This document shows, one piece after another, positions 1-64,000 of a stretch of 64,000 bases of DNA (within the stretch, counting starts at the first letter, position 1; each line of letters opens with the position of its first letter). The position numbers and the translations under genes are program-made. Under the pieces are notes generated by a model that saw nothing but the letters and a program-made list of their open reading frames with translations, searched no databases and was not told the origin of the DNA. Source of the stretch: Lodderomyces elongisporus (Eukaryota; Ascomycota; Pichiomycetes; Serinales; Debaryomycetaceae); assembly GCF_030384665.1 (NCBI RefSeq), contig NC_083674.1, positions 1,178,001-1,242,000 on the forward strand. Reading direction: 5' to 3'.

Positions 1-1177
1 GACTCAACTCTAACCATTCATGCCAAATAGGGTCCTGTTCGCCATACTTGGCACTATAGAGGTCCATGATTTGTCGACAGTTTTCAAATATAATGTCGTA
101 TCTTTTGCCTTCGGGCCACTGTTGTAAAAGTGGGAAGGGCATGACTCCCAAAGAATTTTTCGGAATGGGAAAATTTAATAAACCAGCAATTGCAGGGACC
201 AAATCTATTTGAGATATGCTATTGTAAAAATCGTATTCATCATATTTCTTTTGTTCTCCAGTTCTTGTATTGTCATTGTACACATTAAACTTGGGTGATA
301 TAAAAGTGAGTGCTGCGGATGTTTCACCTGGTGATGATCCGCCGTGATTACCAACCTCATTCATTCCATGGTCGCCCATCACAATAAGAACAGTTTCCTG
401 GTTATCGTTGATGTAGTTGTATAAACGCTTTACAATCAAATCCATTTCCTTTTGTTTTGGTTTCATGTATACCGAGTTTGGCCCACCCTTATGCCCTATA
501 TGATCCAATCCCAAGTAATGAAGGATTAAGCCATCCCAATTTTTATTATTTGCAACATGTTGCTCTTTAAACAATTGAGTATCCAAGTGGCGAGTTACGT
601 TATTGTCAACCTCTGTGAAATCGCTAACAAAAAAGGAATTAGTTCCTTCGTATTCTTGAAATTCGGTGGGGAACAACTTCAACCAAGTATCATCTCCAAA
701 AAAGTTTATAGTTTTATTTTTCAACTTTAGCTGATGAATCCAAGAGTCTTGGTTGTGCAAGCCTTGTGAGTCATCATAGTCGTCTGCAATGTTCAAGATT
801 GCATCCAAAAAGTTCGGTGTACCTCCGGTGGTGATCCCTTTGAGTCTTGGTAAAGTTACCGTTGGAGGATTTGAAAATGCAGTGAATGGAATTGCATTTC
901 CTTGTTTGATTAATTGCTGCAAAAAATCAAATCCCGAGTTTTCACCATAGCAAAAGTCTGAGCGCATTGCATCCACCACCATGAGTATGAATCTTTCAAA
1001 TTTTGGCTGGCCATTGAGATCCAAAAATGGAGAAACTGAACCACTAGTGAAGGTGTTGGACCCTGGAAGCACAACCTTTGAAGGGAAATACCCGCGGAGA
1101 AATAGTAAGTATCCTACTATGTTAGCAATAGACACTACCCAGTAGATAAACCATCTTGATGTCAACGATGACAACAT
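1..1177 (-). CDS. LAS21: GPI ethanolamine-phosphate transferase 2, 5' part (runs off left edge)
   Basis: About 392 N-terminal residues are visible; the 3' part lies outside the window. Las21/Gpi7 adds ethanolamine phosphate to the second mannose of GPI anchors in the ER. The start ATG at 1177 is followed by one hydrophobic segment (about residues 10-28), then a lumenal alkaline-phosphatase-superfamily domain. Recognisable family motifs are VVDAMRSDF (about 67-75, the metal and nucleophile region), FSNPPTVTLPRLKGITTG, FFGDDTWLKLFP, FVSDFTEVDNNVTRHL, LHYLGLDHIGHKGGP and MGDHGMNEVGNHGG. The Asn-Pro-Pro-Thr-Val-Thr segment and the text around it match Las21 better, from memory, than Mcd4 or Gpi13. 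The polytopic C-terminal half cannot be judged. The gene is divergent from the permease at 3091. Confidence 0.93.
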   Translation of the reverse strand, partial: MLSSLTSRWFIYWVVSIANIVGYLLFLRGYFPSKVVLPGSNTFTSGSVSPFLDLNGQPKFERFILMVVDAMRSDFCYGENSGFDFLQQLIKQGNAIPFTAFSNPPTVTLPRLKGITTGGTPNFLDAILNIADDYDDSQGLHNQDSWIHQLKLKNKTINFFGDDTWLKLFPTEFQEYEGTNSFFVSDFTEVDNNVTRHLDTQLFKEQHVANNKNWDGLILHYLGLDHIGHKGGPNSVYMKPKQKEMDLIVKRLYNYINDNQETVLIVMGDHGMNEVGNHGGSSPGETSAALTFISPKFNVYNDNTRTGEQKKYDEYDFYNSISQIDLVPAIAGLLNFPIPKNSLGVMPFPLLQQWPEGKRYDIIFENCRQIMDLYSAKYGEQDPIWHEWLELS

Positions 1178-3090
1178 TGAAAAGTATGTTTTGATGGTGA
1201 ATAATAGTCGAGAGAGGTTCGGCTTAAGTTACAACCAATGGTAGTATTTTCCAAATAAAAATTCAAGAGAACGAAAATTTACCGCGCTGCAATAAAATAA
1301 GAATAAATAAAAATAAAAATAAAAAAAAGAATTAAAAAAGGAAGACCAATAACTTTTAATTTTTAATTTTTTGTTTGAATACCTTGCCAAAAAAAAAAAA
1401 ACAACAACAAAAACAACAGTAACAACAACACCAACAACCACAAACTTCCAACCTCGTGATTCAACGATGGTTAACTATTATTACTTTGTCTAAAGTAGCC
1501 AATAAGCAGCTTTAAACAACATTCAACAGAGCAAAGCTTCATATCTAGCCATAAAGCCAAAAAAAAAAAAAAAGAAAGAGAAGAAGAGAATAAAAGTACA
1601 AGAATTGAAAGGAATAGGATTACATATGGTAGGAAAAAAGCAGGGAGATTGTTTTAAATTTTTTTATATTTTTTATTTGGTATCAAATGCCCTTCATAGT
1701 GCGGGGGCGGTGAGAGGTGAGGAAGAAGGAAAGTGCGCGAATCCAAATTTGGATCATTGATGCGCATTTTTTGTCTCTTTGACAAAAACGGCAATTTGTA
1801 AAGCGCAATTCAATCCATTCCACATCACATTGCAAACCAAACGAAACCAAACCAAACGAAACGAAACTGATAATGAATATATAAAATTCCGCTCCGTTGA
1901 CGATACGAAGGATAAGAAAACAAATACTAGGAAAAGAGCAACTAGCACTTTATTTTTTTTTTTTTTTTTTGGAAAGAGGTGATACAAGACTTTTCATCTT
2001 TCTTAAACCCTATCTTTAAATACTTTAAGATACCTTAGAATACCTTGAAATACCTACCCTATTCACTGTTCTTCTTTACCTTTTTTTATTATTACCAAAC
2101 TAGGGTCATCGCGCTAGAGAATACGCTTATCATGCATAAAGCCTTTTGAAGAAAAAGAAATGACGATTAAGTAAAGACAAAGAGCAAGAGCTTGGAATAC
2201 TTTTTCTTGGGTGCAAGTTTAAGTTTGTTCTCATTTTCATATTCATTTTCATTTGCTTCTTCTCTCACTCTTTCTTTACTAAAAGAATCACACTTTAAAC
2301 ATGTAACAAAATATGAAAAGTTATATTGTATTCTTTATTATTATTTTTTTATTTATTTTTTTTTTACTTTTTCTTTCTCTGGTTTACATGCTATTTATTA
2401 ATTATACACATATAGGAACAAAAGGAACTCAATGTTATGCTGCGACGGAAAAGTGAATGAGATTAGTATTGGAGCGTGTTGTTTCTAACACATTGGTCAA
2501 TACTGATAATTCCTCTTATCTTTCTATCACTTGCACAAAGTAAAAGATTCTCAACAATAAATTTGCGGCTTATCTCTCGAATCATAAAGCCATATTCTTC
2601 TTCTTCTTCTCATACAATCTCCAATTTTTTTTTTTATTTTTATTTTTTTTATTTTTATTTTTATTTAATTTACTGAAATTGTAGAGCGCCAAAATCATCA
2701 ACGTATGCATCAACAGAGGAGAATCTGACTATACATTTTTCAACAAAGTGGAGGAGATGAGGTAGGTCCCCCTCCTCCTCTTCCTCCTCATTTTCTATAT
2801 CTTCTTCATTAGATAGCCGCGATGAAGATTGCAATATGAAAAGAATGGAACAAAAGGCCAAAGAAAATAAAATAAATAACCCAAACTAGTTTCATAATGC
2901 TTTCAGACGTGTAGATATATATATAGATATAGATATATATGTATACACATATATACATATATATATAAGTCTTGTATCATCCGCTCCAAGGACTGATTAG
3001 TTGCAAAAGCAAAAAAAAAAAAAAATCAAAACAAATTGAATCTAACATTCTACCTCAAGTTTTCAAGAGACACAAGTATAGCATTCTAGA
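1178..3090. other. Divergent intergenic region LAS21 / permease
   Basis: 1.9 kb with no credible gene. It holds poly(A)/poly(T) runs (1390-1430, 1558-1575, 1951-1971, 2620-2670), a direct run of ACGAAACCAAACC-like units (about 1835-1870), a CTC/CCT-rich stretch (2765-2800) and a TATA-rich block at about 2920-2967 that is well placed (about 125-170 bp) for the gene at 3091. GATAAG-type motifs occur at 1911, 2126, 2515 and 2569 (see separate entry). Confidence 0.7.
1911..2574. promoter_or_regulatory. GATAAG-type motif cluster upstream of permease
   Basis: Hexamers seen directly: GATAAG at 1911-1916 and CTTATC at 2126-2131, 2515-2520 and 2569-2574. GATA factors of the Gln3/Gat1 type bind this hexamer and drive nitrogen-catabolite control of permease genes in yeasts. 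Four copies in 660 bp upstream of an amine/amino-acid permease fits that, but the DNA is AT-rich and function is inferred. Confidence 0.4.
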
Positions 3091-4845
3091 ATGAAGCCAC
3101 AGACCTCGTCTCATAACACCACGTCCCCTCCGGGGCTCAGCCCAGTCATGTCCCAAGTGCACGTCGACGACATGAACATTACTTCTATATTGTCCAACCG
3201 TGGTGCCGTCATTAACGTCGACCACGTCATTGATAACGACGAAGCAATGATCTTGGCTATGGGATATAAACAAGAGCTCAAAAGAGAACTCTCGCTATGG
3301 TCAATTTTTGCAGTCAGTTTCTCGGTTTTGGGACTTTTACCTTCAATTGCCGCATGCTTTTCGTATCAACAATTGGTGATTGGTATTACACCTGTGCCGT
3401 GGATCGTGGCAATCGTATTTATCACCTCAGTTGCTTTGTCCATGGCTGAGATATCCTCGGCATTTCCATGCTCCGCCGGAACTCCTTATGCCGTGAGTCA
3501 GTTGGCTCCACCAAAATGGAAGGCATACTTAACTTGGTTTACATGCTGGGCCAACTGGTTATGTCAGATTACAGCTAGTCCTTCTGTTAGCTACTCTTGT
3601 GCAAGTATGATGCTTGCCCTTTACTCTTTCAACAGTGAAAGCTATACCCCAACAAATGGACACGTTTACGGCTTAACGACTGGCATTCAAGTCGTCAGTG
3701 GAGTCTTGAGTTGCTTACCAACCAAATGGGTTGCACGAGTAAGCTCAACAGGTACAATATGCAATATAGTATTTCTAGTTATTGTCTTTGTCGTGATTCT
3801 TGGAGGTAACAAGAGACAAGAACTCAATCCTTCAGAGGCCATGCCAAAGTTCAATGGGAATTCCAAAGCTTGGTCTTTAACAAATCAAGCCGAATGGCCT
3901 CAAGGTATTTCGTTTTTGATGAGTTTCTTATCGGCAATCTATTCACTTAGTGGTTACGATAGTCCATTCCATCTTTCCGAAGAATGTTCCAATGCCGCAA
4001 CTGCCGTTCCACGTGCCATTGTGATGACGAGTACAATTGGAGGTGCAGTTGGGTTTTTGTTTATGATTGCCATTTCGTACACGATTGTTAGTCTTCAAGA
4101 GATTAGTGACGATCCTCAAGGCTTGGGCCAGCCGTTTGTTACCTACTTGACGCAAATTTTGGAGCATAAACTCGTATTAGCTGCAACAGCGTTCACCATT
4201 GTGTCGTCATTTTTCATGGCTCAGAGTTGTTTGTTGGCATCATCTCGAGTCACGTACGCTTACTCGAGAGATGGCTTATTTCCATTATCGAGGATATGGA
4301 AACGCGTGTCACCATGGACTCAAACTCCCATTTGGGCAGTCGTGATGAATGTTGTGATTGGAGAGCTTATCTTGCTCTTAATATTTGCTGGAGATGTAGC
4401 CATTGGTGCCATATTTTCCGTTGGTGGTATTGCCGGATTTGTTTCATTTACCATGCCCACTTTACTCAAGATAACATATGCACGCAACTCTTTTAGACCA
4501 GGTCCTTGGAACTTGGGAAAGTTTTCACAGCCAGTTGGTTGGGTCTCAGTGGCCTTTGTTTCTTTAATGGTTCCTATTCTTTGTTTTCCATATGTAGTTG
4601 GCGAAGATCTCAATGCGCAAGAGATGAACTGGACAGTATTGGTATTCTTTGGACCTTTGTTGCTTGCTACAATCTGGTTTGCTATAGATGCACGCAAGTG
4701 GTATATTGGTCCACGTAGTAACATTGATGAGAAGGATATTACTTATGAAGACGATATGTTGACGGATGATAGTAAGGGTCATAGGACACCTGTTTATGAG
4801 AGCCAAGAGGTTCATACGCCTACTGGCGAAAAGGGATACAAATAG
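3091..4845 (+). CDS. APC-family amino acid/GABA/choline-type permease
   Basis: 584 residues with about 12 predicted hydrophobic spans, in the plasma-membrane (or vacuolar) amino acid/choline transporter family typified by Uga4 (GABA), Hnm1 (choline) and Bio5. The N-terminus is hydrophilic (about 1-65). The family entry motif MGYKQELKRELSLWSIFAVSF follows, shortened here to GYKQELKRELS, then GLLPSI in TM1. Also visible are SAGTPYAVSQLAPPKW before TM3, LSGYDSPFHLSEEC (about 288-301, the conserved acidic 'AHLSEE'-like segment) and SRDGLFPLS (about 390). The C-terminal tail is acidic and hydrophilic. The ATG has a TATA-rich block about 130 bp upstream. Substrate cannot be told from sequence; upstream GATA motifs suggest a nitrogen compound. 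It is not assigned to a specific orthologue. Confidence 0.88.
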   Translation: MKPQTSSHNTTSPPGLSPVMSQVHVDDMNITSILSNRGAVINVDHVIDNDEAMILAMGYKQELKRELSLWSIFAVSFSVLGLLPSIAACFSYQQLVIGITPVPWIVAIVFITSVALSMAEISSAFPCSAGTPYAVSQLAPPKWKAYLTWFTCWANWLCQITASPSVSYSCASMMLALYSFNSESYTPTNGHVYGLTTGIQVVSGVLSCLPTKWVARVSSTGTICNIVFLVIVFVVILGGNKRQELNPSEAMPKFNGNSKAWSLTNQAEWPQGISFLMSFLSAIYSLSGYDSPFHLSEECSNAATAVPRAIVMTSTIGGAVGFLFMIAISYTIVSLQEISDDPQGLGQPFVTYLTQILEHKLVLAATAFTIVSSFFMAQSCLLASSRVTYAYSRDGLFPLSRIWKRVSPWTQTPIWAVVMNVVIGELILLLIFAGDVAIGAIFSVGGIAGFVSFTMPTLLKITYARNSFRPGPWNLGKFSQPVGWVSVAFVSLMVPILCFPYVVGEDLNAQEMNWTVLVFFGPLLLATIWFAIDARKWYIGPRSNIDEKDITYEDDMLTDDSKGHRTPVYESQEVHTPTGEKGYK

Positions 4846-5299
4846 AATTAGAAATTCTTGATCAATCGTTTATTTATATACTTAGTATTGAGTACGACTC
4901 TTTGCAAAAACTCTTTACAAAGTCTTTACAAAGTCTTTACAAAGTCTTTCCAACTCTGAGTTTTGTCTTTTTGTTTTTTCTTATTCCTATTTTTCTGTTT
5001 TTCTAATTTCACCACTATTATTTATTATCAATGATTCCTGTCTTTCCTTTCTTTCTTGTCTTTAATTTAACAAATTTGATTTTGTCTTCTATACTATCTG
5101 CCTCATAATCTGAGTGTTGATCCATAATTTGATTTTAAAAAATGTCTCTCTCACGTGATCTATACTTTTTTCACAGAACTGAAGATGGAATACTAATATG
5201 TATATATATATATATTTATATACATTAAAAAAAAATAGATAACAAATGAATTGCATCCGCCATTCGAAATACAAGTCCCTATTTCTACCATCAAACGTG
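4846..5299. other. Intergenic, permease to U2AF1-like gene
   Basis: Contains the 11-bp tandem repeat, pyrimidine-rich DNA, one CACGTG palindrome (5152-5157) inside TCACGTGA, and a long TATA block at about 5199-5223. The TATA block ends only about 22 bp before the first ATG (5246), so transcripts probably begin close to or after that ATG. This favours initiation at 5300. Confidence 0.6.
4911..4950. repeat. 11-bp tandem repeat in permease 3' region
   Basis: Three and a half copies of (G/C)TCTTTACAAA in head-to-tail order, 65 bp after the permease stop codon. It probably lies in the 3' UTR. Confidence 0.85.
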
Positions 5300-6133
5300 A
5301 TGAGTCATACTAGCAATAGCAACAACAGCAAAAGTAATAGCAGCAACAGCAGCAACAGCAGCAGTAATCACAATAGGCGATACGAGCGTGAAGGGTTGAT
5401 TACATGTCAGTTTTACAACAAGATTGGCGCATGTAGGCACGGCGAAAAATGTTCTAAGAAGCACATCAAACCCACAAACTCAAAAACATTGATACTTGCA
5501 AACCTTTACCAAAACCCGAAACTAAACAAGAATGAATCAGATGAATTATCGCAACTGCAGTTGCAAGAGTCGCTAGATTTGTTTTTTCAGGATGTGTTTA
5601 TTCACCTTAGTCAAAAAGGAGAAGTTGCCTCATTGGTTGTTTGTGAGAACGAAAATAACCATTTGAACGGGAATGTTTATGTGCGGTTCTATTCTGAAAA
5701 AGATGCACAGCAAGCCAACCAGGAGTTGAATCAAGAATGGTTTAATGGCAGACCCGTTCATTCTGATTTGTCCCCGGTTTATAGTTTTGATGAGGCACGA
5801 TGTAGAGCATACGATACGAATTCATGTGAGAGAGGTGAGATGTGCAATTATATGCACTTGAGGCTGCCCACCAAGAGTTTACTAGACAAACTCACGCAAG
5901 GTCAGGAAAAGAAATATGCAAGTAAGAGGCTAGAAAGATTGAAGACAGAATTGCGTGAACTTGGCGGTGATTATGATGCAGGTTTTTATAATGGTGGCAG
6001 TAGTGATGGTGGTGTTATTGGTGGTGATGGTGGTGAGGGTGGCGAGAGTGGCACGACAAATAATTCATCGGCAACTGAAAGCCACAAGTCAGTTCCCACA
6101 ACAACAGGATCTCTCTTGGACCAACTATTTTAA
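5300..6133 (+). CDS. U2AF small subunit-like splicing factor (CCCH-UHM-CCCH)
   Basis: 277 residues from the ATG at 5300; an in-frame ATG at 5246 would add 18. The order is a Ser/Asn-rich head, zinc finger C-x8-C-x5-C-x3-H (36-55), a U2AF-homology RRM (about 65-160, with GNVYVRFYSEKDAQQAN as RNP1-like region), and a second finger C-x7-C-x5-C-x3-H (about 176-195), then a basic helix and a Gly-rich tail. This architecture and both finger spacings are diagnostic of U2AF35/U2AF1, which reads the 3' splice-site AG with the large subunit. S. cerevisiae lacks a U2AF35 gene, so retention here is notable. The start at 5300 is chosen because the 18 extra residues show no conservation and the TATA block is very close to 5246. 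Confidence 0.9.
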   Translation: MSHTSNSNNSKSNSSNSSNSSSNHNRRYEREGLITCQFYNKIGACRHGEKCSKKHIKPTNSKTLILANLYQNPKLNKNESDELSQLQLQESLDLFFQDVFIHLSQKGEVASLVVCENENNHLNGNVYVRFYSEKDAQQANQELNQEWFNGRPVHSDLSPVYSFDEARCRAYDTNSCERGEMCNYMHLRLPTKSLLDKLTQGQEKKYASKRLERLKTELRELGGDYDAGFYNGGSSDGGVIGGDGGEGGESGTTNNSSATESHKSVPTTTGSLLDQLF

Positions 6134-7114
6134 GAGAATATGTATTATAAAACACTTTGTACTACTCATTCTAAAATTTTTGTAATTTCTGTTGCTTTTG
6201 AGTCACCCATAATCCCAACATCATGGGCCATTTAGCCAGCCTTTTTTCCACTAAAAAGAAAAAAAAAGGAAATAAACGAGATGACAAACATTGCAATGAA
6301 CAAAACAATACAAAATTGAAAGGTCAGTAGGTTTGTATGGAAGTTTTGGAGATTTAGTGCTAATTAAAAAGAAAAGAGTGCGAACGCAAGGGAAGAGAGA
6401 GCGAGAGGGAGAGGGAGAGAGAGTGTGTAGATGAGCTCAAACTCGAAAGTAAAAAGCCTGGATATAATGATCGCGTTACATCTGTGTTTCGTCCACACGA
6501 TCCAGTTTTCTCTTAATGATGGTCTTGATAATCAACGTATAATTGAAAATACAACAAACTATATTATTTATACTGGAATTTATATATAGATGTAGAAATA
6601 AATAAATATATATTCAATGGTTAGCTGAGCTCTATGTTACAATTTAAAGTGGAAATGAACGTTCTTTGTTACTTTTCACTGTCTCCGAAATGAAAAGCTT
6701 TTCCATATCCCCGAGTGGTAGCAGTTCTATACTGCCAACAGAAATCAGGAACCGCACACCATGCAAAAATTCCATCTCCACAAGTATTCCGATGATCACA
6801 AAAGAAAGCTAATTTCATGAACAAAAGCATAGACGTTGCACAAACTTCAATACACTCCAACATATATATATGGTGTTTTGGACCATATCAAACCACTATA
6901 GCTTGACATAATTACACTCGTTTGAAATCACAAGTAAAGCCAATTTGAGACCTTTTTTTTTCCCTCCAGCATATTATATCAAAGGCTATCGAATTAAAAT
7001 TTTGTTTCTTTTTTTCTGTTCTGTTCTGTTCTTTTCTTTTCTTTTCTTGAATTTTTTTTTTTCTTGAAATTTTCATCCAACGAAAACGAGGCGACCAAAA
7101 AATTACCAAACAAG
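6134..7114. other. Intergenic, U2AF1-like to MMT
   Basis: Mostly A/T-rich, with a GA-rich stretch (6390-6425), TATA-like DNA (6555-6615) and TTCTG/TTTTC pyrimidine repeats just before the MMT gene (7010-7060). A short minus-strand frame with ATG and six cysteines lies at 6669-6863 (separate low-confidence entry). Confidence 0.6.
6669..6863 (-). CDS. Possible small Cys-rich ORF (64 aa), unrecognised
   Basis: ATG-initiated 64-codon frame in a spacer, with six cysteines, three tryptophan/histidine-containing patches and no low-complexity sequence, unlike the surrounding A/T-rich DNA. There is TATA-like sequence just upstream on the minus strand (6864-6872). No family is recognised and an open frame of this length is expected by chance in some spacers, so it may be meaningless. 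Confidence 0.15.
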   Translation of the reverse strand: MLECIEVCATSMLLFMKLAFFCDHRNTCGDGIFAWCAVPDFCWQYRTATTRGYGKAFHFGDSEK

Positions 7115-8689
7115 ATGAATATTTCTTACAGCCCGCAATTGCAGCATCTGATAACAGCTAATTTGAAACGATATATACTACCGAGAATATCTCACCAGAA
7201 AGGGTCAATTGGTTATCAACTTGGTTTTCGAAATAAAGTTACAACCCAACCATTAAGTCTTGTACTACATTACCGATACTATTCCGGAATTTCTAATTTC
7301 AACAGAGCCATGTCTACAGAAACGGAGAAGAATTCCGCTAAAATGGACGAGATTACTCAACCACAAGCACAAGCACAAGCACAAGTAAATTCTCCTTCTC
7401 ATTCTCATTCCCACTCAAACTCAGACTCAGACTCAGACGCAGACTTACAGTCACACTCGCACTCGCATTCGCATTCGCATTCGCATGCCGGAGGTATACT
7501 TCACCACCATCACTCGATGCACGAACCAAATGAACTTCTTTCTACTAGTGCATCTTCCATCAAGTCAAACCCTGCTGTGCGGATAACTTGGATTGGACTC
7601 TTAGTGAATATAACTTTGGCCATCTCCAAAGGTGTTGGTGGTGTTTACTTTCATTCGCAAGCCTTAATAGCCGATGCCATACATTCAGTGAGCGATATGC
7701 TTGCTGATTTCTTAACACTTGCTACGGTTAATGTGGCAGCAAAAGTTGGAACACCAACAAAGTTCCCATTTGGGTATGGAAAACTTGAAACTGTAGGATC
7801 ATTCACAGTCAGTGCAATTCTTCTTTTTGCAGGTATATCAGTTGGCTGGTCTTCGTTGTTGCTGATATTCGAGTTTGTGCTTCCAACACAGTTGTACGAA
7901 ATTGCCGCTAGTATTCAAATTGGACACAGCCACAGTCATGCAGGTTTGAGCGGAAACTCTGCAGGTACTGGTGTTCTGGGTCATGCACAAAGTGATGGAC
8001 TTGGCCATAGTCACAGTCACAGTCACAGTCACGGGCACACCCACATCACACCCACAAACACTGAGTTGACAACTCATCGAGAAATTCCCAATATTAATGC
8101 TGCATGGTTGGCAGCAGGCTCCATAATCGTCAAAGAAATTCTATACAGAAAGACGATGAAAATAGCTGTCGAGACAAACTCAAAGGTTTTGGTGGCAAAT
8201 GCATGGCATCATAGGGTTGACTCCTTAACTGCTGTGGTTGCTCTTTTAACAGTTGCGGGCGGTGTGCTATTCAATGTTGCATGGTTGGACTCAGTCGGTG
8301 GTATTGGGGTCTCTATTCTCATTATCAAAGCTGGGTGGGACACAATGAAAGAAGCATGGTACGAATTAATTGATCGCGGAGAGCAACCTGGTTCCGACTT
8401 GTACAACAAAGTCGAAAACATTATCCAACTTGAGTTGAAAAGCAACGAGGTTTTGAATCAATTTAAATTAAAACATTTAGCCGTATTATCTTCCGGTGCT
8501 AACACAAACATAAATTTCACGTTATTGACGGAGAATAAGAATATCGGCTTGTTAACATTGAACAAGTACGAAAGAACATTGACCCAATTGATCAAGGAAG
8601 ATGACAGATTTGTGCGGAATGTATCGATCAAGTTTGAAGTTGCTTCTGAAAGCGAATTGGATGAATCGCTTGAGAAGCAAGATGGTTAA
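7115..8689 (+). CDS. Mitochondrial cation diffusion facilitator (MMT1/MMT2 type)
   Basis: 524 residues from ATG 7115. The N-terminus (about 1-60) is basic, hydroxylated and without acids, as in a mitochondrial presequence. CDF signature pieces follow: TWIGLLVNITLAISKG (TM1), ADAIHSVSDMLADFLTL (metal-site HxxxD), KFPFGYGKLE, and later AWHHRVDSLTAVVAL (second metal site), then a C-terminal cytoplasmic-type domain. Mmt1/Mmt2 are mitochondrial iron transporters of this family. Two His-Ser repeat tracts are visible, one before TM1 (about residues 92-135) and one in the loop between TM4 and TM5 (about 272-312); such His-rich loops commonly bind metals in CDF proteins. An upstream in-frame extension begins only with TTG, so it is not used. 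Confidence 0.92.
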   Translation: MNISYSPQLQHLITANLKRYILPRISHQKGSIGYQLGFRNKVTTQPLSLVLHYRYYSGISNFNRAMSTETEKNSAKMDEITQPQAQAQAQVNSPSHSHSHSNSDSDSDADLQSHSHSHSHSHSHAGGILHHHHSMHEPNELLSTSASSIKSNPAVRITWIGLLVNITLAISKGVGGVYFHSQALIADAIHSVSDMLADFLTLATVNVAAKVGTPTKFPFGYGKLETVGSFTVSAILLFAGISVGWSSLLLIFEFVLPTQLYEIAASIQIGHSHSHAGLSGNSAGTGVLGHAQSDGLGHSHSHSHSHGHTHITPTNTELTTHREIPNINAAWLAAGSIIVKEILYRKTMKIAVETNSKVLVANAWHHRVDSLTAVVALLTVAGGVLFNVAWLDSVGGIGVSILIIKAGWDTMKEAWYELIDRGEQPGSDLYNKVENIIQLELKSNEVLNQFKLKHLAVLSSGANTNINFTLLTENKNIGLLTLNKYERTLTQLIKEDDRFVRNVSIKFEVASESELDESLEKQDG

Positions 8690-8763
8690 TGAGGATGATG
8701 AAGAAACAAAATAAGTAAATTAACAAATTTTTAAAACAATGCTGTTAGGAAGATAAACAAGGC

Positions 8764-8813
8764 AGAGAAAGAAAGAGAGAGAGAGAGAGAGAAAGAGAGA
8801 AAGAAAGAAAGAA
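8764..8813. repeat. GA/GAAA microsatellite
   Basis: Imperfect (GA)n/(GAAA)n tract in the short convergent spacer between the MMT-type gene and CLU1 (8690-8979). Confidence 0.8.
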
Positions 8814-8979
8814 TAGAGGAAAAGAAAGAATGTGATTTTCAAAAGTGGAGTCCAATAGGATATCAATTTCAAGTACCGAAACTCACATATCAACAGTGGT
8901 GTTGACTCCTTTGTAGTCGATGCATCTTCTCCTCTTTATCTTTATTTATTCTTTATTCTTTATTTACATGTTGTATATA

Positions 8980-11900
8980 CTAAGCTTTTGTATGTTTCGA
9001 CTTGCTCTTGGCGTTCGGCTTACTCTTACCCTCAATGAATTTCAAGATATCTTCAACTGATTGGTTAGCAATTTGAGGATCAGACTGAGGGGTACTCTTA
9101 TCTTTTTTCCCTTTCTTACTTTTTGAGGAACCAGTTCCATTACCATTTGCAACTTTAGCACTTGCTTGGGAAGCCGAGACACGAGCGTTAGGAGCTACTG
9201 TTTGGGTCGGAGGTGGAGATTTCTTGCTTTGCGCTTGTCTAGCCTTTAAGTACTCAATATACATGGCAACATTAGAAATGTATTTGCTTGTTTGATCAGT
9301 CATCGAGTCATCGGGTCCCAATAATTTTTGGAATATTTCATTAGCGGCAACAAAGCTATCCTTTGACTTTTCAATTTTTTGTTGGGACACAAGGACATTG
9401 GCAATCTTGAAATGGAAAAGGCCCGCAATTTCTGAAGCTTGTCCATTCAAATGCGAACATGCCTCCAATGCCGCATTGAACAACTTCAAGGCACTCTCAT
9501 AGTCCTTAGCATAGTACAAGGAGTCAGCCACGTTGGTCAACAAATTAACCAACGCTGGGTGGTCTTTTCCATAAGTGGAGGTCCAAAGTTGCATAGCTCT
9601 CAGGTATAGCTTCAAGGAGTTGGCGATTTGAGAGTTAGCAAGCTCAAAATAAGCTGAGTTCATGTACGCAGCAATAGTATCATGGTTGTCAAAACCGCAC
9701 GATCTTTCTGATAACACAACAGCCTTACGGCCCATAATAGCTGCCTCTTTGTCAAAGCCCAGCTCTTGATATACTTTAGCAACAAGACTGTAGAACTTTG
9801 CAGTCTGCGAATTGACCTTTCCATAAATCGCTTCATATATAGTTACTAATTCAGCAAGCATGGCCATACCAAGGTCTTTATCACCAGAAAGTAACTGCGA
9901 CCTAGCATTGGCAAAAATCTCGTCAACCAAAGTTGGTTTATATGAAGAGTCCTTAACGAGTGGGACAAAACCAACGATATCATCAGCAATAAATATCGAC
10001 GAGCGTGCGAAAGATGTTGGCTTATTTTCAATAGGCAAAGCTGGCGATTTCTTCTTTGACTTTTTAGAGTGCTTCTTTTCGACATTATCAACCACGCTTT
10101 CTTGTTTCTGTTCTCTTTGAGAGTGTTCAAACTCTTGTTTGGTAAAAGTGTAATCAAATGATTTCCATTGAATACCAAATTTGAGGGCAATCTCTCTAAA
10201 CAATTGAGGCAAGTGAACCAATTTTTCTATCCAATTCTCTTCAAGTGTGAATCTAAACCTGGAACCAACTTCTTTGGCAACTTGAGCAACGACATCTTTA
10301 TGAGTCAACTTTGCAAAACTGATTGCTGATTGGGAGAAGAAGGATGCTTCTAATGGATCAATCTCTGCTTCGGGAGAAGTGTTAATCTCGCCACCCAACA
10401 AACAATTATGGAAATGAGCCACGGCTTTTGCAGAAAGCTCCAATGGCGTCTCTTTCATGATTTGTCTCAAAACATGTTTTGAAGCACGTGCAACCATTTC
10501 TTGAATAGCGAGTCTATAGAGAGAGTCGTAGTTAGCCAATACTAACTCATAAGTAGCTTTTGAAACGGGTTGCTCTTCGGCATCCTTGTCATCAGATTCA
10601 GTATTCTCCTTGGACTTGGCGTCAGAATTTTCAATAGTCTCTTGATTTTTGTCATCTGAGCTGCTTTCTGGCTGGGCTGCAGCTCTCTCTTTGGCTTTTT
10701 CGGCCTCTTCTGCTTCCCTTCTGTCTTTTTCAACCTTTTCAGCTTCTCTTACCTTCACCAACTCCTCATTCTCTTTGATTGTCTTTTCGACTGACTCCTC
10801 ATACTCTGCCTTCTTTACCAAAACTTGTTCTGCAATGTAACCCAAGTATCTCAAATTAATACCATATCTGTGCAATTGCTCGGACAATTGTTGACCATCA
10901 AATGGAGCCAATTGGTGTTGACACTCCTCAATGAATTCTGGAATCAATTTTTCTTTAATAAACTTGGATATTTCTCTCACTTCATCGCGGTCTTCCTTGG
11001 ATTCAAAATCGGAAGAAAAAGCGTCTGGGTTGAATGAAACTTGGTCAATTGGTAAAGCAATTTGGGATTTTTCCTCACTATTGGTGCCTTTGCTGCCGTC
11101 TTTTTCTAACTTTCCCTCCTTTTCCAATTTCTCAGTTTCAGCAGCAAACAAAGCAGACACCTTACGCTTCCACCATTCATTAACCGCTTCGTGTCTAATT
11201 AAAGCTTCACCATGAGGATATGAATCATTCTCTCCTTCTTTGAAATGGGCCTCAATAAATTCGATATCACGTGGGGTTGTTCTATACAAGTCAATGGCAT
11301 ATTTTCTTCCATCAGTACCTTTCAAACCTTTAGTATCTTTAGAAACAACCAAGTCTCCTTCGGATTTGACTTGCTCAGACAACTTGACACCATGTGGTTT
11401 TAAGTGGAAGACCTCACTCAACAGTTTCAATGGCTTTTCAAAAGATTTGTCTTCAAGAATCTTTTGACTATCAGAAGACAAACCGTACAAGACTTTTTCC
11501 ATTATTTCTTCCTCTTCGTCTTCTTCCGCTTTTCCTTCTTCTTTTTTCTCCTGTTCTGCTCCAGCATCATCTTCCTCCTCAGATGGCGGTGCTGCATCCA
11601 AGATACCAGGAACTGGTGCTTGACAAACAATACGCTTTCCCATATAGTCCACGATACAGGTTACCAAGGTTGAAATACCCTTGAGTTCGTGTCTATTCAC
11701 AATCTTTATAGCAGCAAGATCTTTTGACGAAACGTATCTCGAAGCTTCCTCGCCACCTGTCTTATCAAAAACGTCAACTGTTGATGTGCCTGCCGAGTAA
11801 AACACGCCGTTTTTCAAGTAAATGAGCTTGTCAGGCTCTTCTCCCGGGTTCATTGGCGCAATATTTCCTTTAATGATGTTAATGGCGGTCTCGGTAGCGG

Positions 11901-13179
11901 TTTTACTAAAGTCAAAAAGGGTCTTTTGGATAAGCTTGTCACGCATGAGACGTTCTTGGAAATTTGTGCTGGGTAACTCTTTCATTGCTTGAATATCGTT
12001 GTTCCATTCCTTAATGATCTCAGAGCCATCAACACCGTTGCTTATCAACATAAGTTGTGATCTAGATGAGTCTGGGATATTCTTCAAGTCACTTGCATTG
12101 ACAACCCATGGAAATGCCAAGAACGAATTATTTGGCAACAAATAGGTTTCTGGGTGTTCAGTTGACTCGGATAATTTTACTTCATTGTCTTCAATTGTCT
12201 TTGTGAAGGATGGTGACAATTGTGCCAATAATTCGTACAACAAGTAGTGTTTATGATATCTTCCCTTTTCATTTGTCTTTAAAGCAGGGTTAAATGTAGT
12301 GGCCGAGCATTTGTTGACAAAGAACCCAGTAAAGTGGGATGTGATGTGGAATGTCTCATTCTCCAACGTTTGGACTGTAAGGTAAAGAAGGTCTCCTTTG
12401 GTCTTTTGGAAAGATGGGACTGGTGACCATTGTGATACAGCAAAGGACTTGAGAGGAATTTTCACTTTGCCATTGATATTGTCAAACTTCGTGGCTTGTG
12501 TGAAGTTGATACTCTCGGGACTTTCCTCGATCTCTTTAACAAGATCTGAGAGTTGAAGAAGTTCTTCTCTTGAAAGTTCCGGTTGTGAATCCGTCTCCTT
12601 GGTTTCTCCAGATTCTTTTTCGTTTGGTTTTCCAACTTTTCCTTTTCCTTTTCCTTGTTCTTGTTCTTCTTCGTTTGTGTCCGATTTCTCTGCTTCACCA
12701 CGTGCAGTAACTGGGTCAAGTTTTATTGAATTGAATCTAGTGACGCCACCACAAGACCCCAATTCTTGGGAGACTTTGTCAACGTAATGAAGGCCCACAA
12801 TTTCTCTTAATCTGATGATTTGCTCATAAACAGCAGCCAAATTGTAAGGCTTTTCGCGAATTTGTATTTGCAAACATTCAGGTTCGCCCAAGGCCAACTC
12901 TTCAATAATTTGTCCAAATGTAACAATCTCGCCAAATTGTTCAACATCGTGTTCCCCTTGAATGAGAATCAGGTAGTTGGTCAAACTTCTTGTCTTTGGA
13001 ATAACAGTTAAAGTCAGTTTCAAGTCAGTAATAGTTTCTTCATAGTGTGAAGGGATTTTCAAGTCCCCTTTTTGATCAATGAATGAAGGTAACTTTATTT
13101 GCAACTCAAGCTGTTGAGGTGCGACAACTGCTTGAGCTTGTTGTTGGTCTGCATCGACCACTACGTCCCCATTTGACAT
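8980..13179 (-). CDS. CLU1: Clustered mitochondria protein / eIF3-associated factor Clu1
   Basis: 1399 residues, within the usual size range of Clu1/Tif31 (CLUH in animals), a cytosolic mRNA-binding protein that keeps mitochondria distributed and co-purifies with eIF3. In order: ubiquitin-like CLU-N region (about 25-135), the central CLU domain (about 330-600; for example WNNDIQAMKELP and ERLMRDKLIQKTLFDF), an eIF3-p135-like segment (roughly 720-1010) interrupted by a long acidic/basic low-complexity insert (about 800-880, EAEKVEKDRREAEEAEK-like), then TPR repeats (about 1120-1290; AVVLSERSCGFDNHDT and HPALVNLLTNVADSLY are typical). The C-terminal tail is Lys/Ser-rich. Start ATG at 13179. It is divergent from UFO1. 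Confidence 0.96.
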   Translation of the reverse strand: MSNGDVVVDADQQQAQAVVAPQQLELQIKLPSFIDQKGDLKIPSHYEETITDLKLTLTVIPKTRSLTNYLILIQGEHDVEQFGEIVTFGQIIEELALGEPECLQIQIREKPYNLAAVYEQIIRLREIVGLHYVDKVSQELGSCGGVTRFNSIKLDPVTARGEAEKSDTNEEEQEQGKGKGKVGKPNEKESGETKETDSQPELSREELLQLSDLVKEIEESPESINFTQATKFDNINGKVKIPLKSFAVSQWSPVPSFQKTKGDLLYLTVQTLENETFHITSHFTGFFVNKCSATTFNPALKTNEKGRYHKHYLLYELLAQLSPSFTKTIEDNEVKLSESTEHPETYLLPNNSFLAFPWVVNASDLKNIPDSSRSQLMLISNGVDGSEIIKEWNNDIQAMKELPSTNFQERLMRDKLIQKTLFDFSKTATETAINIIKGNIAPMNPGEEPDKLIYLKNGVFYSAGTSTVDVFDKTGGEEASRYVSSKDLAAIKIVNRHELKGISTLVTCIVDYMGKRIVCQAPVPGILDAAPPSEEEDDAGAEQEKKEEGKAEEDEEEEIMEKVLYGLSSDSQKILEDKSFEKPLKLLSEVFHLKPHGVKLSEQVKSEGDLVVSKDTKGLKGTDGRKYAIDLYRTTPRDIEFIEAHFKEGENDSYPHGEALIRHEAVNEWWKRKVSALFAAETEKLEKEGKLEKDGSKGTNSEEKSQIALPIDQVSFNPDAFSSDFESKEDRDEVREISKFIKEKLIPEFIEECQHQLAPFDGQQLSEQLHRYGINLRYLGYIAEQVLVKKAEYEESVEKTIKENEELVKVREAEKVEKDRREAEEAEKAKERAAAQPESSSDDKNQETIENSDAKSKENTESDDKDAEEQPVSKATYELVLANYDSLYRLAIQEMVARASKHVLRQIMKETPLELSAKAVAHFHNCLLGGEINTSPEAEIDPLEASFFSQSAISFAKLTHKDVVAQVAKEVGSRFRFTLEENWIEKLVHLPQLFREIALKFGIQWKSFDYTFTKQEFEHSQREQKQESVVDNVEKKHSKKSKKKSPALPIENKPTSFARSSIFIADDIVGFVPLVKDSSYKPTLVDEIFANARSQLLSGDKDLGMAMLAELVTIYEAIYGKVNSQTAKFYSLVAKVYQELGFDKEAAIMGRKAVVLSERSCGFDNHDTIAAYMNSAYFELANSQIANSLKLYLRAMQLWTSTYGKDHPALVNLLTNVADSLYYAKDYESALKLFNAALEACSHLNGQASEIAGLFHFKIANVLVSQQKIEKSKDSFVAANEIFQKLLGPDDSMTDQTSKYISNVAMYIEYLKARQAQSKKSPPPTQTVAPNARVSASQASAKVANGNGTGSSKSKKGKKDKSTPQSDPQIANQSVEDILKFIEGKSKPNAKSKSKHTKA

Positions 13180-14245
13180 TTTTTATAAAAATCTTCTATT
13201 TCAGTTTCCTGTCTAATGGGAGAGTGTTATTGCTGTAGACTAAATTGAAAATTATATACCGGGTGTTGGTCTGGGGTCTGAAAAAAAAAAAATTTTTTTT
13301 TCACTCTTTTTTTTTTTTCACTTTTTCTCTCTTTCTTCCTCTCTGCATAGTGGCACCCGCCAACTTGTGGAGTTGAGCTCTCGAGCTCTCGAGCTCCATG
13401 CGAGACTCGTTCCAAAATTTTCTTTTTTCTTTTCTTTCTTTTTTGGCTGTCGCTATTTCTTTTTGCAACCACTCAAAACTAATGAGATTGTAAAATGAAA
13501 AACAGAAGTAAAAAAAAAAAAACAACAAAATATTGAATGAAAATAGTTATAATGAGCTCTTGCTAAAGTATATTCTTCTCTTTACAAGTTTTGTTTATGA
13601 AGTTGAGATAAGAGTATATTGGAGGAAAGGGGGAAGATACACTTCAGTTCAGTATATGCTGTAATAGAGTATAGGTTTATATATGTAGAATACTTTGTAG
13701 GCAGTAATAAAGGAGGATGAATTAATATTGTTTTATTTTTTTTTTTCTTTTTCTTTATTTCTAAGAAAAATGAATAAATAAATAAATAGCTCGAATCTAA
13801 TTGCAAAATTAGAGATTGATATGCAAGAACATATCACATATCACTGCAAATGCTTTTGAGTTGTGGTTTTGAAGCAAATTTATTAGGCAATTGTCTACTG
13901 TTGCAAACTGTCCATTTTCTTTTCTCTCTTGTTCATTCTGTTCTTTTTTTTGGCATTTGTTTTTTTGACTTTTATATTTTTTTTTGCTCTTTCAGCAATT
14001 CTTGTTGCTGCGGCTGGAATAGAGAGCGCACGCGGTTGATTTTGCATTTGCATTTGCATTTGCATTTGTATATCGCTTCATCTTTACTTTTTCCATTTTT
14101 TTTTTCTTTTCCCTTGTCGTTTGCCGTTGGAAAAAGAGTTTGTTCATATATAGAACTACACCTTTTTTTTTTTGGCAGTTTATCTACTCCTTGTTATCTA
14201 ACCACATTCATCTATTGCGGTGTGGCAGATGTCGAATTTACAGCG
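13180..14245. other. Divergent intergenic region CLU1 / UFO1
   Basis: Pyrimidine-rich on the plus strand, with long T runs. It includes AGCTCTCG repeated at 13375-13397 (SacI/XhoI-like palindromes), a TGCATT hexamer repeat (14042-14068) and several TTTTC tracts. The frame of UFO1 stays open upstream to an ATG at 13850, but that 132-residue extension is Phe/Ser/His-rich translated pyrimidine DNA and looks like 5' UTR. Confidence 0.65.
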
Positions 14246-16414
14246 ATGAATAGTCATACTGAAGAGCCTAAGGATGGGCTAGGCAACACCATTAGCCAGT
14301 CCGATACCAGCAACTTTTTGAGCCAAACGCAATCAAGTACTATTTCTCAAAAGAATAAAGATATCATTCATAACAAAACTGAAAGCATAAGCAATAACAT
14401 TAGCATCAACGCCTTACCTGATGAGATATTAGTACAGATTTTCTCGCAACTAGATCCGTTGCTTCTCAATAGACTCAAACTAGTATGTAAGAAATGGAAC
14501 CATGTGATCAATGACAAGGATACATGGATGAGACTGTTTCAAATCCGTTTTGGAATCAATACCAATATGTCATCTTTCCCTAGTGTTACGAATGGCACCA
14601 ACTGGATGAATGAGTATTTTGCACGGTTAGCAGTTGTGAGAAATTGGAGAAAAGGACATGCTATACATCAAACTTATCAGATACTCAATAATGAGCACAG
14701 ATTCAACGATGAGACATTGTGCGATTTTAAGATGAACAAGATTTGCATTTTCGATAAAAAGCTGGGCAACATATGCTCAGGGAACTTGAATAGTGGAAGA
14801 AATCAAAGCTTTATACCAGGTGCATTTACCGTAGACACTTTAAGTTTTGGGATGAACTGGAACTATGTCATTATGGGAAAAATAAATGGTGATTTGGTGT
14901 TGCGGAATATGGCGAGTAGCACTTCTTATACGCAGCGAGTTAGTTTGACTAAATTTGAAGTTGATGAGCATTCAAAGAGTCCCATTATGTGTGTTGAAAT
15001 TAACGATCATGTTGATAAATATGGCGCTTCAACAGATATTATTAGTGGCTCGTATAAAGGAGTTTTACAAGCCTGGACAATACATGGCAAGAAAGTAGGA
15101 GATATTCAATTGGATGGTACGATTCTTAACATCAAGTCTGACTTTAACAAGTTTATTATTACCAACACCGAGTCGCATATTTATGTTGTGGACTTTAAAT
15201 CGTTCAAGGTGCTAAACAAAATTCGTGTTTACCTAGATTTTGGAGAAGATGTTTTACATTTGGAGCAATTGCTCAATCTGAAAAATGAATTGGATGTTGA
15301 TTTCGGTGGGAAGAACATTATTTTTTCATACAAGTCTAAGATTTCCGTGTTTGGATTTGAAGGTTCGGGTAGTAGGACTTTAAAGCTAAATGATGGAGTG
15401 GAAGTTGTGAAATCGCAATTCCAGACTTGTCTCAAGAACAGATTAACGAATGTGAACACCCACATTGCTGGGCACGATGGTTTGCTTTATGCGAATTTGT
15501 TGTCAGATGATAGCATAATTATTTGGAATGTGCGTGAATACTCGACTTCGACAATTGTACCCCAATTACAGTTATCTCCATCTTTTGATTACAAAAGAGT
15601 AATGGCAGGATTGAACAGTATGATATCTCGCTTTGATTTGATGTCAATCAATTCATTTGCTCTTACAGGGTCAGTACTTGCTGTCTCTGGATATAATGGA
15701 CTTACCAATATCTACGATGTATTTACCGGAAAGCTACTAAAAGAAGCTTCCATCAAGTTTCCCAAACGGTATGAACATTTACATAATTCACTCCGTACGA
15801 CAAATTATGTTAAACTAAATCCAAATCCCTTGGACTCTAATGGAGTTATAGTTTGTGGGGACACGATACAGTACTTCCAATTTGGAGATTTGGAATCTGC
15901 GTCGAATTCCAGAAGTAACTCAGCATCCGGAAACAAGAAACCGAAATTGGTAAACACTGGTCTGCATGGTAAAAATGCCAATAAGAAGAGGATCAAGGAC
16001 GGATATGATGAGTTCCAGAGACAAGTTTATACCGCAAAGGAAACCGAAAAGATGTTTGACAAATACAACGGGACTGAATTTGAGAGTGAAGAGGATGAAT
16101 TGAGAATGGGTCTTGTCCTTAGTGAAAATATGAGTAGCAATGAGTGTGGTTATGGTGGTGGTTATGGTGGTGGTAACGGTGGTGGTGGTGGGTATGGCGT
16201 TGGATTAACGGAGCAGGAAGAAGAAGATTTACGTTTAGCAATGGAAATTTCCAAATTGGAAGACGGAACTGTAGACACAAATGCAAGTGCAAGTGCAAGT
16301 GCAAATGCAAGTGCAAGTGCAAGTGCAAGTGGAAGTTCAAGTGCAAATATATCGGAAGAAGAGATTGATGAGGAGCTCGAGGCTGCACTCAAACTTTCAA
16401 TGGTTGAATTTTAA
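14246..16414 (+). CDS. UFO1: F-box protein Ufo1 (SCF substrate adaptor with C-terminal UIMs)
   Basis: 722 residues from ATG 14246. An F-box is at about 53-98 (LPDEILVQIFSQLDPLLLNR). A WD40-like beta-propeller region follows (about 150-560; GSYKGVLQAWTIHGKKVG, SGYNGLTNIYDVFTGKLL). Three ubiquitin-interacting-motif segments sit at the C-terminus (EDELRMGLVLSEN, EEDLRLAMEISKLED and DEELEAALKLSMVEF at the very end). F-box plus WD-like repeats plus three C-terminal UIMs is the Ufo1 architecture; Ufo1 bridges substrates such as Ho endonuclease to Skp1-Cdc53. A Gly/Tyr-rich run lies between UIM1 and UIM2, and an Ala-Ser (AAGTGC hexamer) repeat between UIM2 and UIM3. The longer frame from 13850 is rejected as UTR. 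Confidence 0.9.
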   Translation: MNSHTEEPKDGLGNTISQSDTSNFLSQTQSSTISQKNKDIIHNKTESISNNISINALPDEILVQIFSQLDPLLLNRLKLVCKKWNHVINDKDTWMRLFQIRFGINTNMSSFPSVTNGTNWMNEYFARLAVVRNWRKGHAIHQTYQILNNEHRFNDETLCDFKMNKICIFDKKLGNICSGNLNSGRNQSFIPGAFTVDTLSFGMNWNYVIMGKINGDLVLRNMASSTSYTQRVSLTKFEVDEHSKSPIMCVEINDHVDKYGASTDIISGSYKGVLQAWTIHGKKVGDIQLDGTILNIKSDFNKFIITNTESHIYVVDFKSFKVLNKIRVYLDFGEDVLHLEQLLNLKNELDVDFGGKNIIFSYKSKISVFGFEGSGSRTLKLNDGVEVVKSQFQTCLKNRLTNVNTHIAGHDGLLYANLLSDDSIIIWNVREYSTSTIVPQLQLSPSFDYKRVMAGLNSMISRFDLMSINSFALTGSVLAVSGYNGLTNIYDVFTGKLLKEASIKFPKRYEHLHNSLRTTNYVKLNPNPLDSNGVIVCGDTIQYFQFGDLESASNSRSNSASGNKKPKLVNTGLHGKNANKKRIKDGYDEFQRQVYTAKETEKMFDKYNGTEFESEEDELRMGLVLSENMSSNECGYGGGYGGGNGGGGGYGVGLTEQEEEDLRLAMEISKLEDGTVDTNASASASANASASASASGSSSANISEEEIDEELEAALKLSMVEF

Positions 16415-18206
16415 ATATGCATATTTAATCAAGAATTTGTAAGTTAATATATATATTTATATATCCACTTCATTTTCTAGAACATTTTAATGCTGGGTTT
16501 ATTTATATACTTGTCTGTCTGCCTTTCTATTTACAAACTTTCTGGTTTGTTCTGTTTTGTTCTTATTTTTGTTTTATTTTTGTTTTATTTCTGTCCTTCA
16601 AAGAAGCGGCTCACTACAGGTGCGATCTGAGATATTTTGGAAATGGATCGTGCGCAGAATCTGCACGGAATGTTCATCGAATTAGAACCGTTGTAATTCA
16701 AAGTCTATACCCGACACGCGGAGAAATTAGGGTCATACCTGGGGCGGAAAAAATTACGAAGGAAAAAACAAAAAGGCAGGGCAAAAACGGAGAAAAAGAT
16801 TAACAAGACAAAAAAAAAATTATATATATATATATATAGTTACGGAGTTAAAGAATAAACATGTTACGATTTTTTTTTTCTTTTAGGTCCACCATCTATT
16901 TTCAGTAAAATCACACCAAAGAATATCGATCTTTGTATTAAACTGTTTAATCGATTTGACAGGAACTCAATGGTATAACCTGACTTAATGAATTTTGATT
17001 GAAAGTAGCATGGGGAAAAGGTGTTCTGGGATGTAGTAAAGTATTGTTTCTTTTTTTTTTTTCGTTTATATATTCTTTGACTCATTTTAATTATTTTCAT
17101 CGGATCCGTCTTTGATGGACCCTAAGTATAACGCTAAGAATTATAACAGCTTTTATCCGTGATAACTTGTCCCTAATCCACCTGCTTTGTATGCCGTAGT
17201 ACCTCTATTAAAAGTGAAGTAAGCGTGTGAAAAAAAAAATACAATACCATCTAAGCTAAATCTTGATTCTAAATGACAGGAAAGCTTTTTACAATGAACC
17301 TAGAGATGATATTTAGGAAAGGGCAAACTCCGTACTGTACTGCTTTTGGCAAGAGATCCTTTTTTCACCCTTCCTTTCCTAAATAAAAAAAAATTTTAAA
17401 AAAAATAAAAGAGAGAAAAGAGACGAAGGAGAGAAAAAGTGTCTGATAATTTTTTTTTTCCTCTTCTACCCTTCAACCCTTCTTGTTCTGTTCTGTTCTG
17501 TTCCATTTTTTAATTTATTTATTTTGTTTTTGCAAAAACTGAACCAATCCCTTTTGAACTTTACATCAACTTACATCCACCACTACTATTCATAGTTCTA
17601 CTACCACGACTTCAACTAAACAATATTTTTTTCTTCTTTTCAAATTTCCCTGTTACTGTCAAAGATTATCTCCCTTTTCCAAGAAATTATAATTGGACTA
17701 GCCAATAGGAAGTCAGCAGCATTCAGTTAGTTTGCAAAAGGTGAAAAAAAAAACTCATTCCATCTAGCTGTATCTCAGATCTTGTTTCTCCATTTGCTTA
17801 ATCTTTTTTTTTTCAATCTAGTTTTTTCTTTCCTTCGTTCATACAAGGTTCTGTTTTCCTTTTTTTTTTTTGGTTTCTTTTTATTCATTATTTGAATCAT
17901 TATTGACAATATAGGAGCTACTCATCTTCAACAGAATACAAGACCTAGTATAATCACTTATACATTTTGATAGTCAACAGTATTTGCAACAATAGCTCAA
18001 CAGACTTACAAGCCTATATTGTTGTTGTTGTTGTTTTTTTTTTTGATTTATCAGTATAAATATTTATTTATTCTGAATCACCCCGCTCCCTCCCTTCCCC
18101 CTCATATGTGCATTTCGACCAGTTAGTTCACCAGAAAATTAAGCAATACATTTATCCAAATTATTCACACATCATACTTTGGCACAACTAGGATCGAATA
18201 AGAACG
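16415..18206. other. Intergenic UFO1 to RPM2-like gene
   Basis: 1.8 kb. 16600-16745 is a patch of non-repetitive, higher-GC DNA. TATA-like DNA is at 16818-16836. 17100-17350 is again of normal complexity. 17380-18060 is a pyrimidine-rich leader with TTCTG repeats (17482-17502) and GTT repeats (18020-18033). TATAAA at 18055-18060 lies about 150 bp upstream of the RPM2-like ATG. No ORF or tRNA is supported; an unrecognised ncRNA in 16600-16745 or 17100-17350 cannot be excluded. Confidence 0.55.
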
Positions 18207-21200
18207 ATGGTGTTCTCTTCATTGATTAGATTTGCCAAGTTCTCAACTAGGGCCCCACCCGAAGCATCTACAAGGCTTAGATACTCACGGCATCATTCGT
18301 ATAAGAAGCCCTTTTTTTCTTCGTCAGATCCGTATATAAACACAAGCTACTATTATCAAGCTTTACAACCAAACGATGATTTTGCAAGTAGAACCAGGTG
18401 GTGGTCACAGGATAACCGTCAGTCAACTGAACACTCTGGATCATTTTTGAGGATTGCCGATGGTCACTATGGCCTCTATTATTCTATGTACAACCATGAA
18501 TCCGAAAGGCGGGAGAGGCAGCTCGAGTACAAGTGCTACATCCGGCGATACTTGGCAACCCAATTTAAAGAAGGTGATAGAACCAAATTCAAACAATGTA
18601 TGTTTATGAAAGCATACAACAGCAACCACTCAAACCACTCAAACCACTCACACTATCATCAATATAAGCAGGGGTACCGAAATAGGTACAGATACAGCAG
18701 AGACCATTCTAGAAGTCGAAGAAATTTCCACAAAAAATTCCTTCTGTTCAAGTTATTCGTGATTGGATTTACTGCCAAATTTATCATATCTAGAGCTCTT
18801 CGCGATACCCAAGTTCACATTGACAATTTGAAACATCTAATTTCAAGATTGTCTTGCACTGCATTCCTCAAACCAACATCATATTTGCTCCACTCTTCTA
18901 CTACTTCGCCATTACCGCCAACATCAACACCAACATCAAAATCAAAGCCAACGCCGAACTCAAATGACTTTATTTCCACTTTACCCATTACTAGACCCAT
19001 TCTGTTATCGGGTTCTGTTTCTGCCAATGTTTTTGCAATTGGGCTAGCCAAACGTGCGTTTACAACTGCACCAACTTATCACAAGCAACAAGTTCGTGCA
19101 CCTCGCGCTACAGTGGATCAAAAGGATACGAATGAAGAAGGCAAGATTAACAACAAGATTCTCGATGATAATGATGCAAATGATACAAGTAATGTAAAGA
19201 AAGTGTCCGATGCAGATGAAACTGACCATTATAATGAGTTCAACGACCACTTTTTAACGACGCAAACTAGATTATTACGAAATGCTTATGAACAGTATTC
19301 TTCTCCTCAAGACCTTGATGTCATATATCCGATATATCAATCAATAAAGAGGAACGGACTCACACTTCCCGAAGTTGATTTGTATAATATTGTTTTGAGA
19401 TCCATTGCCAATAGAAAGCTCGATTCAGAGTTGGAAATCACGGCTATTGAGAACAAGCTCACAAATTTGCTTACTGTATATCAAGATCTTCTTTGTGTGG
19501 CAGGTTTAAAACCATCTTTGGAAACTTATACTATAGTTGTTACATCTTTACTTGATGCCAGTTTAGCCTGTGATAACTTGCCATTCAAAAACTCTGCTCA
19601 ATTAGCAGATGCCCGTATGAAAGCTAAAGAGTTCACTCATATTTGTTTTGAGATATTGCACTCTGTTCACAGTCAAATCGATTTGAAGCCGATTTTACCC
19701 AAGGCAACTAAATTGATGAAATTATATCCAGAGTTGGTTAGTAAGGACATTCTTGTTATGTTTGTTCCGATTCTCCAAACTCCGGAAAAATTAAATACAT
19801 CTTCTCAGCTATGCGCGTTGCAAATGATTCAGTACTTTAAACAATTTGATGTAATCACAAATAGTGAGGATACTTATTTGTTAATTGAAAAAGTATATGC
19901 CGAAATTTGCAAGAACGAGCATATTGATGTGTTCCAAGTGTATTCAGCAATGATGAAGTGTTTAATGTTGAATGATTTTACCAATCCAGCAAGCCAACTT
20001 CTCGATAATATACTCATTGATTATAAAGAATCCTTAAAGTTTAGAAATAGACCACAAAAGGCAGAGGTTGGCAATCTAATTGCTGATTTTCTTGAAGTTT
20101 ACGCGCTCAGATTTGGTATATTGAAGGCTTACAATCTTATGCAGAAATTCTCATCAGTAGGATACTTACCTGAACTACCAATTTCTTTTTACAACAAGTT
20201 CATTATTGAATTGAGTACCAGCGAAGACCAATTTGAGCAAATGTGGCAATTGTATGATAAGGTTGCAGTTAGGAAAGATTTCCAGTCCACTTCATCGCTT
20301 GATTTAATGAGAAGTACCGATATTTCGTGTAGGGACCAGCTTTTGGCACTTTCATTGCAAAAAGGTGATCATGATCGAGTCTTTCAATTGATAAAGGAGA
20401 TTTTACTTAAAAATCACTTGATAGGCCACAACCATGTTCTCAAGATGTTACTTAGCTACTTGAGTAATGGGGTTGTTCTTAACAAAGCAGAGGGAGAGTA
20501 TTTCAACCAGCATTATTTTGGCTTGCTTTGTCAAGTGTTGGAGTCACAGACCTGTCATTATGAAGGTTCGCCTTATTTGAATGACTTTCTCTCGGAAATT
20601 GTTCCATACTTGATGGTAACAGTACCTCCAGAGTTGTGTAACAGTCCTATGGCTGCAGCTAGTGTGACGAATTACAACATTGTCAATTTTATGAGATCCA
20701 ACTTGGTCAAAAAATCCATTGAGCAATTTGACATGCAACGGGATAATTTGTACGGCTTGGTGGTGATTGGTCGTCAGTTGGCGTGCTATACCGGTTCAGA
20801 TCAAGACATTTTAAAATCCATTGCCCAATTTGAAGCCAAGTTAATTTCGCAGTTTGAAGACACAGAAAACCATTACATTGAGTTAACAGCGGAAGTACGC
20901 GAGTACAAGAATGTTTTGCGTACTCATTTTACTGCATTAGTCAAGTCTTTGGGAGTTGTTGATCAAAATGTTGAGCAAGCTTGGAAATTGATACATGACG
21001 ATTCAGAAAATTTAATTTTGGATAATAGCATTAGCGATTACACAGAAGCTGTATCAGCTACAAATGTCAATATTGATTTGTCAGAAATGTTGAATGTGAA
21101 TTACAAAAAAGGTTTAAAACAATTTGCTTTCGACTTTGGTCAAGGAGCTACATTTCTGGCCGCGACATGGAGTATTGTTCTCAATCAAAACTTTGTTTCC

Positions 21201-22289
21201 AATGAATTAACCAAAATGGATTGTTTGCAGGTTCTAGACCGAATTTGGCAGTCTAGCTTTAATCGGGATGACAAGTGCAACTTGATTGCTAGAATCATTT
21301 CCTTTGATGTCCGCGAAATAAATGAACATATATTCAATTTCATAAATCAAAACTCTATATTTGAGTCCAATGTTTTGAAACTGCTATTTGAGTCATTTAG
21401 ACGTGTTGGAACCTCAAGAGTGATGAAACTTGATATCAAGTTAGCATCAAGTGGGAATCCTGATACAAAGTGGATAGAAGCATACTTTGCATATTTAAAA
21501 AGTACGAATGATTTGAATTCAATCACAGAAGCAAAAGAGTTGCCGCTTGAATTGAGTCAAGAGATTAAATTGTTGATTCTTGAAGCTGAAGCGGAAAGCG
21601 AATCCGCAAATTTTGGGCAAACGTTGGTGGAATTGGGTTTGGACTCAAAATCTCCCAATGACGCACGAGTGGCCGTTTGGATGATTAAAAACGATCTTTA
21701 TAACAATGTGGATCTCAGCACAGTTGTTTCTCGTTTTCTGCTTGCAGATGTACAACTGGTTGAACTCACTGAGATTAAGTCCTACGTCAATTTTTTGCAA
21801 TCGTTACAAAAAGGTTATAGTTACAAACACAATGCAGGAGCATCTATCGTGTCATTGAATCATTTAGCCAGCACATTACTTAGCACTGGTGATTTGGTGA
21901 CAATGAAACAAATGATTGAAAAGTTGTCACATCAAGAGTCAATACAACTAACAACATTGATGTTGGATATGTTGATCAGTGCGAAATCAAAGCATCATGC
22001 AACAAGTCCCTCTGTTTTAAACAAGCTTATGCAGTTTGTCAAGTTTTACAAGTGTTTGGAGATATCAAACTTGCCCTTGACGAATTTTCTTCAAATAGTA
22101 CAAATTTTGAAACTTACAAAATCTGAGTTGTTGAATGTTTTGGCAACCAGATTATTTGGTGGGAGAGCAAACGAGAATAATGAGAGACGTGTTGCCGATA
22201 TAATTAATTTTTATTTCTTGGAGGTTAGACTTTTTGATCAGGAATCTAAACAAAGAGTCAGTAGAGAATTGGGTAATTATGTGGTTTAA
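18207..22289 (+). CDS. RPM2: Large mitochondrial protein, probable RNase P protein subunit Rpm2
   Basis: 1360 residues, no obvious membrane anchor beyond one hydrophobic stretch near residue 185. The N-terminus is basic and Ser/Arg-rich, consistent with mitochondrial import, and an internal KRAFTTA-type segment occurs at about 285. The core (about 350-480) contains IYQSIKRNGLTLPEVDLYN and LKPSLETYTIVVTSLL, which resemble the helical-repeat region conserved in fungal Rpm2, the nuclear-encoded protein of mitochondrial RNase P that is also needed for mitochondrial translation. The remainder is alpha-helical-repeat-like. S. cerevisiae Rpm2 is about 1200 residues, so length fits. The call rests on remembered similarity in one region; another PPR-like mitochondrial RNA factor is the alternative. 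TATAAA sits about 150 bp upstream of the ATG. Confidence 0.65.
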   Translation: MVFSSLIRFAKFSTRAPPEASTRLRYSRHHSYKKPFFSSSDPYINTSYYYQALQPNDDFASRTRWWSQDNRQSTEHSGSFLRIADGHYGLYYSMYNHESERRERQLEYKCYIRRYLATQFKEGDRTKFKQCMFMKAYNSNHSNHSNHSHYHQYKQGYRNRYRYSRDHSRSRRNFHKKFLLFKLFVIGFTAKFIISRALRDTQVHIDNLKHLISRLSCTAFLKPTSYLLHSSTTSPLPPTSTPTSKSKPTPNSNDFISTLPITRPILLSGSVSANVFAIGLAKRAFTTAPTYHKQQVRAPRATVDQKDTNEEGKINNKILDDNDANDTSNVKKVSDADETDHYNEFNDHFLTTQTRLLRNAYEQYSSPQDLDVIYPIYQSIKRNGLTLPEVDLYNIVLRSIANRKLDSELEITAIENKLTNLLTVYQDLLCVAGLKPSLETYTIVVTSLLDASLACDNLPFKNSAQLADARMKAKEFTHICFEILHSVHSQIDLKPILPKATKLMKLYPELVSKDILVMFVPILQTPEKLNTSSQLCALQMIQYFKQFDVITNSEDTYLLIEKVYAEICKNEHIDVFQVYSAMMKCLMLNDFTNPASQLLDNILIDYKESLKFRNRPQKAEVGNLIADFLEVYALRFGILKAYNLMQKFSSVGYLPELPISFYNKFIIELSTSEDQFEQMWQLYDKVAVRKDFQSTSSLDLMRSTDISCRDQLLALSLQKGDHDRVFQLIKEILLKNHLIGHNHVLKMLLSYLSNGVVLNKAEGEYFNQHYFGLLCQVLESQTCHYEGSPYLNDFLSEIVPYLMVTVPPELCNSPMAAASVTNYNIVNFMRSNLVKKSIEQFDMQRDNLYGLVVIGRQLACYTGSDQDILKSIAQFEAKLISQFEDTENHYIELTAEVREYKNVLRTHFTALVKSLGVVDQNVEQAWKLIHDDSENLILDNSISDYTEAVSATNVNIDLSEMLNVNYKKGLKQFAFDFGQGATFLAATWSIVLNQNFVSNELTKMDCLQVLDRIWQSSFNRDDKCNLIARIISFDVREINEHIFNFINQNSIFESNVLKLLFESFRRVGTSRVMKLDIKLASSGNPDTKWIEAYFAYLKSTNDLNSITEAKELPLELSQEIKLLILEAEAESESANFGQTLVELGLDSKSPNDARVAVWMIKNDLYNNVDLSTVVSRFLLADVQLVELTEIKSYVNFLQSLQKGYSYKHNAGASIVSLNHLASTLLSTGDLVTMKQMIEKLSHQESIQLTTLMLDMLISAKSKHHATSPSVLNKLMQFVKFYKCLEISNLPLTNFLQIVQILKLTKSELLNVLATRLFGGRANENNERRVADIINFYFLEVRLFDQESKQRVSRELGNYVV

Positions 22290-24062
22290 TTTTTTAGAGT
22301 TTTTTTTTTATTTATTTTTTAACGAAGTTTTAATGCATTTTCTTTTAATTTTAATTTTGATTTTAATTAACTTAATGGATTTATCATCGTGTATTTCAGT
22401 AATTGTGAAAAATCGTAGCTCAATCAGTCGGAACAGTGGTTATAATGGTTGCAAGTATTATTATTTTTTTTGTATTCAACTGTTGTAACAGCAAAATGTA
22501 GTTTATTTTAATGCTGGCGTTAATGTTCAAGTTATTGTTAACAAGGAAGGTTTTGGCTCCGACACATGATGATTGTTGCAAATCTGATTGCAAGTGAAAA
22601 CGAAGTATTTGTTTTCCGAAAAATTAAAAAATATAAAACACATTTATAAATTTGAATAAACCAATCGTACTACTTTTAACAACAAATTTAATTTCGAAAG
22701 GTTGTTTTTAATTTGTGTTTTATAATAGACCAAAGCAGAGGCAGAGCCGTGAATGTAAAATTCGGGTCAGATTGAGGGTATCACATAGTCAAGTATGTTC
22801 AATGTCTAAACGCAGTACATACCCGCTTTGTTGCAAATCGAAAGTCGGGGTATTGCGTTTTTCACAATCAAACTCCCACAAATTTTGCTTATAAAATAGT
22901 GTATTGGTCTATATAGTCATGCTAATCAAGCATACTAGCAATTGTTTACAGCCAAAAGCACCCCCTTTCCATTGTCTTACTAAAAGATTTATTCGATTCG
23001 ATAAACAACAGTTTAGGAATTTGTTGGCTGAGACATAAGCCATTTTTCACATTTAATTTTTTTATTTTTTATTTTTTTACTTTTCTCATTTTTTTCATAT
23101 TTTAATCCCTCAGGACATTGTCAAGGATAGAATATATGGTGAAAAGAAAGCCCCTAAGTTGTTAGAGTAATAAGACTTTCGTTTCAATGCGATTATTATC
23201 TCTAAGCAACAATTGTTTATACAAAAAAGAATAAATTCAGTGGAGTGTTGTTTTAGGTCTTTTGGCCAAATGTATCTACAAACCTCTTCGTCATTAAGCA
23301 GCAAAAGGTTCTGTGGATCATTAGTGTTGCGTTTGAAAAAGTGATTGGGCTCAAGCTTCAAAAAGTGCAACTTGAATGTAGCATCATTACCATTTTTTAC
23401 TAATTTTTTTTTTTTATCTCAAACTTGAACGAAAAATCACCACATGAAGAAAATCACCATTCTGTGCTTTTCTCCTTTCCTCAACACCCCATTCCCACGC
23501 CTCTCATCATTTTATTTTGAGTTTCACAAAGAGTTTATGTCGAAATACATCTTAATCGGAAATCACAAAAAAAAGTTTTTTAAAAAAAAAGAGAGAAAGG
23601 GCTATAAAAGTGGCAAATCAACGTAAAAAGGAATCTTTCATTGAATTCACTAAGAACCAAAACTTTTGATGAAATACTCATTGGGATTGTTGAAATGTAT
23701 ATAGTCCATTTATCGGATCCGAGAAAGAAAATATGTTGGGGCAAAGTGGGGAGGGGGTGGGGAATAGTTTGCGCGCGAGGTGTAGGAAACAGGTTAGTGG
23801 GGGAAGACTGGGGAGCCACAAATGCACCATAATCAAACAGTCACCACAATCTTTAAGCCCTCGATCATCACTCAATGACTTTTCAAAACTGTAAACACAA
23901 ATATACATATGTATCTATATAAATTGAAATGTCCTTAGCTTTTACTTTTTGTTTGTTTTTGGACTTTTGACCACTCTTTTCATATCTGTTGTTCATTCGC
24001 TTCAGGATCTCCACTCTACATTTACTGAATTTCTACTTTCCAGATCAGTTTTAGTATTAACA
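22290..24062. other. Intergenic RPM2-like to methyltransferase
   Basis: 1.8 kb without a credible gene. It holds an imperfect hairpin at 22808-22860 (separate entry), poly(T) blocks (23055-23100, 23405-23418), a G-rich patch (23735-23765), and TATATAAA at 23916-23923, about 140 bp upstream of the methyltransferase ATG. Confidence 0.55.
22808..22860. other. Imperfect hairpin / inverted repeat
   Basis: AAACGCA (22808-22814) pairs with TGCGTTT (22854-22860). TACCC (22820-22824) pairs with GGGTA (22848-22852). TTT (22827-22829) pairs with AAA (22841-22843), closing around TTGCAAAT. A T run follows. Could be a structured transcript, a cruciform or a dyad binding site. Confidence 0.5.
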
Positions 24063-25013
24063 ATGACTGAAAAACAAGCACACCATACTGCAGTTAATTC
24101 TTTTGATCAAAACCATTCCGATTATCACACTTACCGGCCAGAGTTCACTCCAGTGATTGTTAACCCATTGCTAGTTGAGCTTAATCTTGCCACCAAAGAT
24201 GTTGATGGAGATCACATATTTGACACTTCAAAAAAGATTGTTGAGATTGCCGCGGGCACAGGGAAATTTACTAAAAATCTCGTTGCCAACGGATGGGCCG
24301 ACAATTTGACAATCATTGAACCGTCAACGGGAATGTTGGAATCATTTAAAAAGAATTTCCCAAACATTAAAGCAGTTCAAGCTTCAAGTTATGCAATCCC
24401 CATTGAAGATAGTTCCGTAGATGCCGTTATTATCGCGCAAGGGTTCCATTGGTTTGCTGATGCAGATAGCTTAAAAGAAATTAGTAGAGTCTTGAAACCG
24501 AACGGGAAATTGGGCTTGATTTGGAATTTTGATGATACTTCCCCTTCACAGGATTCACAAGCTGCTGAAAGCAAATTCTACGATGCAGGTTCTCGTTACT
24601 TCAACACGACGGATTTCAAAGGTAACAATCAAGATGTGTTTAAACAATTCTTTGCAAACCAGAAATGGAACCAAGAAGTTACACAATACATTTATGGATT
24701 TGATGTGAATGTTCCACAATACAGGCATGGAAAGTGGAGACAGATTTTTAAAAATGATTCATACTTCAAGAATGGGATTCTGGATTCATTTGCAATGTAT
24801 GATCTTGAAATAGAAAAGCAAAATGTATGGAAATACTGGGAGACCAGAAGTTACATAACCGACCTAGGTGATGAGGTAAAACAGAAGATTAAACTACACG
24901 TTGAAAAGTTAATTGAAGCGTACCAACAGGATAACAGCTTTTCCGACAACAATAAAACACGTTTAATTAAGCCCATGGGTACCCACACTGCAGTACTTAC
25001 CGTAAATAAATAA
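24063..25013 (+). CDS. Class I SAM-dependent methyltransferase (Crg1/Tmt1-like)
   Basis: 316 residues from ATG 24063; the frame is open further upstream but only from a TTG. Methyltransferase motif I is KIVEIAAGTGKFTKNL (about 58-73) with the Gly-rich loop EIAAGTGKF. The acidic end of the second strand is IIEPSTGM. Motif II/III-like segments are AVIIAQGFHWFAD and EISRVLKPNGKLGLIWNFDD. This layout matches the Methyltransf_11 family that includes yeast trans-aconitate methyltransferase Tmt1 and cantharidin-resistance Crg1. No signal peptide or membrane span is present. The substrate is unknown and orthology to either protein is not certain. It is convergent with the MNN1-like gene 265 bp away. 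Confidence 0.85.
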   Translation: MTEKQAHHTAVNSFDQNHSDYHTYRPEFTPVIVNPLLVELNLATKDVDGDHIFDTSKKIVEIAAGTGKFTKNLVANGWADNLTIIEPSTGMLESFKKNFPNIKAVQASSYAIPIEDSSVDAVIIAQGFHWFADADSLKEISRVLKPNGKLGLIWNFDDTSPSQDSQAAESKFYDAGSRYFNTTDFKGNNQDVFKQFFANQKWNQEVTQYIYGFDVNVPQYRHGKWRQIFKNDSYFKNGILDSFAMYDLEIEKQNVWKYWETRSYITDLGDEVKQKIKLHVEKLIEAYQQDNSFSDNNKTRLIKPMGTHTAVLTVNK

Positions 25014-25278
25014 AATTTGAAAAAAAAAAAGTGAAATAAAAATAAATAAATGAATGAATAATAAATTGTATAATAAATGGTATAAAAAATACAAACAATT
25101 ATTGTAATTCTGGAGATAGAAGTAAATCTGATGATTCAAATTAATTTGTATATATACAAATATAAAACAATAACAGTTTATTCGTCTATCGATTTATCTA
25201 TCTATATATTTATATATGTATATGTATAAATATTTGTATGCACAAATATATAGAATCGGTCAATCATCAGGTTAATTG

Positions 25279-27588
25279 CTAACCAGCAGCTTGTTCCTGA
25301 TTTATTTGTCCTTTAGCTTCCTCTACTTTTGCCGCTGAAGCCATAACCTCCTCTTTCAGTTTTGGTTTATTTCTCAGACCACCGGTGATCCACACTTTGC
25401 TTAAATAATCAAATTTCTTTGTTTCTTCTTCATTAAACTCGTAGATTTTGCCGCGATCAAATTCGTTTTCATCTCGATAGCTGGCGACTTGATCGTAAGC
25501 ACAATAGTAGTATCCAAAACAAATAGAACTCTTGACCCAACCTTTCTGTGGGCCCCAATCTTGAATAAACTCGGTTCGCTCGGTATCTTTTGCAAGGTTT
25601 TCATTAATCTCATCGACATCCTTCTTCCTTTTCTTCCACGACTGCTTAAACTCAATTTCTGGGTTGTCTTCTATTGGGTTTCCAGGCTCACGATATTTAG
25701 GCAAGTCCGGAGGAACCAATGCAGCTTTAATTCGAAGCGGATTGTTGAATAAATTAACCAATTCAGAAGTTTCGAATGCAGTATAGGGGTACTTTGTTCG
25801 ATCTCGATAATAACCATTTTTCTTGCAATAACCAAAACCAGAGTTGATCCAAAGAAGCTTTCCATCCCTATTCACATGCCCAGGATGGGTTGAGCAAACT
25901 TCGTTGCTTTTAGAGTTGGGATAAAACTTTCGGTCGGAATGAGCAGTTTTCTCACCTACTGATGCTGCCTGCACAGGGTTGAACTCGTAGTTTTCATCCC
26001 CTGCTGCCGATAAACCAATCCAATACAATTCTTTATCGCCCCAAATGGACGATTGGCACGGTTCAGTCCATAGCGATAATGGGCACATCATTAATAGTCC
26101 CATAAAATGCTGCCTCTTGTTGAACGCAACTACTCCAGCTTCTTGATAATGTCTCCATCCGGTCATGTACTTGTTGTTTAAAGTTTTCTCTGTGGTCCTT
26201 GGAATGCCAAAAAAGGCATCTATAGAATGCTCATTAGTGGGAAACAAAGTTGCAAAAAAATTAGTCTCTATAAAATCATTTGTGTCACGCAACGACCTGT
26301 CCTGGAAAAAATATGTTCCAGATTTTTGGTACTCTTCTGAAATGAAAAATTCCTCAGGGTTTACCAAGGGTACTGTATCCGCGTCTAAAAGTATAATCTC
26401 TTCAAAAGTTGAGAACAACATTGCTAAGATTTTGTTAGAATAGCCCGGAAATGAGTATTTGTAGGATCTGTTGATACATCCAACAATGTTGACAAATTCC
26501 AATTGTTGTTTAGGAAACTCGGAACCAAACTCCTTGTACTGTTTCAATAATTCAAGATCTGGCATAAACAGCTGATGCTCAGAGGTCAATTCGGGATCAA
26601 GTATGCTTTCAACATCAGCTGTGGCGGCAATCTCAATAAGCTCAATATTTTTACGTGTAATATCCCCTTTGTACATAATCTGAATCGGCAACTTGTTATT
26701 CAAGGCCCGAAGTAGTTTGATCAAGCGAATAAGATCTCTTGCATGTCTAGTAGTTGCCGAAATAACAATACCTCTACCTTTGGACTTGCGAAATATGAAA
26801 TCAATAATATTTTGGCCATTGAGATCTGATACATATTCAATATTGCCCTGTGTGTCAACTACGGGCCAGTCGTGTGTAACACTACCGCCCTCTTGTGCAG
26901 GCTCACCAGTTTGTTTGAAAATTGGCAATTTTCCAGTTAAAAACGGAAACAACTTTTTCGTCAACTGGTCATACATCAGTTGCAAATTTTCATCACTGTT
27001 TAGTTGCTCACCAAGAAAGCACTTGCCATATATTCTAAACGTGGTAATAACATCAGCCATCTCTTGCAAAATTTCCTTTGACACTTTAACACTTTTCTTG
27101 TATTCCTTCAATATTTGCAACTCATTCTCTCGACTAAGTATGAACTCGTCCCGGCTTTTTTTGGTGATCTTTGCAAAATCATCTCTCAACCTCGAAATCC
27201 GCTCCTTGACAAACGATTTCATCTTATCTGACGATTTGTCAAACCGGTACTCTGGATTGTTGTAAACAGTAAACTTCCAATCCGGTCGTTTCTCATTGAA
27301 TTGATTGAAATATATCTGGCATTTCTCGCGCAATGGAGCTGATTTGATCTTGCTAATATCATTCTGAAATGCTTTGGTGAAATTCTCATAGCCACCATAC
27401 AAGTACCGGCTGTAATGTAATTCGTTTTTAACTTTTAAACTCTGTAGTCTAAATGTTTCATGGTCAAATTTTTCTGGACTTAAAAGCACTTGTAATTTAT
27501 TGAGATTTGCGGGGATATCAATAGAAAGCAAACCAATGATGAAGAATAAACAAAGCACCAAGGCAGCAATCCGCCGTTTCAGTCGCAT
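25279..27588 (-). CDS. MNN1-family alpha-1,3-mannosyltransferase
   Basis: 769 residues with type II topology: a short basic cytosolic head (MRLKRR), one signal anchor (about 7-24) and a long lumenal part. The Mannosyl_trans3 family region includes SATTRHARDLIRLIKLLRAL, IQIMYKGDI, SNKILAMLFSTFEEIILLD, and the metal/sugar-nucleotide DxD site LDADTVPLVNPEEFF (D402-A-D404). CTG-clade yeasts carry several MNN1-like paralogues that extend O- and N-linked mannan in the Golgi, so no specific gene name is given. The C-terminal tail is Lys/Glu-rich. ATG at 27588. Confidence 0.9.
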   Translation of the reverse strand: MRLKRRIAALVLCLFFIIGLLSIDIPANLNKLQVLLSPEKFDHETFRLQSLKVKNELHYSRYLYGGYENFTKAFQNDISKIKSAPLREKCQIYFNQFNEKRPDWKFTVYNNPEYRFDKSSDKMKSFVKERISRLRDDFAKITKKSRDEFILSRENELQILKEYKKSVKVSKEILQEMADVITTFRIYGKCFLGEQLNSDENLQLMYDQLTKKLFPFLTGKLPIFKQTGEPAQEGGSVTHDWPVVDTQGNIEYVSDLNGQNIIDFIFRKSKGRGIVISATTRHARDLIRLIKLLRALNNKLPIQIMYKGDITRKNIELIEIAATADVESILDPELTSEHQLFMPDLELLKQYKEFGSEFPKQQLEFVNIVGCINRSYKYSFPGYSNKILAMLFSTFEEIILLDADTVPLVNPEEFFISEEYQKSGTYFFQDRSLRDTNDFIETNFFATLFPTNEHSIDAFFGIPRTTEKTLNNKYMTGWRHYQEAGVVAFNKRQHFMGLLMMCPLSLWTEPCQSSIWGDKELYWIGLSAAGDENYEFNPVQAASVGEKTAHSDRKFYPNSKSNEVCSTHPGHVNRDGKLLWINSGFGYCKKNGYYRDRTKYPYTAFETSELVNLFNNPLRIKAALVPPDLPKYREPGNPIEDNPEIEFKQSWKKRKKDVDEINENLAKDTERTEFIQDWGPQKGWVKSSICFGYYYCAYDQVASYRDENEFDRGKIYEFNEEETKKFDYLSKVWITGGLRNKPKLKEEVMASAAKVEEAKGQINQEQAAG

Positions 27589-28049
27589 TCTCCTGTAAAA
27601 ATAAAGTAAGCTATCTCTTTAAATCAAACTAGCAAAGAAATAGTTGAAACGTTAAGATACAAATTAATCTAGGGGAATTGTCCAGTATTAATATATGGTC
27701 GAGCATCCTTCAATGTTCCCTGTATCTCCTGTTCTTTGTATTTTTTTTTAATTTTTTTTAATTTTTTTTAACTTTTGTTGAATTTAATTTTGCTATTATT
27801 GGCATTCGTTAAATTTTTTTTTTTTTTTTTTTGCTTTTGTTTGGCAAAGCCTTGTTCTAAATATGTCTGGATACATGGCCAAGTGCACCATGTGCGTACA
27901 TTCCGACAACTTTGGATTCTCTCTCTCTCTCTCTTTTCTTTTTTTTTTTTATTAATTCTTGTTCTTTTACTCCTCTTCCTTTCCCTATTCCCTCTTTGAT
28001 CTTTTTCTTCTTCAATTTTTTTTGTCGGTGGAGGTGATGGTGCTGGTGC

Positions 28050-28080
<31 letters not shown>

Positions 28081-28688
28081 AGTAAAAGCAGTGGCAGTTG
28101 TTATTGTTATTGTTATTGTTATTGTTATTAATATTGTTGTATCTTTTGTGTTCTCAGTCTTTTACCCGACATAAGTAATGATTAGTTATGAGGGGATTGT
28201 ATATAAAGATATTAGTCCATATTATTTCCTGTTAAGAGGAACCAACAAATAACTTTACGGATACCAACTCGAAAATGAATACCTCTTGTTCGTTGAGGGT
28301 CTGTATAATTAACGACAATAGAATAAATTGTCTAATTGGTGTCTATATTCTTCACCATAATGTACCTTGCATGAATCTACATTGGAAAATTAAAGAAAAA
28401 ATAAAATATAAAAAATATTTACCACAAAAAAATTCACCACACAAGCTAAAAAAAATACAAAACAAAAAAACAAAGTAGAATCAAAACTCCAGGACAATAT
28501 CTTAATATTCCAAATTTGGAGGAAAAGACTTAACGAAACGAATCAAATCGATATTTCAAAAAAAGAAAAAAAGTAGACATATCCATTACTTGCATGGACT
28601 TGCGAGCTGCAGTTTAGTTAATAGATTTAAAGTTGACAACAGATGAGAAGGATAAAAGATTGAATATTTACATATATTAAACAGCTAC
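27589..28688. other. Low-complexity intergenic DNA
   Basis: 1.1 kb between two minus-strand genes. It contains TTTTTTTAA repeats (27747-27772), poly(T), a CT dinucleotide tract (27920-27934), (AGT)n at 28051-28074 and a TGTTAT hexamer repeat at 28099-28129. A 67-codon ATG frame at 28275-28478 follows a TATAAA (28203) but degenerates into Lys/Asn; not called as a gene. Confidence 0.6.
28051..28129. repeat. AGT trinucleotide and TGTTAT hexanucleotide repeats
   Basis: About eight AGT units (28051-28074), a degenerate GGT/AGT link, then about five TGTTAT units (28099-28129). Both are candidate length-variable loci. Confidence 0.8.
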
Positions 28689-29879
28689 TTAACGGGCTTT
28701 ACCTTCGGCAGCCTTTACATATATAATATCACCATCCTCGACAAAGTAATCTTTACCTTTCATTTGCAATTTACCAGCAGCCTTCACGCTTGCTTCATCG
28801 CCCAACTCAACCAAGTCTTCGTACTTCATAACTTGTGCAAGGATAAATGTTCTCTCCAAATCAGTGTGGATAGTTCCTGCGGCTTGTGGAGCTGTGTACC
28901 ATTTTCTAATGGTCCATTCTCTCACTTCATCTGGACCACCAGTGAAGAACGAGATCAAGTCCAACTCTTTTCTCATGGCAACAATGATCTTTGGTAATGC
29001 TGATTGTGCGCCAACCTCTTTACAGTAAGCTTCTCTCTCTTCATCTGAAGCCATTCCTGCCAATTTTTCTTCGAAACTAACGGAAACAGGGACAATCAAG
29101 TCATTTGGTGAGTTTTCATCAACCCACTCCTTGATTTTCAAAAGATGCTTGTTCTTCTTTCTGATATAGTCCTTTTCAGACAAGTTAATCAAGTAAATGA
29201 CTGGCTTTGCTGTTAACAAAAGCATTTGGTTGATAGCGTCAACCTCCTTTGCTGTCCAAGTCTGGTTAGCGACTCTTTTACCCTCTTCCAACAATTTAAT
29301 AATTCTCTTTACCAACTCGGCTTCCTCCTTCTTTTGCTTCACTTCCAAAGACTGACCACCTCTTTTTGTAATCTTTTCAATACCTTCCAAGTATTTGGTT
29401 GCAAATTCAATATCTTTCAATCTCAACTCATCCTTAACAATGTCCAAATCGGCCACTGGGTTAACTTCATCGTTGATGTGAATAATTTCGGCATCGTCAA
29501 AAGCTCTGGTCATTTGGAAGATCGAGTCCACTGCTCTGATGTTGGCCAAGAAATTGTTACCCAAACCTTCACCAGAGTGTGCACCTTTAGTCAAACCTGC
29601 GATATCATACACAGTCAAAAAAGCTGGAACCTCGCTCTTTGGTTTGTACAATTCACATAACTTATCAAATCTTTCACTTGGAACAATAACTCTTGCTTCT
29701 TCTGGTTCGATAGTTGCGAATGGATAATTGGCTGGGTTACCCAAAGGACATCTGGTAATTGCTTGGAAAAAAGTTGATTTACCAACATTGGCCAAACCAA
29801 CAATACCCGACTTCAAATTATTTCCTGGTCTTCCCAAAAGAATTGGTTTTTCTTGAGCTCCTTTCTTCTTTGGTGGCAT
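28689..29879 (-). CDS. OLA1: Obg-like ATPase Ola1 (YchF family)
   Basis: 396 residues, matching the family length of about 394. A short lysine-rich head precedes the P-loop GLANVGKST (28-36). G2/G3-type motifs include YPFATIEPEEARVIVPSER and DIAGLTKGAHSGEGLGN. The G4 position reads NLSEKD (NxxE rather than NKxD), the change that gives YchF/Ola1 proteins ATP rather than GTP preference. A coiled-coil insertion (about 150-205) and a C-terminal TGS domain (about 305-390) follow. The protein is cytosolic, ribosome-associated and stress-related. It is divergent from MRPL37 across 557 bp. Confidence 0.97.
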   Translation of the reverse strand: MPPKKKGAQEKPILLGRPGNNLKSGIVGLANVGKSTFFQAITRCPLGNPANYPFATIEPEEARVIVPSERFDKLCELYKPKSEVPAFLTVYDIAGLTKGAHSGEGLGNNFLANIRAVDSIFQMTRAFDDAEIIHINDEVNPVADLDIVKDELRLKDIEFATKYLEGIEKITKRGGQSLEVKQKKEEAELVKRIIKLLEEGKRVANQTWTAKEVDAINQMLLLTAKPVIYLINLSEKDYIRKKNKHLLKIKEWVDENSPNDLIVPVSVSFEEKLAGMASDEEREAYCKEVGAQSALPKIIVAMRKELDLISFFTGGPDEVREWTIRKWYTAPQAAGTIHTDLERTFILAQVMKYEDLVELGDEASVKAAGKLQMKGKDYFVEDGDIIYVKAAEGKAR

Positions 29880-29914
29880 TCTATATTTCTATTCTTAATA
29901 TTGCTTATATCTTG

Positions 29915-29948
<34 letters not shown>

Positions 29949-30436
29949 AAATGAAAAAGGTAAAAATAAAAAATAAAAAAATTGAAAAGATCTTTAAAAC
30001 CAAAAAGAAAAATTATAGAAAGAGAAAGCAATGCTTGAAAAGTTTTGAAAAATTACGCACTTTGGAGATTCTTAAAATTTTCAATGTCGGAAAAAAATCA
30101 AGAAGACGTCACCTACGGGAGTTCCCCCCCCTCAAAAAAAAAAGGAACAGACACACACACAGACACACACACAAACAAAAGAGAGAGAACTTAGCTTCTT
30201 CTCCTTGACACTCTTTTCTCTCTGTAATTTTTTTTTTTCCAAACCACACGAACAGAAAAAAAGTACAAGTTTTGAGATCTCAAAGGGTTTACTCCGACTA
30301 TGAAGACCTTGTCTTATTTATCGTCATACACACAGACACAGACACACACACACATACACGAACATTAAGATTGGAGGTTGGCTATCAAAATATATACAAC
30401 TACCTCTACTAATACAGACAAATACGCAAATAAACA
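29880..30436. promoter_or_regulatory. Divergent promoter region OLA1 / MRPL37
   Basis: 557 bp shared upstream region. TATA-like DNA at 29930-29948 faces OLA1. AC/CA tracts occur at 30151-30175 and 30327-30358, with a poly(T) at 30228-30238. No specific factor site is recognised. Confidence 0.5.
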
Positions 30437-30787
30437 ATGTTCAGTCTAGGAGTTCGCCGAAGTGTCCAGTCTACTGCTACGTTCAAGAGGTCATTTACAA
30501 CTGCTTATAGGTTAAGAAATGAAGCTATTGAAGCTGTACCGAAAACCAACAAGGTAGAGTCATCTTGCAAAGCAGGAACAGTGTTGAACTTGAAAGTATT
30601 CAAAAAGGGCGATGAGCCAGTTGCTTTAGAAGATTCCGAGTACCCGGAATGGCTTTGGAACATGATTGAGCCAAACAAAAATCTTGATGAGATCAAAAAT
30701 GAAAACTTTCTTAGGTGGAGGAAAATTAAGCTCCTGAAAGCTAATAACAACAAGATCAAGGCAAATAACTTTTTGTCAAAGATGTGA
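30437..30787 (+). CDS. MRPL37: Mitochondrial ribosomal protein mL54 (Mrpl37)
   Basis: 116 residues. The N-terminus (about 1-25) is a typical arginine/serine presequence. The mL54 core follows: CKAGTVLNLKVFKKGDEPVA, the family hallmark DSEYPEWLWNM, then ENFLRWRKIKLLKANNNKIK. mL54 is a component of the mitochondrial large ribosomal subunit. Length agrees with Mrpl37 of other yeasts (about 105 residues). Confidence 0.95.
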   Translation: MFSLGVRRSVQSTATFKRSFTTAYRLRNEAIEAVPKTNKVESSCKAGTVLNLKVFKKGDEPVALEDSEYPEWLWNMIEPNKNLDEIKNENFLRWRKIKLLKANNNKIKANNFLSKM

Positions 30788-31088
30788 TTGGAGATTGAAA
30801 AGTACGAGAAATTGCGAGTTCTTTTCTTTTTTATTATTATTATTTTAGTGTACATAGTTACGGACGATTTACGAGAGGTTGAATATACATGAATCCTAAT
30901 ATATATATATATATATAACTGTAGCATAGAAGCGCTATCTCCATAATTGCTCATTTTACTCATTTACTCCTTCAAGAATTCAAAACATAATTCAAAAGCA
31001 TTTATTTTATAGTATAAAGTAACCACTTACCATCCTATCAAGTTTAAATAAAAAAACACGGTATTTTGCACAGAGTTTGCATGATTCA
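30788..31088. other. Convergent spacer MRPL37 / ankyrin-DIL gene
   Basis: 301 bp, A/T-rich, with an AT dinucleotide run at 30899-30916. It probably holds the two 3' UTRs and nothing else. Confidence 0.6.
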
Positions 31089-33716
31089 TTACCATGGATT
31101 GGTTTCGAAATCATCATTTTTGGAATCACCCCATTCTCTATGTGCCAAAGAGTACGGCTTTTGAACATGCTTGAAAAGCTCGTCTCCTTTTAAACCGTCG
31201 TCTTTATACGATGACCTCTCTTTTACCGGATTCTTTGATTCTTGCTCAGTACCCTCGCCGACTTCACCAAGATCTTCTGATTCGGAATAATCATCTGGTG
31301 TTGCTTGAGTATACTCGTCTTTTTCCTCCATGCTTCTGTTCTCAGCAAGTATCTCATCTATATCGTCAATAATCTTGATTGGTAACGAAGGTTGATACTT
31401 TTTTCCACGCAAAATATGAGTTCCACCAATACCTGACCCATAATTGCTAATAAGCTCAGTGAGATTTGGTAAAGCTACTCCATATATGTAGTTGGGGTTC
31501 AAAAGAATAAATCTCTCTTTGCTTAAAAATGTCGATTGCGTCATATAATGTTGAAGACAATTTGCAACTTGCTCCTCGCCGCGCTCATTAACAAGTGACT
31601 TGATAAAGCTAACCAATGGTTTCGGTAATCTGGGTTCATGCACTTCATATTTGTAAAGCTTGTTGCTAACCTTCAAAAGTTGGTAGTAATTAATACTGTC
31701 AAACTGATTAATCGTATTGATCAAACTTTCCTCGGTACTTAACGACGACATACATTGCAACCATTGGAGAAGCTCAATCGTAGGTTGCAATTGGTATTTG
31801 CAAACATGGAACAAAGAATCGTAATAGAATTCCAAACATTGTGGATTTTTTTTGGGCAAAAGAGGGTTGGTATCTATCAAAAGATTATGCAACTCTTGTG
31901 ACGTTTGCACTTCCTCCTGGCCCATATTTGTACCACGGATCAATTTTTGTAACCCTCCAATATGTTCTGGTCTTTGGCATTGGAAATTATGGGAACGTAA
32001 CCAATCTTCAATTGATGATAAATTTAATCTTATTTGGACTGCTTTGGAGCGCGTGCAGTACCGACTCAGCGAGATTATGCTATTAAAAATGACGCAGTTT
32101 ATATAGTAAAACACTTGCGAGTAGGTTTGCATTCTAAACAAGTTATCCACCTTGTGGATTTTTAAAACATAGTCCAACGCACCAAGCACTTGGGTATACT
32201 TGATTGGAGAAGGTTTCATTAGCTCTTCTTGTGTAGGTGGATAAAGTGTTGCTAAAATATCATCATAATTGTTTGGGTGTGACTTGTTCTTTTTGAACAA
32301 GTTCCAATCCTTAGCATAAAGCGTATTTGACACATCAATCAAACTGGTGAAATTTAAAATACATTGGTCCACTAGTAAGTTTAATCGCGAGTTGATTGAA
32401 AAAGATAATGTAGCAATCAATGATTGAATTAAATTGATGATTTCTTGTAAAAACTGTGGGAAATGTTTGTAGATGTTTGACTTGCTAAAGTAAAAATGCA
32501 AAAATTGCAATGATGAAAGCCAGTAGCTTAGGAGGACAATATCTCCCGCACCGTATGCCGACTCATTATCTTGCAATGCCATGTTGAATGCTCCCGATTT
32601 CGTGTTGGTCACAGTTCGTAATCTTGCTGTGAAACAGTCAAACAAGAATTCAGAAAGCTCCCCGGATTCAAGCTTGAAAAACGCATATCTGACCAATTGG
32701 AATAGTATTGCTGCAGGAAGTTTTGTTTCGTGTTGATAAGTTGTTTTCAGTCTTAAATCAAACATATAATTAATCAAAGAGGGAATATCGCTATCAGTGA
32801 ATTGTATATACTGCTCAGATTGTAAAGTCTTGTAATCAAATTCTGGTAGTCGAGCTAGGTTAATATCCAGCGCAAGCACGCTTTCATCGTCCTCATTACC
32901 TAAAGGAGTATCCTGGTCGTACTTTGATCTTACTCCTTCCCTTTCCCCGTCTCTATCCTCATCAACCGTGCCCGATAGTGTGTGTAACTTTAATTTTGTC
33001 AGAATATCATCCTCAAACTCATCTTGAGGAATGAATGTGTTGATTTTGTAATAATCTTCACTGTCTGTGTTGGCTTTGCCCAATAAGTTGTGAGATCTGA
33101 AATACTCAACCATTTCATAATTCTCTGGGTTGATTAGCTTTACTGCATTTTTATTGCTTTTCTCCGGTGACAAAAAGGGGTCTGCTTGATATTTGAGTAA
33201 TAGTTCCACCATGTCCAATTGGTTTAAATGAACTGCCCACATCAAAGGTGTATAATTGACAAGTGTATCTGCGAGATCGGGGTTTGCGTTGTGATTTTGA
33301 AGCAATGACTCTGCTATATCCTCATTGCTGAAGCAAATGGCAAAAACAAGTGCAGTGACACCTGCTTGTTCCAAGGGATATAAACGGTCTACAAACTCTG
33401 GATATGTTCGCAAAATACTTTCCATGGTGACTAGATCGCCATTGCATGAGCTTTCAAAGAATTGAACAAGCAATGAATCGGACGCCTGCTCGCTATTAAC
33501 GTTGCCTTCTTTTTCTTTTTCTTCTTCTTCTTTTTCTTCTTTTTCTTCATTATTATTGCTGCTGCTAATTCTGGACTCAACTAGTTGCAATGCTTTGCGA
33601 CTTGCTTTAATCTGTTGCAATAATGGGTCTGAGTTGTTGCTTAGTATTGACAATTTATCACCAAAGCCAGCAACACTTGCACCTATTGTCGGAGTAGCAT
33701 CTAGCCAAGCACTCAT
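31089..33716 (-). CDS. Ankyrin-repeat plus dilute (DIL) domain protein
   Basis: 875 residues. An acidic Glu/Lys run (57-72) precedes ankyrin repeats at about 80-215 (AGVTALVFAICFSNEDIAESLL, TPLMWAVHLNQLDMVELLL). The region from about 390 to 730 resembles the myosin-V cargo-binding DIL fold: LSYWLSSLQFLHFYF near 397-411, then VFYYINCVIFNSIISL and AVQIRLNLSSIEDWLR (559-574), the counterpart of the 'GMQIRYNVSQLEEW' segment in class V myosins. No motor, neck IQ motifs or membrane span is present. The C-terminus is acidic and disordered-looking. Fungi are known to carry stand-alone ankyrin-DIL proteins of poorly defined function; a link to organelle or actin transport is inference. ATG at 33716. 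Confidence 0.8.
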   Translation of the reverse strand: MSAWLDATPTIGASVAGFGDKLSILSNNSDPLLQQIKASRKALQLVESRISSSNNNEEKEEKEEEEKEKEGNVNSEQASDSLLVQFFESSCNGDLVTMESILRTYPEFVDRLYPLEQAGVTALVFAICFSNEDIAESLLQNHNANPDLADTLVNYTPLMWAVHLNQLDMVELLLKYQADPFLSPEKSNKNAVKLINPENYEMVEYFRSHNLLGKANTDSEDYYKINTFIPQDEFEDDILTKLKLHTLSGTVDEDRDGEREGVRSKYDQDTPLGNEDDESVLALDINLARLPEFDYKTLQSEQYIQFTDSDIPSLINYMFDLRLKTTYQHETKLPAAILFQLVRYAFFKLESGELSEFLFDCFTARLRTVTNTKSGAFNMALQDNESAYGAGDIVLLSYWLSSLQFLHFYFSKSNIYKHFPQFLQEIINLIQSLIATLSFSINSRLNLLVDQCILNFTSLIDVSNTLYAKDWNLFKKNKSHPNNYDDILATLYPPTQEELMKPSPIKYTQVLGALDYVLKIHKVDNLFRMQTYSQVFYYINCVIFNSIISLSRYCTRSKAVQIRLNLSSIEDWLRSHNFQCQRPEHIGGLQKLIRGTNMGQEEVQTSQELHNLLIDTNPLLPKKNPQCLEFYYDSLFHVCKYQLQPTIELLQWLQCMSSLSTEESLINTINQFDSINYYQLLKVSNKLYKYEVHEPRLPKPLVSFIKSLVNERGEEQVANCLQHYMTQSTFLSKERFILLNPNYIYGVALPNLTELISNYGSGIGGTHILRGKKYQPSLPIKIIDDIDEILAENRSMEEKDEYTQATPDDYSESEDLGEVGEGTEQESKNPVKERSSYKDDGLKGDELFKHVQKPYSLAHREWGDSKNDDFETNPW

Positions 33717-34403
33717 TAGCCACTATTATTCAGAAAGGTAAAAAAAAAAAAAGAGAGAGAAAGAAAAAAAGGAATGCTTGTAGAGTTGTAATTGGAATAG
33801 GTGATGCTCGAAAATTGGTGTGTTTTATTTCGAATTTAGCAATTGATTTGTTAGAACTTGTATAATTCAAAATTAATTGAAGCCACTATAAACCCGCGGA
33901 GTGTCAGATTTTAGTTTTTCTTTATTTATTTTTTTTTTTTTTTTTTTGCCTTGAGAGAGAGAGGAGAGAAAAAAAATATTACCATGTCAAAGATTACAGG
34001 ATAAAGGATAAAGATTTGGAGTCCTAAAAAGAGAAAGAAAATTAGTAAAGAGAAAAAAATAAAACACAAATGTTTATTTGCATATATAAAAATGACATCG
34101 TTCTTTTCTTTTTTTTTTATTTATTTATTACTTACTTATTACCGAGAGATAACACGTTCGGTTTGATATAACTTTTAAACTTATACCAAAAGGATCAAAC
34201 TAAAGACAACCAAAATTTTAAAGATATTACACTAGGATAATCTACAGATTATTGCTAGCTTATCATTCTTAATTCTCCATTTCTGACCACCTACTACTCG
34301 CTTTTTCTTTTTTCTGCTTCACCTCCTCCTCCTTCTTATCAACAAAAAAAAAACAAACAAAAAAAAAAAAAATTAGATTTGACATCGTTCTACAATTTTG
34401 ATA
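33717..34403. other. Divergent intergenic region, ankyrin-DIL / MRL1-like
   Basis: 687 bp, with A/G-rich and poly(T) runs (33931-33947), TATTTATT repeats near 34120-34140, and a purine-rich leader just before the MRL1-like ATG. No recognised factor site. Confidence 0.5.
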
Positions 34404-35327
34404 ATGCCAAAATTTGCAAAAAAGACTATTATACCGGTTATCGCCATTACAATCATTCTAATCATAACGTTCTTAGAAACTTCTCATAATGATTCGCTAT
34501 ATCGAACATCAACACAAGTCTTTGATTCGCTCAGTCATTTATCATTCACATCGCCTGAAAACCCAAACAATCAGGAAAAACAACCACAACAAAATAAAAA
34601 CAAAAACAAGAACAAAAACAAAAAGCATAGTGTAAGCTCCGGTTCCAGCTCACTACTTCTGGGATCCAAGGATGAGCTGACAGAAATTAACGAGGTCAAA
34701 ATGGACCCTTGCACTGTTCAGAACCCGATTAGCAAGGGCTTTATTGATCTTCGAGGACTTTCTGCTCTGGGCAACGAAAACAAACCAATATCATGGAATG
34801 CAAAAGGGTACGATTCAGGGAAAAATTACACAATTAGTGTCTGCTCCAACCCATTTAAGAAACACCATGACGAGGCAACAGAAATACAAGACAAACTCAA
34901 CCAAACATTGATTGGAGCCTATTACATAGATGCGCTTACAAACAAGTATGTATCCATTGGCGAGTACTCTACAGAACCCAAATTTAGGGGCAGGAAACTC
35001 ACATTGACATACGAAAATGGCTCATACTGTAACTCTTATGATGTAAATACGGGTCTAAGATTGAGGAAATCCACTATTCTCACCTTCACGTGTGATCGAG
35101 AAATGTCTGCAAAAGCTTCCGTTTCGTACATTGGCAGCTCCAACGATTGTACATATTTTTTTGAGGTTAAAAGTCATCACGCTTGTCCCACAGCAGCAAA
35201 AGCGAATAATCTTGCAGCAGTTTGGATCTTTTTATTCATCTTTTTGGCCGCTTTGTTTGTATACCTCAGTGGCGGCTTATTATATAGACACATGAAAGGA
35301 AGCCGGAAAACTAGCAGCAAAGTATAG
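34404..35327 (+). CDS. MRL1: MRH-domain sorting receptor, probable Mrl1
   Basis: 307 residues from ATG 34404; two preceding in-frame codons start with TTG only. There is an N-terminal hydrophobic signal/anchor (about 8-24), a disordered lumenal Asn/Lys linker, then a mannose-6-phosphate-receptor homology domain (about 98-265). Visible pieces are PCTVQNP, GYDSGKNYTISVCSNP, GAYYIDALTNKYVSIGEYST, GRKLTLTYENGSYC, RKSTILTFTCDREM and CTYFFEVKSHHACP, with cysteines spaced as in MRH folds. A C-terminal membrane span (about 272-294) and a short basic tail follow. In yeast Mrl1 acts in vacuolar protein sorting through the Golgi and endosomes. Atg27 also has an MRH-like domain, but the RKSTI-x-TFTCDRE and ENGSYC text fits Mrl1 better. 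Confidence 0.75.
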   Translation: MPKFAKKTIIPVIAITIILIITFLETSHNDSLYRTSTQVFDSLSHLSFTSPENPNNQEKQPQQNKNKNKNKNKKHSVSSGSSSLLLGSKDELTEINEVKMDPCTVQNPISKGFIDLRGLSALGNENKPISWNAKGYDSGKNYTISVCSNPFKKHHDEATEIQDKLNQTLIGAYYIDALTNKYVSIGEYSTEPKFRGRKLTLTYENGSYCNSYDVNTGLRLRKSTILTFTCDREMSAKASVSYIGSSNDCTYFFEVKSHHACPTAAKANNLAAVWIFLFIFLAALFVYLSGGLLYRHMKGSRKTSSKV

Positions 35328-35589
35328 CAAAATCAAGTGTAAAGAATCAAAAAATAAGAAGGAATTCAAAAATAAAAAAAAAAAAATAACAAAAAGAATA
35401 GCAAAATAATTAACAGATTAAATAGCAAACATTATTAATGTACTACAAGAGCAGAGTGTAACATGATGTAGATGAGTGTAATTGAACAAAACAGAATATT
35501 TTTTTTTGGCCAAAATACAGTATGTTCATTGCCAAATTGATAGAATAAAAAAAATTGTTTTTTTTTAGCATTTATTAAACTTCACTTGC

Positions 35590-38493
35590 TTAAGAAGTGT
35601 ACAAACTATTCTTAACAATCTCTGCAAATCCTTCGGTCTCTGCTTTCACCTCGCTCCTTCCGACAATTTTACCTCCCGATTTGGCCAATCTGATTGAAGC
35701 TCCAACTTTACCGCCCCAGACATCTTTACCGAGCAATTTCAAAGAATGCGAATTCGAATCGTTGGAAACGTAATCAGATCCGTCGAGTGCCATCATATTT
35801 AATCTTGTCTTTAACACATTAACAGCTTTCTCCATTGTATCGACATTGCCAATATAACCAGTGGTAGAGTCTTGCTCGGATGGTAATGAGTCAAAAATGG
35901 CTGTAAAGTTTGAATTGTACAATGGATTAATGAAATCACCAGCTGATAATTCCAAATCATCAATCTGGTACTCATCAGACCAGCCATCATCTGATGGGTC
36001 AACTTGGCCCTCGTCATCAAGATCACGATTGGTGTATGCCACAGTGTTTCCAAATGCTGACAAAATATCACCATCGGCCAAACTTGGTGTGCTAAATGAC
36101 ACATAAACAACTCCCACTTCATCAGGTTTCAATTCCAGTATTGGCAAAATGAAATCTTCTTGGTACTCTTCGTTATCTGGTTGTGCAATAACTGAGATAT
36201 CCTGGAGCAAGGTATGTGGCAAAGTATTGTTTATATTGTACTGCAAAACCAATTTCTGTGACTCAAGGAAGAAATGCTTAACTACATTAACAACAATCTC
36301 ATTTTCTTTATCAGTAAGGAAAACTGGAGCAAGAGAGGATTTTGACAACTTGCCGTACGACTCAAACTCTGGGATACTCGAGAGCTCTTGTGCATATTCT
36401 TGTTGTTTCAACAACTCGTTAGCATTATGATCCCTTGCGGAATCGGATTGCTTTCCACTTGTTGCTGATTCTCCTGTACCACCTCTTCCGTTCCCGCCTG
36501 TAGCACTATCAATAGTACCTTGGGCCGAAGTCTCGCTGTTGTCGCGTTCAAAACTCTTTAACTTTCTATTGTACTCAATAGATTTTAATTCATCAGCAGA
36601 AACTGTTGGAACCTCGGAGATGTCAAACTTTTGCGCAAAGTTATCTGTATCGCTCAAATAGTTAACAAGCTTGCTTTCCAAAGTTGCCAAATCATATTTG
36701 AAATCGCTTACAATCAAATTCTTTTTTTTGTTGTTGATAAAGCTCAATGAGATTGCAGCCCTATCCCTCACTTCATCGTCAACATCATTCAAACATCTGG
36801 TCAAGAGAATAACAATATTCTTGGCCACATCTCCTCCGCAAACAGCGGCAAATTTAGCCAAAGAAATCACTGCCGATGATCTGACAATGGAGTTCTCTAG
36901 CACCAACCTGTTGTAAATATGTCTAATATAGTAGGATGGATTTGATGTAGTTGGACCTTCATCTCCCAACAAGTGCAAAATTCGAACAGAAAGTTCTGTA
37001 AACTCACAATCCTCGATAAATTCACACAAGTTCATCAAAATCAATTGCTTTGCACTGTCATTAGGTAAGAACTTTATCAAGTCAAAAAGAGCATCAACAA
37101 TAGCTGTTTTCAACTCCAAAGAGCCATCGTCTCTTAATAAATCGGTCAAAAACGATACCAATTTCTTGTGTTTTGAAGGGAATTTTAAGGCCAAATTCTC
37201 AGTAGCTTCAATAATGACAATCTTAAAGTCTTCGGTAATTTCATTCATCAATGAAGTCATTTTGCCAATCAACCTATCAACACTTTCGCCGCCGACAGTT
37301 GGTGCTGCGGTTGCTGCTGCTGCTGCTGCTGCCCCGGATCCTGAATCATTTTCAACCGTACCTGCACCCATTGTCTTCAACAAAGTAGTGATTGCTAATG
37401 TCGAAATGGATCTGTTAGTGTCATTAATCAACCCTTCCAATTCCAAATTGACCACCATGATCTTCTCGGGGTGCTTAATGGAGATCTTGTTGATCAATCT
37501 AATGGCTGCAAACCTTGTTGCAATACGTGGCACACCTAACAACTTTTGCAAAGTAGTAACAACCGACATGTATTGATCATTGGAGATTAAATGTTGCAAG
37601 TTGATTAAACTTTTGCAGGCCTCCAACTCAACCATATCTGACTTGTGTTTCAAAAATCCCGCCAAAACTGGATACAAGACGTTAAATAAACCCTCATCAT
37701 CGACGAGAAGCTTATTGATATATCTAATAAGCTGGATAATTGATAATGAGTTTTTGAGTGAAGATCCCTCGGACAAGGTTGTGATCAATTTCATCAAAGC
37801 CATCTTGTCGTGGTTTCTCAATTGGTAAATCAACCCCAAAGCATGGTATTGGTACATATAAGAGGTTGATGGTAAGTTTGAGGTTGAGTTTCCATAATAT
37901 TCATGAAGTTGAAACTGGTTGGATGGGAAGGATTTGTATGACTGAATAGTTTCCAAAGTTTCATTTGCAAACCTCTTCACCACGTCCTTGGCATGTGGTA
38001 AAAGGTTGTAAGAGGAAATCAATGCTGCTGAGGAAACAACCGGGTTCTTGTCAACTATGGCATTTTTAAATAATCTTTCGGCCGCAGTCACCGTGGTGGG
38101 GTCCAACACTTTCGATAAGGTCCTAATGGCATTGGGTTTGTATACTGCATCATTACCTTGAATATCCTTCATAATCGAAGAAGTTACCATCAAGATATCT
38201 TCTGAAGTTGCAGAGAGCTCTTTGATGGTTAAATACACCAATTGCCTTAGTGATTGATCCTTATGTTGGAAGAGCTTGGAGATTGAAAAAAATAAAGTAG
38301 TCGACTCTTGTGAAGGAAAACTTTCACCATTGTATAATAACCTCAACAATTTGGCCAACAACTGACGACACTTTTTGGCATTCACTGGGGTGGCATTGAA
38401 TTGTTGGAGACACTCTTGGAAAACAGCCATTTTATCAGGCGTTCCCGAAGTACTCGCATACGCATCCTGTTTCTTATATGACTGCGTTGACAT
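35590..38493 (-). CDS. SEC21: Coatomer gamma subunit (gamma-COP)
   Basis: 967 residues (Sc Sec21 is about 935). An adaptin-N/HEAT solenoid (about 20-590) opens with DKMAVFQECLQQFNATPVNAK and contains QSLRQLVYLTIKELS and AVYKPNAIRTLSKVLD, both typical of gamma-COP. A linker rich in Gly/Ser/Asn (about 660-700) leads to the C-terminal appendage and gamma-COP platform domain (about 715-967). An Ala-rich insert (AAAAAAATAAPT, about 382-393) encoded by a GCA repeat sits within the solenoid. Part of the COPI coat for Golgi-to-ER retrieval. Divergent from RTC6. Confidence 0.97.
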   Translation of the reverse strand: MSTQSYKKQDAYASTSGTPDKMAVFQECLQQFNATPVNAKKCRQLLAKLLRLLYNGESFPSQESTTLFFSISKLFQHKDQSLRQLVYLTIKELSATSEDILMVTSSIMKDIQGNDAVYKPNAIRTLSKVLDPTTVTAAERLFKNAIVDKNPVVSSAALISSYNLLPHAKDVVKRFANETLETIQSYKSFPSNQFQLHEYYGNSTSNLPSTSYMYQYHALGLIYQLRNHDKMALMKLITTLSEGSSLKNSLSIIQLIRYINKLLVDDEGLFNVLYPVLAGFLKHKSDMVELEACKSLINLQHLISNDQYMSVVTTLQKLLGVPRIATRFAAIRLINKISIKHPEKIMVVNLELEGLINDTNRSISTLAITTLLKTMGAGTVENDSGSGAAAAAAATAAPTVGGESVDRLIGKMTSLMNEITEDFKIVIIEATENLALKFPSKHKKLVSFLTDLLRDDGSLELKTAIVDALFDLIKFLPNDSAKQLILMNLCEFIEDCEFTELSVRILHLLGDEGPTTSNPSYYIRHIYNRLVLENSIVRSSAVISLAKFAAVCGGDVAKNIVILLTRCLNDVDDEVRDRAAISLSFINNKKKNLIVSDFKYDLATLESKLVNYLSDTDNFAQKFDISEVPTVSADELKSIEYNRKLKSFERDNSETSAQGTIDSATGGNGRGGTGESATSGKQSDSARDHNANELLKQQEYAQELSSIPEFESYGKLSKSSLAPVFLTDKENEIVVNVVKHFFLESQKLVLQYNINNTLPHTLLQDISVIAQPDNEEYQEDFILPILELKPDEVGVVYVSFSTPSLADGDILSAFGNTVAYTNRDLDDEGQVDPSDDGWSDEYQIDDLELSAGDFINPLYNSNFTAIFDSLPSEQDSTTGYIGNVDTMEKAVNVLKTRLNMMALDGSDYVSNDSNSHSLKLLGKDVWGGKVGASIRLAKSGGKIVGRSEVKAETEGFAEIVKNSLYTS

Positions 38494-39068
38494 TGGACTT
38501 TTGTAATGCAGATTCAGTATGGATTGGTGTTGTTCTCGAGAAAGTGGTGGTGCTGGTACTGATGGAGGGTAGTGCTTGTCGTTGTTGTTTTCGTCTCTGT
38601 TGTTTCTGTTGTTTCTGTATTTGTTTCTGTTGTTTCTGTATTTGTTTCTGTTGTTGTTGTTGTAAATGTTAATGTTGTGCGTCGTTGTCTGTCGTTGATA
38701 CTACTTTCTCAGAGTACGTGTCTGAATCTGATTTCAATTTTCATCAAAAATTAGAGTGTCGTGGGAATTTTTACAAAATTTTCCACCCAATATTATAACT
38801 TTCAACACCTTGCATCTACAAAACAAAGAGCCATTGCTCGCTATACCCTAGAACATCATTCAACACCAATACCTTTCACTTCTAATCGTCGCTAACTGCA
38901 TTCACATACACCACCACTCACACTCACACCACCACTCACACCCACACCCACACACACACTCACACCTCCATCTTTTCCCATACTCTCCCATCTTTTTCCC
39001 ATCTTTTTCCCATCTTTTTCCCATTTGCATTCACCAAACTTGTGCCACCTTTAAGATAATTCTCAAAT
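38494..39068. promoter_or_regulatory. Divergent promoter region SEC21 / RTC6 with repeats
   Basis: Contains TGTTGTTTC/TTTGTTTC repeats (38580-38665), a CAC/CACA-rich stretch (38900-38966) and three exact copies of the 11-mer ATCTTTTTCCC at 38990-39022, 47 bp before the RTC6 ATG. No recognised regulator site. Confidence 0.55.
38990..39022. repeat. 11-bp tandem repeat (ATCTTTTTCCC x3)
   Basis: Three exact head-to-tail copies in the RTC6 leader, flanked by a diverged copy on the left (38970-38989). Confidence 0.9.
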
Positions 39069-39311
39069 ATGTTGTCCCTTGTCAAAGTTTTTACCCTGCT
39101 GATACGTTCAAACACCAATAAACCCTTATTTAATGCTTCTCCTTCGTTGTATAAACCAGTTGTTGGTCTGTTATACCAACCATTAAGAACCTTTAAAGTC
39201 AGGACAGCTGTGAAATGTTATTGCAAAGATTGCTATATGGTAAGGAGAAAAGGAAGAGTTTACGTTTATTGCAAGAGTAATGGTAAGCACAAACAAAGAC
39301 AAGGTAGATAA
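39069..39311 (+). CDS. RTC6: Mitochondrial ribosomal protein bL36m (Rtc6)
   Basis: 80 residues with a presequence-like N-terminus (about 1-40, basic, no acids) followed by the short bL36 zinc-ribbon: [36 protein letters not shown]. The C-x2-C...C...H ligands of bL36 are all present. It belongs to the mitochondrial large subunit. The 3' spacer (39312-39590) contains AAAAAACC-type repeats (39486-39545). Confidence 0.95.
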
Positions 39312-39483
39312 ATATGAAAATACTTGATTATTTTTTTGGTTGTTATTGTTGCTGCTGTTGTCGTTGTGATATCATGTACATAGAATACAAGTAATAAACG
39401 GAAGAAACGATTTGCTTTAATAGCATACATTTCAGAATTTACATTTAAAGATATATATCATGTATTCATTTGGAGTAAGGTGT

Positions 39484-39572
39484 AAGGAAAAAAACTAAAA
39501 ACCAAAAAACCAAAAAACCAAGAAACCAAAAAACCAAAAAAACCAAGAATCAAAAAATCAGAAAATCAAAAT
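39484..39572. repeat. AAAAAACC-type A-rich repeat
   Basis: Roughly ten imperfect units of A5-7CC drifting into A5-6TC at the right end, in the convergent spacer between RTC6 and TCO89. Confidence 0.75.
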
Positions 39573-39590
39573 TAAGATATTCCGTTCTTG

Positions 39591-41792
39591 CTACTTTGCG
39601 TGTTGTCCGTGTCTAGAAAACTGACTGTGTTTGCCAACTGATGTCATTCTTGTATTTGAAGGTCTGGTATTTTCCAGAGCTCCTGATGTTGACTTGTTTG
39701 GACTCAGACTCGATGCAATGGAAAAAATTGCATCTTGCCAAATTCTATTAACCGTGCCAGCGGCCTCACTCCTTTTCTCCTTGTATGCTGGTGCAAAGTC
39801 ATTGAAGTCGTTTGCTATTGACTGATTGTTGTTACCACGTTTGTTATTTCTCTTTTCAATTTTGATCTCTGATTCCCCAGCACCAGTCGATATTCTTTTT
39901 AAACTTTCGGCCATGGGATTGTGATGTCTTCTGACGTTCAAGTATTCTCTATTTAGCCGCTCAAACTCGGTACGAGACTGGATCGAAGTTTGGTGTATAT
40001 TTTGCACAAAATTCTGTATACTATGTGCATTTATTGGCAGATCCAGCGCTGGCGTAAAATTGAAGCCACTCAATCCATTTACACCTCCGGGAGTAATAGG
40101 AGTCATTGGCTTGATGTAATTGTTTGATGCAACTGTACCTGTGCCTGCTGCTCCGCTTAAGCCTCCGACACCTCCCCCTCCTCCTCCAAATACATGACCA
40201 TAGCCATAATCACGCAAACTTCCATTACTATTGTAACTATTGGAGAACATCAAATTGTTCAAAGATAAACTGGAAAAGTTCCCAAGTTTCGGATGGTCCA
40301 TGTTTGCCACGTCCATTAAAGAGCTTTCTCTCTGCAACCACAATTTCTGTTGTGTTCTGGTCTCGATGTTTTTTGAAGACCCGTGATCTGATGCAAAGGA
40401 TGGGGTGGAGCCAGACTTGTTTATGTCATTAAGTAATTTTGATTGATCATGACGTTCACGCTCAAATGTAGTGTCCATTCTCCGTCGCAGAGGCTGTTGT
40501 TGTGGCTGGTGATGTGGTCGTTGTTGCAGTGGAGCTTGCGTAGGCGGTGCTTGTTGTGCTTGTTGTGCTTGTTGTGCTTGTTGTGCTTTTTGTACCTGGT
40601 TCTGTTGTGCTGGGCCATTGATTTGCAGTTTGTATTGATCATTTGTTCGCTGAAGGTTAGACATTATCGTTTGGTCAGGTTGGTAGGAGTTTCGCTGGCT
40701 AATATTTTGACTGGTAATCACCGGCTCTGCGGCCCTATTTTTTTCGCTTTGAGGGTCAATGGGATTAGCTTTAAATGAAATACCCAGTGTTTCCAGAACG
40801 TTTGTATTGCGATGCTTGAAACCTGTTGAGATAGTTTCTTTAATTCCAACTGGGTCAATCTTTCTTACAACACCTGTCGATTGTGAAAGAAGTAATGAGC
40901 CCCCATAAAGGTTTGCTGCTTGCGATAAATCGTCGGTTGAGCTTTGTGTTGAATGGATCGGTGGTACTGCTCCTCTACCACCATCACCATTATAATCACG
41001 AGCGTCGTTTTTGCCATCGTTGTTACCAATGTTCCTGTTGCTGCTGCTGCTGTTGTTGATGTTGTTGATGTTGTTGTTGTTACTACTAAAAGTTTCTGGT
41101 CTTGAATAACTTGTCTCTTGTAGCACTTCAAGTTTGGGTTCCGTTTGTGGCGTTGGGTCGGGAACCATTCTATTGATTTGTTCATAAAGGCTAGGCACAT
41201 TGGGTTGAAATGTCAGTCCAACAGTAGATACTGTTTCTTGGCTATCAAATCTTTCTGGAGCTGGTGCATTGGGCTCAGTACCAGCATCACCTAAATCCTC
41301 GTACTCGTCATCGTTCTCATCGTCATCATGAAGTCGCATGATGGGCTTTGATGCTTTCAACTTGATGTTTGATGACATTGCTTTCAACGATGTGTTGGAT
41401 TTGTTTGATTTGAGAGACTGATTTGACATTGTCTTTGTTAATGGCTGTAATCCGGCAACTTTCGTGAATGACCGATTGCTTCTTTTCAATGCTGCATTTT
41501 GCCGTTTCATTAAACCATCTGTGGATTTCGACCTATTCAAATTCGGTCTTGCTGTTGCCAACGCCGATGCTGAGGCCGAGGCTGAGGCTGACAGTTTGTT
41601 GAGTAGCTTGTTGTGAGATGAGGAACGATGGTGTGATTTCAATCGCGCTGAATGCGGTCTCTTGTGTGTAACACTTAAGCTGGGGAGCTCATCTGAAGCT
41701 TGTGTCAGATTGGAACTTACTGACTCTTCCGAAGGTAGTCTTGACACTGTAGATGGTGGATTATTTGCATTTCCACGCTCATTGGTAGACAT
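39591..41792 (-). CDS. TCO89: TORC1 subunit Tco89
   Basis: 733 residues, mostly disordered and Ser/Asn-rich as in Tco89, the non-essential yeast-specific TORC1 component at the vacuole and a PI3P effector. Short blocks shared with remembered S. cerevisiae Tco89 appear in the same order: LLLSQSTGVVRKID (301-313), RTQQKLWLQRESSLMD (479-494), EFERLNREYLNVRRHHNP (609-626) and a C-terminal VNRIWQDAIFS. Between these lie a QQA repeat (401-415), an Ala-Ser repeat (69-78) and a Gly tract (536-541). N-terminal basic Ser motifs (for example NRSKSTDGL) could be kinase targets (inference). ATG at 41792. Confidence 0.93.
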   Translation of the reverse strand: MSTNERGNANNPPSTVSRLPSEESVSSNLTQASDELPSLSVTHKRPHSARLKSHHRSSSHNKLLNKLSASASASASALATARPNLNRSKSTDGLMKRQNAALKRSNRSFTKVAGLQPLTKTMSNQSLKSNKSNTSLKAMSSNIKLKASKPIMRLHDDDENDDEYEDLGDAGTEPNAPAPERFDSQETVSTVGLTFQPNVPSLYEQINRMVPDPTPQTEPKLEVLQETSYSRPETFSSNNNNINNINNSSSSNRNIGNNDGKNDARDYNGDGGRGAVPPIHSTQSSTDDLSQAANLYGGSLLLSQSTGVVRKIDPVGIKETISTGFKHRNTNVLETLGISFKANPIDPQSEKNRAAEPVITSQNISQRNSYQPDQTIMSNLQRTNDQYKLQINGPAQQNQVQKAQQAQQAQQAQQAPPTQAPLQQRPHHQPQQQPLRRRMDTTFERERHDQSKLLNDINKSGSTPSFASDHGSSKNIETRTQQKLWLQRESSLMDVANMDHPKLGNFSSLSLNNLMFSNSYNSNGSLRDYGYGHVFGGGGGGVGGLSGAAGTGTVASNNYIKPMTPITPGGVNGLSGFNFTPALDLPINAHSIQNFVQNIHQTSIQSRTEFERLNREYLNVRRHHNPMAESLKRISTGAGESEIKIEKRNNKRGNNNQSIANDFNDFAPAYKEKRSEAAGTVNRIWQDAIFSIASSLSPNKSTSGALENTRPSNTRMTSVGKHSQFSRHGQHAK

Positions 41793-43363
41793 CTCAATTG
41801 GAAGTAAAATAAAAATTCAAAAAAAAAAAAAAAACAAAAATACAAAAAAGGAGGAAAGAAAAAACTAGATTTGGGTGTAAAAAGGAGAGTGAGCAAAATG
41901 TGGTAACTAGTGTATATTGTTTATGTTCTTAAACAGGGCAAAAAAACAAAGACGGGAACGTTGATATATTGACGTTTGAAAATTTCTTAAAACCTTTTGA
42001 CTCCACTTTACTTTTGAATTTTGCGCTTTATTCTGGTAATGTATCGCTGTTTATTCCTGCATCACGAGTGCGGAATTGACGACCCATCATCATGAATCTT
42101 CAAAATCAACATATAGAGTATCACGTGCCTCGCAACCGATATTTATCATTCTCACTAGGGCCTTTTTCTTTCTTTCTTTTGTTTTTTTTTTTTCTTTCTT
42201 TTTGCTTTGGCACCTGTGCCAGGTCATTGTATACAGAGAAAGTGAGAAAGTGAATATTTCAGTTTCCCATAAAAAAATGTATTTCCGAAATTGAACTTAT
42301 AGCAAATATTTACATGTCAAATGCTTACTATTCTCCCGTCTCCTCCCCCCCTCCCCCCGCTTCTTCTTGATCTTGCCCCCTCTTCTCCACATTCCCTTCT
42401 ATTTTGTCTTTAAGAGCGGTATTTTTTAAAAAAAAATAAGAAATAATCTGTAGATGGTTTCCAGTGCAAAAACAATTGGTTATTAAAGAACAAAAGAACA
42501 AGGAAAGGAAAGGAAAGCAAAAGGAAAGCAGCATAGAGATCAAAGACAATTCGTGATGTGAAGAGGGTAAGACCAACTTTGCCTGATACAGAAACGGCTC
42601 GGCTTATTAAAAACTCGTGTCTTCTCCTCTTTTTTTGCCATTTATCTATATGGATTCTCTTATCACATCTTTATTGTTGTTATTGTTGTTTTTGTTATTG
42701 ATGTTTTTATTGTTGTTTGTGTTTTTTTTTTTGCTTTTACGTTTTGAGAATGAGCTACCGGCAAAACGAAATAATGGTCTGGTGGAGTAATAAATACCAT
42801 ACCACGTGTGTAATCATTTGCATAGTATGCGATTGTTAGAGTAGAGAAGAGTTTGGACTAGGAATTTGAAGTTGATTCGGATACTTCCTTTCAAAGTTTA
42901 ACTTGTGAGTTATGAAATGTTATAGAGAAGCAGGCTATTTCTTTTCTTTTTTTTTTGGCTTTAAGCCTCTCCAACCCGTCCCATGCTTTGTCTGCTTCTC
43001 CCACGTTGTAGAATTGAATTCAATGTTGATCCTAAAAATTCAAGAGCAGTTGTATCTCAATTAATGATACATTAAGCTTTCAATTTTGCTAACCATAGGT
43101 AATTTTTACATAATTCATTGCTAATAACAAGGTCCGTGATTTTCATATTTTTCTTTTCTTTTCATCAATAAACATTGTATCAGACCTGTGAAGTAGCATT
43201 TGAATATATGGAAGGCTTTTTGGTTCTTCCTCAATTTCGTTCTCTTTTCTTTTCAGAATTTTACATATTTTGTTAAGTTTAAACGGATATTCAGCTTTAA
43301 CCAAAAATGTATAGCATTGTGCTTTTGAGAGTTGAAGAAATTGTTTTCTTTTACCACTTCTTT

Positions 43364-43380
43364 CCCCCCCCCCCCCCCCC
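43364..43380. repeat. Homopolymer C17 tract
   Basis: Seventeen consecutive C (G on the minus strand), exceptional in this AT-rich DNA. The length may be uncertain from sequencing. Confidence 0.85.
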
Positions 43381-43550
43381 TTCTTCCGTTACATTCCATT
43401 CAAAAATACATAAAAACCCATCACCATGTTGAAATTGAAGCTCGTATATATTTCAGTTTGAAAGTTTCAACAAACAATTCAACTGGTGTATTAAAAAAAA
43501 GGAAATAAAAAAATTTTTAAAACATTTAAAAATTATTGTAATCGTCAAAG

Positions 43551-43580
43551 CTAAGCTAAGCTAAGCTAAGCTAAGCTAAG
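43551..43580. repeat. CTAAG pentanucleotide tandem array
   Basis: Six exact CTAAG units, extended on both sides by partial units (AAG on the left, CTT on the right). Each junction makes an AGCT palindrome. Confidence 0.92.
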
Positions 43581-44482
43581 CTTTGTTTTGTGTCATCATC
43601 TTTTCATATTGGAATCAGTAGCATTCATCCAATCTTTTCAGTGGATGAATTTCCTGATCATTTTTTGTATTGTTTTGTTTGGTTTTGTTCTGATAAATAA
43701 ACAAAAACCCTACTAGTTCCTTTCAAGCTATTATATCCATCAAAATCTTCTATGTCACAAGATATCATAAGTTAGGCTTGCAAAGCATTTAAACAACTGG
43801 ATTATGTCCCAATGATAGGATAAATTGCTAAGTTTCTATTCTTTCTGCCCTATCTTTCCAACTGTAGAACAAAACAACCCCAAATTGTTTTCCAACCCTT
43901 TACACTATTGTTACCGTGCACTCTGTTGTTTGTATTTTTCAAACCTAAGATAACAATACAAAAGCAGATCAACTATTGTCAATTCTTCCCCCTTTCCTTT
44001 CTTTAAATTTTTTTTTTTCTTTTTTTGAATAACTTTTAATTAATTGGAATGATATTTACTTTTTTGTCCATACGAACATCATAACCCAAAATTTACAACA
44101 CGTGCCCATTATTACTCATCTTAATGCATTCATTTAGTCTGACGAATGGGGGCAGATGATGAACATTTTTGGCAAATTCAAGAGAGTAATTATTATGAAA
44201 AGAAAAAAATGAGAAAAGAAAAATTCCAAAAATCCAAAAATCCAAAAAACCGATTTCGCAGCCACATGAACAATAAAGAGGTGGAAAAGAAATTGTACAA
44301 TCTAAGTCAGGAGAAATAGTTTGTGAACTCTACTACTTTCCATTTTTTTTTGGTTCGGGGTATAAAATGGTTTGCATATCTTCCCACTTTTTCACGATAT
44401 AAACATCATGAACAATTAATTAACCGTTTAGTTGATTGACTAAACTACTGACTTGGCCCGAAAGTAAAGAGAAAAAAAAAAG

Positions 44483-44522
44483 ACTAAAAGATTAAAAGAT
44501 TAAAAGATTAAAAGATTAAAAA
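44483..44522. repeat. ATTAAAAG octamer tandem repeat
   Basis: Five units (first is ACTAAAAG, last truncated) within the leader 45-85 bp before the phosphodiesterase ATG. Confidence 0.85.
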
Positions 44523-44566
44523 AAATTCAAATATATATATACATATATGAAAACCTGTTGGAAAAG

Positions 44567-46684
44567 ATGTTGAAACACAACATTATTGCGCTTATTTTGT
44601 TCTTATCGTGTACAGTGATTTGTCACACGATTCCCGGGATTGACTCACTTCATGCCCAAACATTAGATAAAAGAAATGTTGATATTGAAGCTGTTTACGA
44701 AAATATGGATATAGATGATACTGATTTCATATCATATCATCTTCGTGAGATTGCCAAGTTCAATGGCACCAAGTGCGAGAACTGTAAACTGAGAATTAGG
44801 TATTCACAAAATTTGCTACAGGAACAAGAAGACAAAAAACACTTGATTTCATTGTTGCTTTACAAGTACTGTCTAAATGCAAATAACCAGAGCTATACAA
44901 AATGCAACAACATAGATTTGTTCGTCACGACCGATGCTAAAAACTTTGAAACCAATCAAGGCTGGGAGAGCGGCACAAGTACCGCGTCGTCGCTTAACTT
45001 TTGGGATAATGATTTCCTCCATTTGCTAGCAAACTTCAACACAAGCAGTGACCTTGACTTGGAATATTATTGCTTTTTCAAACAATCAGCTTGTCCATTG
45101 CCCAAAACTCAGGATGTTGAAGAATTGTACGGTGTTAGTAATTGGTGGCCAGAGAAACAGCCCAAACACTATTCTGAACCTCAATACAACCAAGAAAACT
45201 TGGAACGGTTCAACGTGTTGCACATTAGTGATTTCCATCTCCAACAGAGGTACCAAGTTGGTGCAGAAAGCAATTGTACTTCTGCTCCATGTGCTTTACC
45301 CGAATCATACAATGCAGTGTTGCCCAAATCAGACTACAATTTTACCACTGCGTTTAAAAAGGCCAACCCCGGCATTGATGTAGGAGACATAAGATTTTCA
45401 TTTTATCCCTATGCACATTATGACGAAAACGATCAATATACTCCAGGCGAATACTACGACTACCCCAAATATAGAGGTTGGAACTTTAACAACTTTCCAG
45501 CAACAACGTTCGGAAGTTACTTATCCGATTCTCCTGAAATCTTATTGAATAACTCTCTCAATTACATATCCAAAGCACACTCCAACGATAGTTTTGAGTT
45601 TGCCATCTTTACCGGTGACTTGGTTGATCATGACAAAATTCATTGCACGCCAAACCTCACAAAGGAAGAAGAAGTAAAGTCATTGAAAATTATGAAACAT
45701 TACTTGAAAAACTTGACGGTATTGCCAGCATTGGGCAATCACGATACTTTTCCTTATGGCCAATTGTCGCCTATAAAATACGATTTCAATAACTCATATG
45801 ATTGGACCCTGGATTTAATGGCTGATCTTTGGGTTGGTAATGGCTGGTTCAATGAAACCCAAGGTGACACTATTAGAAGCCATTATGCCGGCTTCTCGTA
45901 TGTGACCAAGCGTGGTCTCAAAATTGTTGGTTTAAACTCAAATTGTTATTACCAAAAAAACTTGTGGTCATACATTAATCTTGAACTGGATGGTGATATA
46001 TTTGGTCAATGGAAGTTTTTGATAGATGAATTAGTTGAATCTGAGCAGAGGGGACAAAGGGTTTGGATCATGGCCCACATTCCAGTGAGTGACTATGATG
46101 CATTACCGTTGCAATCACGTATATTTGGTAAAATTGTTGAACGATTTTCGCCATACACGATTGCTGGAATATTTTACGGCCATACCCATAGAGATATCTT
46201 TAGTGTGTTGTACAACGACGATGGCGATGACAATAAAGAACCAATCAACATGGCATGGATAAGCCAGTCAATTACTCCCTATTCAAATTTTAACCCATCA
46301 TGGAGGTATTATGAAGTTGAAGATCAAAGCTTCAACATCTTGAATGCCTATAATTACTATACCAAATTGAACAACACTTTTATCAATGCTGGTGCCGAGC
46401 CAGCATGGGAGTTTGAGTACTCTGCGCGTACATTTTATGACCCGCAGGATACTTGGGGGTCGAACAATCCCTTAAATGCCACCTTTTGGAACAGATATGT
46501 GGCTGAGAAATTGGGAAATAAAAGTGAAATTGGTTTCAATCAAAAATTCACTGAGTTGCAGTATAGGTGGGGACCAGGCATGCCCAATTGTACAAATGGT
46601 ACAACCTTATCTGACAATTGCTATTCTGAAAATTACTGTGTCACCAACTTTTACAGCGACCTCAATTACTACTGTCAAAGTTGA
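44567..46684 (+). CDS. Secreted acid sphingomyelinase-like phosphodiesterase
   Basis: 705 residues from ATG 44567; the frame extends three codons upstream only to a TTG. There is a signal peptide (about 1-20) and a probable Kex2 pro-site at LDKR (33-36). A calcineurin-like metallophosphoesterase domain of the ASM type follows: VLHISDFHLQQRY (metal-binding D and H), FAIFTGDLVDHD, LPALGNHDTFPYG, WIMAHIPVSDYD and FYGHTHRDIF, which together supply the usual D/H/N/H ligands. A saposin-like Cys region precedes it and many N-x-S/T sequons are present. Cysteines continue to the end (NCYSENYCVTNFYSDLNYYC); no GPI signal or C-terminal membrane span is seen, so it is probably vacuolar or secreted. Candida species carry similar sphingomyelin phosphodiesterase-like genes. 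The exact substrate is unknown. Confidence 0.88.
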   Translation: MLKHNIIALILFLSCTVICHTIPGIDSLHAQTLDKRNVDIEAVYENMDIDDTDFISYHLREIAKFNGTKCENCKLRIRYSQNLLQEQEDKKHLISLLLYKYCLNANNQSYTKCNNIDLFVTTDAKNFETNQGWESGTSTASSLNFWDNDFLHLLANFNTSSDLDLEYYCFFKQSACPLPKTQDVEELYGVSNWWPEKQPKHYSEPQYNQENLERFNVLHISDFHLQQRYQVGAESNCTSAPCALPESYNAVLPKSDYNFTTAFKKANPGIDVGDIRFSFYPYAHYDENDQYTPGEYYDYPKYRGWNFNNFPATTFGSYLSDSPEILLNNSLNYISKAHSNDSFEFAIFTGDLVDHDKIHCTPNLTKEEEVKSLKIMKHYLKNLTVLPALGNHDTFPYGQLSPIKYDFNNSYDWTLDLMADLWVGNGWFNETQGDTIRSHYAGFSYVTKRGLKIVGLNSNCYYQKNLWSYINLELDGDIFGQWKFLIDELVESEQRGQRVWIMAHIPVSDYDALPLQSRIFGKIVERFSPYTIAGIFYGHTHRDIFSVLYNDDGDDNKEPINMAWISQSITPYSNFNPSWRYYEVEDQSFNILNAYNYYTKLNNTFINAGAEPAWEFEYSARTFYDPQDTWGSNNPLNATFWNRYVAEKLGNKSEIGFNQKFTELQYRWGPGMPNCTNGTTLSDNCYSENYCVTNFYSDLNYYCQS

Positions 46685-46870
46685 GTTTGAATGGTAGAGG
46701 CTGAAAAAAATTTTTTAGAGATTGAATGCTAGTGGTTGCAAAGAAAGAGATTTATGGTTGTTGTTTTTCTATTCCGTTATGATGTGTTTTGTTTTGTTTT
46801 GATATCATGTGTTTTGTAATGTGATTTCTTTATTCGCTCAGTATTTCACCCTTCTTTCTGTTCCCCGTTT

Positions 46871-47041
46871 TGATACTTTTAAACTATGAAAAACAAAAGT
46901 TTTGTAAATTTTTCCTCGTTATATATTCTCCCAACTCGTATATAAATTCAAAGTGTATGACTACGCTAGCCTTCAGGATTTGTATAGGTAATCAATCTTC
47001 ACTTCGATAGTAAAAGTTTCACATTTCAAGGACCGTAGACA
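46871..47041 (-). repeat. Left (3') LTR-like repeat
   Basis: 171 bp, starting TGATACTTT and ending ACA in plus orientation. It shares with the right copy TGATACTTT, CTATGAA, TTATATATTCT(C/T)CCAA(C/T)TC, ATTCAAA, GCTAGC and TGTATAG(G/C)TAAT in the same order and spacing. On the minus strand it starts TGT, preceded by GGGTGGA. Confidence 0.75.
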
Positions 47042-47059
47042 TCCACCCTTGAACCTCTT

Positions 47060-47600
47060 TTTTTGTTAATTAAAAATTGTACGTAAATTTCTTGAATTGC
47101 ACATATTGCGGCTTTCTTATTGTATTAGTAAACATGTCGGCCATTTGCGACTTAGTTAATAAATATTCTACTTTTGCAACAAGGTTTCTGATGGAATCAC
47201 AACGAATACCAAAATTCTTGTCCTCATAGGTAAACACTGAGTACTTTATTATACTAATGGTATATTTAATGGTTTCATAAATAATTTTCGGACTAAGTTG
47301 AACATCAAACTCTTGGAATACGCCACTTAACTACATAATATCATCAATGGCCTCACTAAGTGAGGCACATTCTGCTTTGATTTGTGCTTATTGAAACAAC
47401 AGATTGTTTCCTCGAACTCCAAGTAATGGGTCTATCTGCATATATGAACACATAAACGGAATTTGGCCATTGTTAGACTTTATCATTTGCCCAATCAGCA
47501 TCACAATACGTTTCGGCTAAAATTTCTTTGTTTTCATTTTTACTAAACTGCATTTTCTCTTGTTCCTTTAAGATACCTCAATGAATATAGAAAGTGATTC
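47060..47600 (-). pseudogene. Copia pol remnant (end of RT and RNase H)
   Basis: Minus-strand translation in shifting frames gives canonical copia pieces in the right order: LRYLKGTREN (47549-47581, the RT/RNase H junction), TYCDADWANDK (about 47480-47512), PITWSSRKQSVVSIST, then after a frameshift AECASLSEAIDD, and finally LTKSQMADMFTNTIRKPQ (about 47090-47160). Stop codons and frameshifts break it, so it is inactive. Confidence 0.85.
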
Positions 47601-48044
47601 TAGTTTGTTTTCAAACCCCAATTTACGATGTGTAATACCTCGATAAGTATACCCAAAAGCATCAAGACATATCAAATTTATAAAATATGAATGCCGTTAT
47701 TTCCTCTTTTAGCCACCACATGCGAATATTCTATACCAATAGTAGTTAACAGAAAAAAAAAAATGAAAAATTTAACGTTCTATTGCACATCAAAAGCTTT
47801 CTGGTACTTGATGCAGTCTGTAACAGTTCCGTAATACCTTTGTCTTCGTTTTTGGAATTCTTGACTACTCTACTTTCACCGCCACCCAAATCTAACAACG
47901 TAACTGTTAATGAATTAGTTGATATTGCAAAGAGGTACTCCTGCAATACATATATGAAATGACTCATTTTGTATCATCTATATTTTTTTTATAATTTGTA
48001 TTACAAATGTGACCGCCAAATGAGTTCCATAACATGCATCCGCC
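47601..48044 (-). other. Element interior, unassigned
   Basis: 444 bp between the pol scrap and the gag-like ORF. A 73-codon ATG frame lies at 47746-47967 on the same strand (ends in poly-Phe from an A run); it resembles no copia domain that I recognise and is not called as a gene. 47600-47740 probably carries further degraded RT. Confidence 0.4.
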
Positions 48045-49805
48045 TTAGGCCCCTCTTTTGTCAGAGCTCGATTCTTGAGGCCCTTTGAAAAACTTCAATA
48101 TCATCTGTCGAAATTGAGCATCATTCAACGACTTCTGAAATCCATCTGTGACAAAAGTATATTTATCAATTTCCCATCTGGCTGAAGCCCAAGTATTGAA
48201 ATCTTCATCAGGTGGGGGTGATACTTTCTGATATTTATCCATATAAATGTTTTTAATTTCTTGATTCTGAACCACAAATCTTTTGCCTAGATTACATAGA
48301 GGAAGCATCGGTTCTATCATCCTCATTTTTTCCTGGTAAGTATTTTCAATCTTTTCCTTCTTTCTACTGAGTTCTTCCAAAATAGCATCCATCTCTTCTT
48401 CCCTTTGCTTTAAAAGTTGATCTATTCCCGTAGATAATGTAGCCACTTTTTCATATGAATCTCTGATCCTTTTTTTCTTGGCGCGAAATTGAGCAAACTT
48501 ATCAAATTTCCAGTTATGAATAAGTCTACCAAGATCCCCCATCATGAAACTAAGACCTATCTTCCCTGGATCTGGATGTTCATGACAAAATTCTCCGATC
48601 TGGTACATATTATCAAACCTAGTGTAGAACATCTCTACCATATCTCCGGCTTCTTCCCGTTTGAAAGCAGACCTAAATTGAGAGGCGGCTTCCTGTAAAT
48701 AATCGTGCATAAAATCTGAACCAAACAATTGCTTTTCTAGCGCATCAACATTCTCCTTTATCCTAAATTTTTTCTCCAGGGATGAATTTGTGTGATGAAG
48801 TACTGGTCTATTATTAACGCCTTCAGTTTCAAATTCTACGGCTGGTGTATCTGTGAACGGCTCAGGTACCGGTGCGCTATCTTTGAAATACAGTATACCA
48901 CGATATGTGTGCTCTGATGCACCTCTATCAAGATGAACAGCATCCGAAAATCGTTGTGTACCAGAATACACAGGTTGCATACTAAACATTCCAGAATTCT
49001 TATTAGTTTCAAGTTGGTATTTCAGGTTAGACAAAGGTTGAGGAGCAAGGCAGTTTGTAGCAAGATGTCCAGGTTTTTGACAATTTAAACATTTAGTCAC
49101 TTTCTCACAGACAAGTGCCTTAAGGCTTCCCGAAACAAAATCTGTATTATTTTCCATCCTATCACGCACAATGTGTTGTAAATTTATCAATGTAAAATCT
49201 TCCCAACCAGTACCATAAAGATGACGATATGAGCTGACGAAATCATCAACAGGAAAACCTTCTTTCTTCAAATATGCAAGATACACAATCGTATTGTAAA
49301 TCTCGGGACTAAATCGTTTTTCAATAAGCGTGTCTAGACGATCATAAGAGTTTTTAAACAAAGCTAACGTTAAACCCTCCTTCAGCCTCGAAGTAGTGTT
49401 AAATTTATCGCACATGATACCTATAGCAGCAGGAACTGTGATGTCTCCATATGTTGAGCGCAAGAACAAATACAACTCACGCCCAGTGCCATCAAAACTA
49501 TTCACTTCTTGAAGCACATAGCCACTCGCAGTGTCTTTTAGGATCAACCTGATGATACTGTCAACTAATTTTATAACTTCCCTTCTAGTAGCATCGTCCT
49601 CTCCCTCGATGGAAGATACTTCCCCATTTTCTAAGTAAAAAATTAAGTCAGGTGAAATATCGTTGCATCTTTTTGTTAGAATTTTGTTCCAATCATAATA
49701 ACTAGCCTTGCTTGTAAGTAGTAGACTGTTTGGAAAGTTTGAGTTGGAGCTGGAATCGGTATAACGGCTCATAACCTGTTGTAAGTACTGTACCCGCGCA
49801 GTCAT
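48045..49805 (-). CDS. Gag-derived ORF with zinc knuckle and novel C-terminal domain (possible domesticated gene)
   Basis: 586 codons, ATG 49805, 27 bp inside the 5' LTR-like repeat. N-terminal Gag-like helical region (about 35-230), CCHC knuckle C239-x2-C242-x4-H247-x4-C252, then LDRGASEHTY (292-301), which resembles the copia aspartic protease site L-D-(S/T)-G-A-S-x-H but has Arg at the Ser/Thr position, followed by a short protease-like stretch (to about 330). Residues 330-586 are a charged region with a predicted coiled coil (about 435-495, LLKQREEEMDAILEELSRKK) and aromatic patches; I do not recognise it and it does not look like integrase or RT. The frame is fully open while the LTRs and pol around it are decayed. 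A TATA-like TATATAATG in the LTR (49883-49891, minus) lies about 80 bp upstream. Either an exapted Gag gene or a non-autonomous element's single ORF. Confidence 0.8.
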   Translation of the reverse strand: MTARVQYLQQVMSRYTDSSSNSNFPNSLLLTSKASYYDWNKILTKRCNDISPDLIFYLENGEVSSIEGEDDATRREVIKLVDSIIRLILKDTASGYVLQEVNSFDGTGRELYLFLRSTYGDITVPAAIGIMCDKFNTTSRLKEGLTLALFKNSYDRLDTLIEKRFSPEIYNTIVYLAYLKKEGFPVDDFVSSYRHLYGTGWEDFTLINLQHIVRDRMENNTDFVSGSLKALVCEKVTKCLNCQKPGHLATNCLAPQPLSNLKYQLETNKNSGMFSMQPVYSGTQRFSDAVHLDRGASEHTYRGILYFKDSAPVPEPFTDTPAVEFETEGVNNRPVLHHTNSSLEKKFRIKENVDALEKQLFGSDFMHDYLQEAASQFRSAFKREEAGDMVEMFYTRFDNMYQIGEFCHEHPDPGKIGLSFMMGDLGRLIHNWKFDKFAQFRAKKKRIRDSYEKVATLSTGIDQLLKQREEEMDAILEELSRKKEKIENTYQEKMRMIEPMLPLCNLGKRFVVQNQEIKNIYMDKYQKVSPPPDEDFNTWASARWEIDKYTFVTDGFQKSLNDAQFRQMILKFFKGPQESSSDKRGA

Positions 49806-49832
49806 TTCACACTACTTTATGTTATCACAATC

Positions 49833-50006
49833 TGATACTTTCAAAAAAACTATGAACCAGAAAAATTAGGGAGTATGTACCGCATTATATATTCTTCCAA
49901 TTCTTACAAATATTCAAATTTCATTTTCATGCTAGCTATCAATCTCTGTATAGCTAATAAATGTAAAGTACATTAACTCCGTTTATAAATAATATATTGT
50001 TCTACA
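49833..50006 (-). repeat. Right (5') LTR-like repeat
   Basis: 174 bp, TGATACTTT...TCTACA in plus orientation; on the minus strand TGTAGA...AAGTATCA. Nearly the same length as the left copy and clearly diverged from it. It contains the TATA-like sequence upstream of the gag-like ORF. The minus-strand sequence just inside it (GATTGTGATAAC, 49821-49832) is where a tRNA primer site should be; the tRNA was not identified. Confidence 0.75.
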
Positions 50007-50615
50007 TATGTCACAGTGCGCAATGAACTAGCGCCATTGTGCCTATATTTCTATTTTCTAAAATATCGGAAATATACGGATATAAAGGAATATGACTTGT
50101 TCATTATAATTTAGTGAAGAAATAAAATAATATAAATGAGACAAATGTACTCAATGTAAACTTGTATCAATTTATATGAAATTATCAATAAATATCAGTT
50201 TATATGGTCACAACAAGTTAAGCATAATCTAGTGGATATTCAGAGGAATTGATCAGCCTACTGAACCTCTTCACTTATAGGTTGTGCAATACAAACTACA
50301 ACTTACACTTAAACACTGTGCTGTTATTACAGCATCTTCAGACACTGGAATACTTTCTCAGAATGTGTAGGTTCTAAGCATAAATGTAATCGCTGGTTCT
50401 AGTGAGCGAGAAGCAAGATTCTAGTGCACAGCAGTCGCACACTTACTTTAATTTACGTGGCTATGTGACAACATAACAATCAAAGAATTTATAACTCCAC
50501 TTCAACCTCCCCCCCCTTCATCCTTCTCCCCCCTTCATCATTCACGTTCCCGAATCTGTTTTAAAGTCTGTGTTTATTAATGATTTATTACTACCAATAC
50601 ATTTTAGTTGCTTCT
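50007..50615. other. Spacer between retroelement and CBC2
   Basis: 609 bp of mostly normal-complexity DNA. It has a near-palindrome GCGCAATG/CATTGTGC (50018-50042) directly outside the LTR, direct repeats TTCTAGTG (50397 and 50419) and a CCCCCC-rich patch (50508-50532). It may hold an older solo LTR fragment or the 3' UTR of CBC2; nothing firm. Confidence 0.45.
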
Positions 50616-51251
50616 CTATGTAAATGAGCTGTTAAATGCAGGATCTCTAGATGGAATGTAGACTGAACCACCATGGCCTCTTCCTCTATGGTATCCGCCT
50701 CTACCTCTAAACCCTCTACCTCTGTAACCACCACGACCTCTATAATTAAAACCACCACCACCACCACCACCACTTCCGCCGTTGTATCTATCGTTATATC
50801 CGCCACCACTGCCACCACCATTTGCCGCAGCTGCAGCCAATTCCTGGGCAGCTTGTCCTCCGTGTCTACCTCTTCCAAACTGTCGTCCTTCTCTGAATCC
50901 AGGATCCAAATCAATCGAGATATTCTGACCATCCAATACAGTTGCTTGCAAATACTTCATTGCATTCAAAGACCCTTCTTCTGTACGATAAATCACAAAA
51001 CAGAACCCGCACGGTGTTAGTTTATTACGATCAAGACCCATAATGATCTTATCGATGGGTCCGCTTTTCATAAACAATTCATGGATCTGTTCTTCTGTTG
51101 TGAAATGCGAGAGGTTTCCCACATATACTGTGCGTGAAGTCATGGCCCGTTCTAGCTCGCCATAATTGTGTCTGGCTTTTCTTATGAGATACTCTGAAGG
51201 TTTATCTAGCCTATCAGCTGAGTTCTTAAAGTTGTTTTCAAGAAAGTCCAT
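50616..51251 (-). CDS. CBC2: Nuclear cap-binding complex small subunit (CBP20/Cbc2)
   Basis: 211 residues from ATG 51251. It begins with the Cbp20-specific N-terminal segment ([19 protein letters not shown]), then one RRM (about 38-118) with RNP2 VYVGNLSHF and RNP1 [10 protein letters not shown], plus the conserved [18 protein letters not shown] stretch; together these bind the m7G cap with Cbp80. The tail (about 125-200) is Arg-Gly-Gly and Gly-rich with RGRGG repeats. The upstream in-frame extension has only GTG/non-ATG starts. Divergent from SCY1 across 457 bp. Confidence 0.95.
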
Positions 51252-51708
51252 AGTTGTGGAGGTTAGATTTTGCAAGATAAATTTTACTCTATGTTTGGAG
51301 GAGCAAGGCACAGATTTATATGATTATCAATCTCATTAACATTATTTATTTTGTATTTTTATTTTTTTGAAGATATTGAACTATTTTGTATATATTTTTT
51401 TTTTATTTTTTTATGTGTTTATTTTTTTTTTTTGGTCTCGCTTTGTATTTGAATATGTAAAAGTATTGAGTTTTGGTTAATTATGGTAAAAGTTGGATCA
51501 GTTTGGAATATAGGCCAACAAGTTAAAGAGTTGTTAAAGAGTTATCAAAAAACATTGTATGTAAGAATAACAGAACAAACTCAGCAAAACAGAATAAAAT
51601 AAAAGAGGGCAAGAAAAAAGAGATCAGAACAGATCAGAACAGAACAGATCAGATCAGAACAGAACAGAACAAATTATAGTAGAAATTGGACATAACAAAG
51701 TATAAAAT
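51252..51708. promoter_or_regulatory. Divergent promoter region CBC2 / SCY1
   Basis: Poly(T) blocks (51355-51435) and an AGATCAGAAC/AGAAC repeat (51621-51670) directly before the SCY1 ATG. No recognised regulator site. Confidence 0.5.
51621..51670. repeat. AGATCAGAAC / AGAAC repeat
   Basis: Mixture of 10-mer AGATCAGAAC and 5-mer AGAAC units over 50 bp, in the SCY1 leader. Confidence 0.8.
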
Positions 51709-54618
51709 ATGGCATCAATGTTGAGTAGTTTGGGGTTTAAGACGGGGATAAGGGCAATCTACAATGTTCTGGATAATCCATCGTTTGTTTCTGAACCATG
51801 GGCGGTCTATCCTGCCAAGCACAAGAGTACCGGTCGAATAGTTTCGGTGTTTATTTTTGACAAAACAAAGTTTGAACTGCAAGTTCAAAGATTATGCTCT
51901 ACATCATCAAATGCATCCAGTCCTAAAAGGATCACCAAAGAATGTTATGAGCTAATCAAACACGAGGTGAATCAGTTGAGTAAACTCAAACACCCACAAA
52001 TTTTGACCATTATTGAAGTATTGGAAGAGACAAAGACCAAATTTTTGTTTGTGAGTGAATCAGTGAGTGATAATCTATTGACGGTCAATTCCAAGAATTT
52101 GGATTCGCTATCGATTCAAAAGGGACTATTGCAAGTTGCCAAAGGCTTGCAGTTTTTGCATTCTCATGGAAACATTATACATTTGAACATACAACCATCA
52201 TCTATATTTATAAATAATCAAGGCGACTGGAAATTGGCTGGTTTTAGATTTTTGCAAAACTTGAATGAATTGTCTCCGCAGGATCGAGATAACTTTTATA
52301 TTATGAACACGTCGACTGTGGTTCCGTTTGCCAACTTGAATTTGAACTTCACAGCACCGGAATTGATTGTTGATGCGCAAACGAAATTGGATTTTGCAAA
52401 TGATATTTGGTCATTTGGTATGTTGATCTTTTACGTATACAATTTCCCCGACTCGCTAATTAACTCATTTGATCCCAGCAGTATTACCGATTATAAACAA
52501 GAGTTTCGGAAATTTGAGCAAAAATTTTACAATCACGCCAGCAAGCCCGCCGAGCTCAAATATATCTTGAAAAATGTGCCTGACAAGTTGTATCCACTAT
52601 TTCCGCAGCTTTTGTCTAGGTACCCTTATGATCGACTTACTTTAAACCAATTTATAGATTCTGATTTTTTTGATGGAAGTATCATCAAGGCCATGTGGTT
52701 TATTGATGAGTTTTCGACTAAATCCATTCATGAGAAATTAATGTTTTTAAAAGGGTTGCTTGAATTCGATAAAGAAACACAAACAGATTTGTTAACGCAA
52801 TTTCCACTGGTATTCAAGAGCCTGAAGCTATTGCCTTTACTTATTGGGGTCATCATTAACGAACTAACAGTGCTCGATGAATCGGCCACTATCGATCCCA
52901 ATGTTGACGAGTTGATTAGCTATTCATTGGAAATTATTTTAGCTATATCTAAAAACATTTCGGCATTGACTTTCCAAGATCGTGTATTTGGTATTTTGTT
53001 TAAGGATAATTCTTCATTTACGGAAAAAGTTTATGATGCCATATTCAAGGATGAAACCAAAAGCACCAAGAAAAATGCAACAACAAAGATCTTTACAAAG
53101 CTCATTAATGCATCGGTGAAAACCAGACTTACAATTGTCAACAATTTGGATGTGTTGCAAGAAAAGAGCAACGAGAAGCAATTTGTAGGTTTTATTAAGC
53201 ATATACTTGATTTGGTGTTTACGCTTGGTTCGAATGAACAAGATCAAAAGCATGTGCAGATTACATTGCAAGAGAAGTTTCTCGACACATTGCCAAAATT
53301 TGTTACCATGTTTGAATTTCCGTATATGAAAAACACAATGTTTCCACTTTTGTGCCGGATATTTCTGTCCACCCTGGTTTATTCAACAAAGCTAAAAATT
53401 ATGGATACGTTTGAAAAGTTTTGTGATTTGCGAGTGATTGATAAGATCATTATCGATGAGCAATTGTTACCAATAACGCAGAATATCAAGGAAAGGGATC
53501 GAGAAATGATTAGTAAACTAGTTCCTTTTCTTGCCAAGGTAGTTACCAGCGAGCATATAAACATGGATATGAAAACTGCAGTTGAGTCTATCTTACCGCA
53601 GTGTATGGTATTTGCATTTGGATGTAATGATTGTACTCAAAAGGAGTTCAAAGCCTATATGAGTACCATAAATGGTGTACAAGAAAAACTTGTTGAGAAG
53701 AAATTATCGCAATTGCCAGAACATGAAAATTTTGCAGCCAGAAGCCATGGCTCGGGCTCAGCTACAGCCGCAACTACAGCCGCAAACTTTGACACTTTAT
53801 TGCAATCGCAAAGACTTAAGGAGCCAGAGAAGGAGGTGCAAGGTCCTAAATCGCAAGCGATGCAGCCTACAAGAAAGCCTGCGTCCATAAAGTCAATGGG
53901 ATCGAGCCATAATAAGAGTACAACCAACAGCAACAGCAACAGCATATCAAATGGAAATAATAACTCTGTGATGAAGCCGAGGAGACCTCTTCAATCGAGA
54001 GTATCAGCTTCGTCGTCGTCGTCTTCTTCTATTTATGCTACTGCTAATACTACTGCTACTACTGCTACTAATACTAATACTACTAATACTAATACTAACA
54101 CCGCCAATAAGAATTATAGTAGTAGTGGTGGTAGTAATATTAATGGTGCTTTAAATACCATGAAATTTGGTGCTATAGATGAAAAGTCCAATAGCAAAAA
54201 CGATAGACTATTAAATTCACTAAAGAGTACTTATGAAAGACAGAAAAATGAAGATAACGATGATGATTTTGATGACTTTCAGCTGTCAAGTGGTGCAAAT
54301 GTTGGTGGTAGTATCAATTGGAGTAGTGAGTCAAACAAGATGAAGACGTTGCCAGTAACACCACGGTTGAACAATGAGAGTTTTCGAACTAACAATAGTG
54401 TTCAGACAAAGTTTGCAATGGATGTTTCTACTAGTCAGCCAGCTAAAGTCACTTATCCTCCTGGTTTCAATACAAATGTTGTGTTGTCACCCAATGCATC
54501 TTCAACCAAGTCTCAGCTGACTAGTTTCTTCCAGCAGCAGTTGCCGACAAAAACTAACTATACTGGAAATACTGGAAATACTTCGAGTATTAATAGCGAT
54601 TTGCTAGACTTGCTCTAA
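51709..54618 (+). CDS. SCY1: SCY1-like pseudokinase
   Basis: 969 residues. The N-terminal protein-kinase-like domain (about 20-320) lacks catalytic residues: the HRD position reads HLN (in HLNIQPSSIFIN) and the DFG position reads GFR (KLAGFRF). The fold elements remain (DIWSFGMLIFYVYN). A HEAT-repeat solenoid follows (about 330-640). The C-terminal third is Ser/Asn/Thr-rich and disordered, with an acidic DDDFDDFQL patch near 855 and a final SDLLDLL motif that could bind clathrin or adaptors (inference). Scy1/SCYL proteins act in Golgi-endosome and COPI/clathrin traffic. A TACTAATAC-like trinucleotide repeat (54030-54100) encodes Thr/Asn. Confidence 0.93.
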   Translation: MASMLSSLGFKTGIRAIYNVLDNPSFVSEPWAVYPAKHKSTGRIVSVFIFDKTKFELQVQRLCSTSSNASSPKRITKECYELIKHEVNQLSKLKHPQILTIIEVLEETKTKFLFVSESVSDNLLTVNSKNLDSLSIQKGLLQVAKGLQFLHSHGNIIHLNIQPSSIFINNQGDWKLAGFRFLQNLNELSPQDRDNFYIMNTSTVVPFANLNLNFTAPELIVDAQTKLDFANDIWSFGMLIFYVYNFPDSLINSFDPSSITDYKQEFRKFEQKFYNHASKPAELKYILKNVPDKLYPLFPQLLSRYPYDRLTLNQFIDSDFFDGSIIKAMWFIDEFSTKSIHEKLMFLKGLLEFDKETQTDLLTQFPLVFKSLKLLPLLIGVIINELTVLDESATIDPNVDELISYSLEIILAISKNISALTFQDRVFGILFKDNSSFTEKVYDAIFKDETKSTKKNATTKIFTKLINASVKTRLTIVNNLDVLQEKSNEKQFVGFIKHILDLVFTLGSNEQDQKHVQITLQEKFLDTLPKFVTMFEFPYMKNTMFPLLCRIFLSTLVYSTKLKIMDTFEKFCDLRVIDKIIIDEQLLPITQNIKERDREMISKLVPFLAKVVTSEHINMDMKTAVESILPQCMVFAFGCNDCTQKEFKAYMSTINGVQEKLVEKKLSQLPEHENFAARSHGSGSATAATTAANFDTLLQSQRLKEPEKEVQGPKSQAMQPTRKPASIKSMGSSHNKSTTNSNSNSISNGNNNSVMKPRRPLQSRVSASSSSSSSIYATANTTATTATNTNTTNTNTNTANKNYSSSGGSNINGALNTMKFGAIDEKSNSKNDRLLNSLKSTYERQKNEDNDDDFDDFQLSSGANVGGSINWSSESNKMKTLPVTPRLNNESFRTNNSVQTKFAMDVSTSQPAKVTYPPGFNTNVVLSPNASSTKSQLTSFFQQQLPTKTNYTGNTGNTSSINSDLLDLL

Positions 54619-55446
54619 CAGTTCCCTTAGCATCTATATATGTACATATATGCATTTGCTTTTACCAATATTTATATTTATTTTTGCATTTTATTTTTTT
54701 TCATACATCTTGTACTATATATCTAATCACGTGATGATAACTCCGATGGTCGCGAATGATATTGTGTAATAAGTAATATGTCTATCGAATACCTTGGACA
54801 GAGATAAATCAGGTGTTTTTTTTTGTTAGGAACACACAGGTTGGTAAAGGATATAAAGTACTTATAGATCTAAGTCAACTTGTAATTATCCATCAATGAT
54901 TTTTTGGAAGGGAGGAAGGGTGTTTACGGAATTTTAATATAAAAATCTGTAACAGAAACAGGAGCAGAAACTGAAACAGCAACAGGAGAGAAAAAAAAAA
55001 GATGTTGTACGAGCCAATACCTATTCTCTACATAAGTTAACTTGGAGACTACGAGAGTTTCTCTCTTTATCAATTATATATTCTATCATAATCCTGTTTC
55101 TCATTCTTTTTCTCTCTCTGTGTGTGTGTGACCAAGAGACTCGTAGCCACATAAGATGTATGTTGATGAAAGTTTCTTTTACGCTCCTTTCCCCCCCCCC
55201 TCCTCCTTTCCCATCTTCTGACTTAGCTTCCTTCTCTTCCCGTCATTGACTTTCTTCATAGTTTCCATCTTCTTTAAAAACATTATTCTATTTTTTTTTT
55301 GAGCTGACACATACAAAATTGCAAGGTATGTTTGATTATGTGATATGTTTTTCAGTACAGGTGATTCTCCTTTTTCAATTTCTTTTTTTTTTTTTTTTTT
55401 TTTATTTTTTTTTTCTCAATTTCTGCCTCATAGAATATTGTTCTCG

Positions 55447-56342
55447 CTAAACGACGATGCTCGTGTCATGTTCGCATTCCGTGATTGATGAACTCTAAAC
55501 GACGACCAAAACTACCACCCACCCAAAAAAAACAAAATAAAATTGAAAGCGTGTAAAAAGATGATTCCACTTTTTTTTTGACCCTGTACACACACACACA
55601 GACACACACACACACACACAGGTGCCAAAGAGACAAAGAAGCTAAAGAAGCCAAAGAAGGGATCTTTACTAAGTGATTGAGGTTGCAAAAAAAATAAAAA
55701 AAATAACAATCAGTCCACTCCTCCACTCCAATTATGATTCTAACAACGACAAGCCCTATCGCTATTTGCCTCTCCCCACTTTTAATTTTCTTTTTTTGTT
55801 TTTGCTTAGTTTTGTCTTACATAGATACTTAGCTGGTGTTTTGTTTTAGTATATCTACTTTGACAGTTGGAATTGGTTAAAGCTGTGGTACCTTTGTCAA
55901 TTAAACTGCTCGTATAAGATTGCAAGTATGTATGATGTGCAATTGATTGCCATTTTTATATTTTTTTTTTCAATTCTTGCTCCGGGTAAATTGTTTAACT
56001 GACTGAATAAATATTTCTCATAAAGAGTATTTGATATTGGAAAGTGGAAAGTGGAAAGTGCAGACAAAGAAACATCGTAAGCACTTCCTTTCTTCCTCCC
56101 CCCTTTCCTCCCCCCCCCCAGTCTTGATTCTTATCCTAAATCTCTTTGTTAGCTTTGTTTTCTTTATTGAAGAACCAAAGGACGGACGGAAATGTATCCG
56201 AAAAACGACAAGAACAACATCCGAGGGGCGGAGGAGGGGAGGAAGAGAGAGAGAGAGGTAGAATGAAACACAATAGAAAGTAGAAAAATAAAAAATAAAT
56301 AATAAAAAAAAAAACAAGAAGAGGTTAGTGTGTGCTATACGA
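55447..56342. promoter_or_regulatory. Sterol-response (Upc2-type) motif set upstream of ERG3
   Basis: Directly seen: TCGTATA at 55910-55916, its reverse complement TATACGA at 56336-56342, and CTAAACGA (reverse complement TCGTTTAG) twice at 55447-55454 and 55495-55502. TCGTATA is the core sterol regulatory element bound by Upc2/Ecm22 in yeasts and by Upc2 in Candida, and TCGTTTAG is the related AR1-type core. Location upstream of a sterol-desaturase gene supports function; binding is inferred. Confidence 0.5.
55588..55620. repeat. CA dinucleotide microsatellite
   Basis: (AC)n interrupted by a single AGAC, upstream of ERG3. Confidence 0.85.
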
Positions 56343-56814
56343 AACTCTCTAATACTTTTTCTCAAAAAGAAAAAAAAAAAAAAAAGAAACAAAAAAAAGA
56401 AACAAAAAAAAAACCCTCGTTTCTTATCCCATCAATAATATATAAACATCTGACATCTTGCTTTACACTTTGCATCTTCAAGACTTGAAACCACTCGTTC
56501 ATATACATTTCTATACCAGATTCTTCACTCGTTTTGTCATTTCCCATTTCTCATTTGTCAACCCTTTTTTTTTTCTCCTTCTTCTTCCTATAACTATTAT
56601 CATCCATTTGCCAGGCGAATCCTTTTTTTTTTTGTTTTTTGCTACACACATTTACAATATCCAAGCCCATTCCCGATACTTTCCCGAGTGCTTACTGTTA
56701 ACATTTTTTTCATTTGTTTAGAACGTGTTTTTTTTTTTTGTTTGCTTACTTAACTAGAGGCTAAGAACTCTTATAATATAATCTAGAGCTGTATCACACA
56801 CATTTGAATAAGAG

Positions 56815-57996
56815 ATGGATATCGTTTTAGAAGTTTGCGATTACTACTTTTTAGACAAGGTCTACGCTACTGTTTTGCCAAAAGGAGGATACGTTGACAA
56901 TTTGATACAAACAACGCCATTGCTCACAACGCTTTCGAATTTTAAGCTTTCAAATGTATTCAAAACGCCATTACTAGAATCGTTTGTTTCGACAAACAAC
57001 TCATTTGTTCAGGATGCAATCAACTTTAACACCACGAGTATCAACACCTCCAACTTGCCCACATACCTCTTGAACAAGGCTTTAAACTTTCAAAACAAGC
57101 AAGATGTATATGGACTTGCACCCAAATTCTTACCTGCAAGTGAGTACATCTCGAGTTCCATCTTGGCAAGATCAAATATACTCAGAGAAGCATTGAGCAT
57201 ACTAGTCGTCACCACAATATTTGGATGGCTCTTGTACTTTATTGTTGCCTACCTCAGTTATTTGTTTGTGTTTGATCGCAAAATATTCAACCATCCAAGA
57301 TATTTAAAGAACCAAATGGCATTGGAGATCCACCAAGCAGCAACTGCAATCCCCGTGATGGTGGCTTTGACCAATCCCTTTTTCTTGTTGGAACTCAATG
57401 GATACTCGAGCCTTTATATGGACATCAACGAATGCACTGGTGGCTGGAAGGCTGTATTGTTTCAGATTCCAACATTTATCTTATTCACTGATTGCTTAAT
57501 CTACTTTATCCACAGATGGTTACACTGGCCATCCATTTACAAGAGATTGCACAAACCTCACCACAAGTGGATTGTATGTACGCCATTCGCCTCCCACGCG
57601 TTCCACCCCGTTGACGGATGGGCTCAGAGTTTGCCATACCACATTTATCCATTTTTGTTCCCATTGCACAAAGTGTTGTACCTTTTTCTTTTCACATTTG
57701 TCAATTTCTGGACAGTGATGATCCACGATGGAAATTATATGTCCAATGACCCCGTGGTTAATGGTACTGCATGCCACACTATCCATCACTTGTATTTCAA
57801 CTACAACTATGGGCAATTTACCACACTTTGGGACAGAATTGGAAGATCGTATAGAAGACCCGATGACTCATTGTTTGTTAAGGATGAGAAGCCAGAGGAG
57901 ATTAAAAAGGAGTGGAAGAAACAAGTGTGTCAAATGGAGGAGATTAGAAATGAATTGGAAGGAAAAGTCGACGACAGGGTATATGTTGATCAATAG
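56815..57996 (+). CDS. ERG3: C-5 sterol desaturase
   Basis: 393 residues. An ER membrane di-iron enzyme that introduces the C5-C6 double bond in ergosterol synthesis. All three histidine boxes are present: HRWLH (233-237), HKPHH (246-250) and HTIHH (321-325), with the conserved flanks [20 protein letters not shown] shortened here, [17 protein letters not shown], and [15 protein letters not shown](R/G)S. About four hydrophobic spans are visible. No premature stop or lost box, so the enzyme should be active. Loss of Erg3 function is a known route to azole tolerance in Candida; nothing here suggests it. The leader is long and pyrimidine-rich. Confidence 0.97.
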
Positions 57997-58299
57997 TTTC
58001 AGGCAGATTTCAGTTTACGAATATATATATATATATCTATATAAGCTTTTTCCCTTTTTTTAAAAATGAAAAAAAACGTGTTAACAAGAGAGATTTGGTT
58101 TTTTTTTCAAATTTTTTTAATTTTTTTTCAAATTTCAAAACACTTTTTGGATCTTCTATAAATGTATGGTTGATGATATATTTCCTTCAATCCTGCGTCC
58201 TATTTCTATTATAAGACCCATAAAAACTTGTTTATTTGTAGATTAATGTATATATGGTAAAGTGAAGAAAAACGAGAGAAAAAGAAAAACATAAACAAT

Positions 58300-58330
58300 C
58301 ACGTGCAATTGACCTTTGCTTAATCACGTG
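58300..58330. promoter_or_regulatory. Paired CACGTG (E-box) sites
   Basis: Two CACGTG palindromes 25 bp apart (58300 and 58325), each preceded by AAT; a third, in GTCACGTGAC, is at 58812. These match Cbf1/Pho4-type bHLH sites. They lie 2.3-2.8 kb from the next known gene start. Confidence 0.35.
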
Positions 58331-59887
58331 ATAATTTTAACCAACAACGTGACGAAGCAAAAGTTGAAAACGTACGAAATGCAAACAAAATTTTAAGTAT
58401 TTGCTCTTTACGAAATAGATGCAATATAGTCCAAACAGAAAAGAAAAAATAGAAGCTATGTTTTGCTCATAGTAATTTTCCTAAACTCTTACAAACTTTG
58501 AATGAATTTTTTCCAATTGTTGGGTCAAAATTTTGCAACGAATTGTTACAAAAATTTTGATAAAAGACAAACAAAGGAAGTTTCGCAATTTGATTACAGG
58601 CATTATAAGTTAAAAAGAGCACGTCTATAATTTTACCTTCACTCTCCAAAAATTACAAAAAGACAAAGAAAAAAACAAATAAGCAATTTCCCCAGAACAT
58701 TTGTTTCTCTTTGATTCTATATAAACATACTTTGTTTGATTTTTTTTTTTGGTTTGGCAAATAATAGTAATTTTTTTTTCGATTCTCTTGAAAAGTAAGC
58801 ATATCTAAAGTCACGTGACATACCATTTATCAGCTGAAACTAGGTAAAAAAAAAATAAAGAGGAAGCTGTTATATTACCTTCTTGGTAATTAAAAAAATT
58901 TATATTAATGAGCCAAAAAGAAACAAGATCAGCCAAAATTGTATTCAAGTGCTTATTCCAAAAAGCCACCTTAGTCTAAGGCGTGAACCAATGTGCAGTT
59001 ATTGGGTTGGGATAAATCAAACAAGATGTCTATAGAATCTGTATTGTTAAATCAACAACCAATCAGATAAATTCCTGGTTTGTGTAATTAATGTCCCTTA
59101 CCTGCAAAAAAAAAATAATGCTAATAATTGTTTTTATTTTTTTATTTTTTCCAATTCATGGAAGCGCGCCGGCGATGGGCCGAAAGTCGCCTAAAAGTCA
59201 AATCTGTGCATCTCTACAAATTTGCTTTCCTTTTAAAATTTTTTTTTTCTAGCTTCTTTTCACCATTTTGCCTTACAACAAAGGAACTTAATCGACTAAC
59301 CATAGGCATTAAAGGTGGTGGTAACAAGCTCTATTTAGACGAAGCAAGTTATAAATTTATTCTTCTTCTTCTTCTTATTCTTTTTTTCTTTTCTTTTTTT
59401 TTTTTTCGATATACAGAATTAGACACAACCGCTACCGCTTTTCTTCACTACACATATTTGGTGATAGGGATTGTCAACGGTCTTTTCTTTTTAAAATTTT
59501 CTTTTTCTTCACATCTACAGATCTATAATACTAGTAAAGTAAGGGGTTGGAAGAGGTAGGAGTAAGGAAGAAGATGGAGGCCAAAATAAAAAATACCGCC
59601 CTTGCCTCGTAAAAGAATGAATATAATTGAAATATAATAAGCGAATCCTATGCAGCACAGCACATGTGCAAAAAAAAAAAAAGAATATAGAGAAAATGAA
59701 GAATGAAAAAAGAAAAAAGAAAAAAAGAAACAAAGAAAGAGAAGGAGTAACGGTATTGAAAAGTGAATGTCAAAGAAGGAATGGCGAATTGGGTCAGCAA
59801 AGTAGAAGCGGCTTGATCATTAACTGACGAATATACAGTGTAATGCAGTACTTGATTTATTAGCTCTGCCTATTAGAAGGTTGTTGC

Positions 59888-60362
59888 CTTATCAGTTGGA
59901 GAAGAATACGATTGCAATGTGATTTTCCGATAAGCAAGATGAGGTTTTTAGTATTTGCCTTTTTTCTTTTAATCAATTAATTAATCAATCAATCAGTTGA
60001 TCAATCACGCACGACTTTGGTTTTTTTTTTCTCTAGTTCAATTGACTTGGCTATTTATGGTGTTTAGATGTTTAAAAAAACCCAAGAGATAAGAGAATAG
60101 TGTAAATAAAACACATGGTTGATTTGAACTCATAAACCACTAGCAACAATTAGCTTCTGCTGTCCATCTAACTTTTCCTCTCTCTTTCTCTCTCTTCTTC
60201 TTTCTTTTTTGACCTGCCTTCTCCTTAGTGAACCAAGGTGTATTCGCTTATTTCCTCATTTGCCAATCACGCTGTGCGGAAGTTGACAATCGCTTGATGC
60301 TTCAACGTGCACATAGAAACACACAACACAAAACATAACACAAAACATAACACAAAACAGAC

Positions 60363-60397
<35 letters not shown>

Positions 60398-60687
60398 AAT
60401 GCATGTTATCTTTTTTTTTTTTTTTAATTTTTTAATTTTTTAATTTTCACAACCACATGGAAATCGATTATGTAATCTTTAGAGATAAGAGATTCAAATG
60501 CTGCAACATTAATTCATATTTGAAAAAAATAAAAACCAAGTGAAAAATTTGAAAAAAAAAGAAAGAGAAAAGAATGTCCCAGAGTAGAGATAACAAATCC
60601 TTCTCCTTCATGGTCTAATCCGTTATAATTCTTATTGTTAATTGATGATTTTTTTTTAAATTTTCATTTGCAAAACAATAAGATAAG
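59888..60687. promoter_or_regulatory. GATAAG motif cluster upstream of DUR3
   Basis: CTTATC at 59888-59893 and GATAAG at 59929-59934, 60088-60093, 60484-60489 and 60682-60687. These are binding sites for Gln3/Gat1-type GATA activators, which induce DUR3 and other urea-use genes in yeasts when good nitrogen is scarce. Confidence 0.5.
60366..60394. repeat. AG dinucleotide microsatellite
   Basis: About fourteen uninterrupted AG units upstream of DUR3. Confidence 0.9.
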
Positions 60688-61086
60688 TCAATCTTGTAAC
60701 TCTGGTTAGTCGTCTATCTGGTGATTAACAACTACTGATTACCAAGTCACAAATGAAGTAATAGTCTTAACCGCGATAATGTTCATTTGCTTCTGCTACT
60801 AAACTTTTTTGTTTCTTACCAACCTACTTTGTCAAATATAAAAGAAGTCCCAACCTCCTTCCTTTATTCCTTTTCTTTTCGTTCTTTTTTCTTTTCTTTC
60901 TTTCTAGTTGTCATTTTCATTAGTTTCAAAATTTTCTTTTTTTTTTCCTTTTCTTCATTCCATATCCATTTTTAAATCCCCCTCCCCAATCAATAACCAA
61001 CACTAATCATTCTAGGTTTAGTTTTTCGTTATTATTTTTTTTAATTTTTATCTTTTTTTGATTTAGCTTTTGAAAAAAGAAAAAAA

Positions 61087-63264
61087 ATGGGTGCAGAATT
61101 TGTCCCATTACCACAAAGTGCAGGATATGCTGTTGTCGTTGGACTCGGTGCTGTTTTTGCATTTGGAATGATGTTAACCACATACCTATTGAGACGGTAC
61201 AATAAAGAGATTATCACCGCTGAAGAGTTTGCAACCGCTGGACGGTCAGTCAAGTCAGGGTTGATCAGTGCTGCTGTTGTCTCATCATGGACTTGGGCCG
61301 CCACCTTGCTTACATCAACTACCCAAGTTTACAAAAATGGAATCTTTGGCTCGTGCTCTTATGCATTTGGCGCTACTGTGCAAATCACATTGTTTGCTTC
61401 ATTGGCAATCAAGGCCAAAGAAAGAGCACCACTGGCTAGAACTTATTTGGAGATTGTTCGTGCAAGATACGGTAAAACAACACACATGATTTATATCTTT
61501 TGGGGTTTTGCTACCAATATCTTGGTCACTGCTATGTTGTTGACTGGTGGATCAGCCACCATCACAGATCTCACGGGAATGCATCCTGTGGCTGCGTGTC
61601 TTTTGGTTGGTCTTTCCCCAACCGTTTACTCGGTATTTGGTGGATTGAAAGCAACAATCCTTACTGATTACGCACACACCGTGATTATGGTTGTTGTCAT
61701 TATCATCTTTGCCTTTAGCACTTGGGCTACTAACCACAAATTGGGTTCACCTTCAGTGGTTTGGGAATTAATCACTGAGTTGGGCAAAACGAGACCAGTT
61801 GAAGGCAATGCCGAGGGTTCTTACTTGACTTTCCATTCTCGTTCAGGTGGTATCTTTTTTGTAATCAATATTGTCGGTAATTTCGGTACCGTCTTCCTCG
61901 ACAATGGCTACTTTAACAAGGCATTCGCTGCTGACCCAAAATCAGCATACAAAGGTTACATCTTGGGATCATTGGCATGGTTACCAATTCCTGCATTTTG
62001 CTCACTTACCTTGGGCTTTGCTGCTTTGGCATTGGAGCAAACAGAGTACTGGCCATTGGGTAGAGCAATGACTGCCGATGAAGTTGCGCTGGGCTTGGTA
62101 CTTCCAAATGCAAGTGCTGCTCTATTAGGTAAAGGTGGTGCCGTGCTTAGTTTGATTATGGTTTATATGGCAGTCACCAGTGCCATGTCGTCTGAATTGA
62201 TTGCAGTCTCAACCATTTGCACATACGATATCTACAGAACATACATCAATCCACAAGCAACAGGTAAAAAATTGATTTGGATCTCGCACCTTTCATGTGC
62301 CGCTTTTGCTTACATTATGGCTGGGTTTGCCATTGGTCTTTATTATGCTAATGTCTCCATGGGTTTCCTTTACGAGCTCATGGGTATTATTATTGGAGGT
62401 GCCGTTCTAAGTTCAGCAATGACAATCTTGTCCAGTAAACAAAATTGGTATGCTGCCACATTCACTCCACCAATTGCTACTGCATTGGCAATTATGTCAT
62501 GGTTGGTCTGTTGCAAGACAAAGTTTGGTGCAGTAAACTACGACAATTTGTTTGAAGACGATGCTATGCTTACCGGCAATGTTGTTGCATTGCTTTTCCC
62601 CTTGATCACAGTGCCACTTTTCACCTTGATTTTCAAGCCACAACACTTTGATTGGAAATTATTGGAAACAAGAATCACCCGTGTTGATGAAGAAGAGGAG
62701 CTTATAGAGGCCACTAAATCCGACTCTCAAGAAGAAGATCCTGAAAAGTTGGAACCCGTTAGGTCGCAGATATCAATGATTGCTAGTGACATTGCACAGC
62801 AAGAGCAAGTACGCCAACGTTATTCTGAAGAGCAGGTGCAATTACGTAAAGCATTCAAGACATGTGTTATTGTTTGTGTGTCTTTGACATTGGCACTTTT
62901 AGTGGTTTGGCCAATGCCAATGTATGGAAGCAAGTACATCTTTTCACGTCACTTTTTTATTGGGTGGGTTGTTGTTTTCTTTATTTGGATCTGGTACACT
63001 GTGTTTCAAGTTATTGTGTATCCAATATGGGAAGGCAGATCAAGTTTGGCAAGTACTGCAAGAGGCATATACTGGGATTGCACTGGACAAACTTATAAAT
63101 TAAGAGCATGGCAAAACTCACACCCTGAAGATATGCACGCAGTTAGATCTCAAATCCAGGCTCAGTTATCGGCCTCGAGATCTGCACCAATGGTTGTAGA
63201 TGGAAGAGCCGTACAAACTGATATGGCCAACATTGATGATGCAATGTCTGATGAAAAGAAGTAA
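61087..63264 (+). CDS. DUR3: Urea/polyamine-type sodium:solute symporter family permease (Dur3 family)
   Basis: 725 residues with about 14-15 hydrophobic spans, plasma membrane. The start and early text are characteristic of Dur3: [38 protein letters not shown], then AGRSVKSGL and [12 protein letters not shown], followed by [11 protein letters not shown] and [17 protein letters not shown]. Dur3 imports urea and, in S. cerevisiae, polyamines. A long acidic cytosolic loop (about 540-600) precedes the last two spans, and the C-terminus is hydrophilic. Candida genomes carry several DUR3 paralogues (for example DUR31), so exact orthology is uncertain. GATA motifs upstream support nitrogen control. 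Confidence 0.92.
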
Positions 63265-64000
63265 AGAGAGAAGCTTATGATAAATATCGTACTATTGTGT
63301 TTAAAGTAAATTCTAGTTATTTTCCGTACAAGTTTTTAATTTCTTTTTTTTTTTTTTTTAAATTCTTTCTTTTCACTTTGTTTGTTGAAACATCTATTCT
63401 TTGTCATTCGTAACTATCGAAATTCTGTGATATAAACATAAAATCCTAATTTTTGATGTGTTTTATCCTATAAACTTGATCAAAAAAGACGCATTTATTT
63501 TTACAAAAAAAAAAACGGAAAAAGCTTGGTGTTAGCTATAGATCTGTTGAAACCTCTGTAATGAATGAATGGTTCTTATCTCAAAAAAAAAAAAATAATA
63601 AAAATGAAAAAAAAAGGAAAACACAGGTGAGAGAAAAAAAGGATGAAAGAAAAAAGAAATAGAGTTTGAGGCGTAAAAGTGGGGTTAAACTGGAAATGGG
63701 GAAAAGAAGTAAGATGTTAGACGATAAGCGTTTTTGGTGATAAGGATCATGGATAAGAGAGGATTTCAAGACAAATGATAAGAAGGAATGAAACTGTTAC
63801 TCTTCTTGCAAGAGTGGCATGGTAGCGCCAATCCCTGAGAGTTACACGCCACGATAAACACAAAATCGAATAAAAAAAATATAAAAAAATTAAAAAATAA
63901 AAAATAAAAAATAAAAAAACGTTTTCGGGATGAATTCCGCACACTGAAATATTTTAATTTTTTTTTTAATTTTTTTTTTCTTTTGCAATGTTAGATTTTC
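63265..64000. other. Right-edge intergenic DNA
   Basis: 736 bp with poly(T) (63343-63360), A-rich repeats (AAAAAAT units at 63870-63918) and no supported gene. The next gene must lie outside the window. Confidence 0.6.

Follow-up and report, generated by a model that had tools for sequence, protein, structure and literature searches.

A candidate retained Gag-derived gene within a decayed Ty5-like copia relic of Lodderomyces elongisporus

Inside the decayed relic of a Ty5-like copia retrotransposon of Lodderomyces elongisporus, one reading frame runs uninterrupted for exactly 586 codons. Is this frame a gene kept by the host, a relic that has escaped mutation by luck, or part of an element family that moves in trans? 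We addressed this question in a window of 64,000 nucleotides (the whole stretch of DNA analyzed here, C2:1178001-1242000) and in the genome to which it belongs (16.09 Mb, 8 contigs). On its right, the open reading frame (ORF) is flanked by a gene for an RRM protein, named CBC2 in the first-pass annotation, and on its left by one for a metallophosphoesterase. Translation followed table 12, with CTG read as Ser at the four CTG codons of the ORF; the openness of the frame is independent of this reading, since table 12 alters no stop.

The open frame and the element around it

The ORF and its parts were delimited as follows.

48045..49805, minus strand: 586-codon ORF, a Gag-derived fusion (ATG at 49805, stop codon 48047-48045)
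49023..49805, minus strand: Ty5-like Gag (capsid), residues 1-261, with 58% identity to the open C1:1556066 Gag
49050..49091, minus strand: CCHC zinc knuckle, C239 C242 H247 C252 (motif visible in the sequence, weak profile matches)
48867..48959, minus strand: dead aspartic protease start, residues ~283-313 (alignment and tblastn, limits approximate)
48048..48866, minus strand: tail, residues ~314-586 (decayed homologue in C1 to about residue 458)

The ORF had been described in the first-pass annotation as Gag-derived, which holds for residues 1-261 and hence for only about half of its length. Residues 8-134 match the Pfam Ty5 Gag N-terminal domain (PF17241, E = 2.2e-24). The zinc knuckle had been called intact, and its motif is indeed present with the spacing C-x2-C-x4-H-x4-C, although its Pfam score of 16.4 bits falls under Pfam's own cut-off of 20.8 and retroviral nucleocapsids match it weakly (best E = 0.0031). 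Downstream of Gag, the protease start reads LDRGAS where relatives have LDSGAS, so that D-R-G replaces D-S-G. Integrase and reverse transcriptase were searched for at the locus, and neither was found. Measured against a functional copia retrotransposon, the locus has no protease D-S/T-G, and only an RNase H remnant of pol was found.

The remnants of the element outside the ORF are listed below.

46810..47045, minus strand: left (3′) copia LTR, Gag start codon lost (boundaries judged by eye)
47063..47582, minus strand: decayed RNase H end of pol, in three pieces (tblastn and alignment)
49766..49776, minus strand: primer-binding-site-like GGTTATGAGCC, complementary to the tRNA-Met anticodon arm
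49777..50507, minus strand: right (5′) copia LTR, interrupted in its upstream part by the nested solo LTR (outer limit placed by eye)
50009..50470, no strand assigned: Ty3/gypsy solo LTR, TGTCACA...TGTGACA, nested in the right copia LTR

The RNase H remnant, the sole part of pol found, carries two frame changes and in-frame stops across its three pieces, in agreement with the earlier description of a pol fragment riddled with stops and frameshifts. The divergence that had been noted between the LTR-like repeats was likewise borne out: the two copia LTRs are identical at 147 of 209 aligned bases (70%, K2P 0.378). Because the right LTR is closer to an LTR on C6 (K2P 0.245) than to the left LTR, the two may not be a true pair, as far as sequence distances indicate. 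The flanks show no recognizable target duplication for the copia element. The left LTR carries more noncoding changes of its own than the right (31 versus 18, p = 0.085, under three gap settings; 35 versus 18, p = 0.027, under a fourth), a difference that is no more than suggestive. The start codon of Gag and, at 49884-49891, a TATA-like element both lie within the right LTR. The retention of this element had been singled out previously; it is present as described, but the left LTR and the copies on C6 and C1 have it too, which makes its retention unremarkable.

Half-molecules of tRNA-Met prime Ty5-like elements. The GGTTATGAGCC site lies directly after the 5′ LTR and inside the ORF, where it is read as part of V-M-S-R. 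Its complement occurs at eight genomic places, the locus itself and seven others; two of these seven lie in recognized tRNA-Met genes, at the anticodon, and at the other five a bacterial-mode tRNA finder saw no tRNA. The same finder reported no tRNA genes in the window.

Part of the right-hand repeats that had been attributed to the copia element proved to be the younger Ty3/gypsy solo LTR at 50009-50470; the remainder stays with copia. The solo LTR is flanked by a 5-bp target duplication, ACATA (50004-50008 and 50471-50475), and shares 96% identity with the LTRs of a full-length element, C3:1324930-1333190. That element has its domains in the order reverse transcriptase, RNase H, then integrase, which is the Ty3/gypsy order, and a recent move is suggested by its own two LTRs, which do not differ at any of 461 sites.

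Related loci and the tail of the frame

A search of the genome for Gag returned nine places, the window ORF included. The closest of these is an open frame on C1:

C1:1556066-1556851, plus strand: Gag-only paralogue, 261 codons, open frame with a decayed tail behind it

This Gag is 58% identical to that of the window over 260 codons and 51% identical over residues 1-358, and the remaining seven Gag places are 25-33% identical to the window Gag. The 261 codons of the C1 Gag contain no stop or frameshift, whereas the homologous C1 tail behind them contains many. Ahead of any frame-breaking gap, there are 4 stop-making differences in 49 codons of the C1 tail, compared to 0 in the 261 Gag codons (probability ~6e-4). 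A Fisher test on stops plus frameshifts (12 versus 0, p = 9e-8) was given no weight, its counts not being independent. In the C1 RNase H region, one tile was weakly matched (z = 4.5), and a search for a 3′ LTR at C1, judged by unshuffled scores, returned none that was convincing. The right LTR, used as a DNA query, matched one other genomic place, on C6, at 76% identity; this search is blind near 70% identity and missed the window's own left LTR. Many near-identical copies elsewhere in the genome, which the first-pass annotation had said would count against its reading, were looked for and not found: the closest Gag is at 58%, the only LTR match in that search is the one on C6, and the tail has no second copy detectable as protein.

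Such a second copy of the tail was sought in the genome with the last 256 residues as a protein query, and the best other match had an E value of 0.175. Compared with a protein collection, residues 330-586 matched solely the same protein from another assembly. Several candidate origins were tried and rejected. An integrase, a protease, or another Gag is not indicated, since the Ty5-like gag-IN/pol proteins of C3, C4, and C6 have no match in the tail at E = 0.01; a gene captured from the same genome is set aside on the lack of the second copy just described; and the matches to known families (Pfam 'Muted', E = 0.008-0.01; NCBIfam, E = 0.11; PDB, E = 1.3) are all at chance level.

In its codon usage, the tail is host-like from residue 351 on. 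On a codon score trained on 15 host ORFs of the window (their range, 0.018-0.215), the tail frame beats the other five frames, with in-frame values of 0.081 for residues 351-470 and 0.094 for residues 471-586; residues 262-350 score only 0.028. In the alignment with C1, residues 262-310 scored 97, residues 310-358 scored 93, and residues 359-458 scored 102; the highest scores in a null made from 318 other pieces of the genome were 56, 53, and 68, respectively. For residues 400-500 and 459-586, the signal did not rise above this null. As the C1 homologue is colinear, the two loci separated only after Gag had been joined to the protease start and to at least the initial part of the tail.

Both frames also occur in other assemblies. 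A collection of 5.8 billion proteins was searched three times, with scoring in one of the searches confined to the 7992 candidates that had the most words in common with the query, and only two protein clusters matched. The first (P0002; 586 amino acids, 7 member sequences, compared via one representative) differs from the window ORF at 6 of 586 residues, 4 of them at CTG codons, which leaves 2 real differences. The second (P0003; 261 amino acids, 14 member sequences, likewise compared via one representative) differs from the C1 ORF at 8 of 261 residues, 2 of them at CTG codons, which leaves 6. Full-length, near-identical proteins of the window ORF and of its C1 paralogue are thus present in other assemblies, where they are known as proteins without genomic context. 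According to PMC10294660, the two main clusters of L. elongisporus lie 176,721-177,579 SNPs apart, which by our own arithmetic is ~1% of the genome.

Age of the insertion and selection on the frame

The nested solo LTR suggests a minimum age for the insertion that does not depend on the copia LTR pair. With one outgroup, it carries 12 changes of its own over 380 sites, and a second outgroup gives 10 over 311; the corresponding counts for its reference are 3 and 2. The estimate rests on these 10-12 changes, which are assumed to postdate the insertion. With indels included, the probability that 586 codons stay open under neutrality is 0.028 at 2.4% change and 0.007 at 3.2%, the indel rate of 0.06 per substitution being taken from one gap to 17 substitutions in the solo LTR comparison. 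Substitutions alone give 0.13 and 0.07, respectively. The outer range, set by the counting limits on 12 changes, extends from 0.089 at 1.6% to 0.0005 at 5.5%. If the copia LTRs are a pair, the age rises to ~0.19 per site per lineage, and 0 of 500 neutral simulations remained stop-free. It had been argued that a neutral ORF of such age should have been broken. That expectation finds no more than suggestive support in a survival probability of 0.007-0.03 (outer range, 0.0005-0.09) that becomes far smaller only if the LTRs pair.

Purifying selection on Gag had also been proposed, a claim that stands for the pairwise comparison and cannot be placed on the window branch. Over 260 Gag codons, the window and C1 differ with dN = 0.296 and dS = 0.810, and their dN/dS of 0.365 rejects a value of 1 (2dlnL = 26.8). 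A transposon Gag pair in the same genome yields a similar dN/dS of 0.335 (four more distant transposon pairs were saturated and left out), so the value of 0.365 alone cannot separate selection by the host from selection on an element. Branch models with three transposon outgroups gave dN/dS estimates of 0.34 for the window and 0.31 for C1, neither value being identifiable: fixing dN/dS at 1 costs a 2dlnL of 1.0 and 2.1, respectively. Positions identical in three other Gags are kept equally by both loci (window, 40/76; C1, 41/76; no difference).

For the tail, the comparison with C1 is neutral-like. Across residues 262-460, 125 of 161 changes are nonsynonymous (0.776), compared to a neutral expectation of 0.758, in an alignment that is poor (35 gaps) and biased toward neutrality for that reason. 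Smaller pieces of the tail show no clear departure (0.814, 0.717, 0.723, and 0.783, compared to expected values of 0.759, 0.744, 0.770, and 0.767). Amino acid constraint on the tail is therefore not visible against the decayed C1 homologue.

Competing readings and known systems

We favor, though not decisively, the reading that the ORF is a Gag-derived gene that the host has kept beyond the death of the Ty5-like copia element it came from, with the C1 locus as its Gag-only sister; we put the probability of such retention at roughly 0.55. The ORF would be transcribed from the old 5′ LTR, its capsid part may still self-assemble and bind RNA via the knuckle, and its tail may contribute a further module, perhaps a helical one. 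Most likely, it would serve the cell in a ribonucleoprotein or capsid-like capacity, or would once have defended it against a relative that is now extinct. A bolder version, which we hold only tentatively, is that two adopted capsid genes in this one yeast descend from a Ty5-like copia lineage that has died out, one a 261-residue Gag-only protein and the other a capsid and knuckle fused to a module of ~270 residues, which would together form a fungal copia counterpart of Arc/PNMA/RTL.

That the frame is instead young or lucky, the left LTR and the RNase H fragment being older and the right LTR with the Gag fusion a later arrival that is still unbroken, strikes us as unlikely, if the strongest of the competing accounts. 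It would explain why the right LTR is nearer to that on C6 than to its supposed partner (K2P 0.245 versus 0.378), why no copia target duplication was recognized, and why the tail changes look neutral. However, with a nested solo LTR that is ~3% changed, 586 open codons are improbable (0.007-0.03), a near-identical full-length protein occurs in another assembly, and the searches of the genome turned up no near-identical sister. The absence of such a sister also bears on a non-autonomous family, in which Gag and tail between LTRs were moved in trans by related Ty5-like enzymes and selection acted on the element rather than the host. The Gag-plus-tail layout common to two loci, the retained LTRs and primer-binding-like site, the dN/dS resembling that of a transposon pair, and the related pol genes in the genome are all consistent with such a family. 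Yet only two such loci were found, at 58% identity over Gag and without a near-identical pair; beyond C6, no other family LTR was found at high identity; and C1 has a decayed tail and no convincing 3′ LTR, a point softened by the weak RNase H-region match (z = 4.5). We consider this account improbable.

Co-assembly of capsids requires close relatives. This matters for the suggestion in the first-pass annotation that the ORF is an anti-retroelement restriction factor, which turned out to be its least-supported part. A domesticated factor of the Drt2/p22 type, poisoning the assembly of related capsids, would have the same starting point, namely the relic of a copia Gag whose capsid frame is still intact, and Drt2 is a proven yeast case (PMC10951436). 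In the one genome searched, however, no close target was found, the Gag places apart from C1 being 25-33% identical, and we regard this account as the least probable of those weighed here. Restriction of a living element is for the same reason an unlikely role for the ORF.

Under the reading we prefer, retention by the host, the known systems that the ORF most resembles are adopted capsid genes. The best-known examples come from animals and are mostly Ty3/gypsy derived, as are Arc, PEG10/RTL, and PNMA. Like these genes, the window ORF is a Gag in single copy and a candidate for retention by the host; it differs from them in being copia derived, fungal, and known from sequence alone. With the Ty5/Tca5 group of Ty1-copia elements, the locus shares the Gag domain PF17241, a Gag start inside the LTR, and a primer site matching the tRNA-Met anticodon arm, whereas it differs in its altered protease start, its extra tail, and the lack of any integrase or reverse transcriptase found. 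The nearest known case is DRT2, the domesticated Ty1′ GAG of Saccharomyces cerevisiae, which is likewise an intact Gag-derived ORF in a copia-type relic among solo LTRs, with the rest decayed or gone (PMC10951436). Among strains with good data, 40 of 40 carry an intact DRT2, whose dN/dS is 0.84; this gene spans the capsid C-terminal region, has restriction activity, and has living relatives to restrict (PMC10951436). The window ORF, in contrast, keeps the whole Gag with its knuckle, is fused to an unrelated tail, and has no close target that we could find. The accessible part of the open-licence literature on Lodderomyces retrotransposons and Gag makes no mention of a domesticated Gag in Lodderomyces. 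If our reading is correct, a whole copia Gag with its knuckle (DRT2 being a truncated Gag; PMC10951436), a unique module, and a Gag-only sister would make capsid adoption testable by simple gene removal in a yeast.

Other remnants of related elements were observed elsewhere in the genome. At C6:388645-389955 (minus strand), adjoining an LTR of the same family, 437 open codons encode reverse transcriptase/RNase H in which YVHD replaces YVDD; the Gag search had no match there. A Gag remnant at C4:1881594-1882253 (minus strand) keeps 220 open codons; its knuckle lies in a different frame, and fragments of integrase follow it. At C3:1197021-1198256 (plus strand), a stand-alone ORF of 412 codons combines Gag with a protease barrel (PF17241, E = 1.9e-9; PF22936, E = 1.7e-11); CCHC and D-S-G were not seen in it, no pol match lies behind it, and its codon score of 0.109 is host-like. 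From these sequence features, it is another candidate adopted Gag gene.
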